DNA of 39,576 nt, from assembly GCA_944326055.1 (NCBI GenBank), contig CALVCT010000019.1, positions 1 through 39,576 on the forward strand. The letters run 5' to 3'. Below, piece by piece: positions 1 to 39,576 of the stretch. The DNA is from an uncultured Erysipelotrichaceae bacterium. GTDB lineage: Bacteria > Bacillota_I > Bacilli_A > Erysipelotrichales > Erysipelotrichaceae. The position numbers and the translations under genes are program-made. The notes below the pieces were generated by a model, which made no database searches, had not been told where the DNA came from, and saw nothing but the letters and a program-made list of their open reading frames with translations. Position 1 is the stretch's first letter. Every line of letters begins with the position of its first letter.

Positions 1-834
1 ATCATACCAACTTAGTACATCTTTTGCTTGATCTACCATTACTTGAATTTGGCTCTGTCCAAAAGGAAGTGCCCAGGGCAAAGATCCCAAAGTATTACTG
101 CTGATATAAAGCGCAAGAAGTTTCCAAAACATGATAGGTACATCATTATCGAAGCATCCGTTTACCATTCCGCTTGCAAACAAAGGTGTAACTTGAGCGC
201 ACCACACGATACGATTAAATTCTTCCCACGGATCTCCGAAGTCATTTCTGTTAAAATCAATGATATAGAGTTGCTTATTATTCCCTATCATCATATTGCC
301 GATATGGTAATCCCCGTGTTGATAGGTTCGGGGGCGACCATTTAGTAAATATCTATGAGCGTTGATGTAATCAATGAAAGCTTGCCCATTTTAGTACTTG
401 ATGGAACATTCTTCATACATCTTGATCTTGCGATCTGCTTTACGATTAAAATAGATTTCCCAATCTTCTATTTCTTTCGGGGCAGGGATTTTATGGATAT
501 CTTTTAGTATTTTCCCTGCTTCAAAACCATAAGAGTACTGTTCTTCATTTGTTAAATTATGTATATATTCTTCTGCATCAACGCCGTCTATCCAAGTTTG
601 GATAGAATAAACTCCTTCATCAGATGCGCCGAACTCTAAGGGTCTGCACATTGGTACACCGAGAGCTGCCACCTGACTCATAAGTTCATATTCACTTCTC
701 TTTCTGTCATACTGTTCAATCGGAGAAACACGAAGCAGATATTTATTTCCCTGCTCGTCAATAACACAGTATTTTCTATCTTCTGACCAACCTTTATCTA
801 TTAGTTGCTTTGTAATAAACTTTTGTTGTGGCAT
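1..834 (-). pseudogene. Aminoglycoside phosphotransferase-family kinase, interrupted by an in-frame stop
   Basis: On the minus strand from 834 the frame encodes an APH/choline-kinase-like protein. Its N-lobe includes YLLRVSPIEQYDRKRSE, a plausible ATP-lobe lysine/arginine region. After 147 codons a TAA at 391-393 interrupts the frame. Beyond it the same frame stays open to the window edge and encodes the C-lobe with the Brenner-type catalytic loop HGDYHIGNMM and the metal-binding IIDFNRNDFGDPWEE. Both catalytic motifs therefore lie downstream of the stop, so the 147-residue product alone cannot be an active kinase. A single base change (for example from GAA or AAA) would create this stop. The family phosphorylates aminoglycosides, macrolides or small metabolites; the substrate cannot be told here. 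The gene continues past position 1, so its true C terminus is not seen. Alternatives are a sequencing error or rare readthrough. Confidence 0.85.
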
Positions 835-907
835 GGTCTTTCACCCTTTCAGATAATTATTTGCTTCACGAAGACCATTGTATCATAAATTGTATTTCTT
901 ACACATC

Positions 908-948
908 CGCCTAAGATGATGCGAAGGATCTAGATGTGATCTTAGGTG
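908..948. repeat. Inverted repeat upstream of the SDR fragment
   Basis: CCTAAGAT (910-917) is complementary to ATCTTAGG (939-946), and one or two further pairs are possible outside. It lies in the divergent region between the broken phosphotransferase gene and the promoter at 1005. There is no clear T-run, so it is not a convincing terminator. It could be an operator or a leftover from rearrangement. Confidence 0.4.
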
Positions 949-1004
949 GTATTTAAATTTGGCTTGATCCTTAACATTGTCGTGTTTTGGATCATGATTT
1001 TATA

Positions 1005-1033
1005 TTGACAATATGTCGGCATGTGTCGATAAT
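1005..1033 (+). promoter_or_regulatory. Near-consensus sigma-A promoter
   Basis: TTGACA (1005-1010), a 17-base spacer and GATAAT (1028-1033). It sits about 70 bases upstream of the SDR fragment start and is the only strong promoter visible ahead of the gltD-like and nadK genes. It probably once served the dehydrogenase and may now read through the fragment into gltD. Confidence 0.65.
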
Positions 1034-1104
1034 GGAATCGAGGACTTGGATCATCTAATCTATCTGTACATCTATGGTTTAGTATTGTCTAGATCGGAGG
1101 TCAT

Positions 1105-1419
1105 ATGGCGATATATAAAGATATCTTGAAGGATAAGGTCGTCGTCATTACAGGGACGACATCAGGTATCGTTAAGGGCATGGCTAAGATCTTTGCGAAA
1201 CAAGGTACGAAGATCTTAGGCTCAGGAAAAAGAGAAGAATTAGGTAATGAAGTCAAAAATGAGATCATCGACGAGGGTGGAGAAGTCATCTTCATCAAGA
1301 AGGATGTCAGAGATCATCTGCAGATCAGACATCTCATCGATAAAGTATCATATACTAGTGGTGCGTCACTATTTTTAGATCATGGACAAAGAGGTTATAA
1401 GAGTGAATATGCAAGATAG
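1105..1419 (+). pseudogene. Short-chain dehydrogenase/reductase, N-terminal fragment
   Basis: The ATG at 1105 follows a good ribosome-binding site (GGAGG, 1096-1100). The first ~75 residues are a clear SDR Rossmann start: KVVVITGTTSGIVKGMAKIF, then GGEVIFIKKDVRD. The family glycine motif TGxxxGIG reads TGTTSGIV here, so the last glycine is replaced by valine. After about residue 80 the similarity ends. The catalytic Ser-Tyr-Lys region is absent, and the frame runs into the start of the gltD-like gene, stopping at 1419. SDRs are normally ~250 residues, so about two thirds is missing, most simply by a deletion joining the fragment to the region upstream of gltD. Its residual role may be as a transcribed and translated leader for gltD. 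Confidence 0.75.
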
Positions 1420-2755
1420 AGTAAAGATGAAAGTAAGAGATGGAGATGTAAGAAAAGAAGATTTCTTGCCTTTCTTATTAGGATATGAAAAAGAAGAAGC
1501 GATACTTGAAGCTTCAAGATGCCTTCATTGTAAGATCCCAAGATGCAAAGAAGCTTGTCCGATCCACAATGATATTCCTGATTTCATCAAGTATATTAAG
1601 GATGATGATCTAGAGAATGCATATCATACCATAAGATTGAGATCGTCTTTGAGTGAGATCTGTGGCACAGTCTGTCCTCATGAAGACCAGTGCGAAGGTG
1701 CTTGTGTCTTGGGGATCAAAGGTGAGAGTGTCGCGATCGGAGCTCTAGAGCGTTATGTCTCTAAATGGGCAAGAGAGAATGGCTTCGATAAAGAAGAGAA
1801 GAAAGAGACAAATGGCAAGAAAGTAGCTTGTATCGGTAGTGGTCCAGCTTCATTAGCTTGTGCTTTAAAATTAGTGAAAGAGGGCTATAGTGTCGATATC
1901 TATGAGAAAGATGGTTTCGTTGGTGGTGTCCTTACTTGGGGCATCCCTTCATATCGTTTAGAAAGAGAAGCTATCAAACATAAGATAGAGATACTTAAAG
2001 AGCTAGGCGTCTCATTCATCTTAGATCAAAAGGTGAAAGATCTAACTAGATTAAGAGAAGACTATGATGCGATATTCTTAGGCATCGGTGCACCAGACCC
2101 AAATCACATGCATATAAATGGTGAAGATCTTAAGGGCATATATCAAGCTGACACTTTCCTTAAAGCGATCAATATGGCACCACTTGAAAATGGAAGGCGC
2201 CATTTTGAAGCATGTGGTGAAAGAGTGGTCGTCGTTGGCGGTGGCAATGTAGCGATGGATGCGGCACGTGATGCGATAAGATTACCGCAAGTAAAAGAAG
2301 TGATGATCGTTTATCGCCGCACAGAAGACGAGATGCCAGCTTGTAAAGAAGAGCTGGAGCACGCGAAAGAAGAAGGTGTCATCTTCAAGACTTTAGTGAA
2401 TCCTATCGAATTTCAAGGCGAAGGATGTCTAAAGGAGGTCGTCTTAGCGATCAATGAGCTTGGTAAACCTGATCAAAGCGGTAGAAGAAGACCGGTCGAT
2501 ACAGGTAAGAGGATGACGATCGAAGCTGACACTGTCGTCTTAGCTCTAGGTTTTTCTAATGATAAGACACTTGGTGATAATACAGATGATCTTGATATCG
2601 ATAAATGGGGATGCTTTATCGTCGATGATATGGGAAGGACTAGTGCTAAAGTTGTGTATGCAGGTGGGGATGCCACTAGCGGTGCTTCGACTGTCGTTAA
2701 AGCGATGGACGCTGGACAAAAAGCGGCAAGAGCGATCATAGAGGATCTAAGCTGA
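1403..2755 (+). CDS. gltD: NADPH-dependent glutamate synthase small-subunit-like oxidoreductase (GltD/NfnB type)
   Basis: About 450 residues, the normal length for GltD-like flavoproteins. The N-terminal domain has two cysteine clusters for Fe-S centres, CLHCKIPRCKEACP and CGTVCPHEDQCEGAC. It is followed by an FAD-binding GSGPASLACALKLVKEGY region near residue 145, and a second dinucleotide-binding site VVVVGGGNVAMDAARDA near residue 285 for NAD(P)H. The C terminus has the family's GGDATSGASTVVKAMDAG FAD-contact region. Such proteins pass electrons between NADPH, FAD and Fe-S clusters, either as the small subunit of glutamate synthase or as NfnB/sulfide-dehydrogenase-type enzymes. No large subunit gltB is in the window, so the partner is unknown. 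The start is ambiguous: GTG 1403 has AAAGAGG eight bases upstream, ATG 1409 starts at the usual family N terminus, and ATG 1382 lacks a binding site. It overlaps the SDR fragment and is coupled to nadK. Confidence 0.88.
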   Translation: MNMQDRVKMKVRDGDVRKEDFLPFLLGYEKEEAILEASRCLHCKIPRCKEACPIHNDIPDFIKYIKDDDLENAYHTIRLRSSLSEICGTVCPHEDQCEGACVLGIKGESVAIGALERYVSKWARENGFDKEEKKETNGKKVACIGSGPASLACALKLVKEGYSVDIYEKDGFVGGVLTWGIPSYRLEREAIKHKIEILKELGVSFILDQKVKDLTRLREDYDAIFLGIGAPDPNHMHINGEDLKGIYQADTFLKAINMAPLENGRRHFEACGERVVVVGGGNVAMDAARDAIRLPQVKEVMIVYRRTEDEMPACKEELEHAKEEGVIFKTLVNPIEFQGEGCLKEVVLAINELGKPDQSGRRRPVDTGKRMTIEADTVVLALGFSNDKTLGDNTDDLDIDKWGCFIVDDMGRTSAKVVYAGGDATSGASTVVKAMDAGQKAARAIIEDLS

Positions 2756-3474
2756 TGCGTATCACGATCATACCGAATAGGACAAAAGAAAAGACCGAAG
2801 CGACACTTAAAGAGCTCATAGAGCTTTTGGATGCTAGGAAGATAGACTATGACATCTTAGAGCTTGAAGATTTTGATCGTGTATCTGAGCATGCTCAAAA
2901 AAGCGATCACCTTTTATATCTTGGTGGTGATGGCACTTTTATCAAAACGGCAAAATTAGCTTATCGAAGAGATATGGCTCTTGCAGGTATCAATACTGGA
3001 ACTGTGGGCTATCTGACGAATATCGATATCGCCAATATGGCAAAATGGTTAGATACATATCAAAAAGATGACTATGATGAGTGTCCTGTCCTTATCTATG
3101 ATGATGAGGTCGTGATCAATGATGTCGTCGTCTATGCGATAGGCAGCTTTGCAGAATTCAAAGTCAGTTATCAAGCTTTGGACATCTACACTTCGAAGGC
3201 TTCAGGTCTTATCCTCTCGACAGGATTTGGCTCAACAGGTATCAACCTTTCAAATCGTGGTCCTGTCTTTCCGATCACAAGTACTGATGTAGCGATCACA
3301 CCGATCTTGCCACTTAGAGCTGATGGTCATGCCTATGTCTTTCCGTTTGATAGTGAACTGAGGATCAGCGCTGATAGGCCTTTTATCGTCGATGTCGATG
3401 GCGTTAGAGATAAGACTGAAAGATATGCGATCGATATCAAAAGAGCTCCTAAGATGATAAGACGCATCAGATGA
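2755..3474 (+). CDS. nadK: NAD kinase-like protein (divergent)
   Basis: 239 residues, slightly short for NAD kinase. The phosphate-donor motif GGDGTF is at about residues 59-64, followed by INTGTVGYLTN, which matches the conserved NxGxxGFL region. The conserved NE/ND element is present as INDVVV. The second core motif, usually TPTGSTAY, reads GFGSTGINLS here, so it keeps GST but not the flanking residues. NAD kinase makes NADP+ from NAD+ in the cytoplasm. The ATG overlaps the gltD stop (TGATG), so translation is probably coupled, placing NADP+ supply next to an NADPH-dependent enzyme. A 23-base gap separates it from the polymerase gene. The family call is good; the unusual second motif leaves exact activity (ATP versus polyphosphate, NAD versus NADH) open. 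Confidence 0.82.
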   Translation: MRITIIPNRTKEKTEATLKELIELLDARKIDYDILELEDFDRVSEHAQKSDHLLYLGGDGTFIKTAKLAYRRDMALAGINTGTVGYLTNIDIANMAKWLDTYQKDDYDECPVLIYDDEVVINDVVVYAIGSFAEFKVSYQALDIYTSKASGLILSTGFGSTGINLSNRGPVFPITSTDVAITPILPLRADGHAYVFPFDSELRISADRPFIVDVDGVRDKTERYAIDIKRAPKMIRRIR

Positions 3475-3497
3475 TGACTCTTGCATCATGAAGTAAG

Positions 3498-5021
3498 ATG
3501 CGAGATGATATCTATATGAAGGAGCGCAGCTATATAGCGGTCGATCTCAAGAGTTTCTATGCTTCTGTCGAATGTAAAGAAAGAGGACTCGACCCTTTGG
3601 ATACGAACTTAGTCGTCGCTGATGAAAGTCGTACAGATAAGACTATATGTCTAGCAGTCACGCCATCACTCAAAAGCTATGGTATACCTGGGCGTCCTCG
3701 TCTTTTTGAAGTCAAACAAAAGCTTGAAGATGCCAACAGAAAACGCAAGATAAAACTAAAAGGACAGGCCTATAAAGGGACTTCCTTCCTTTTTTCTGAA
3801 CTTGAAAAAGATGAGACATTAGCTATCGATTTCATCATAGCTAAGCCACGCATGGCGTATTATATGGCATATAGCACGAAGATCTATGAAGTATACAAGA
3901 AATACATCTCAGCTGAGGATATCATCGTCTATTCGATCGATGAGGTCTTTATGGACGTCACAGATTATCTCAATACTTATGGAACAAGTGCTCATGATCT
4001 AGCAATGAAGATCATCTTGGATGTCTTAAGATCGACAGGCATCACAGCGACAGCTGGCATCGGAACGAACCTCTATCTTGCTAAGGTAGCGATGGATATC
4101 GTTGCCAAACACATCCCAGCTGATGAAAATGGTGTTCGTATCGCTACACTTGACGAGATGAGCTATCGTAAGACTCTGTGGGCACATGAACCTCTCACCG
4201 ATTTTTGGCGTATCGGTAAAGGTATAGCTAAGAAACTGCAAGAGAATTGGCTTTTTACGATGGGTGATATCGCAAGATGCTCGCTCAATAACGAGGACCT
4301 GCTCTATAAACTCTTTGGTAAGAATGCTGAACTCATCATCGATCACGCTTGGGGATATGAACCCTGTACGATAAAAGACATCAAAGCTTATAAGCCGCAA
4401 AGAAACAGCCTAGGCTCAGGACAAGTCTTGCGTATGCCTTATAACAAAGAGAAAGCTAGGATCGTCATCAAAGAGATGGCAGACAGCTTAGCTCTCGATC
4501 TTGTCGATAAAGATCTTGTTACTGATCAGATCGTCATGACTATCGGCTATGATGCGATCAATGTTGCTGACCCTGATCGCAAAAAGATGTATCAAGGCAT
4601 CATCGAAAAAGACCGCTATGGTAGAGAGATACCAAAACACGCCCACGGAACGATCTCTTTTGATAGCTACACCTCCTCAAGCAAGCTCATCATGCAGAAG
4701 GCGCAAGAACTCTATGACAGGATAGTCGATGAAGGACTGCTTATTAGAAGACTGAATATAACTTTCAATAATGTCATAAGTGAAGCTGACATACCTAAAG
4801 AAACTAAGATCGAAGAGCTAGATCTTTTTAGTGATCATGCTGTACTTGATACAAAGCGTCAGAAAGAAGATAAAGAACTAAAGCGCGAAAAGGATATGCA
4901 AAAAGCCCTGCTTAAGATCAAGAAGAGATATGGCAAGAACGCTGTGATCAAAGGCATGGACCTTATAGATGGCGCTACCGCTAAAGAGCGCAACGATCAG
5001 ATCGGAGGTCATAAAGCATGA
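3498..5021 (+). CDS. Y-family DNA polymerase (UmuC/Pol IV-like translesion polymerase)
   Basis: 507 residues. The first catalytic motif is VDLKSFYASVECKERGLDP near residue 12, and the second is YSIDEVFMDVTDY near residue 148; both carry the acidic residues that bind the catalytic metals. AGIGTNLYLAKVAMDIVAK follows, as in UmuC/DinB palms, then a helix-hairpin-helix-like thumb and a little-finger region ending near RLNITFNNV. The C-terminal ~90 residues are highly charged. These enzymes copy past DNA lesions at low fidelity. The gene overlaps the following YolD-like gene by ATGA, a pairing usual for Bacillota UmuC-type polymerases, often carried on accessory DNA and SOS-controlled. I see no clear LexA box nearby. 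ATG 3516 is an alternative start; neither has a strong ribosome-binding site. Confidence 0.92.
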   Translation: MRDDIYMKERSYIAVDLKSFYASVECKERGLDPLDTNLVVADESRTDKTICLAVTPSLKSYGIPGRPRLFEVKQKLEDANRKRKIKLKGQAYKGTSFLFSELEKDETLAIDFIIAKPRMAYYMAYSTKIYEVYKKYISAEDIIVYSIDEVFMDVTDYLNTYGTSAHDLAMKIILDVLRSTGITATAGIGTNLYLAKVAMDIVAKHIPADENGVRIATLDEMSYRKTLWAHEPLTDFWRIGKGIAKKLQENWLFTMGDIARCSLNNEDLLYKLFGKNAELIIDHAWGYEPCTIKDIKAYKPQRNSLGSGQVLRMPYNKEKARIVIKEMADSLALDLVDKDLVTDQIVMTIGYDAINVADPDRKKMYQGIIEKDRYGREIPKHAHGTISFDSYTSSSKLIMQKAQELYDRIVDEGLLIRRLNITFNNVISEADIPKETKIEELDLFSDHAVLDTKRQKEDKELKREKDMQKALLKIKKRYGKNAVIKGMDLIDGATAKERNDQIGGHKA

Positions 5022-5434
5022 ATAAGTATGAAGACATCATCGATCTTCCGCATCATGTCTCAAAAAAAAGACCGCCGATGTCGATGGCTGATAGAGCCGC
5101 TCAATTCTCACCTTTTGCGGCACTTACAGGCTATGATGAAACGATAAAAGAGAACGATCGATATTTAGATGAAAAGATAGATATCAGTGAAGAAGAAAAA
5201 GAGATCTTAGACAGAAAGATCAACATGATCACAAACATCCCCAACAAAAGACCTAGTCTTACCATCACTTATTTTAAAAAAGACGATAAGAAGTCAGGTG
5301 GCAGATATATAACTAAGAGCTGTGCTATCAAAAAGATAGATATGATAGATCGTGTCATATCGTTCATCGATGATACGAAGATCGCTCTTGATGACGTCAT
5401 CGATATCGAAGATGTCTCTTTTGATGACTTATAG
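5018..5434 (+). CDS. YolD-like small protein partner of the Y-family polymerase
   Basis: 138 residues, predicted soluble. The most conserved-looking part is MSMADRAAQFSPFAALTGYD near residue 21, a stretch I associate with small proteins encoded next to UmuC-like polymerases in Bacillota (YolD-like). The remainder is charged, with a C-terminal beta-rich region that would fit the YolD fold. The start codon overlaps the polymerase stop in an ATGA, so the two are made together. Its role is presumed to be accessory to, or regulatory of, the polymerase, by analogy with UmuD/YolD; this is inference from position and motif. Confidence 0.7.
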   Translation: MNKYEDIIDLPHHVSKKRPPMSMADRAAQFSPFAALTGYDETIKENDRYLDEKIDISEEEKEILDRKINMITNIPNKRPSLTITYFKKDDKKSGGRYITKSCAIKKIDMIDRVISFIDDTKIALDDVIDIEDVSFDDL

Positions 5435-5572
5435 TACATCATGGATATCCAAGACATGAAGATCATAAGAGCTTTTTTCAATGATCGATCTGATGTTGTG
5501 GCTTTAGATGATCAGCGTTACAATTAGATCGAATAGATGATCGTTTAGATCGTGATCATTGTGGGAGGCAAT

Positions 5573-6112
5573 ATGTTGAAGCTTGTGAGACCAGAAGTAC
5601 AATATAAAGAAGCTATCATCGAGATGATCGACGAATGGAAGTCATATAATGAAAGTCATCCGGCTGCCAATAGTTCGCCAATGGCGATCTTTAAAACGGA
5701 TCCTCGAGAATATGAAGCTTTCATGGAAAGCGTCGATAATAAAGGTGATGAGCCTAATAAAGTACCGTCAACGACATATTTTCTATATGATGAAGAGCGT
5801 GAGATCATGATCGGTGCCATCAATATCCGTCATTATCTCAATGAATTCCTTTTGAGTTATGGAGGCCATATAGGCGATGGTATAAGGCCAAGTGAAAGAG
5901 GCAAAGGCTACGCGACAAAGATGATCGCTTTAGGACTTGATGTATGTAGAGAACTGGGGATCGAGCGTGTTTTGATGGTCTGCGATCAAGATAGTGTCGC
6001 TTCCTCTAGAACGATCATCAAAAATGGTGGCATCTTAGAAGATCGACCATTAAAGGATGGTAAGATCATCGAGCGCTATTGGATCGATATTAGTGATCAA
6101 AAGACTATCTAA
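5573..6112 (+). CDS. GNAT-family N-acetyltransferase
   Basis: 179 residues from ATG 5573, which follows GGGAGG at 5563-5568; an upstream in-frame GTG at 5552 has no ribosome-binding site. The acetyl-CoA pyrophosphate-binding motif is RPSERGKGYATKMIALGLD (R/QxxGxG/A pattern) around residues 105-123. It is followed by ERVLMVCDQDSVASSRTIIKNGG, typical of GNAT motif B. It transfers an acetyl group from acetyl-CoA to an amine; the acceptor cannot be told. It is followed by a terminator, so it is probably the last gene of its unit. A short open frame (5440-5526) before it has no recognisable product. Confidence 0.88.
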   Translation: MLKLVRPEVQYKEAIIEMIDEWKSYNESHPAANSSPMAIFKTDPREYEAFMESVDNKGDEPNKVPSTTYFLYDEEREIMIGAINIRHYLNEFLLSYGGHIGDGIRPSERGKGYATKMIALGLDVCRELGIERVLMVCDQDSVASSRTIIKNGGILEDRPLKDGKIIERYWIDISDQKTI

Positions 6113-6176
6113 TAGTCGTTATAGTTCATTTGCGTTCATTATATAGATCTCATCTTTCAAACTCGATATTAAGACA

Positions 6177-6215
6177 GCGATAAGCCCCTATGAATAAAGG
6201 ACTTATCGCATTTTT
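6177..6215 (+). terminator. Intrinsic terminator after the acetyltransferase
   Basis: GCGATAAG (6177-6184) pairs with CTTATCGC (6202-6209), with partial pairing of the inner CCC/GGA, followed by five T (6211-6215). It ends the unit of the GNAT gene before the atp operon. Confidence 0.75.
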
Positions 6216-6242
6216 GATGGTTTTTGTGTAGGTAATTATTAT
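6214..6242 (+). promoter_or_regulatory. Candidate promoter of the atp operon
   Basis: TTGATG (6214-6219), a 17-base spacer and TATTAT (6237-6242), overlapping the tail of the preceding terminator. A small hairpin, CTATCT/AGATAG (6245-6262), follows. If used, the atp transcript would carry an untranslated or ORF-containing leader of about 300 bases. Confidence 0.5.
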
Positions 6243-6265
6243 GCCTATCTCTTAAAAGATAGATC

Positions 6266-6550
6266 ATGATCATAAGACATATCAAATTTCAAAGACAATT
6301 GATGTCTAAGTCTTTATCGATGAGGTATTTGATCTTCACTATACTGACGTTTTTGATACCGAATAAAGATCGCTCTACTAGATCCACTCTCGTGTTTTTA
6401 AACCTTAAGGGAGCTTTTGAGCCATCACTAGGCATGATCATGGCGTTTTGCCATCTTTATTGTGATCTATACTTAGCGAGATATAACTTCGGTATGGTGA
6501 TCAGATATTTGAAGATTTATAACTTCTCGTGTTATCATGGCACTACATGA
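6266..6550 (+). CDS. Uncertain small ORF in the atp leader
   Basis: 94 codons between the candidate atp promoter and atpI, with no family recognised. It contains a hydrophobic stretch near residues 20-30 (RYLIFTILTFLIP) and is otherwise basic. There is no good ribosome-binding site. Its TGA overlaps the likely atpI start in an ATGA arrangement, which is what a coupled gene would show. Its isoleucines are mainly ATC and ATA, as in the surrounding genes. It could equally be chance in an unusually long leader. Confidence 0.22.
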   Translation: MIIRHIKFQRQLMSKSLSMRYLIFTILTFLIPNKDRSTRSTLVFLNLKGAFEPSLGMIMAFCHLYCDLYLARYNFGMVIRYLKIYNFSCYHGTT

Positions 6551-6885
6551 ATACTAGTGGTCTAAAAGCATATAGAGTAGCGATGATCATCGCAGTCGTG
6601 TTAGCTGCGATCTTTAGTTTTATCAAACTAAATGTAGCGAATGGCATCCTTTTGAGCAGTAGTCTCTATCTTCTATATCTTTGGTCTTTAGAGTATGGGA
6701 TCAGTAAGTCGCTCAACGATAAAACTAAACATGGTGTAGTCGTGATACTTTTAGTTGATGCCTTTTTTATTGCGGTGCTCATTGGTATCGGTTTCTTTTT
6801 TGATCATGTTTTCTCGCTCTTGGGTATTCTTTTTGGACTAGTTTTGTGTAAAATACTATATGTGGTAGGAGTCCTCAAAGCTTAG
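6547..6885 (+). CDS. atpI: ATP synthase-associated membrane protein (AtpI-like)
   Basis: 112 residues with four predicted membrane segments (around residues 8-27, 30-46, 62-83 and 87-108) and the right position, immediately before the a subunit. AtpI proteins are poorly conserved; they help c-ring assembly and, in some bacteria, Mg2+ supply. The call rests on position, size and topology rather than a signature motif. The start is uncertain: ATG 6547 (overlapping the upstream ORF) is preferred over ATG 6529. The stop at 6883-6885 directly abuts atpB. Confidence 0.68.
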   Translation: MNTSGLKAYRVAMIIAVVLAAIFSFIKLNVANGILLSSSLYLLYLWSLEYGISKSLNDKTKHGVVVILLVDAFFIAVLIGIGFFFDHVFSLLGILFGLVLCKILYVVGVLKA

Positions 6886-7587
6886 ATGACATTACATATT
6901 ACGATACAAAAAGAGATATTATCACTGATCATCGTAGCGGCATTCATCATCGCTATGTGTTTTGTGATCAATCGCGCACTTAAGAAAGCTGATCCTTTAG
7001 CTAGACCTAAAGGTCTCGTCTTACTTGCGATCTGGTTTGTCGATCTTATCGATAATCAAGTTTTGACTATCGTACAGAAGCGCTTCGTCAAGAATCTTGG
7101 ACCATATATCGGTACATTATGCGTCTTTCTGTTTTTAAGCAATATCCTTGGACTCTTTGGTTTCAATCCACCGACCATGAACTACAGTGTCACACTTACT
7201 ATGGCTCTCATTACGTGGATCATGATCCAGTTCAATGCGATTAGAGACAATGGTATCGGTAGCTATATACATGGTTTCTTTGAACCTATCGTGCCATTTG
7301 TCATCCCTAATATCTTTGGTAAGGTAGCACCGCTCATCTCAATGTCGATACGTCTTTTTGGTAATATCCTTTCAGGATCGATCATTATGAGTGTCATTTA
7401 CAGTGGCTGTCTTTTCCTTTCGAATCTGATATTAGGTTTTTTTGGACTCAGTGGTTTCAACTTCGTTGGTGTCATCGTGGCACCATTCTTCCACGCTTAT
7501 TTTGATGTCTTTGCTGGATTTATCCAGATGTTCATATTCATATCACTTACGATGGTATTCATATCCAACGAACTAAAAGAAGAATAA
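6886..7587 (+). CDS. atpB: F0F1 ATP synthase subunit a
   Basis: 233 residues with five to six membrane helices. The conserved helix SMSIRLFGNILSG near residues 151-163 carries the essential arginine (about R155) that faces the c-ring carboxylate and separates the two ion half-channels. The C-terminal helix pair, with GFIQMFIFISLTMVFISNE, is also typical. It forms the stator ion channel in the membrane. It starts right after the atpI stop, and atpE follows after a strong AGGAGG. Confidence 0.96.
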   Translation: MTLHITIQKEILSLIIVAAFIIAMCFVINRALKKADPLARPKGLVLLAIWFVDLIDNQVLTIVQKRFVKNLGPYIGTLCVFLFLSNILGLFGFNPPTMNYSVTLTMALITWIMIQFNAIRDNGIGSYIHGFFEPIVPFVIPNIFGKVAPLISMSIRLFGNILSGSIIMSVIYSGCLFLSNLILGFFGLSGFNFVGVIVAPFFHAYFDVFAGFIQMFIFISLTMVFISNELKEE

Positions 7588-7602
7588 GGAGGTCTTTGAA
7601 TC

Positions 7603-7842
7603 ATGGATGTAGGAACAGGACTTATTGCTATCGGTGCAGGTATTTCAGTATTCACCGGTTTCTCGACAGGTATAGGACAAGGTTATGCAGCAGCTAAGGC
7701 TGTTGAAGCTGTTGGTAAGAACCCAGAAGCAGCTTCTCAGATCAGAACGATGTTGATCGTCGGTTGTGCGGTCGCAGAGACTTGTGCTATCTATGGTATG
7801 CTTATCGCTTTCATCATCGTCTTCGTTCTTGGAGCTCGATAG
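7603..7842 (+). CDS. atpE: F0F1 ATP synthase subunit c, with sodium-type residues
   Basis: 79 residues forming a two-helix hairpin with a polar loop (GKNPEAASQIRT). The ion-binding carboxylate is E59 in CAVAETCAIYG. Q26 in STGIGQGYAAAKAVEAV lies 33 residues before it. The set Q26, V57, E59, T60 and Y64 matches, in spacing, Q32, V63, E65, S66 and Y70 of the sodium-binding c-ring of Ilyobacter tartaricus. Threonine replaces serine, and cysteine replaces T67. Proton-type rings such as Bacillus usually lack this glutamine and hydroxyl. The predicted coupling ion is therefore Na+, or Na+ as well as H+; this is inference. AGGAGG precedes the start and atpF follows directly after the stop. Confidence 0.96.
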   Translation: MDVGTGLIAIGAGISVFTGFSTGIGQGYAAAKAVEAVGKNPEAASQIRTMLIVGCAVAETCAIYGMLIAFIIVFVLGAR

Positions 7843-8364
7843 ATGAATATCGAAGTCGATGTAGCGGCTCAGTTATTCCCTAATCCTTTTACGATGGCTT
7901 TTACGCTTTTAGTTACAGGCGTACTCTTTTTCTGTATCTATAAGCTAGTGTGGGATCCTGCCCGCAAGATCATCGCTAAAAGACAAGCTTATTATGATGA
8001 GCAAGTATCGGGAGCTGATATGCTCAATGAACAAGCTAAAGCGAATCTCGATAGATCGAAAGAGGCGATCTATGAAGCCGATGAACTTGCTCAGAAGATC
8101 AAAGATGATGCGAAGAAAGAAGCGAAGCTCTATAAAGAAGATGTCATGGCTAGTGCACATAAACAAGCCGATGAACTTGTTGATAAGGCTAAGGAGCGCA
8201 TGGATAAAGAGCGCCGTGAGCTACTTGCAGATATCAATGAGCAGATCGTCGACGTTGCTATGGCGGCTAGTGAGAAACTCATATCTTCAAAAGATGTCGC
8301 TTCACAAGATAAAGAAGCTATCGAGCGTTTTATAAAGGAATACGAAGATGGATCAGATCGCTGA
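7843..8364 (+). CDS. atpF: F0F1 ATP synthase subunit b
   Basis: 173 residues: one N-terminal membrane helix (about residues 17-38) followed by a long charged coiled coil rich in Lys, Glu, Ala and Asp. This is the peripheral stalk dimer that links subunit a to the delta subunit. It starts immediately after the atpE stop and overlaps atpH by 17 bases, so translation is coupled. Confidence 0.93.
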   Translation: MNIEVDVAAQLFPNPFTMAFTLLVTGVLFFCIYKLVWDPARKIIAKRQAYYDEQVSGADMLNEQAKANLDRSKEAIYEADELAQKIKDDAKKEAKLYKEDVMASAHKQADELVDKAKERMDKERRELLADINEQIVDVAMAASEKLISSKDVASQDKEAIERFIKEYEDGSDR

Positions 8365-8872
8365 GATGTGGGCAGGCGCTCTTTTGGATATCGCTCTTGA
8401 AGATGATGAGCTCAAGAAGACGAAAGATGAACTTGAGGAAGTAGTTTCAGCTTTTGATGATGAAGTGATCGCTTTCTTTGAAAGTCACAAGATCTTAAAG
8501 GAAGACAAGAAGCGAGTGATCAAAGAATTAAAGGTATCACAGATACTTAAAAACTTTCTTTGTCTTTTGGTCGATAAGGGGCGTATGACGCACATCAAAG
8601 CTATAGCTGAGCAATTTAGGCATCTTTACAATGCGCATTATGACATCAAAGAAGTCAAGATCAAAAGCGCAAGAAAGCTCGATGCAGCACTTAAAGAAAA
8701 GCTTTTAGAGGCAATAAAGAAGAAAGAAGGTAAAGACATCGATCTTAAAGAGGAGATCGATGAAAGGCTTATATCAGGGGTCAAGATCATGATGGACGAT
8801 AAAGTCATCGATATCAGTATGCAAAAGAAGATCCAAAACATGCGCAAGGCCCTTTTAGAAGAAAGTTGGTGA
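8348..8872 (+). CDS. atpH: F0F1 ATP synthase subunit delta
   Basis: 174 residues, all helical in the N-terminal two thirds. The C-terminal region has the family pattern of a strand ([20 protein letters not shown]) followed by [20 protein letters not shown]. It joins the peripheral stalk to the top of the alpha3-beta3 head. Position between atpF and atpA agrees. It overlaps atpF and is four bases from atpA. Confidence 0.93.
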
Positions 8873-8876
8873 CAAG

Positions 8877-10398
8877 ATGACATTAAGGAAAGATGAGATC
8901 AGTAGTCTACTAAAAGAAAAGATCCGACATTATGAAGATAAGATCGTCACTGATGATATCGGGACAGTCGTGACTGTTGGTGATGGAATCGCTCTAGTTT
9001 CAGGTCTTGATGATGCGATGGCTAGTGAAGTCGTGATCTTTGAAGATGAGACCAGAGGGATGATCCTCAACTTAGAAGAGGAACTTGTCGGTGTCGTCAT
9101 CTTAGGTGATGATAGCGGCATCAAAGAAGGACAAGAAGTAAGAAGGACCAAAGAGATCGTTGAAGTACCAGTCGGTGAAGCGATGTTAGGAAGGGTCATC
9201 GATGCCTTAGGCAGGCCTATCGATGAGGCAGGACCTATCGTTTGCGATAAGAAAAGGCCGATCGAGCGTGTGGCACCAGGTGTCATGGCAAGGATAGGCG
9301 TCCACGAGCCACTTATGACTGGTATCAAGACTATCGATACGATGATCCCTATCGGTCGAGGCCAAAGAGAACTTATCATCGGTGACCGCCAGACAGGTAA
9401 GACTGCTTTAGCTATCGATACGATCATCAACCAAAGGGATACCGATGTCAGATGTATCTATGTCGCTATCGGACAAAAAGCTTCGACGGTCGCTTCGATC
9501 ACTGAAAAGTTAAAGAGCGAAGGTGCGATGGCTTATACGACTGTCGTCATGGCTAGTGCATCTGAATCAGCTCCTATGCAATATATCGCGCCATACAGCG
9601 CTTGTGCTATCGCTGAGGAGTGGATGGAAAGTGGAAAACATGTCCTCATCGTCTATGATGATCTCTCTAAGCATGCGGTAGCTTATCGAACGATGTCATT
9701 ACTATTGAGGCGCCCTCCAGGAAGAGAAGCTTATCCTGGTGACGTCTTCTATCTACATTCAAGACTTTTAGAGCGCGCTTGTAAGCTCAATGATGAGTTA
9801 GGTGGTGGTTCGATAACTGCTTTACCTATCATCGAGACGCAGGCTGGTGATATCTCAGCTTATATACCGACTAATGTCATCTCGATAACTGATGGTCAGA
9901 TCTTTTTACAGACGGAACTCTTCAACTCGGGCTTTAGGCCTGCTGTCGATGTTGGACTATCGGTATCGCGTGTCGGTTCCAATGCTCAGACCAAAGCTAT
10001 GAAACAAGTATCGAAGCGTTTGAAACTTGAATTAGCACAATATGATGAACTACTGTCTTTTACGCAATTTGGCAGCGATCTAGATCCAGTCACAAAAAAG
10101 ACGATCGATCATGGTTCACGCATCCGTGAGATCCTTAAACAGCCACAATACACACCACTATCGATGGCTGAGATCGTCATCAGTATCTACGCTGTTGAAA
10201 ATGGCTATTTCGATAAGATCGAACTAGAACGCACTAAAGATACAGAAGAAGCACTATATCGCTACTTTAGATCAGAAGCTAAAGATGTAGCGGATATGAT
10301 AAACAATGAAAAAGAACTCACAAGTGAGATCGAGTCTCGTCTCAAGGATGCGCTCGATGCTTTCTTCAAAGAGCGCAAGAAGATCAGCGAGGTAAAAG

Positions 10399-10409
<11 letters not shown>
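8877..10409 (+). CDS. atpA: F0F1 ATP synthase subunit alpha
   Basis: 510 residues, standard length. Walker [10 protein letters not shown] is near residue 169, and the alpha/beta signature [17 protein letters not shown] is near residue 360. An N-terminal beta-barrel ([17 protein letters not shown]) precedes the nucleotide-binding domain. It is the non-catalytic nucleotide-binding subunit of F1. The C terminus overlaps atpG by 11 bases. The divergent minus-strand frame inside it is a shadow. Confidence 0.98.
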
Positions 10410-13011
<2,602 letters not shown>

Positions 13012-13035
13012 AGTGCTTATTACCGATCATTTTGA

Positions 13036-13081
13036 TGACTCCGATATTCGCTGTCGAATCGCAAATATCAGGGTCATTTTT
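13036..13081 (+). terminator. Intrinsic terminator of the atp operon
   Basis: TGACTCCGATATT (13036-13048) pairs almost fully with AATATCAGGGTCA (13064-13076), with one mismatch and one G-T pair, and is followed by TTTTT (13077-13081). It starts 25 bases after the atpC stop. Confidence 0.8.
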
Positions 13082-13098
13082 AAATGGTAACTTGTACA

Positions 13099-13185
13099 TT
13101 ATGTGTCAAAAGACTTATAGACCACATCATAAAGATATATAAGAACTATCGTTATCGTACTTTCCACTAAAGCCAAAAGATGCAT
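13099..13185 (-). CDS. Possible 28-residue hydrophobic peptide (uncertain)
   Basis: A minus-strand frame from ATG 13185 with one hydrophobic stretch (TITIVLIYLYDVVY) and a charged tail. The frame is open upstream for another ~22 codons, so it may instead be the tail of a decayed gene. No ribosome-binding site of quality and no recognised family. It lies within the decay zone 13.1-14.5 kb. Confidence 0.15.
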   Translation of the reverse strand: MHLLALVESTITIVLIYLYDVVYKSFDT

Positions 13186-13258
13186 TGTGCTCTTGAGATC
13201 ACGCAAGGCATGTTTCAGTGCTAACAAATGAAAAGCAGTCACTAACTGTGGTCACCAC

Positions 13259-13687
13259 TCAGTTTTCTGATCGTAAAGAATCCCACGCTTGATCGTCATA
13301 TTTTTCTAATATATCACTTATAGAACATTCTTTTAAAAAGTATCTCTTTTCATTGATGAAGATCATGTACCAATCAGATCCTTTACCGTACGTAAACCAA
13401 ATATCAGGCAGTTTATCTCTGTGAATTTCAACTAATACGCAGCTTCCATCTGGCGTGATATCAGTCTCTTCTTTCTCAAGATCATTGAAATCGTTGACAA
13501 AACTGACGATACGGTCGATCTCATCTTGATCAGATATCTAAAACTCTACGATGTCATCTGGAATATGAATGATGATCGAAATATAAGAAACTTGATCTAC
13601 ATGTATAGATCTATTGCTGCATCCACTAATGATCATTAAAACGATCAAACAGACAACAATGATCTTTAGCGTATGTTTTGAATACAT
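13259..13687 (-). pseudogene. Small lipoprotein gene with an in-frame TAG
   Basis: Minus strand from ATG 13687. A lipoprotein signal (KHTLKIIVVCLIVLMIISGC) has its lipobox cysteine near residue 25. Codon 50 is TAG (13538-13540), and the frame then stays open to a TGA at 13259-13261, for 142 codons in all. The downstream part is well composed and protein-like, with DRIVSFVNDFNDLEKEETDI, PDIWFTYGKGSDWYMIF and NEKRYFLKECSISDILEKYD. The premature stop leaves only the signal and about 25 mature residues. No family recognised. It lies between the atp terminator and another small lipoprotein gene on the same strand. An alternative to decay is a sequencing error at one base. Confidence 0.7.
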
Positions 13688-13810
13688 CCTCTGTCCCGTT
13701 TGAATGTTATAGATGTTTTAGTAGCTATCGATCTTGAATTCGCACCGATAGCTTGAGTATACGAATACCAAGGGTCCCAAAATCTCACTTTTTATTGCTC
13801 AGCGATCTAT

Positions 13811-14050
13811 TCATTTATCCTTCATTTCTATTTCTGTAATTAGATCCGCCAGATCTCCAGGAATATAACTAACAGCGATTTTTGAACTGTATGGTAGAGC
13901 ATTGAAATTTTCTAACCATTCGATCGTTTCTTTGGAAAGTCTGCTCTTTGGAACCGAATATTCAAAATACTCTATCATTTCTTCTTGGCTATTTGCTGCA
14001 CATGATGTTGCCATCATGACAAAACAGATCAACAATATTATCTTCTTCAT
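13811..14050 (-). CDS. Small lipoprotein of unknown function
   Basis: 79 residues from ATG 14050, with GGAG (plus-strand 14057-14060) at correct spacing; an upstream in-frame start would lack one. The signal peptide MKKIILLICFVMMATSCAAN has a lipobox ending in Cys17, so the product is lipid-anchored on the outside of the membrane. The mature part is ~62 residues and acidic, with EEMIEYFEYSVPKS and SKIAVSYIPGDLADLITEIE. No family recognised. It is short and ends with lysines. It may be a truncated relative of the interrupted lipoprotein downstream, since both carry a VSYI...IP-D-x-D/A pattern, but the similarity is weak. Confidence 0.6.
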   Translation of the reverse strand: MKKIILLICFVMMATSCAANSQEEMIEYFEYSVPKSRLSKETIEWLENFNALPYSSKIAVSYIPGDLADLITEIEMKDK

Positions 14051-14282
14051 CATAAACTCCGTTTTATACAAGAATCTTTTCCTTTTCTTTACTTAACTTA
14101 TGTTTTATTAGATCTTATAATTGGATCTAAACTCAAAACAAAAAATGTAGACCCAACTAGTCTAGAATACCGTTTTTATATCGATGGGGGTTATAACTTA
14201 GCACAAGTTCCTTGCCTCCTTCTTCCTTAGCTTTAGTATAGCTTAAAATATAGGTCTTTATAATAAATATCTACAGAAAGCT

Positions 14283-14333
14283 GCACTCATTTCTTTTTAT
14301 ATCATCATTATTTATATTTCGTATGATGAGTGC
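14283..14333. repeat. Inverted repeat, possible minus-strand terminator
   Basis: GCACTCAT (14283-14290) is complementary to ATGAGTGC (14326-14333), with possible inner pairing of ATCATCATT and ATGATG. It lies just downstream of the minus-strand remnant that ends at 14341. The loop is large and AT-rich and there is no long T-run. Confidence 0.3.
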
Positions 14334-14340
14334 TCTTTAC

Positions 14341-14490
14341 TTAGGCTTCGACGACTTTTATATGGTCCTCATACATAGAGTATCAGTCATAAGGGGCATC
14401 TATATTTTCTTCTGTATTTGAAAAGTCGATGAGTTAGACATCAGTGTCGATACAAATATTATTAGTTATCTTTGGTTTGATTTTACTAGT
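14341..14490 (-). pseudogene. Remnant of a coding region with two in-frame stops
   Basis: In one minus-strand frame a protein-like stretch reads, in order, KIKPKITNNICIDTDV, stop (TAA, 14434-14436), LIDFSNTEENIDAPYD, stop (TGA, 14383-14385), YSMYEDHIKVVEA, and a final TAA at 14341. The acidic, well-mixed composition continuing across both stops suggests a decayed gene rather than chance. The family is not recognised. The surrounding 14.05-14.55 kb is otherwise AT-rich with no gene that I can support, and it must hold the promoter of the ECF operon, for which I see no clear consensus. Confidence 0.32.
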
Positions 14491-14591
14491 TCACTATTAT
14501 ACATGAATATCTAGTATATAAAAAGACTTATATTCAGATAATATTTAGTGTATAGTTCAATATGTTTTTTCTAGGGGAGGTATATTCGTAC

Positions 14592-15149
14592 ATGGAAAAG
14601 AAATCTTTCTTTGGTAAGTTAGATGTCAAAACGATCGTTGCGACAGCTTTAGGTGCTGCATTATTCTTAGTGTTATTCTATTTCGTTAAGATCCCTTCAC
14701 CAGCACCAAACACGAACATCCAGATCGCTTATGGTATCACAACATTCTTTGGTGCCCTATTCGGTCCTATCTCAGCGTTGTTAGTGGGATTTGCAGGACA
14801 TGCGCTCAACGACTTCTTAGCAGGTTTTGGCGTATGGTGGAGCTGGGTCATCGCTTCTGCTGTAGCTGGTTTCTTTGCAGGTTGTGCTTATAAATATTGT
14901 GATCTTGAACACGGTAAGAGACCTGGTAAGATGTTCTTCATCTTCAATATCGTTGGTCAATTCTTGGCTTGGGTCGTTATTGCACCGGTTCTTGATATCG
15001 TCATGTATGCAGAACCAATGGAGACAGTCTTTGTTCAAGGATTAGTATCATTCGTTATCGATACTCTATCAGCTCTTGTTGTAGGTTATATCTTATGTGT
15101 TGCCTATGCAGCAACAAGGTCATCTTCATCTAGTTTAGATAAAGAGTAG
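14592..15149 (+). CDS. ECF transporter S component, UPF0397 family
   Basis: 185 residues with five to six membrane helices. ALGAALFLVLFYF, PSPAPNTNIQIAYGITTFFG, ALFGPISALLVGFAGHALND and WWSWVIASAVAGFFAGCAYK are the typical order and spacing of UPF0397 proteins. These are substrate-binding (S) subunits of energy-coupling-factor importers. The substrate of this family is not established from sequence. Start ATG 14592 follows GGGGAGG with a rather long 11-base spacer; ATG 14562 is upstream of that site and unlikely. The next genes encode the matching ATPase and EcfT, so this is a dedicated (group I) ECF module. The DUF62 genes downstream suggest a link to S-adenosylmethionine, adenosine or a related nucleoside; that is inference. 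Confidence 0.88.
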   Translation: MEKKSFFGKLDVKTIVATALGAALFLVLFYFVKIPSPAPNTNIQIAYGITTFFGALFGPISALLVGFAGHALNDFLAGFGVWWSWVIASAVAGFFAGCAYKYCDLEHGKRPGKMFFIFNIVGQFLAWVVIAPVLDIVMYAEPMETVFVQGLVSFVIDTLSALVVGYILCVAYAATRSSSSSLDKE

Positions 15150-15171
15150 ATAAAAGAACTTTATTATTACG

Positions 15172-15197
15172 GCGCTCCTTATATTAGGGGCGCTTTT
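15172..15197 (+). terminator. GC-rich hairpin between the S component and the ATPase
   Basis: GCGCTCC (15172-15178) pairs with GGGGCGC (15187-15193) with one G-T pair, followed by TTTT. A weak terminator inside an operon may reduce expression of downstream genes relative to the S component, or act as an RNA-processing site. Confidence 0.6.
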
Positions 15198-15215
15198 GAC
15201 TTCAAAGGGGGATGA

Positions 15216-16925
15216 ATGAAAGAGCCGATCATTGAATTTAAAGATTTCAGCTTTCGCTATTATGCACAAAAGAAGCCAACACTCAAGCACATCGATCTCA
15301 CGATCAATAAAGGTGAGAAAGTCTTGATCGTTGGTCTTAGTGGTAGTGGAAAATCAACTCTTGGCAATTGTCTCAATGGACTTATACCATTTAGGTATGA
15401 AGGTGAGATCACGGGGTCATGCAAGATCAAAGGCAGAGAGACGAAAGATCTGTCGATAGCCGAACTATCAAAGACAGTTGGAACGGTCCTACAAGATTCT
15501 GATGGACAATTCGTCGGTCTTAATGTTGGGGAAGATATCGCATTTGCTTTAGAGAATGATAATGTGCCTTTAGAAAAGATGCGACCAAAGGTCAAAGAGA
15601 TCGCCAAGATGGTCGATATGGAAGACTATCTCAAAAGTTCACCAATGGAATTATCAGGCGGTCAGAAACAAAGAGTCGCCTTAGCTGGCGTCCTCATCGA
15701 TGAAGTAGAGATCTTGCTTTTTGATGAGCCTTTAGCTAATCTTGATCCAGCTACTGGTAAGACGGCTATCGCTTTGATCGATGACTTACAAAAGAAGATT
15801 GACAGTACGGTCATCATCATCGAGCACCGTCTTGAAGATGTCCTTTATCGCCATGTCGATCGTATCATCTTAGTAAGTGATGGTGAGATCATTTTAGATG
15901 GTGATCCTGATGAGGTCTTGGCAAGCGATGTCTTAAGAGATCATGGCATAAGGGAGCCATTATATGTCAGTGCAGCAAAGTTTGCAGGCGTCAAGATCAC
16001 CCCTGACATGCATCCATCATCCATCGATGAGTTTTCTCTTAAAGATGAAGATAGAGCTAAGATCTTAGCTTGGGCAAAAAGTCATATGGAAACGAAAGTC
16101 AAAGATGAAGACATCTTACTTGAAGGAAGAGACTTACGCTTTTCTTATGATGGCATAAAGACGATCATCGATGGTATCTCTTTTGATGTCAAAAAGGGTG
16201 AGATGTTTGCGATCATCGGTAAGAACGGAGCTGGTAAATCGACACTTTCCAAATTGCTTGTCGGTTTTGAAAGAGAAGATAGTGGAACTATCTATCTTGA
16301 AAACCGCGATATCAAAGACGATACGATCTATGAGCGCGGCAAGGAGATCGGCATCGTGCTTCAGAACCCTAACCAGATGATCTGTAATACGATGATCTAT
16401 GATGAAGTAGCCTATGGCCTTAAAAACGGCGGTGTCAAAGAAGAGGAGATCAAAGAGCGAGTCGAAGAGACGCTAAAGATCTGTGGCCTCTATGAGATGC
16501 GTAATTGGCCGATCAGTGCTTTGAGCTATGGCCAAAAGAAAAGAGTCACTATCGCTAGTATCTTAGTCATGCGACCAAAGATCATCATTTTGGATGAACC
16601 GACAGCAGGACAAGACTATCGTCACTATACAGAGATCATGGAGTTTTTAGAGAGACTCAATGATGCAGGTCAGACCATCATCATGATCACTCACGACATG
16701 CACTTGATGCTTGAGTATTGTGATCGTTGTATCACGATCGTCGATGGTAAGATCTACTATGAAGGTCTACCATCAAAAGCTCTTGTCGATGAGAAGATAA
16801 CAGAGAAAGCTAATCTCAAGATGACTTCATTATATGATCTTGCCAAGATCGTTGGCATGAGTCCTGATGATTTCACCCAAAGCTATATCAATGCTGAAAG
16901 GAGCATGCGCCATGAAAAAGACTAA
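15216..16925 (+). CDS. ECF transporter ATPase, two ABC domains fused
   Basis: 569 residues made of two nucleotide-binding domains. The first has Walker A GLSGSGKST (about 45), signature LSGGQKQRV and Walker B LLFDEPLANLD. The second has GKNGAGKST (about 335), signature LSYGQKKRV with tyrosine in place of the first signature glycine, and Walker B IIILDEPTAGQD. This is the fused EcfA-EcfA' (YkoD-like) arrangement that powers ECF import. RBS AAAGGGGG precedes ATG 15216. It overlaps ecfT by 14 bases. Confidence 0.94.
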   Translation: MKEPIIEFKDFSFRYYAQKKPTLKHIDLTINKGEKVLIVGLSGSGKSTLGNCLNGLIPFRYEGEITGSCKIKGRETKDLSIAELSKTVGTVLQDSDGQFVGLNVGEDIAFALENDNVPLEKMRPKVKEIAKMVDMEDYLKSSPMELSGGQKQRVALAGVLIDEVEILLFDEPLANLDPATGKTAIALIDDLQKKIDSTVIIIEHRLEDVLYRHVDRIILVSDGEIILDGDPDEVLASDVLRDHGIREPLYVSAAKFAGVKITPDMHPSSIDEFSLKDEDRAKILAWAKSHMETKVKDEDILLEGRDLRFSYDGIKTIIDGISFDVKKGEMFAIIGKNGAGKSTLSKLLVGFEREDSGTIYLENRDIKDDTIYERGKEIGIVLQNPNQMICNTMIYDEVAYGLKNGGVKEEEIKERVEETLKICGLYEMRNWPISALSYGQKKRVTIASILVMRPKIIILDEPTAGQDYRHYTEIMEFLERLNDAGQTIIMITHDMHLMLEYCDRCITIVDGKIYYEGLPSKALVDEKITEKANLKMTSLYDLAKIVGMSPDDFTQSYINAERSMRHEKD

Positions 16926-17748
16926 GCTCTTCAGTTATGTCGATAAGGGAACGATCATTCATAAGTTATCAGGATTGACGAAGCTTATATGTTTCTTGCT
17001 TCTGTCTTTTGCCTCGATGTTTACCTATGATGTCAGAGTATTGTTGATACTTTTAGCGATATCTCTGATCATCTCTTACATCGCCAAGTTTCCATTCAGA
17101 CGCTACAAGATCGTCTTCATCTATTTCTTGGTGTTCATCTTGTTCAATTTCTTCTTGAACTTCTTACTTGCACCAGGCTATGGTGAAGAGCTCTTTGGCA
17201 CAAGACATGTGATCTTTGTGATCAATGATTACTTCACATTGACTTGGGAGCAGATGTTCTATCAGTTTGCTAAACTTATCAAATATCTCTGTATCATGCC
17301 TTTAGGATTGATGTTTTTCTTTACGATCGATCCAAGTGAGTTTGCCTCAAGCCTCAATGGTATCAAAGTACCATATAAAGCATGTACAGTCTTTGCGCTA
17401 GCTTTGCGCTACTTCCCTGATATCCAAAGAGATTTTACAAATATCAATCTTGCTCAACAAGCTCGTGGTATCGATACATCAAAGAAAGCTTCTTTAAAAC
17501 AAAGGATCGTCAGTATCTCCAAGATCTTGTTGCCACTGGTCTTTTCGACCCTTGATCGTGTCGAATTGATCTCAAATGCCATGGAGCTTAGAGGTTATGG
17601 TAAAGCCAAGAGCCGTACTTGGTATTCTTATCGTCATCTAGTGAAAAGAGATCACATCGCTATCGCTGTATGCATCTTGATCTTTGTGACTGTCTTGTTT
17701 ATGAGATATTTTGTCGTCAAAGATCTATTCTGGAACCCATTTATCTAA
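16912..17748 (+). CDS. ecfT: ECF transporter transmembrane coupling protein EcfT
   Basis: 278 residues from ATG 16912, which has AAAGGAG eight bases upstream; the longer in-frame start at 16867 lies within the ATPase gene and lacks a site. Four to five membrane helices are predicted, then a cytoplasmic helical region with the two coupling motifs, QQARGIDTS and AMELRGYGKA. The second is LRG rather than the common ARG. Together with the S component and the double ATPase it completes one importer. Confidence 0.92.
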   Translation: MKKTKLFSYVDKGTIIHKLSGLTKLICFLLLSFASMFTYDVRVLLILLAISLIISYIAKFPFRRYKIVFIYFLVFILFNFFLNFLLAPGYGEELFGTRHVIFVINDYFTLTWEQMFYQFAKLIKYLCIMPLGLMFFFTIDPSEFASSLNGIKVPYKACTVFALALRYFPDIQRDFTNINLAQQARGIDTSKKASLKQRIVSISKILLPLVFSTLDRVELISNAMELRGYGKAKSRTWYSYRHLVKRDHIAIAVCILIFVTVLFMRYFVVKDLFWNPFI

Positions 17749-17763
17749 AAGAAGGAGATTTTC

Positions 17764-18609
17764 ATGAGACCAATATTAGTATTCCAAACTGATTTTACTT
17801 ATCTTGAAGGCGCTGTCGCTGCTATGTATGGGGTCGTCAAGTCTGTCGATCGTGATATCGAGATCATCGATGCGACACATGAGATACCGCAATATGATAC
17901 TTGGTCAGCATCTTTTAGACTTGACCAATACATGCGTTTTTGGCCAAAAGGCCAGATCTTCGTCTCAGTCGTCGACCCTGGTGTCGGGACAAAAAGAAGA
18001 GCGTGTGTTGCCTTAACGAATGATGGTTATTATGTCGTGACACCAGATAATGGTACACTCACGCATATCAAAGCTCATGTCGGCATCAAGGAAGTCAGAG
18101 AGATCGATGAGAGTATCAATCGACTTAAAAGAGATGACAACAAAGCTGTCTCGATCTTCCATGGACGTGATCTCTTTGGCTATTGTGCTGCAAGACTTGC
18201 TAGTGGCATCATTACTTATGAAGAAGTAGGTCCATCATATCCTGTAGATGAGATCGTGACTCACAAGATCAATAAAGCTGTGCTCAAAGAAGATGGTATC
18301 GAAGGTATCTTTGAGATCAATGATCCAAATTTCGGCAATCTTTGGACCAATATCAGCCTTGATGATTTCTCTAAGTATTTCACACATGGCGATAAGATCG
18401 CTGTAGAGATCATACATGATGATAAAGTCGTCTTTGATAAAGTCTTACCATATTATCCATCTTTTGGAATGGCGGAAGATCATAGTGTCATGATCTACAA
18501 TAACGAACTCAATAATATCGCTCTAGCCGAGGTCGTTGGTAATCTTTGTAAGTCATATGGTCTAAGTTATGGACCAGAGTATAAAGTGGTATTCAAGAAG
18601 GTAGGATAG
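17764..18609 (+). CDS. DUF62 family S-adenosylmethionine hydrolase (hydroxide adenosyltransferase), copy 1
   Basis: 281 residues, normal length. The N-terminal domain starts with FQTDFTYLEGAVAAMYGV. VSVVDPGVGTKRR, VTPDNGTLT and FHGRDLFGYCAARLASG follow. D71, R78 and H133 correspond in spacing and context to the Asp-Arg-His triad described for DUF62 enzymes. These split S-adenosylmethionine by water into adenosine and methionine, and are related to fluorinase and chlorinase. The C-terminal beta domain is present. AAGGAG precedes the start. It follows ecfT by 15 bases and the second copy by one base, so all are one operon. The likely role is recycling or signalling tied to the substrate of the ECF importer; this is inference. 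Confidence 0.9.
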   Translation: MRPILVFQTDFTYLEGAVAAMYGVVKSVDRDIEIIDATHEIPQYDTWSASFRLDQYMRFWPKGQIFVSVVDPGVGTKRRACVALTNDGYYVVTPDNGTLTHIKAHVGIKEVREIDESINRLKRDDNKAVSIFHGRDLFGYCAARLASGIITYEEVGPSYPVDEIVTHKINKAVLKEDGIEGIFEINDPNFGNLWTNISLDDFSKYFTHGDKIAVEIIHDDKVVFDKVLPYYPSFGMAEDHSVMIYNNELNNIALAEVVGNLCKSYGLSYGPEYKVVFKKVG

Positions 18610-18610
18610 T

Positions 18611-19456
18611 ATGAGTAAGTTTCTGGTATTTCAAAGTGATTTCGGTCTTGTCGATGGGGCTGTCAGCGCGATGGAAGGTGTCGCTTATGAGGTCGATGAT
18701 GAGCTTAAGATCTCTCATGTGACACACGATATCACCCCATATAATATCTTTGAAGGTTCATATAGACTTTTTCAGACAGTCTATTATTGGCCTGAGGGGA
18801 CTGTCTTTGTCTCAGTCGTCGATCCTGGTGTCGGTTCAAATCGTAAATCAGTCGTCGCAAAGACCAAGAATGGTCATTACATCGTCACGCCAAATAATGG
18901 TACACTCACACACATCCATAAATTCTTTGGTATCGAAGCAATAAGAGAGATCTCAGAAGTCACAAATAGACGTAAGAATACAGAGCTCTCATATACTTTC
19001 CACGGGCGCGATGTCTATGCTTACACAGGTGCAAGACTAGCGAGTTCGACGATATCTTTTGAGGAAGTCGGTCCTGAACTCTCTCTTGATGAGATCGTCG
19101 ATCTTGATATCTATGAGACGACTTTCACAGAAGATTCTGTGACAGGACAAGTCGATATCTTGGATGTCAGATTTGGTTCCCTTTGGACTTCGATAACTTA
19201 CGAAGAGTTCAAGAAGTTAGGCTTTGAGTTTGGTGATATGATCGATGTCCATATCTTCAATAATAAGACTGAAGTCTACAAGAACGAAGTCTTGTACGGT
19301 GCTACCTTTAGTGCCGTCAATGTCGGTATGCCTATCATCTACATGAATTCAGTATATCGTATGGCGTTAGCGATCAATCAGGGCTCTTTTGCGAAAGCAT
19401 ACTCTATAGGCGTGGGCAACAATTGGCTCATAACGTTCAAAAAGATCAAGAAGTGA
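18611..19456 (+). CDS. DUF62 family S-adenosylmethionine hydrolase, copy 2
   Basis: 281 residues, the same length as copy 1 and clearly a tandem duplicate, but strongly diverged outside the core. Motifs are FQSDFGLVDGAVSAMEGV, VSVVDPGVGSNRK, VTPNNGTLTHI and FHGRDVYAYTGARLASS. The Asp, Arg and His of the triad are all kept, so both copies may be active. The residue before NG in the VTP-NGTL motif is Asn here and Asp in copy 1, one possible specificity difference. A bona fide terminator follows the gene. Confidence 0.9.
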   Translation: MSKFLVFQSDFGLVDGAVSAMEGVAYEVDDELKISHVTHDITPYNIFEGSYRLFQTVYYWPEGTVFVSVVDPGVGSNRKSVVAKTKNGHYIVTPNNGTLTHIHKFFGIEAIREISEVTNRRKNTELSYTFHGRDVYAYTGARLASSTISFEEVGPELSLDEIVDLDIYETTFTEDSVTGQVDILDVRFGSLWTSITYEEFKKLGFEFGDMIDVHIFNNKTEVYKNEVLYGATFSAVNVGMPIIYMNSVYRMALAINQGSFAKAYSIGVGNNWLITFKKIKK

Positions 19457-19462
19457 TGATCT

Positions 19463-19493
19463 AAAGATAGGTTTCATTGCCTATCTTTTTTTT
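19463..19493 (+). terminator. Intrinsic terminator of the ECF/DUF62 operon
   Basis: GATAGG (19466-19471) pairs with CCTATC (19480-19485), extended by AAA/TTT, followed by a run of eight T. Confidence 0.9.
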
Positions 19494-19504
19494 ATAGAAT
19501 AGTG

Positions 19505-19513
19505 TGCTATAGT
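19505..19513 (+). promoter_or_regulatory. Extended -10 promoter element for the lipoprotein gene
   Basis: TGCTATAGT (19505-19513) is an extended -10 (TGn plus TATAGT). The -35 position falls in the T-run of the preceding terminator and is poor. AAAGGAG and the ATG at 19534 follow. Confidence 0.5.
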
Positions 19514-19533
19514 AGGACAAAGGAGAACGTCCT

Positions 19534-20683
19534 ATGAAAAAGATCATCTTTATCGTGCTGGTTTTATTTTTAGCGGGGTGCACTAAACACGTTGAGCCAA
19601 TGGCGACGACAGCTGTATCTGAGCAAGTAGTCTATGAAGATCTTAAAGACAGAGCTAGAGCTTATCTTAATGACACAGATAGACAAGCAAAGTTTCTATC
19701 CGAGTTTTCGATAGATACTTATAAAGTCAAAGAATATGATCTGACTGGCGTCTTACGTACACTAAGTTTTAAGACAACTAATCTGTTAAGAACGGCTGAT
19801 CTTGCTTATGGAGAGCTTGAAGATACAGAAGAACTACTATTTTCGATCGAGACAAAGCTTGATGATGAACTAATAATCGAAGTCTATGATCAAAAAGATA
19901 TCTTGATCAAATATGAAGATGAACTGATGCATCTTAAAGCAAAAGATGAGGCTTTCAGTGATCTTATCTATACCTATGTCTTCACCAAGCATGAATATAA
20001 TGGACCATCTCAGATCTCTGAAGCAGATGCTGATGCGAAAGTAGCTGATCTCGATATCAGTGAAGTCTTCAGCCTTTCTGATCTTAAAGGGAAGATCACT
20101 GATGTCATTTTGATATATGATAGTTCGATGCTTTTCGGTACAGATGGCAGCGAGATAAAGATCAAAGATGCAGATCTTAAGACACGGATCACAGATATGA
20201 TCAGCAGTATGGATCTTGAGCGCTATGAAGGTGAAAGCCTGATGGACTTGCCGCCAGTAAAGGGCTCAGGTGGCCCATCGACTTACATCGCAGAACTATA
20301 TCTTTCTGATGGCAGCATGATACGCCTTCACGATATCAAAGTCACTGGTATCGAAGTTGAACTAGTAGGAACTGATAGTGTAGCTTACTATAAGGGAAAG
20401 TATGTGGGCGATAATGATCTCATACATTCTCTTATCGATGACCTGCTGCATGAGCACCTTTTGGTCAACGAGGATATCACGCCGATCTCTTTTAAAGATG
20501 AAGATATTCAGATCAAGACTATCCAATATCTTGATGGCTTTTGGTCCGCTCATCAGCGACCCTGAAAAGAGAGGGCTCAAGGCATATGAAGATGAAAAGA
20601 TCCTAGAGGAGTATCGCAGATCAGATCGACCTCAACTCTTTATCGATACAGCTGGTAATATCTTTGAAGCAACCTATAATTAA
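19534..20683 (+). pseudogene. Large lipoprotein, frameshifted near its C terminus
   Basis: The ATG at 19534 has AAAGGAG eight bases upstream. The signal peptide KKIIFIVLVLFLAGC has a lipobox cysteine, so the product is an outer-face lipoprotein. The first frame runs 343 residues and ends QYLDGFWSAHQRP. Reading one base later from the TTTT run at 20539-20542 continues naturally as GPLISDPEKRGLKAYEDEK and then YRRSDRPQLFIDTAGNIF, ending at 20683. The expected intact protein is about 382 residues. The extra T is a simple homopolymer slip, either a real mutation, a sequencing error or, less likely, programmed frameshifting. The loss is only the last ~47 residues, so the shorter product may still fold. 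The body is acidic and beta-rich, with no family recognised. Confidence 0.72.
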
Positions 20684-20754
20684 ATTCGATAATATAAATC
20701 AAGACTAAATTGATAAAAATAATTGATTAGTCATATATAAGTAATAGACCATGA

Positions 20755-20786
20755 CGAAAAGTTGAGATAAGTATCTCATCTTTTCG
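20755..20786. repeat. 32-base near-perfect palindromic hairpin
   Basis: CGAAAAG-T-TGAGATA (20755-20769) is complementary to TATCTCA-T-CTTTTCG (20772-20786), apart from a central T-T mismatch and a two-base loop. No T-run follows on either strand. It lies between the end of the lipoprotein gene and the IS110-like remnant, so it may be a terminator relic or the end of a mobile element. Confidence 0.7.
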
Positions 20787-20807
20787 ATGATATGGATTAT
20801 AATCTAA

Positions 20808-20990
20808 TCAGAAGTTATAGTCTTCTCCGCTTTTACTTAATGAATAGATGATATTTAGCAGTTTACGAGCGGTAGCGATGTTGGCAGCTTTTGGTCTAAG
20901 GGGATGATCGACCTGCTGCCTTTTCTTTTGGCTAATAGATATAGGGGATCATTCTTCTTTAGACGATAATTACAGCTAGCACCAAGATAA
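20808..20990 (-). mobile_element. C-terminal remnant of an IS110-like transposase
   Basis: On the minus strand one frame reads YLGASCNYRLKKNDPLY and LLAKRKG. After a frameshift near 20925 another frame continues RQQVDHPLRPKAANIATARK and LLNIIYSLSKSGEDYNF before a TGA (20808-20810). The ARKLLNIIY...L pattern with a terminal SGEDY resembles the C-terminal end of IS110/IS116/IS902 transposases. Only about 60 codons remain and they are out of frame, so this is a dead relic. The rest of the element is absent. Family assignment is moderate. Confidence 0.45.
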
Positions 20991-21014
20991 AAAAAAGATA
21001 CCTTTTCAGGTATC
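20989..21014 (-). terminator. Intrinsic terminator after ribU
   Basis: On the minus strand GATACC (21014-21009) pairs with GGTATC (21002-20997) around a six-base loop, followed by eight T. The stem overlaps the ribU stop codon. Confidence 0.88.
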
Positions 21015-21552
21015 AATCACGATGTAAGATAGGCGATATGCGCTTATAGAGGATGAAGGTCACCACAGAGTTCAATATAGCTTTGATGAGATTGAAAGCT
21101 AAGATGAAAGGCATGAGACTGATGACAGCTTCTGTACTGACGCCCATGAAGTAAGGTGTAACGATAAGATTGGCGATGCACATGACGATAGTCATAGCGA
21201 CACAACCAAGCGCTAGACTTATTAGCGCGTCTTTTTTAGTCTTATGACGATCGTAGTATAAACTCGATACACCAACGAGAGCTGTCGTAGCTATGATGTG
21301 CATGATGATACCATAGATGCCACTTTGCGCACTGACTGTCAATCCTTGGATCACGCTGGCAATGATCGTTACTACGATACCAGATAGCGGTCCATAAGCA
21401 AAGCCGGCGATCAAGATGCTGATGTCTGCTGGATCATACTCTAAGAAAGCGACTTGTGGAAAGATAGGGAAATGAATGAAATAGACCAGTACGATAGATA
21501 CGGCGATGAGGATAGCCATCCTCACGAGTTTTTGAACTTGTGTGTTCTGCAT
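21013..21552 (-). CDS. ribU: Riboflavin ECF transporter S component (RibU)
   Basis: About 179 residues from ATG 21552, with AGAGG nine bases upstream; a longer frame would start inside the riboswitch terminator. Six membrane helices are predicted. The hallmark segment FLEYDPADISILIAGFAYGP is near residue 38, as in RibU proteins, followed by SGIVVTIIASVIQGL. It binds riboflavin and uses a shared EcfA-EcfA'-EcfT module encoded elsewhere, or possibly the one in this window. The FMN riboswitch directly upstream confirms the flavin link. Confidence 0.95.
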   Translation of the reverse strand: MQNTQVQKLVRMAILIAVSIVLVYFIHFPIFPQVAFLEYDPADISILIAGFAYGPLSGIVVTIIASVIQGLTVSAQSGIYGIIMHIIATTALVGVSSLYYDRHKTKKDALISLALGCVAMTIVMCIANLIVTPYFMGVSTEAVISLMPFILAFNLIKAILNSVVTFILYKRISPILHRD

Positions 21553-21585
21553 TATTCTATACCTCTTTTCTAGAAGGTCTGTGAC

Positions 21586-21616
21586 AATAAAAGAGCCCGT
21601 ATCTGTATACGGGCTC
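21586..21616 (-). terminator. Riboswitch-controlled terminator ahead of ribU
   Basis: On the minus strand GAGCCCGTAT pairs perfectly with ATACGGGCTC across a four-base loop (21616-21593), followed by TTTTATT. It lies between the FMN aptamer and ribU and would stop transcription when FMN is bound. Confidence 0.92.
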
Positions 21617-21635
21617 GCAAAAGACGAAATCAATC

Positions 21636-21750
21636 GTTTCTTTCATCCAGACTATTACTGTTGGTATAGGAATCTCACCTATTCGGCCTTTCGGTTCGCG
21701 GACTTTACCGCCAGTGAGGACTTGCACCTCGCCCTGAAACAGATCTTCTG
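21636..21750 (-). promoter_or_regulatory. FMN riboswitch (RFN element)
   Basis: Read on the minus strand, the conserved RFN blocks are in order: AGATCTGTTTCAGGGCGAGG, GTGCAAGTCCTCAC, TGGCGGTAAAGTCCGCGA, CCGAAAGGCCGAATAGG, TGAGATTCCTATACC, AACAGTAATAGTCTGGATG and AAAGAAACG. The aptamer binds flavin mononucleotide. The terminator at 21586-21616 is the expression platform, so ribU is made when FMN is low. Confidence 0.96.
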
Positions 21751-21755
21751 TGGAG

Positions 21756-21784
21756 ATATTAACACAGTCATCTCTATATGACAA
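21756..21784 (-). promoter_or_regulatory. Promoter of the FMN riboswitch-ribU transcript
   Basis: On the minus strand TTGTCA (21784-21779), a 17-base spacer and TAATAT (21761-21756). The predicted start lies at about 21749, exactly where the aptamer begins. Confidence 0.75.
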
Positions 21785-21797
21785 TAACTACTATCTG

Positions 21798-22700
21798 TCA
21801 TTCACCCCGACCAAAAGGCTCATCACTATTTAAAACATATCTCTTTATCATCTTACACAAGCCTTCTTCGGTATTTCTGGGGGCGATATATCTTGCTCTT
21901 TTCTTGACTTCATCTATCGCATTTTCCATCGCAAATGAATAATAAGCGTGATCGAACATCGTGATATCGTTCTCGCCATCACCAAAGACCATGACTTCAT
22001 CTTCATTGTAGCCTTCTTCTTCCATCACCGATCTAAGAGCATTGCCTTTGGATATACCTTTAGGCATGATCTCAACGAGTCTTGGGCAAGCTCTGACGAT
22101 CTCAAAATTCGAAAAGCGCTCTAAGATCGAAGGGAGGTATTTCTTGATGATATCGGAATCATGAGTGAGGGTGAACTTGTTGTAGAAGGGAAGATGTAAT
22201 TCATCGATATCATAGATCCTTCTTTGATCAGGATAACCATCACGACTATCATGGTTCCATGACCAAGGGCCGCCAAGTATAGGCATATCATCACTCAAGT
22301 TTCTTTCTTCTCTTTCTTTCATGATGAGTGGCATTACTTCTTCAGGTATAAAGTATTCGATGCCACCATCGAAGTAGGCTTGCGTCTCAAGATAAAATGG
22401 CTTTACAAATTCAAAGATCTCTTTGATCTCATCTTTTGATATCCTCTTGATGACTTCCCTTTTATTACTGGCTAGGTCATAGATAGCCATACCATTGACT
22501 TCAATGAGTTTTCCACCATATCTAAACATCTCTAGTTGTTTAGCGTACTTGAACAGTCTAGTGTGTAGTCGTCCACTTGCAAGTATGAGTTTGATACCCA
22601 TCTTTTCACAAGTTATCAAAGCCTCTTTAGTATCTTTAGTGATAGTATCTTTATCATCTAAAAGCGTACCATCCATATCCATCGCTATCAGTTTGATCAT
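21798..22700 (-). CDS. Cof-type HAD-superfamily phosphatase
   Basis: 300 residues from ATG 22700, with AGAGG five bases upstream; the earlier in-frame GTG overlaps that site. HAD motif I is AMDMDGTLLDDKD, motif II is LILASGRL, a lysine lies in the cap-core region near MPKGISKG, and motif IV is VMVFGDGENDITMF. The large insert between motifs II and III is the C2-type cap of the Cof family. These enzymes remove phosphate from sugar phosphates, flavin mononucleotide and similar small molecules. Its position after ribU makes a flavin role possible, but the gene reads toward ribU and its substrate is not known. Confidence 0.92.
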   Translation of the reverse strand: MIKLIAMDMDGTLLDDKDTITKDTKEALITCEKMGIKLILASGRLHTRLFKYAKQLEMFRYGGKLIEVNGMAIYDLASNKREVIKRISKDEIKEIFEFVKPFYLETQAYFDGGIEYFIPEEVMPLIMKEREERNLSDDMPILGGPWSWNHDSRDGYPDQRRIYDIDELHLPFYNKFTLTHDSDIIKKYLPSILERFSNFEIVRACPRLVEIMPKGISKGNALRSVMEEEGYNEDEVMVFGDGENDITMFDHAYYSFAMENAIDEVKKRARYIAPRNTEEGLCKMIKRYVLNSDEPFGRGE

Positions 22701-22805
22701 ATACACCTCTTAAACAATTACATGATAACATCCTCAGAGCTTATTTTTACTTTAGAAGTGCAATAAGCTCTTAAGTGCTATAAATTAAGTGGAAAAAGTG
22801 CATGA

Positions 22806-22952
22806 TTGGTAAAGTATGAGACGATCTTAGATGCTGGTGTAAAGATCATTTCGCATGTCTATTCATCGATCATCGATAAAGACACCAAGAAGACAAGAGT
22901 CGATGACGTTAGAAGACTACTAGAGGTGACAGGGTCTCTTTTAAGGGGCTAG
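22806..22952 (+). other. Possible coding remnant in the 22.70-23.06 kb gap
   Basis: A frame of 48 codons starting at a TTG with no ribosome-binding site. It reads VKYETILDAGVKIISHVYSS and DKDTKKTRVDDVRRLLEVTG. It ends at TAG 22950-22952, just before the hairpin at 22962. The protein-like, charged composition and the following hairpin suggest the tail of a lost gene. Nothing is recognised. The rest of this 357-base gap holds only the hairpin and the secG promoter. Confidence 0.25.
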
Positions 22953-22961
22953 GCATATCTC

Positions 22962-22987
22962 AATAAGACTGCTTTGGCGGTCTTATT
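22962..22987. terminator. Hairpin, possible bidirectional terminator
   Basis: AATAAGACTGC (22962-22972) pairs over 11 bases with GCGGTCTTATT (22977-22987), with one G-T pair and a TTTG loop. The A/T-rich outer arms could serve as terminator tails on both strands. Confidence 0.6.
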
Positions 22988-23000
22988 CATATGATCACGA

Positions 23001-23030
23001 TTGACTTAACTAGGCTTTTGATAGTATGAT
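23001..23030 (+). promoter_or_regulatory. Promoter of secG-rnr-smpB
   Basis: TTGACT (23001-23006), an 18-base spacer and TATGAT (23025-23030), ahead of AGGAGGTG (23045-23052) and the secG ATG at 23058. Confidence 0.65.
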
Positions 23031-23057
23031 ATACAAGCATTTACAGGAGGTGAAAGA

Positions 23058-23279
23058 ATGTTAGATATCATACTTCTAGTCGTATCAGCTCTATTGATAT
23101 TATTGTCATTATTACAGAGTGGTAAGTCTGATGGTCTTGGGGCTTTCACCGGTTCTAATGACTTAGGCCTTTTCGCTAATGTAAAAGAGCGAGGTCCAGA
23201 AAAGTTACTATCGCATGTGACTTTGATCTTAGGTATCATCTTCTTTGCGTTAGTTATCGTGATCAGGATCGTAGGATAA
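23058..23279 (+). CDS. secG: Preprotein translocase subunit SecG
   Basis: 73 residues with two membrane helices (about residues 2-20 and 51-71). Between them is the conserved loop LLQSGKSDGLGAFTGSND, typical of SecG (QxGKxxGL...FGG-like). It assists SecYE in protein export. AGGAGGTG gives it the strongest ribosome-binding site in the area. SecG followed by rnr and smpB is a classic Bacillota gene order. Confidence 0.95.
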   Translation: MLDIILLVVSALLILLSLLQSGKSDGLGAFTGSNDLGLFANVKERGPEKLLSHVTLILGIIFFALVIVIRIVG

Positions 23280-23300
23280 GGGCCATGCCCTTTTTTATTT
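23278..23300 (+). terminator. Short hairpin between secG and rnr
   Basis: AAGGGC (23278-23283) pairs with GCCCTT (23287-23292), followed by a T-rich tail. It ends two bases before the rnr ATG, so it could both attenuate transcription and limit rnr translation. Confidence 0.65.
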
Positions 23301-23301
23301 T

Positions 23302-25335
23302 ATGAAAGATAAGATCTTAAGTTATTTGAAGAAAGAGAAGAAAGGTGCTGATGTCCATCAGATGATGGACTATTTTGGCTTTAAGGGGGCATTCGACTTC
23401 AAAGAGCTCATGAAGATCCTCAATAGGCTAGAAGATGACGATCTCATCTACCGTGATACAAATGATGTCTATCATGATCTATCGAATTATGAGATCAAAG
23501 AAGGCACAGTGATCTTGCGTTATAATGGCACAGCCTTTATAGAAAAAGAGACAGGCTACAATAAGATCGTCGATCTAAATGGCGCACTGCACAAAGATGT
23601 CGTCTGGTATATAAATGGTAAGGGTGGTCTTTATGTCATCAAAGTGATAAAGAGGAATACTGATACAGTCATTGGTACGATCTATCGCTATCGACACACT
23701 TATCATTTCAGATCCGATGATGAAAGACTAAAAGGCTTCAAGATCACTAATTTCAAGTCTTATCCTTTAAAAGATAAGATCAAAGTACGTTGTATCATCA
23801 CTGATTATCATAAAAAGGAGATGAAGATCGAAAAGACGATATGTTCATTAGATGATCCAAGATGTAATGAATTATCTATCGTCTATGGTGCTCATGTTCC
23901 TCTTGAATTCAGTCCTGCTGTCCTTAAAGAAGCTGATCGCTTAGTTATGGGTACGGATATGAGTGAAAGAAGAGACCTTACAAATGAGCTTACGATCACG
24001 ATCGATGGTGAGAGTGCTAAAGATTTCGATGATGCGATCAGTATCAGAAAAGATGAAAAGGGCTATATCTTGAAGGTCCATATTGCAGACGTGTCTTATT
24101 TTGTCAAAGAGGGGTCGGCTATCGATAAGAGTGCTAAGGAGCGTGGTACTTCGATATATTATACCGATCAGGTGATACCGATGTTGCCAGAGAAGCTTTG
24201 TAATGATCTTTGTTCATTGGTTGAAGGTAAAGAACGCTATGCACTGACTGTTGAGATCCACTATGATCTTAAAGCTGATGTCATCGATACTGACTTTTAT
24301 CCTTCGATCATCAAGTCAGATCACAGAATGACATACACAGCCGTCAACAAGATCCTCAATGGCGACAAAAAGACTATCGAGTGCTATCCTGATCTTATAG
24401 GATTTATCGCGATAGCTAAAGAACTCTCCGATCTGATCAAAGCTAAAAGAAAGAAAGCCGGTGCTATAAGTTTTGATGATGATGAAGCTATGATCACTTT
24501 GGATGATGAAGGAAGAGTCATCGATGTGAAAAGAAGAGAACGCGGTGTATCTGAGGGCATCATCGAAGATCTCATGATCGAAGCTAATGTCGCTGTCGCC
24601 AGCTATATGCACTATCTGGATTATCCGATGATCTACCGCGTCCACGATAGACCCAAAGAAGATAAGATAAAGATCTTTTTTGAAGTACTTGAAGGTCTCG
24701 GTTATAAGATCAAAGGTGATCACTATATGATCTATCCAAAGCAACTACAAGAAGTACTTTTATATTTCAAGAATAAAGAAGAAGAGTCTGTCATCTCTAA
24801 GTTATTGTTGCGGTCGATGGCTAAAGCTCTATATGATGATGTGTGTATGGGTCACTTTGGTCTCGCACTCAGTGATTATTGTCATTTCACTTCGCCGATC
24901 AGAAGATATCCTGATCTTATGGTCCACAGGATGTTGAGGCGCTATGTCTTTAAAGCTGATCTAACGAATTATGAGAAAGATAAGAAGCGGATGCACGATA
25001 TCGCTGTGAAGTGTTCGGATGCTGAAAAAAGGGCGACACAGATCGAAAGAGATGTCGAAGAAGTACGCAAAGCTGAGTATATGCAAGATCATATCGGTGA
25101 AGTCTATAAGGGGATCGTCAGTGGTGTGACAGAGAGAGGCATCTATGTTAAACTTGAAAACACGATCGAAGGTCTTCTTGCGATCGAGGATCTTGATGGC
25201 TATTTTGAATACGATGAGAAGATGATGACTTTAAGGAGTACAGATAAAGTCTATCGTCTCGGTGATAGAGTGACAGTTGAAGTCACATTAGATCTAAATG
25301 ACAGACCAGGAGTCAGATTTATACTATATGGATGA
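23302..25335 (+). CDS. rnr: Ribonuclease R
   Basis: 677 residues, shorter than the 750-800 of many RNase R proteins. It has an N-terminal winged-helix region (about 1-65), a cold-shock-like domain (about 65-210), and an RNB catalytic domain starting near residue 230 with DGESAKDFDDAISI, whose aspartates bind the catalytic metal. An S1 domain lies near residues 598-670 (GEVYKGIVSGVTERGIYVKL). The basic C-terminal tail seen in many homologues is missing. It degrades structured RNA 3' to 5' and acts with SmpB/tmRNA in ribosome rescue. There is no visible ribosome-binding site before ATG 23302. It overlaps smpB by eight bases. Confidence 0.96.
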   Translation: MKDKILSYLKKEKKGADVHQMMDYFGFKGAFDFKELMKILNRLEDDDLIYRDTNDVYHDLSNYEIKEGTVILRYNGTAFIEKETGYNKIVDLNGALHKDVVWYINGKGGLYVIKVIKRNTDTVIGTIYRYRHTYHFRSDDERLKGFKITNFKSYPLKDKIKVRCIITDYHKKEMKIEKTICSLDDPRCNELSIVYGAHVPLEFSPAVLKEADRLVMGTDMSERRDLTNELTITIDGESAKDFDDAISIRKDEKGYILKVHIADVSYFVKEGSAIDKSAKERGTSIYYTDQVIPMLPEKLCNDLCSLVEGKERYALTVEIHYDLKADVIDTDFYPSIIKSDHRMTYTAVNKILNGDKKTIECYPDLIGFIAIAKELSDLIKAKRKKAGAISFDDDEAMITLDDEGRVIDVKRRERGVSEGIIEDLMIEANVAVASYMHYLDYPMIYRVHDRPKEDKIKIFFEVLEGLGYKIKGDHYMIYPKQLQEVLLYFKNKEEESVISKLLLRSMAKALYDDVCMGHFGLALSDYCHFTSPIRRYPDLMVHRMLRRYVFKADLTNYEKDKKRMHDIAVKCSDAEKRATQIERDVEEVRKAEYMQDHIGEVYKGIVSGVTERGIYVKLENTIEGLLAIEDLDGYFEYDEKMMTLRSTDKVYRLGDRVTVEVTLDLNDRPGVRFILYG

Positions 25336-25780
25336 TAAAGTAAAAGAGATCGCCAGAAACAAGAAAGCCTACCATGATTATCTTATCGAAGATAAGTATG
25401 AAGCAGGCATGGAACTTACTGGCACAGAGATAAAGTCGATCAGAAGAGGTAAGGTACAGTTCAAAGATGCCTATATATCTTTTGTGAGTGGTGAAGCCTA
25501 TATCAAAGGTATGCATATAGCTGAGTATAAGGAAGGTAATCGTTTCAATCACGATGAAGAAAGAGATCGTCGCTTGCTTCTTCATAAAAATGAGATACTC
25601 AAGATGTATAGTAAGTGTAAGATGCAAGGCTATACAGTGATACCGTTGCGCCTTTATCTAAAACACGGCTTAGCTAAACTTGAGATCGCTCTAGCTAAAG
25701 GTAAGACACTTTATGATAAAAGACAGTCAGATAAAGTGAAGACTATGCAAAGAGAGATCGAAAAAGCGATGCGCTATTGA
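25328..25780 (+). CDS. smpB: SsrA-binding protein SmpB
   Basis: 150 residues from ATG 25328, which overlaps the rnr stop (ATGGATGA). The family start IARNKKAYHDYLIEDKYEAG, ELTGTEIKSIRRGKVQFKDA and the basic tail KTLYDKRQSDKVKTMQREIE are all present. It binds tmRNA and brings it to stalled ribosomes. The stop codon TGA is part of the -35 element of the next promoter. tmRNA (ssrA) itself is not seen in the window. Confidence 0.97.
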   Translation: MDDKVKEIARNKKAYHDYLIEDKYEAGMELTGTEIKSIRRGKVQFKDAYISFVSGEAYIKGMHIAEYKEGNRFNHDEERDRRLLLHKNEILKMYSKCKMQGYTVIPLRLYLKHGLAKLEIALAKGKTLYDKRQSDKVKTMQREIEKAMRY

Positions 25781-25805
25781 CAGTCAACATACTTTGGCTT
25801 ATCAT
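25777..25805 (+). promoter_or_regulatory. Promoter of the T-box-metNIQ transcript
   Basis: TTGACA (25777-25782, a perfect -35), a 17-base spacer and TATCAT (25800-25805). The -35 overlaps the smpB stop codon. Confidence 0.82.
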
Positions 25806-26045
25806 CATCTCATAAAAGCGATGAAAAGAAGAGTAATCTCTTTGATGCTTCTAAGAGAGTCCCGTTAGGTGAGAGGGGATAAGCTAGATGAGATGAAGAT
25901 GGTCTTGGAGCAGTCACTTCGATATGAGAGGTGGACAGGGGCGCCTGTTATAGCGCTAGAGTATGATAGTACTCGATGAGGTATCGTTAGATACGAAATA
26001 AGGTGGTAACACGTCTGATCAAGTCGTCCTTAGGGACGGCTTTTA
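25806..26045 (+). promoter_or_regulatory. T-box leader, probably methionine-specific
   Basis: The leader has the ordered parts of a T-box riboswitch. AGAGTAA at ~25832 is the 5' side of the specifier loop. AAGAGAGTCCCG and GGTGAGAGGGG form the stem I distal AG-bulge region. TGAAGATGGTCTTGGAGC carries a candidate AUG specifier at 25899-25901. A small stem III (GTATC/GATAC) precedes the T-box sequence AAATAAGGTGGTAACACG (25996-26013). The terminator AAGTCGTCC/GGGACGGCTT with TTTT lies at 26021-26044. Uncharged initiator/elongator tRNA-Met would favour the antiterminator and switch on the methionine importer. The codon choice is read by eye; GAU in an overlapping frame is the main alternative, but AUG fits the gene. 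Confidence 0.9.
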
Positions 26046-26065
26046 TTGTATTAGGGGGTGAGAAG

Positions 26066-27067
26066 ATGATAGTACTCAAAGATGTGACAAAGAGCTATGG
26101 CGAGGTAGATGCTGTTGATCATGTAAGTATCGAAGTGGCGGATGGCGAGATCTTTGGGATCGTTGGTTATTCAGGTGCTGGTAAGTCGACGCTGATCAAG
26201 CTGATCGACAGAATAGAAGAGGCTGATAGTGGTGAGATCATCATTGGGAAAGATGATATCTGTAAACTTGAAGGCAAAGATCTATTAGAGAAAAGACGCA
26301 AGATCTCGATGATCTTTCAAAACTTCGACCTTCTGTGGTCAAAAGATGTCTTAGATAATATCGCCTTTCCTTTGATGCTTAAAAGAGTCGAGAAAAAGAA
26401 AAGAAGGGAGTTAGCTAAAGAGTTAGCGAAAGAAGTCGGCTTAGAAGATAAGATCCACGCTTACCCAAGTGAATTATCAGGTGGCCAAAAACAAAGAGTC
26501 GCGATCGCTAGAGCTTTGATCGTAAAACCAGAGATCTTACTTTGTGATGAGGCAACGAGCGCTTTGGATCCCAAGACGACAGAAGATATCTTAGACCTCT
26601 TGCGCAAGATCAATAAGGAGTATGGTCTCACTATCTTAATGATCAGCCATCAAATGGAAGCGATCCAGAAGGTCTGTGATCGTCTAGCCATCATGGCTGA
26701 TGGAAGAGTCATCGAAGAGGGCACAGTCTACGAGATCTTTGCTGATCCAAAAGAAGAACTAACTAAGCGTCTCATCAGGACTGTCGATACTGGTCTTGAT
26801 GTAAAGAAGACGGCTTTAGAGCTCAAGGAGCGTTATCCTGAAGGGCATCTATTGCGTTTGACTTTTGATGAAGTCACTTCTCAAAGACCTATCTTATTCG
26901 AGCTCTCAAATAAGACCCATATTCCTATGAACATCGTTTCTGCCAATATCAAGAATACGGCAGTAGGTACTCTTGGCGTCATGTATGTCCATATCGAGAA
27001 GCGTCATGATATCGCTTTGGTCTTAAGTGAACTAAATGCTGATGGTGTTAAAGTGGAGGTGATCTAG
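26066..27067 (+). CDS. metN: Methionine ABC transporter ATP-binding protein MetN
   Basis: 333 residues from ATG 26066, after GGGGGTG; the longer frame would begin inside the T-box. Walker A GYSGAGKST is near residue 38, the signature is ELSGGQKQRVAIARAL, and Walker B is ILLCDEATSALD. After about residue 255 it carries the C-terminal NIL (ACT-like) domain, with HLLRLTFDEV and NTAVGTLGVMYVHIE. In E. coli MetN this domain binds methionine and shuts transport. It abuts metI with no gap. Confidence 0.96.
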   Translation: MIVLKDVTKSYGEVDAVDHVSIEVADGEIFGIVGYSGAGKSTLIKLIDRIEEADSGEIIIGKDDICKLEGKDLLEKRRKISMIFQNFDLLWSKDVLDNIAFPLMLKRVEKKKRRELAKELAKEVGLEDKIHAYPSELSGGQKQRVAIARALIVKPEILLCDEATSALDPKTTEDILDLLRKINKEYGLTILMISHQMEAIQKVCDRLAIMADGRVIEEGTVYEIFADPKEELTKRLIRTVDTGLDVKKTALELKERYPEGHLLRLTFDEVTSQRPILFELSNKTHIPMNIVSANIKNTAVGTLGVMYVHIEKRHDIALVLSELNADGVKVEVI

Positions 27068-27715
27068 ATGATCTTAGAAGCATTATATGAGACTTTATAT
27101 CTAACTTTCATTCCTCTTATCATCTCTTGTTTCTTAGGGCTTTTGATAGGGACGATCATCTTTATCACCGGTTCAGATATCATCGTCAAAAGTGACAAGA
27201 AGTATCTCAAGGTCATCAGTAAGGTAGCTGATGCGCTCGTCAATATCTTGCGCTCCATCCCGTATCTCATCCTTATCATCTGGCTATTGCCTCTCACTTC
27301 TTTTTTAACAGGTAAAGTCATCGGTACAGAAGCAGCCATCCCGGCTTTAGTCTTCAGTGCGACACCATTTTTCGCAAGGATGGTCATCATCGCTTTTGGC
27401 GAAGTAGATAAAGGAGTCATCTTTGCCTCTAAAGCGATGGGAGCGACGATCAAAGATATCATCATCCATGTGCTCATACCTGAATCTTTACCAGCTCTTA
27501 TCTCAAGTATCACAGTAACAGCGATCAACCTCATCTCATACAGTGCGATGGCTGGGGCGATAGGTGCTGGTGGTCTTGGCTATGAAGCTTATCAATATGG
27601 CCTTGTCAGAAGAGATACAGGACTCATGTTCATATCGACGGCGATGATCGTCATCATCGTCTTTGCGATACAGATCTTGGGCGATCACCTTGCCCATAAA
27701 GTAGATAGACGCTAA
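27068..27715 (+). CDS. metI: Methionine ABC transporter permease MetI
   Basis: 215 residues with five membrane helices. The coupling loop SKAMGATIKDIIIHVLIPES has the EAA-type pattern with a central glycine. LRSIPYLILIIWLLP is a typical MetI segment. It starts directly after the metN stop, and metQ follows after AAGGAGGAG. Confidence 0.95.
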   Translation: MILEALYETLYLTFIPLIISCFLGLLIGTIIFITGSDIIVKSDKKYLKVISKVADALVNILRSIPYLILIIWLLPLTSFLTGKVIGTEAAIPALVFSATPFFARMVIIAFGEVDKGVIFASKAMGATIKDIIIHVLIPESLPALISSITVTAINLISYSAMAGAIGAGGLGYEAYQYGLVRRDTGLMFISTAMIVIIVFAIQILGDHLAHKVDRR

Positions 27716-27729
27716 GGAGGAGAAAGATC

Positions 27730-28536
27730 ATGAAAAAATTACTAGTTCTATTACTAACTGCATTATTGCTTACGGCTTGCTCAGGTAAAGAAGAAGAGGC
27801 AGACACGACTATCACTGTCGCTGCGACGGCTGAACCACATGCCACGATCCTTGAATATGTGGCACCACTTCTTGAAGAAAAGGGCTATACACTAGAGATC
27901 GAAGTATTAGACAACTACTTTATCTTCAATAGATCACTAGATAATGGTGACGTTGATGCCAACTACTTCCAACATCGTCCTTTCTTTGAAAACGAAGTAG
28001 CTGAATATGGCTATGATATCGTTGAAGCTGCTGGTATCCATATCGAGCCATTTGGCATATACTCATCAAAATATGAGACTATCGATGATATTGAAAACGG
28101 ATCAAGAGTCATCATCTCCAATTCGATCGCAGATCATGGACGCATCCTCAAGATCTTAGAAGATGCTGGTCTTATCACGATCGCTGAAGATGTTGATGTG
28201 ATCGATGCGACAGTCGCCGATATCGTCGATAATCCAAAAAACTTAGTCTTTGAAGAAGTCAATCCTGAACTAGTGACGACAGCTTATACGAATGGTGATG
28301 GCGATCTCTTTGCGATCAATGGTAACTATGCACTAGGTGCTGGACTTGATCCAGTGAATGATTCACTATTACTTGAAAGTGTCGATTCTTCTAATCCTTA
28401 TGTCAATATCTTAGCTGTTAAAAACGGCGATGAAGATAGTCCAAAGATCGGGGCTCTAGTCGATGTACTCAAAAGCGATGAGGTCAAAGCATGGATCACA
28501 GAACACTTTGGTGGCTCAGTCATCATCGTTGATTAA
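27730..28536 (+). CDS. metQ: Methionine-binding lipoprotein MetQ (NlpA family)
   Basis: 268 residues. A lipoprotein signal LLVLLLTALLLTACSGK gives an anchored extracellular binding protein. The mature domain has ITVAATAEPHATILEYVAP, DNYFIFNRSLDNGDVDANYF, QHRPFFENE, and the later NPKNLVFEEV of the NlpA/MetQ family. It captures methionine for MetNI. Of its 25 isoleucine codons 23 are ATC by my count, which sets the local standard for codon use. A terminator follows. Confidence 0.96.
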   Translation: MKKLLVLLLTALLLTACSGKEEEADTTITVAATAEPHATILEYVAPLLEEKGYTLEIEVLDNYFIFNRSLDNGDVDANYFQHRPFFENEVAEYGYDIVEAAGIHIEPFGIYSSKYETIDDIENGSRVIISNSIADHGRILKILEDAGLITIAEDVDVIDATVADIVDNPKNLVFEEVNPELVTTAYTNGDGDLFAINGNYALGAGLDPVNDSLLLESVDSSNPYVNILAVKNGDEDSPKIGALVDVLKSDEVKAWITEHFGGSVIIVD

Positions 28537-28545
28537 GATTATTAT

Positions 28546-28566
28546 AAAAGGGCGATAGCCCTTTTT
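28546..28566 (+). terminator. Intrinsic terminator of metNIQ
   Basis: AAAAGGGC (28546-28553) pairs with GCCCTTTT (28558-28565) around a GATA loop, continuing into T. Confidence 0.9.
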
Positions 28567-28642
28567 ATCATCTGACTTTGATGCGACCTTGTCTTAGATA
28601 GAGATGATTAAGTGAATAAATTCAGCTTTCTGTAAGTTTCTA

Positions 28643-28671
28643 TTGTAAAGGCTTACATATTGATATATACT
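28643..28671 (+). promoter_or_regulatory. Promoter upstream of the secreted-protein cassette
   Basis: TTGTAA (28643-28648), a 17-base spacer and TATACT (28666-28671). It is about 160 bases before the gene at 28836 and just ahead of a tiny ORF with a strong ribosome-binding site. Confidence 0.6.
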
Positions 28672-28697
28672 GAAGCTGAGGAAGGGGGAAGGGGCTT

Positions 28698-28745
28698 ATG
28701 TTAAGTTACAATCCTCATAGATACAGAAACGGCATCATAGGGTAG
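28698..28745 (+). CDS. Possible 15-residue leader peptide
   Basis: ATG 28698 follows the very purine-rich AAGGGGGAAGGGG at proper spacing and encodes MLSYNPHRYRNGIIG before TAG. It lies between the promoter at 28643 and the secreted-protein gene. It could be a regulatory leader peptide, or simply the start of a lost gene. No attenuator structure is evident after it. Confidence 0.25.
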   Translation: MLSYNPHRYRNGIIG

Positions 28746-28835
28746 TTGATCTATTCACGTTTTGTACATTTTTAGTCTATTTCAACAGATAATAATGATC
28801 ATAAAAACATACAGTAATAGTAAAAAGGATGGATT

Positions 28836-29540
28836 ATGAAGAAATTATTAAGTATGTTATTGGCTATTTTGATAGCTTTTACAGTCGTACCTTTATCTGT
28901 ATCTGCTGAAAGCATATTAAATCATTACGTTAGCGATGTTAAAGAATATTATTCCGATACAGGAGAACTTATTGGTATTGAATATTATTCTGAAACCGAT
29001 AAAACTACTTATAAGGTTGAGATCAACGGAGAAGATATAAATGTAATCGACTTACAAACTGGAAGGGTCTTGACGGCAGAATTATCTAATTCCGACCATA
29101 ATTCACAAAATATACTACCAATTCCTGTTAGCCCTTCTATTATTGCCACAGATTATGACGTTTGGCCTAGTTATTACACAAAAGTAGGATCGGCAGAGGT
29201 GCATTTCGATAGCATTTCAGCCTGGACTGTCAGTACTATATTAGGAGTGCTTGTAACTTGTGTTACAAAAGACCTTGGCCTAGCAGTTCAAATAGGAGGA
29301 GCTGTTTATTCAAGTTTGTATTCATTAGCTACTACAATTTATAGCAATAGATATGATGGCACTATTTTAGAAAAATGGGTAATGTTCAATGTATATTGCA
29401 CCACTTTAGCCAGGTATAGATATCAATATTGGACAACGGATGGCATATTTATCGATATGTATACAGAAGAAAAGTGGCTTTTAGACCCTTATGATCCAAT
29501 GTCAGCATATGCTTGTAAAGTGTTAGCTGGTATTTACTAA
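28836..29540 (+). CDS. Secreted protein of unknown function, bacteriocin-like context
   Basis: 234 residues. A clear Sec signal peptide (KKLLSMLLAILIAFTVVPL then SVSA|ES) is followed by a ~60-residue polar region (YYSDTGELIGIEYYSETDKT, YKVEINGEDINVI) that looks like a propeptide. A mature-like part starts near residue 100. It contains a long glycine/alanine-rich hydrophobic stretch, WTVSTILGVLVTC and LGLAVQIGGAVYSSLYSLA, and an aromatic C terminus rich in Tyr and Trp (YRYQYWTTDG). This layout recalls large secreted bacteriocins such as the geobacillin-26 type; I cannot confirm homology. RBS AAAGGATGG is weak to moderate. Codon use differs from neighbours: only 3 of 20 isoleucines are ATC by my count, suggesting acquisition. 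The following small membrane protein could be its immunity partner. Confidence 0.75.
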   Translation: MKKLLSMLLAILIAFTVVPLSVSAESILNHYVSDVKEYYSDTGELIGIEYYSETDKTTYKVEINGEDINVIDLQTGRVLTAELSNSDHNSQNILPIPVSPSIIATDYDVWPSYYTKVGSAEVHFDSISAWTVSTILGVLVTCVTKDLGLAVQIGGAVYSSLYSLATTIYSNRYDGTILEKWVMFNVYCTTLARYRYQYWTTDGIFIDMYTEEKWLLDPYDPMSAYACKVLAGIY

Positions 29541-29551
29541 ACTTTACATAA

Positions 29552-29899
29552 ATGGTAAATAATCTAATTAAGTACTCAAGATATGTTTTCACCACCCTTA
29601 AACACCTTATTAAGGGTGGTGAATCAATTACAAATGGGGTAAAAATATCGATCAAGCATCGATATATAGCTACCTTATTGATTCTATTTTTCTCTGCGAT
29701 TTCTGTCTCGATTTTTGTTATCTTCTATCCAACAGGAATGTTAAATGGTTTTTCTGCTATTTCAAATCAAGAAGGTATCTTGGGAAAGATATGGATATCT
29801 TTGATGCTGATCATAAACATAGCGATTGGAATATATTTTTCGACATGTTCTATTTACTTGGTATGTAAAATAGTGATTAAAACATTTGGAGACAAATGA
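29552..29899 (+). CDS. Small membrane protein, candidate partner or immunity protein
   Basis: 115 residues with two strong membrane helices (about residues 40-60 and 82-106) separated by a ~20-residue polar loop (PTGMLNGFSAISNQEG), and a basic N-terminal tail. No family recognised. It begins 11 bases after the secreted-protein gene, shares its non-ATC codon style and is probably cotranscribed. There is no good ribosome-binding site at ATG 29552, and a 14-base-pair hairpin lies inside the first 25 codons, so the true start or its translational control is unclear. An immunity or export role is suggested only by the pairing. Confidence 0.55.
   Translation: MVNNLIKYSRYVFTTLKHLIKGGESITNGVKISIKHRYIATLLILFFSAISVSIFVIFYPTGMLNGFSAISNQEGILGKIWISLMLIINIAIGIYFSTCSIYLVCKIVIKTFGDK
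29588..29623. repeat. Perfect 14-base inverted repeat within the membrane-protein gene
   Basis: TTCACCACCCTTAA (29588-29601) is the exact complement of TTAAGGGTGGTGAA (29610-29623), with an eight-base loop. The GC core makes it stable. There is no T-run on either side, so it is not a standard intrinsic terminator. It covers codons 13-24 of the membrane-protein frame. Confidence 0.85.
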
Positions 29900-29998
29900 T
29901 CATAAAAAAATATTTGTAGAATAATCACAAATTGTTTAAATGATAATTGCGTTATGCCATTGTGACAGTCGTTAAAATAAAGTAACTTAAGATCTCTT

Positions 29999-30049
29999 AA
30001 AGCACAGATGAAATATAGTTAGATCAACTATCAATGTCTGTGCTTTTTT
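29999..30049 (+). terminator. Intrinsic terminator after the secreted/membrane cassette
   Basis: AAAGCACAGA pairs with TCTGTGCTTT (outer stem, 29999-30008 with 30037-30046), with an inner ATAGTT/AACTAT stem, and continues as a T-run to 30049. Confidence 0.88.
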
Positions 30050-30144
30050 ATTGAAGACAAGTATCATCATGTCATTTCCTTCAAAGATCGAGTTTTATGA
30101 TCTATCACATTATGATAGGATATCTATCTGTAGGGGGGTATTAT

Positions 30145-30969
30145 ATGTTTTTTGTGAGTGACTTGGATGGGACATTATTAGATCATACCCACAAGATCGA
30201 TGATATCGTCTTAGATGGGATAAGGAAGATATTGGCTGCTGGACATTATTTTGCGATATGTACTGGACGCTCTTTGCACAAAGCTGAAGAAGTCAATTTC
30301 GGTATCGATCATGAACATATGTTTTCGATCGGGATGAATGGCGCCATCATCTATAAGGATCATAAGACGATCTTAGACAAAAAAGCGATCGATAAAGATG
30401 TCGTGAGTGATGCTATCGAGACACTGTCTGATGATATCTTTGTCCGCTATGAGACGCGTCTTGATAGTCTATATACATATTCTTATGATGAAGCTGATGC
30501 TTATCTATATAAAGAGCACTTGTTTGAAGATGGTCATGAAGATCGTATGGCCTTCTATGCGATAAATAGTAAGTTCAGCACGACAAAAGATGAGATATTA
30601 GCTCATGATATCTATAAGATCAATTTCTCGATGAGCTCAGCTAAGGCTAAGAAGACAGCTGATGATTTCATCAAAAGACATCGTGATAAGATCGTCAATG
30701 CACCATGGGGCGAAGGTTTTTATGACATCACTGATATAGGCGCTGATAAGGCTATTGCGACAAAATGGCTAGCAGACTATCTTAATGTTCCGTATGATGA
30801 AGTATATACCTATGGTGATAGTTATAATGATCTAGAGCTCATGCGTTCATTCAAGAATTCTTATGCACCATCTAACGCCATCGATATGATAAAGGATGCT
30901 GCTAAGCATGTCATTGGTGATTATGATGATCACAGTGTCATCAAAGATATGTTAGAGAAGATCGCTTAG
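30145..30969 (+). CDS. Cof-type HAD-superfamily phosphatase
   Basis: 274 residues from ATG 30145, after GGGGGG; an upstream in-frame ATG (30097) has no site. Motif I is VSDLDGTLLDHTH, motif II is FAICTGRSL, and motif IV is YTYGDSYNDLELM. A lysine lies before it near DIGADKAIATKWL. C2-type cap. It hydrolyses small phosphorylated metabolites; the substrate is unknown. Its 3' end overlaps the convergent gene on the minus strand by 18 bases. Confidence 0.92.
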   Translation: MFFVSDLDGTLLDHTHKIDDIVLDGIRKILAAGHYFAICTGRSLHKAEEVNFGIDHEHMFSIGMNGAIIYKDHKTILDKKAIDKDVVSDAIETLSDDIFVRYETRLDSLYTYSYDEADAYLYKEHLFEDGHEDRMAFYAINSKFSTTKDEILAHDIYKINFSMSSAKAKKTADDFIKRHRDKIVNAPWGEGFYDITDIGADKAIATKWLADYLNVPYDEVYTYGDSYNDLELMRSFKNSYAPSNAIDMIKDAAKHVIGDYDDHSVIKDMLEKIA

Positions 30970-31362
30970 ATCTTCGTAATCGATATGTGCTAATAATCTG
31001 TGGAAAAGAGGCGCTGCTTCTTTTTCTTTTTTATATTCTTCAAGCTTTTCTTCATAGATCCGGATCTTGTCAAGAGCTTCTTCTTTAAAAAGGTCAGCTT
31101 CATCATCGATCGATCTTAAAGCCAATTCTTCTATAAGTCGCTCTTTGAGCTTCAGACCATACGCTCTTTCATAAAAATCCATAAAGGCTAGATCGTTTGG
31201 ATATGTAGCTTCAAAGTGCTCTTTTCTTCGTCTTAATGCGACGAAGATATCGACATAAGCTTTTTCTAGATCTTCATAAGCTCTTTGAAAGATGATGAGC
31301 TTTGATACGATGTAGATGACAGATAGAGCACTGATGAAAAGGATGATATAGATCGCGACCAT
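30952..31362 (-). CDS. LemA-like membrane-anchored protein
   Basis: 136 residues from ATG 31362, with AAAGGA at good spacing within the end of the lysozyme gene. One N-terminal membrane helix (VAIYIILFISALSVIYIVS) is followed by a charged helical region. RAYEDLEKAYVDIFVALRRR resembles the LemA core, in which an N-terminal helix is followed by ...AWxxIDVQLKRRxDLIPNL. The remainder is coiled-coil-like. It probably sits in the membrane with its helices outside or inside; the function of LemA proteins is poorly known. Overlapping translation with the upstream lysozyme gene suggests a joint cell-surface role. Confidence 0.5.
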   Translation of the reverse strand: MVAIYIILFISALSVIYIVSKLIIFQRAYEDLEKAYVDIFVALRRRKEHFEATYPNDLAFMDFYERAYGLKLKERLIEELALRSIDDEADLFKEEALDKIRIYEEKLEEYKKEKEAAPLFHRLLAHIDYEDLSDLL

Positions 31363-31363
31363 C

Positions 31364-32221
31364 TTATTTCCTTTCAAGCCTTAAATTAAGGTCTGTCAAA
31401 GTATCGATGCCATCAATCTCAGCTGCATCGGTATATTGCCATAGCTCATAGTAATATGGAAAATCAGGCTCATCTGTATATTGAGCGAACCAGAGTGGGT
31501 AGTTCATGATCTGCTCTAGATCATAGTGAGTCTCTGTCCAATAGAGATTGGTGTAGATCATTGGCTTATAGCCTAATTCTTCTATCTTTGAGGCAAAAGC
31601 CATCGCACAATCAGTACGCACCTCACTACTAACAGGATCAAGACGACTTTCATCATAACTGATATCTTCAAGATCATAGACGACTTCTAGATCGATATCT
31701 AAGTCTCTGATCAGCTCATAAGTGAAATATGCTTCATCGATTGCTTCATTGATATCGATAGCGTGTGAGAAAAAATAGACACCGACTGCAAGGCCTGCTT
31801 CTTTTGCACCATTATAATGTTCACAGAACATGTCATCGACATTGAGAAGTCCAGTCTGATATCCACGATAACCACAACGGATATAGACAAAGTCGATGCC
31901 TTGATCCTTTACAGCTTGCCAATCGATAGCGCTTTGATGACTAGAGACATCGATACCTAAAGAAGATGTGTAGTCATCATCTTCATAGCTCTTAAAGATA
32001 TCACCACTTAGATGTTCAGGATCTAAGATCGATAAAGGTAGATCTAATAGATCATCTTTCTTTTCATATGTATGATCGACGATAAGTGTCCTTTTTTGAT
32101 CTCTATTTAAAAAGATCGATAGTATCGTATTGAGTATCACTAAGATAGTCACAGTAAAGATGATGGTCGAGATGATTATGATCAAAAGGCGATCTTTTTT
32201 CACTTTTCTTGGCATAGCCAT
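31364..32221 (-). CDS. GH25-family lysozyme (muramidase), membrane-anchored
   Basis: About 285 residues. An N-terminal basic tail and one membrane helix (LLIIIISTIIFTVTILVILN) anchor it, followed by a ~60-residue linker. The GH25 domain then has GIDVSSHQSAIDW, YIRCGYRGYQTG, VGVYFFSHAI, the acidic VVYDLEDISY and PLWFAQYTD near the end, followed by YELWQYTDAAEIDGI. It cleaves the N-acetylmuramic acid beta-1,4 bond of peptidoglycan. There is no Shine-Dalgarno sequence: ATG 32221 or 32215 lies right after a TATAAT, and a TTG at 32233 is a further option. It is divergent from the ABC exporter. Confidence 0.9.
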   Translation of the reverse strand: MAMPRKVKKDRLLIIIISTIIFTVTILVILNTILSIFLNRDQKRTLIVDHTYEKKDDLLDLPLSILDPEHLSGDIFKSYEDDDYTSSLGIDVSSHQSAIDWQAVKDQGIDFVYIRCGYRGYQTGLLNVDDMFCEHYNGAKEAGLAVGVYFFSHAIDINEAIDEAYFTYELIRDLDIDLEVVYDLEDISYDESRLDPVSSEVRTDCAMAFASKIEELGYKPMIYTNLYWTETHYDLEQIMNYPLWFAQYTDEPDFPYYYELWQYTDAAEIDGIDTLTDLNLRLERK

Positions 32222-32226
32222 ATTAT

Positions 32227-32255
32227 ATGACAAAGAGTTCTCTTACGTGTATAAT
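32227..32255 (+). promoter_or_regulatory. Promoter of the ABC exporter operon
   Basis: ATGACA (32227-32232), a 17-base spacer and TATAAT (32250-32255). GGAGGAG and the ATG at 32277 follow. Confidence 0.78.
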
Positions 32256-32276
32256 CTAACCCGTTGGAGGAGAAAT

Positions 32277-34010
32277 ATGCAGTTATTACGTCTATTCATG
32301 AGATATTACAAGCCTTATAAGAAAGTATTCTTTATCGATATGTTCTGTGCGATGATCATCAGTATCATCGACCTTGCTTTTCCTCAGATCCTCAATTATC
32401 TAAACGCAACTCTCTATCTTGATAGTAAAGAGGCTATCTATCAAAGCTTAGTATTTTTAGCGTTTGGACTCATCGTCATGTATCTTATAAGAGCACTGTG
32501 CAAGTATTATGTTTCTGCTCAAGGGCATATCATGGGTTCACATATGGAAAGAGACATGCGCAAAGAACTCTTTGATAAATACGAAGAGCTCTCTTTTTCT
32601 TACTATGATAAAAATAATACCGGTGTCATGATGTCTAAGCTCGTCTCCGATCTTTTCGATATCGCCGAGTTTGCCCATCATGGTCCTGAGAATGTCTTCA
32701 TCTCTCTTTTGAAGATCATCGGCTCTTTTGTACTATTGTTGTTTATCAATGTGCCTTTGACTTTATGTCTGATGGTCGTGACAGTGATCATGTTTATGGT
32801 GGCGCTATCGCAAAACAAGCGCATGCAGGAGACTTTCATGGAGAATCGTCGACAGATCGCTAATGTCAATAGTTCTTTGCAAGATACGCTGGCTGGGATC
32901 AGGGTCGTCAAGTCTTTCGCAAATGAAGATATCGAAAGAGCGAAGTTCAAAGTATCTAATGAGAGATTCCTTCAAAGTAAGAAAGACAACTATCACTGTA
33001 TGGGACGCTTTCAAGCTCTTAATAACTTCTTTCAGGGACTGCTCTATGTCACGATCTTAGTCTTTGGTGGCTTGTTTATCGCTCAGGGAACACTTGAGCC
33101 AGTAGAGCTAGCAACCTATGCCCTATACATCAATATCTTCATCACCCCTATCGAAGTGCTAGTTGAATTCACAGAGATGTTCCAAAAAGGCTATAGTGGC
33201 TTTAAGAGATTCAGAGAAGTCATGGATACGAAAGTGGAGATCAAAGATATGCCTGGGGCGATCGAACTTGAAGATGTCAAGGGCGTCATCGATTATAAAG
33301 ATGTCTCTTTTGGTTATGGCAAAGAAGAGGTCTTGGATCATCTTGATATCCATATCGATAAAGGACGCTCTATCGCTCTAGTTGGTCCATCTGGTGGTGG
33401 TAAGACGACGATCTGCTCTTTATTGATGCGTTTTTATGATGTCGATAGTGGTGCTATCTATATCGATGGTAAAGATATCAGGACACTTACGCTCAAATCA
33501 TTGCGCAAAGCTATCGGTATCGTCCAACAGGACGTCTATCTCTTTGCAGGATCGATAAAAGAGAACATCGCTTATGGTAGGCCAGATGCTCAAGATGAAG
33601 AGGTGATCGAAGCAGCGAAGCGTGCTAATATCCACGACTTCATCATGAGCCTTCCTGATGGTTATGATACATATGTCGGTGAAAGAGGTGCTAGATTATC
33701 AGGTGGCCAAAAACAAAGAGTCGCGATCGCTCGCATCTTCCTTAAAGACCCTAAGATCCTCATCCTTGATGAAGCGACCAGCGCTTTAGATAATGAGAGC
33801 GAGCGCTATATCCAAAAGTCATTAGAAGAGTTAGCTAAAGGTCGCACTTGTATCACGATAGCTCATCGCTTATCGACGATCAGAAATGCGGATGAGATCA
33901 TCGTCATTGGCAAAAAAGGTATCGAAGAGCGTGGCACACATGAAGAGCTTTTGGCCAAAGATGATATCTATGCTAGATATTATCGTCTGCAATTCGAAGG
34001 TCTCGAGTGA
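32277..34010 (+). CDS. ABC exporter, fused membrane and ATPase half-transporter
   Basis: 577 residues from ATG 32277 with GGAGGAG just upstream; the longer frame runs back into the divergent gene. Six membrane helices occupy residues ~15-300, with the intracellular-loop segment ANVNSSLQDTLAGIRVVKSF. The ATPase has Walker A GPSGGGKTT (about 370), signature LSGGQKQRVAIARIF and Walker B ILILDEATSALD. It is a MsbA/BmrA-type half-transporter that would work as a homodimer, exporting lipids, drugs or peptides. No second half-transporter is next to it. Confidence 0.92.
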   Translation: MQLLRLFMRYYKPYKKVFFIDMFCAMIISIIDLAFPQILNYLNATLYLDSKEAIYQSLVFLAFGLIVMYLIRALCKYYVSAQGHIMGSHMERDMRKELFDKYEELSFSYYDKNNTGVMMSKLVSDLFDIAEFAHHGPENVFISLLKIIGSFVLLLFINVPLTLCLMVVTVIMFMVALSQNKRMQETFMENRRQIANVNSSLQDTLAGIRVVKSFANEDIERAKFKVSNERFLQSKKDNYHCMGRFQALNNFFQGLLYVTILVFGGLFIAQGTLEPVELATYALYINIFITPIEVLVEFTEMFQKGYSGFKRFREVMDTKVEIKDMPGAIELEDVKGVIDYKDVSFGYGKEEVLDHLDIHIDKGRSIALVGPSGGGKTTICSLLMRFYDVDSGAIYIDGKDIRTLTLKSLRKAIGIVQQDVYLFAGSIKENIAYGRPDAQDEEVIEAAKRANIHDFIMSLPDGYDTYVGERGARLSGGQKQRVAIARIFLKDPKILILDEATSALDNESERYIQKSLEELAKGRTCITIAHRLSTIRNADEIIVIGKKGIEERGTHEELLAKDDIYARYYRLQFEGLE

Positions 34011-34066
34011 TTGAAAGTGAAGTTGATCTGTTGTATCATGAGTCATAGGAAGTTTGAGGGAAGAAG

Positions 34067-34681
34067 ATGCAACTAAAGTTACACCGCAGATGCACTATCA
34101 TGATATCGATCTTTTTAGTCATCCTCATCATCGCTGTCGCTTACCTGACGATGAATGCGGATGCTTGGCGTGATCGATTCTTAGAAGTGATGATCATCAT
34201 CGTCGCTGTCTCGACAGTCTTTTTAGTGTTTTTTAAATACTATGAAAATAATGCCGATAAAAACATCATCAACAAGATGGTAAGAGAAGATAGATATGCA
34301 CTGGCTAAGATCAAAGATGGTAAGTTCGAACGTATCATCAAGGATTCAAACAATCACAAATATACAGTCTGGAAACTAGACCTTGAAGTCTATGATCAAG
34401 ATCTCAACACACATGAGATGACGATCTATGAGAAGTTTGATGCCTCACAAACAAAGATCCCCCGTGGTAATGTCTATGTCACTTATGATGAAGAAAAGCC
34501 TGATCACATGTTTTTGGTGCCAAATATCTTATTGAATATCAGTCCTAATGCTTCTGATATCGTCAATAAGTATGAGGCAAAGGTCAAAGATATAAAATAT
34601 CTCAATGTCTATTATCAAAAAGGTATCATCGTTGAGACTTTCAAAAAAAGCATGAACAAGGCAAGGGAGGTCGATAGCTGA
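34067..34681 (+). CDS. Membrane-anchored protein of unknown function
   Basis: 204 residues after GAGGGAAGAAG. Two membrane helices at about residues 12-29 and 40-57 (MISIFLVILIIAVAYL and VMIIIVAVSTVFLVFF) are followed by a ~145-residue soluble domain. That domain has an alternating beta-strand pattern, such as HKYTVWKLDLEVYDQ, THEMTIYEKFD and RGNVYVTYDEEKPDHMFLVP. No family recognised; a DUF3592-like or OB/NfeD-like soluble domain is conceivable. Its stop overlaps the ceramidase-like gene by TGATG. Confidence 0.8.
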   Translation: MQLKLHRRCTIMISIFLVILIIAVAYLTMNADAWRDRFLEVMIIIVAVSTVFLVFFKYYENNADKNIINKMVREDRYALAKIKDGKFERIIKDSNNHKYTVWKLDLEVYDQDLNTHEMTIYEKFDASQTKIPRGNVYVTYDEEKPDHMFLVPNILLNISPNASDIVNKYEAKVKDIKYLNVYYQKGIIVETFKKSMNKAREVDS

Positions 34682-35823
34682 TGTTTTTTGGTCTTAAAAG
34701 GTTCGATATCGGTGCACCATTCGCGACAAGACAATGTGGTCACTTGTCACAGGTCGAAAAGATCGACACTTATCATGACGCCTTAGAAGGACGTGCTTTC
34801 TATATCGCTGATGCTAAGACGAAGGTCTTACATGTCTCACTTGATCTGTTGGCTTTTGATGAAGGACACAGGAACGCTTTACAAGAAGAGCTGCGCAAGG
34901 TCTATGGCACAGATCTTCATCTTGTCACATCTTGTACACATACACATTATGGTAATGATGTAAATGATGAAGCATATCAAAAATATCTCATGGAGAAGCT
35001 TTTAAAAGAGCTCAGCACTATCGAGATAAAAGATGTCGGTATGATGAGCTATGATATGAAGACGATCCATTATGATGAAGTTGGAAGATCACGCATCTCA
35101 GGTTATGAGAGCCACAATGAATACTTGACTCTCATCAGACTATATGCCAGCGACAAAGAGCTTCTTGATATCATCGTCTACAACTGTCATCCAACGATAC
35201 TAGAGGCTAATGTTCCTTATTTCTCAAGTGAGTTTCCAGGCTATGTCCTCAAAAGATTATCTGAAGAATATCCTAACGCTTTCACTTATATGTCAGGAGC
35301 GATGGGTGACATATCGACACGCTTTACAAGAAGCGGTCAAGATTATGAGGCCTTAGTTGAGCTTGCTGATAAGTTATATCACAAAGTCAAAGAACTAAAA
35401 GACATTAGATCTGAAAAGAAAAAGTTAGTATTATCTTATGATGAGAAAGTCATCGAGTATCATCATACTTTCGATCCTATCGACCTCACGAAGATCAGAA
35501 GTGATCTTAGTGCTAGAGAACTTGAGACGATCAAGTTTGGTGAGATCATGCGCTCTAAGCTCGATAGAGATCTTGTGAATAAGAGTGCGATATTGGCTAA
35601 GCTCTCACTTGGTAAAGACAAGATCTTGTTTTATCCAAATGAGATCTTCTCAGCATATCTTGATTATATAAATAAAGATGATACAGTCTTTGTATCTTAT
35701 TCTAATGGCTATGGTCCATATATCCTACCGCTAGACTTCCCATATATCACATATGAGATGTTCACTGATACATTAGATCGTGATACTAAAGAGCGAATCA
35801 TCAAAGCACTAAAGGAGGCATAA
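34681..35823 (+). CDS. Neutral/alkaline ceramidase-like hydrolase
   Basis: 380 residues without a signal peptide. The N terminus (GLKRFDIGAPFATRQCGH), the zinc-ligand-like THTHYGNDV near residue 83, IIVYNCHPTIL near residue 165, SSEFPGYVLKRLSEEYP and TYMSGAMGDISTR follow the order of the catalytic N-terminal domain of the neutral/alkaline non-lysosomal ceramidase family (THTHxG, NxxxHP, GxxGD). That family cleaves amide bonds in ceramides with zinc. This member is much shorter than classical ceramidases (~600-700) and lacks their C-terminal domain and signal peptide, so it may act on another N-acyl amide inside the cell. It is translationally coupled to both flanking membrane-protein genes. 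Confidence 0.72.
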   Translation: MFFGLKRFDIGAPFATRQCGHLSQVEKIDTYHDALEGRAFYIADAKTKVLHVSLDLLAFDEGHRNALQEELRKVYGTDLHLVTSCTHTHYGNDVNDEAYQKYLMEKLLKELSTIEIKDVGMMSYDMKTIHYDEVGRSRISGYESHNEYLTLIRLYASDKELLDIIVYNCHPTILEANVPYFSSEFPGYVLKRLSEEYPNAFTYMSGAMGDISTRFTRSGQDYEALVELADKLYHKVKELKDIRSEKKKLVLSYDEKVIEYHHTFDPIDLTKIRSDLSARELETIKFGEIMRSKLDRDLVNKSAILAKLSLGKDKILFYPNEIFSAYLDYINKDDTVFVSYSNGYGPYILPLDFPYITYEMFTDTLDRDTKERIIKALKEA

Positions 35824-36359
35824 TGGCAAAGAATATACAAAGAGGAAGACTTATAGGTCTTCATGTCTATACAGATGAAAGAGGAAGAGATATCTTCTAT
35901 AATGTCTTTGATAAGAAAGCATATTGGATCAATGACAATAACGATTATAAGAAGTTCTCTGTCTTTCAATCACGCTTGCCACTGGCCATCGCTTTAGGGT
36001 TTTTGGTCAGTGTCTTTACCGATATGGTCTGGCTTGGACTTGTCGTTGGTGTCGCTACATTTGTGGTGATGGCTGTCTATTTCTATGTCAAGTTCATACC
36101 GACTCTACAGGTCATAAACAGTTTCAAAAGACCTAAGACCTCTTATCTTATGCGTGTCGTAGAACCACTTAGCGATGGTCGTATCATAGCTGCATCGGTC
36201 TTGTTTATTGCGATCGGTGTCTTACTTGTGGTCAACGCTAAGATCAATGTCGATTATTCTGAGGCTGTCATCATCCTCAATTATCTCGTGGCTGTTTTAG
36301 CGGTAGCCATGGGTATCATGTTTTTGGTGGCATTCTTTATCAAAAAGAAGTCAAGATAG
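35823..36359 (+). CDS. Integral membrane protein of unknown function
   Basis: 178 residues. A hydrophilic N terminus of ~50 residues (GRLIGLHVYTDERGRDIFYN) is followed by four membrane helices in two hairpins (about 52-72, 76-90, 123-140 and 150-172). AAAGGAGG precedes the start, whose ATG overlaps the preceding stop (TAATG). No family recognised. Coupling to the ceramidase-like enzyme suggests a role in handling its substrate or product. Confidence 0.8.
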   Translation: MAKNIQRGRLIGLHVYTDERGRDIFYNVFDKKAYWINDNNDYKKFSVFQSRLPLAIALGFLVSVFTDMVWLGLVVGVATFVVMAVYFYVKFIPTLQVINSFKRPKTSYLMRVVEPLSDGRIIAASVLFIAIGVLLVVNAKINVDYSEAVIILNYLVAVLAVAMGIMFLVAFFIKKKSR

Positions 36360-36386
36360 ATCTTTATACTAAAAGGAGGGAATGAT

Positions 36387-36785
36387 ATGAAGGGTATAAT
36401 CATCACAAGTCATGGTGATCTAGCTAGAGGAATGCTAGAGACGACGAAATTATTCTTAGGAGAAGACATCAAACAAGTTGAAGCTGTCTGCCTTAAACCA
36501 GAAGACAACCCAGATGAGTTCGTCGATGTCTTGAAAGAAGCTTGCAAGAGAGTCGACTCTGGCGATGGTGTCTTAGTCTTCTGTGATCTATTGTTCGGTA
36601 GCCCATGTAACTGTATGGCACGTATCTTGGATGAGAAGATCGATGTCATCACTGGCATGAACTTACCAATGGTCCTAGAAGTCATGACATCAAGAGAATT
36701 TGGTGATGTCGATGTCGCAAATCTTTGCAATACAGGCAAAGATGGTATAGCTGAACTAAAGAAGGTCTTAGAACAGGCTCAGTAA
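36387..36785 (+). CDS. PTS mannose-family IIA domain protein, orphan
   Basis: 132 residues after AAAAGGAGGG. The N terminus KGIIITSHGDLARGMLETT carries the phosphorylated histidine of mannose-type IIA domains (about H9). GVLVFCDLLFGSPCNCMARI and ITGMNLPMVLEVM are the other family segments. A normal IIA accepts phosphate from HPr and passes it to IIB; no IIB, IIC or IID gene is next to it. It is instead coupled to a HAD phosphatase gene by a one-base overlap, and may serve a separate transporter or a regulatory function. Confidence 0.9.
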   Translation: MKGIIITSHGDLARGMLETTKLFLGEDIKQVEAVCLKPEDNPDEFVDVLKEACKRVDSGDGVLVFCDLLFGSPCNCMARILDEKIDVITGMNLPMVLEVMTSREFGDVDVANLCNTGKDGIAELKKVLEQAQ

Positions 36786-37579
36786 TGATCAGGTACTTAG
36801 TCTCTGACTTAGATGGTACACTGCTTCAAAAAGACGAGACGATAGCCTCAAGTGATATTGAGGCTATTTTGCGTTTCAAGGAAGCACACAACCATTTCTT
36901 TGTTGCAAGCGGAAGGCCTTGTGATTTCATGTCGCGTCTTGAAGAACTAGGTGTCAAAGCAGAATATATGTTTGGCTCGACAGGTGCTGTCATCTCAGAT
37001 GGCACTAAAGAAGAAGTTGTGGGTGCGATGGATAAAGATATAGCCAAGAGACTGTCAGAACTTCTTGATAGCTTAGAAGAAGTCGATTATGTCATCGATG
37101 CGCGCAAGTTCTGTGGCTTCTATGCAAAAGATGTCTACGGACATTTTAGAAGACACATGCGTACAGCGCGCATCTTAGATGTAAGAAAACCAAGTGAGTT
37201 CTTCAAAAATGATGAAGCAGTGCTCAAGTTCTTTGTCATCTGTAAAGATGATGAGGTAGCAGATCTCTGTGCTAAGGCAATAGATAAAGAGTTTTCTTTA
37301 GAGCTCAAGAGCTATCATGCAGATAGGGGTTGTCTTGAAGTCGTCAAGAAAGATACAGGTAAATGGCCAGCGATCAAAAAGTTCTTAGATGAAAAAGGCA
37401 TCGATAAGAGCGAAGTCGCTTGCATCGGTGATGAAGGCAACGATATCGAGATGATAGAGAATTGTGGCTTTGGCTTTGCGATGGCAAGTGCCAAAGATGA
37501 AGTGAAAGCGAAAGCTAAGAAAGTCGTAGCTTCTGTTGCGGAAGCTATCGCATATCTAAGTGAGGTTAAAGATGTTTGA
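36785..37579 (+). CDS. Cof-type HAD-superfamily phosphatase
   Basis: 264 residues. Motif I is VSDLDGTLLQKDE, motif II is FFVASGRP, the lysine region is KKDTGKWPAIKKFL, and motif IV is VACIGDEGNDIEMIENC. C2-type cap. It overlaps the PTS IIA gene by one base and the lyase gene by eight, so the three form a tight operon. A sugar-phosphate substrate is plausible from the PTS neighbour. Confidence 0.92.
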   Translation: MIRYLVSDLDGTLLQKDETIASSDIEAILRFKEAHNHFFVASGRPCDFMSRLEELGVKAEYMFGSTGAVISDGTKEEVVGAMDKDIAKRLSELLDSLEEVDYVIDARKFCGFYAKDVYGHFRRHMRTARILDVRKPSEFFKNDEAVLKFFVICKDDEVADLCAKAIDKEFSLELKSYHADRGCLEVVKKDTGKWPAIKKFLDEKGIDKSEVACIGDEGNDIEMIENCGFGFAMASAKDEVKAKAKKVVASVAEAIAYLSEVKDV

Positions 37580-38750
37580 TTTTAATAGGAAAGTAGATCG
37601 TAAAGGAACGTGCTCAACTAAATGGGACAGATATGAAGATCGTTATGGTCTTGATGATGTGATCGCTCTATGGGTCGCTGATATGGACTTTGAGACTGTA
37701 CCAGAAGTAAGAGATGCCCTAGAAAAAAGAGCTCAACATCTTACATATGGTTATACAGATCCAGATCACAAGCTATATGCAGAGATCATCGATTTTGAAA
37801 GACGTCATCATCACATCGAGATCGAAGAAGATGATATCGTCCTCAATACCGGTGTCGTTTATGCTGTATATGAACTAGTGAAGATGTTAGTGAAGGAAGA
37901 TGAGAAAGTCATCCTCATGCCTCCTATCTATCCGCCACTTTTCAATACACCATTACATCTAAATAGAGAAGTCGTCTACTCTAAGCTCATCGATCATGAT
38001 GAGACATATGAGATCGACTTTGAAGATCTTGAAAAGAAGATCAAGGACGATCCTAAGATCAAGATGTTCATCTTATGTAATCCACATAATCCAACTGGTG
38101 TCTGCTATAGTAAAGAAGAGATCGACAAGATCGCTAAGATTTGTGAGGATAATGATCTATGGCTTTTAAGTGATGAGATCCATGGTGATCTTGTGATGCC
38201 AGGACACGAGAAATATAGTGCTCTTCGTGCTTCTTATAATAACAATAAGATCATTACGCTCAATGCACCGACAAAGACCTTCAATCTAGCAGGTATGAAG
38301 ATCTCTTATGCTTTATCTAAGAATAAAGAATTCATGAAAGAGTTCCGTGCGGAAGCTAAAGCAAGCGGTCTCAGCAGCATCAATATCTTCGGTTTTGAAG
38401 CACTGAAGGCAGCTTATCACTATGGTGATGAGTGGCTCAAGGAATGCATAGAGTATATCTATGAAAACCTCAAATGGCTCAAAGATTATATCGATACTAA
38501 TCTTACAAAAGCGAAATATCGTATCCCAGAGGCTACTTATCTGGCTTGGGTGGATCTTAAAGAATATCATCTGCCAGATGATTTCGTCGATCGCCTCATG
38601 TATGAAGGACATGTCCAATTCAATCCAGGCAGTGGTTTCTCTAAAGAGTACAAAGACTATATCCGTGTCAATGTAGCTACTGATAGAGCGACACTGAAGG
38701 AGGGCATGGATCGCTTGTGTGCATGGCTCAAGGAGAATAATTACCTATAA
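37572..38750 (+). CDS. PLP-dependent C-S lyase / aminotransferase, MalY/PatB family
   Basis: 392 residues from ATG 37572, with GAGG six bases upstream. The N terminus RKGTCSTKWDRYEDRYG and IALWVADMDFETVPEVRDAL is the MalY/PatB hallmark. TYGYTDPDHKLY, ILCNPHNPTGVCYSKEE, LLSDEIHGDLVMPG and the PLP-lysine segment TLNAPTKTFNLAGMKISYAL follow; the lysine is near residue 238. These enzymes split cystathionine (or cysteine) with beta elimination to homocysteine, pyruvate and ammonia. It fits the methionine and sulfur genes elsewhere in the window. It is the last gene of the PTS IIA-HAD operon. Confidence 0.92.
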   Translation: MFDFNRKVDRKGTCSTKWDRYEDRYGLDDVIALWVADMDFETVPEVRDALEKRAQHLTYGYTDPDHKLYAEIIDFERRHHHIEIEEDDIVLNTGVVYAVYELVKMLVKEDEKVILMPPIYPPLFNTPLHLNREVVYSKLIDHDETYEIDFEDLEKKIKDDPKIKMFILCNPHNPTGVCYSKEEIDKIAKICEDNDLWLLSDEIHGDLVMPGHEKYSALRASYNNNKIITLNAPTKTFNLAGMKISYALSKNKEFMKEFRAEAKASGLSSINIFGFEALKAAYHYGDEWLKECIEYIYENLKWLKDYIDTNLTKAKYRIPEATYLAWVDLKEYHLPDDFVDRLMYEGHVQFNPGSGFSKEYKDYIRVNVATDRATLKEGMDRLCAWLKENNYL

Positions 38751-38773
38751 AATAAAAAAAGATGATCTTCATC

Positions 38774-38805
38774 AGGACCTTGATCTTAGCTCGAGGTCCT
38801 TTTTT
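38774..38805 (+). terminator. Intrinsic terminator after the C-S lyase
   Basis: AGGACCT (38774-38780) pairs with AGGTCCT (38794-38800) around a 13-base loop, followed by TTTTT. An A-run before it may allow some action on the other strand. Confidence 0.88.
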
Positions 38806-39002
38806 AGAGAAGACTTTAGCTATAAGATCACAAGTCTTATATGCCTAGAACACTTGTCCATATTTCTTCATCGATCTTTGATATGCTAGTGCTAGTAGGA
38901 ACATTAAAGATGAGTGACAGGATCATCAAAGAAATGATGATATCATAGTTTAAACATATGGTAACTGACCCTTAACTTTTAAATATAAATTGAATCCTTA
39001 TT

Positions 39003-39015
39003 TGCACAGTGTGCA
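39003..39015. repeat. Short palindrome near the transposase end
   Basis: TGCACA-G-TGTGCA, 18 bases downstream of the transposase stop. It could belong to the element's end, but no copy at the other end is visible and it may be chance. Confidence 0.3.
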
Positions 39016-39032
39016 TAGATTTTATTGATATA

Positions 39033-39576
39033 TCAGTCATTTTTGGCGAAGTAGTCTCTGTATTTTAGTGTTTTTTTGGTGATAATTGCTTTTTCTATTA
39101 GTATTCTAACCTTCTCTAGCTTGTCGTGTGGTGGATTCATCATAAATGCGAAGAGATCGAGATAACCTTGGAGTTCTGATCGAGAGAATCCTGAGTGTTG
39201 ACCTAAGAAATCTTTGAGTAAGAAATGGATGTGATCAAGACTATTCAATGGATTCTCTTTATCTTCTAGGCTATTGAGATATGAAGACAAGTAGCACTCA
39301 TCAATAAGATCCAACTCATCAACTAAGACTTTATGTGAGTTCTCATCATCATGTATAAGATGCGATCGAGGTTCGATATGATCTTTATAGGCTTTTAGAG
39401 TTTTGTGCTTAGTAGGTTTACCTAGACCTTCTAAACACAAGTAGATATAGTCATCATCTTTGGCAGTTGCGATACAATATTGATTTCTAGATATCCCTCT
39501 TAACTTCTTACCATCTTTAGAAGTGATGTCTTTTTTGATGACAGTATAGTATGTCTCATCGATGATGACGTCACCT
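39033..39576 (-). mobile_element. IS1595-like transposase, C-terminal part
   Basis: A single minus-strand frame stays open from the window edge to the TGA at 39033, about 181 codons. It begins GDVIIDETYYTVIKK, which holds the first acidic residue of a DDE/DDN domain, then GISRNQYCIATAKDDDY, then HLIHDDENSHKVLV with a second acidic residue. It ends with LFAFMMNPPHDKLEKVRILI and KKTLKYRDYF, typical of the C terminus of IS1595/ISXO2-type transposases in Bacillota. The N-terminal zinc-binding part lies outside the window. It appears intact as far as seen. The exact element ends are not visible. Confidence 0.72.

Follow-up and report, generated by a model that had tools for sequence, protein, structure and literature searches.

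A presumed secreted toxin and immunity gene pair of an Erysipelotrichaceae bacterium lies behind a leader-peptide ORF common to unrelated bacteriocin-type cassettes

A two-gene cassette of an uncultured Erysipelotrichaceae bacterium, examined here within a window of 39,576 nucleotides (the whole stretch of DNA that was analysed), lies behind a short leader open reading frame (ORF) that recurs ahead of many other genes for secreted and membrane proteins in the same bacterial family. The anatomy of the cassette, the pairing of its two genes, their patchy distribution, an empty site in a congener, coding selection on the leader and the recurrence of that leader before secreted and transmembrane (TM) genes are all observed. 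The cassette represents a new family within a known type of system, and the shared leader would be a new form of leader-peptide control. The reading favored here, with somewhat better than even confidence, is that gene A encodes a Sec-secreted antibacterial protein and gene B its immunity protein, and that the cassette belongs to a regulon under a cis-acting leader peptide; antibacterial action, immunity, stalling, and the sensed signal are inferred, as there are no activity, expression, or ribosome data. The shared leader is more surprising than the cassette itself and is the part worth following, and it is absent from the earlier note on this DNA, which overlooked the conserved short ORF and the shared promoter and leader region (28643-28800).

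The coordinates, the reading frames, and the 11-base gap between the two genes in that note were all correct on re-checking (Table 1), and its description of the pair as foreign-looking is borne out by isoleucine codon usage, GC content, and GATC frequency, all of which deviate from the window genes. A recount agrees that only 3 of 20 isoleucine codons in gene A are ATC, against 23 of 25 in metQ; gene B has 4 of 22, whereas the 14 other genes of the window that were counted use ATC for 62-97% of their isoleucine codons. GC content is 34% in gene A and 31% in gene B, versus 38-47% in the other window genes counted, and GATC, which had been said not to be enriched, occurs 4.3 and 5.7 times per kb in genes A and B, respectively, versus 14.4 per kb in the whole window. 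Both terminators proposed to bound the cassette fold as hairpins (segments 28540-28570 and 29995-30050). The inverted repeat near the start of gene B, not mentioned previously, has no T tail. Rfam models had no match within 28300-30200.

Table 1. Positions of the cassette, its leader, and associated features within the window
Feature	Position	Strand	Remarks
Intrinsic terminator closing the metNIQ operon	28546..28566	+	Fold -11.5 kcal/mol, T tail
Promoter-like site TTGTAA-17-TATACT	28643..28671	+	Consensus match, not proof of function
Short leader ORF MLSYNPHRYRNGIIG, 15 codons	28698..28745	+	Shine-Dalgarno-like GGAAGGGGG upstream
Hairpins beginning at the leader stop codon	28740..28786	+	H1 and H2 mutually exclusive; suggestive only in the window copy
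Gene A	28836..29540	+	Secreted, 234 aa, with a signal peptide at about 1-24
Gene B	29552..29899	+	115-aa two-TM protein, presumed immunity protein; size and layout as in partners of gene A homologs
14-bp perfect inverted repeat within the first codons of gene B	29588..29623	+	-22.1 kcal/mol
Terminator after gene B	29999..30049	+	Fold -17.4 kcal/mol, T tail
Second leader copy VLSYNPHRYKNGILD, GTG start	14157..14204	-	DNA similarity, peptide pattern
Lipoprotein-like ORF (86 aa) behind the second leader	13811..14071	-	Counterpart after a leader in congener G045 (L074)

The layouts previously ascribed to the two products were recovered, with gene A carrying a signal-peptide-like N-terminus (hydrophobic over residues 1-29), a second hydrophobic segment at about residues 126-171 and an aromatic, Cys-containing tail, and gene B forming a two-helix membrane protein with hydrophobic segments at residues 36-64 and 74-105. 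Across eight full-length homologs of gene A, the invariant residues Cys188, Cys227, Trp214, and Asp220 lie in the C-terminal part. Neither product has a model match in Pfam, NCBIfam, PHROGs, or PADLOC, in keeping with the earlier statement that no family could be named; side matches to M85, DUF1361, and DUF735 of Pfam and to BasA of NCBIfam were discarded, with scores far under the cut-offs. Structure prediction, suggested in the earlier note as a check on gene A, was uninformative: the AlphaFold model is of low confidence (pLDDT 66, pTM 0.54) and has no PDB match at E<=0.001, and therefore no structural claim is made.

Plain protein scans of genome contigs, viral contigs, and plasmids gave no match to gene A; it took whole-genome searches to find its relatives, homologs of 24-31% identity in the same bacterial family. 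A profile built from three homologs extended this set to G168, G063, and G044, with additional G167 copies and some fragments. Matches occur in 26 of the 272 genomes of the family, many of them to the signal peptide only, and no match was found in 296 genomes sampled from the class except in the source genome itself; matches at C53, G196, G222, and G011 were dismissed as chance matches within other genes. Conserved pairing in scattered genomes, which had been proposed as support for a toxin-immunity unit, is indeed seen: six other gene A homologs, full-length or remnant (in G206, G167 at C23 and C54, G168, G063, and G044), each have a small ORF as the next one on their strand, in unrelated neighborhoods that differ in every case. 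The partner ORFs encode 93-120 aa with a two-TM layout and are strongly divergent in sequence, and a longer subtype of gene A (282-284 aa) pairs with N-terminally anchored proteins of about 200 aa.

The junction that holds the cassette is empty in congener G045, where about 145 nt, with no gene in them, separate metQ from the ortholog of the HAD gene (60% identity). Decayed copies persist in the source genome: C56 has a signal-peptide stub with a broken gene B, and C12 has another broken gene B. Past these broken copies (L026, L027; G000:C56, C12) lies a duplicated region that includes genes resembling DNA-entry-type nucleases. Pairing, patchiness, the empty site, and decayed copies are what a toxin-immunity cassette with a history of gain and loss would show, and the pair is best explained as such a cassette, inserted at the metQ-HAD junction. 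A fixed, vertically inherited housekeeping unit, which the earlier note had named as what would refute its reading, is scarcely tenable: no evidence supporting it was found, patchy presence and atypical codon usage speak against it, and the empty metQ-HAD junction in G045 refutes it. The reading of the pair as a secreted antimicrobial with its immunity protein is thus supported by genomics (pairing, empty site, decayed copies), with antibacterial activity and immunity remaining inferences. A bacteriocin-immunity cassette is marked by a toxin-like gene and an adjacent small membrane protein kept as a pair, as is found here, and of the marks of a class III bacteriocin (secreted, above 10 kDa), secretion and size fit gene A, and killing is inferred.

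The suggestion that gene A might belong with geobacillin 26 (Geo26) was borne out neither by HMM nor by profile-profile comparison. The model NF035925 gave no match at E<=1 to gene A or to any of eight members of its family, nor any match in the source genome; as a positive control, Ali24, taken from its plasmid, scores 123.6 bits against it. Alicyclobacillin 24 (Ali24) is a proven member of the Geo26 family (PMC13176240). When the gene A profile was compared with six Geo26 proteins in hhalign, only the signal peptide aligned. Gene A resembles the class III proteins Geo26 and Ali24 (NF035925) in its Sec signal peptide, its length within a range of about 235-245 aa, its N-terminal polar or beta part, and its hydrophobic segment; Geo26-family proteins are 238-245 aa long, comparable with the 234 aa of gene A (PMC13176240). 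Geo26 relatives of the same order are also followed by a small ORF (62-81 aa), as is gene A, but gene A differs in having a 60-aa tail with Cys and aromatic residues past its hydrophobic segment, whereas in Geo26 and Ali24 the TM helix is predicted near the C-terminus (PMC13176240). At most, gene A functions like Geo26; membership is not shown. On a Clostridioides difficile plasmid (L116, CP103805), a 131-aa ORF follows a geobacillin-26 family gene; its N-terminal part is hydrophobic, and it may encode a Geo26 immunity protein.

The 236 bases 5′ of gene A are 70-97% identical to other sites of the source genome, where the leader recurs at about 14 loci, every copy combining a promoter-like site and a Shine-Dalgarno-like stretch with an ORF of 15 codons. 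A palindrome (TGTAAAGGCTTACA, 28644-28657) common to these paralogous leaders overlaps the -35 element. The encoded peptide is MLSYNPHRY(R/K/G)NGI(I/V)(G/D) or MINYIPSRYKNGIIG, with synonymous changes between copies. Reading the ORF frame gives a pN/pS of 0.20, against 1.47 and 0.88 for the two alternative frames; only 1 of 1000 column shuffles gave a value as low. This set was assembled by DNA similarity alone, without conditioning on the peptide, and only such a set tests coding selection without bias, because a pattern search presupposes the peptide; pN/pS on pattern-selected leaders was discarded as circular. The leader reading frame is under purifying selection at the peptide level, and a short ORF serving as an RNA motif only was put aside because wobble positions vary freely. 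It could still be supposed that the leader is not itself regulatory and is merely the front end (promoter, ORF, and signal-peptide start) of a duplicated and recombined module, conserved through recent ancestry. The 70-97% identity between copies and the extent of their similarity, which runs through promoter and leader into the signal peptides (C31 and C44 share MRRLLKVFVAILMV...), would suit such a history, but it is rendered improbable by the frame-specific selection within these copies and by leaders of other genera, in which the flanks are unrelated and the peptide is kept. In G045 (L074), an ORF similar to the lipoprotein-like one of the window and a 253-aa secreted protein stand behind the leader. 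At L060 (G000:C41:687-858), a leader 97% identical to that of the window is preceded by an opposite-strand transposase-like gene (IS30-like by eye), and the gene after it is an orphan encoding a two-TM protein of 121 aa.

Across Erysipelotrichaceae, about 70 leader-like loci share the core RYKNG(D). A degenerate codon pattern found 21 sites in 8 of 272 family genomes, and none with a reversed control; scanned over 84,980 species (one genome each), it hit nine contigs, all from Erysipelotrichaceae, including Bulleidia extructa. The set was widened with a sequence model and the shorter core RYKNGD, the codon pattern of which gave 73 matches in the bacterium's own family, against 4 for the reversed-pattern control, and 7 in the sister family, against 6 reversed-pattern controls. 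Four genomes (G041, G047, G048, and G141) carry 7-10 leader matches each, and some RYKNGD matches sit inside long coding frames (L225), as background should. No mention of RYKNGD or RYKNG was found in the literature searched, nor did titles and abstracts from that search describe such a regulon of leader peptides with bacteriocins.

The genes behind the leader are of a recurring type. At 56 of 71 leader loci, the ORF that comes next (up to 350 nt away) starts with a hydrophobic N-terminus, versus 33 of 115 control ORFs; the median distance is 65 nt, and most distances are 20-110 nt. Among the products are secreted proteins 100-280 aa long, small two-TM proteins, lipoproteins, and Cys-rich secreted proteins followed by an ABC transporter. 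One locus (L230/L175, G031:C1:480071) holds a circular bacteriocin behind an RYKNGD leader (TIGR03651, 65.1 bits with a cut-off of 30.7; PF09221), and in G057 a leader with a strong terminator precedes a relative, judged by eye, of the partner of the same genome's Geo26 gene. Most leader-cassette products match no bacteriocin family. A Cys-rich secreted protein of about 103-119 aa with an ABC transporter recurs, always behind the leader (L076, L083, L215, L226, L228), and the secreted proteins tested from this cassette have no family match. Gene A homologs in two other genera have the leader upstream (MGRYKNGDKKVK in G044, MFHNARYKNGDMPY in G206), whereas those of G167, G063, and G120 have no recognizable leader, and leader and gene A are therefore not tightly linked. 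A few leaders lie near contig ends or precede other genes, such as a 465-aa ORF that looks like a methionyl-tRNA synthetase gene (G144:C44). At L157 (G000:C42) and L218 (G048:C43), no stop closes the motif, which instead continues, in the same frame, as the signal sequence of a lipoprotein. These associations also bear on whether gene A is instead a secreted protein of another role, such as surface binding, enzymatic activity, or signaling, with gene B as an accessory membrane protein. The absence of a bacteriocin family match and of a confident structure or fold match for gene A keeps this possibility from being negligible, but it is unlikely given the highly divergent two-TM partners, the patchy presence, and the decayed copies, and given that a certified circular bacteriocin and Geo26-partner-like proteins stand under the same leader.

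At the stop codon of the window leader, two alternative hairpins can be drawn, H1 (GGGTAG/CTATTC, 28740-28756) and the weak H2 (GTTGA/TCAAC, 28745-28749 with 28782-28786). Both are weak in the window copy; swapping arms between copies of the source genome weakens them, with permutations as good in 1.2% of cases for H2 and 3.2% for H1, and the mean folding z of the leader-to-gene segment is only -0.7. Across the wider set, 12 of 76 leaders have a terminator-like hairpin that overlaps the leader stop or comes immediately after it (e.g., TAGACCTATCGAGGTCTATTTT), including TAGACC-TATCGA-GGTCTATTTT on C7 and AAGCACGAG-TTTTTAA-CTTGTGCTTTTTT in G057. The hairpin data fit attenuation. The leader-to-gene spacer is short and without a clear hairpin in G041, G047, and others, and therefore no single attenuation mechanism fits all; an obligate transcription terminator was likewise put aside, being absent in short-spacer genomes.

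Under the favored reading, gene A would be a functionally class III-type bacteriocin of an unnamed family, secreted by the Sec route, gene B its membrane immunity protein, and the cassette one member of a regulon whose mRNAs would all begin with the conserved leader-peptide ORF (RYKNG(D), here MLSYNPHRYRNGIIG). The ribosome on the leader may act as a sensor in cis, such that its progress or stalling at RYKNG would select which structure forms from the leader stop codon and thereby whether transcription or translation reaches the genes for toxin and immunity protein; with short spacers that lack structure, as in G041 and G047, translational coupling may replace attenuation. A macrolide-type +X+ stall at RYK was rejected, as the K is G in C30 and C56 and T in G174:C59, and the N-G-D that follows stays conserved.

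The main rival to a cis-acting leader is a trans-acting one, in which the short ORF encodes a leaderless signaling peptide for an RRNPP/Rgg-type regulator that binds peptides inside the cell and its place in the operon provides autoinduction. The RYKNGD core has the size of RRNPP-type signal peptides. At G044:C9 (L105:2262-3449), a 395-aa ORF with an N-terminal HTH_3 match lies directly upstream of MGRYKNGD, and the palindrome over the -35 element could be read in the same sense. This likeness to RRNPP/Rgg systems, in a short peptide and one adjacent HTH regulator, is offset by clear differences: the short ORF has no secretion or export signal, it is repeated once per operon at each transcript start, which a trans signal would not need, and such a regulator adjoins just one locus among those looked at, leaving this alternative rather unlikely. 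The MGRYKNGD leader at L105 also precedes a secreted/TM pair.

A broader form of the cis-acting reading, entertained only tentatively and with the balance somewhat against it, is that one RYKNG(D) nascent-peptide sensor coordinates a genome-wide arsenal of unrelated bacteriocin and immunity cassettes in Erysipelotrichaceae, all switched together by the state of the ribosome. If this is true, that state might be drug-bound or starved, and translation stress imposed by competitors would trigger bacteriocin release. The question raised is whether one short nascent peptide governs a whole toxin regulon as competition sensing through the ribosome. The leader motif also offers a sequence tag for bacteriocin-type cassettes missed by family models in bacteria of the mammalian mouth and gut; nearly all products behind it match no family.

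Among known systems, the circularin A/uberolysin family (TIGR03651, PF09221) is linked to the cassette in that its G031 member sits behind the same leader, but it shares neither sequence nor maturation with gene A. The closest counterparts of the leader are translation-attenuation leader peptides of the ErmCL/ErmBL, TnaC, and SpeFL types. The RYKNG(D) leader resembles these in being a short ORF with a Shine-Dalgarno-like sequence and conservation at the peptide level and, in part of the set, in placing its stop codon within a hairpin or terminator before the controlled gene. It differs in its short core, free N-terminus, variable stop distance, and unproven stalling, and in that a single motif is common to many unrelated bacteriocin-type operons.
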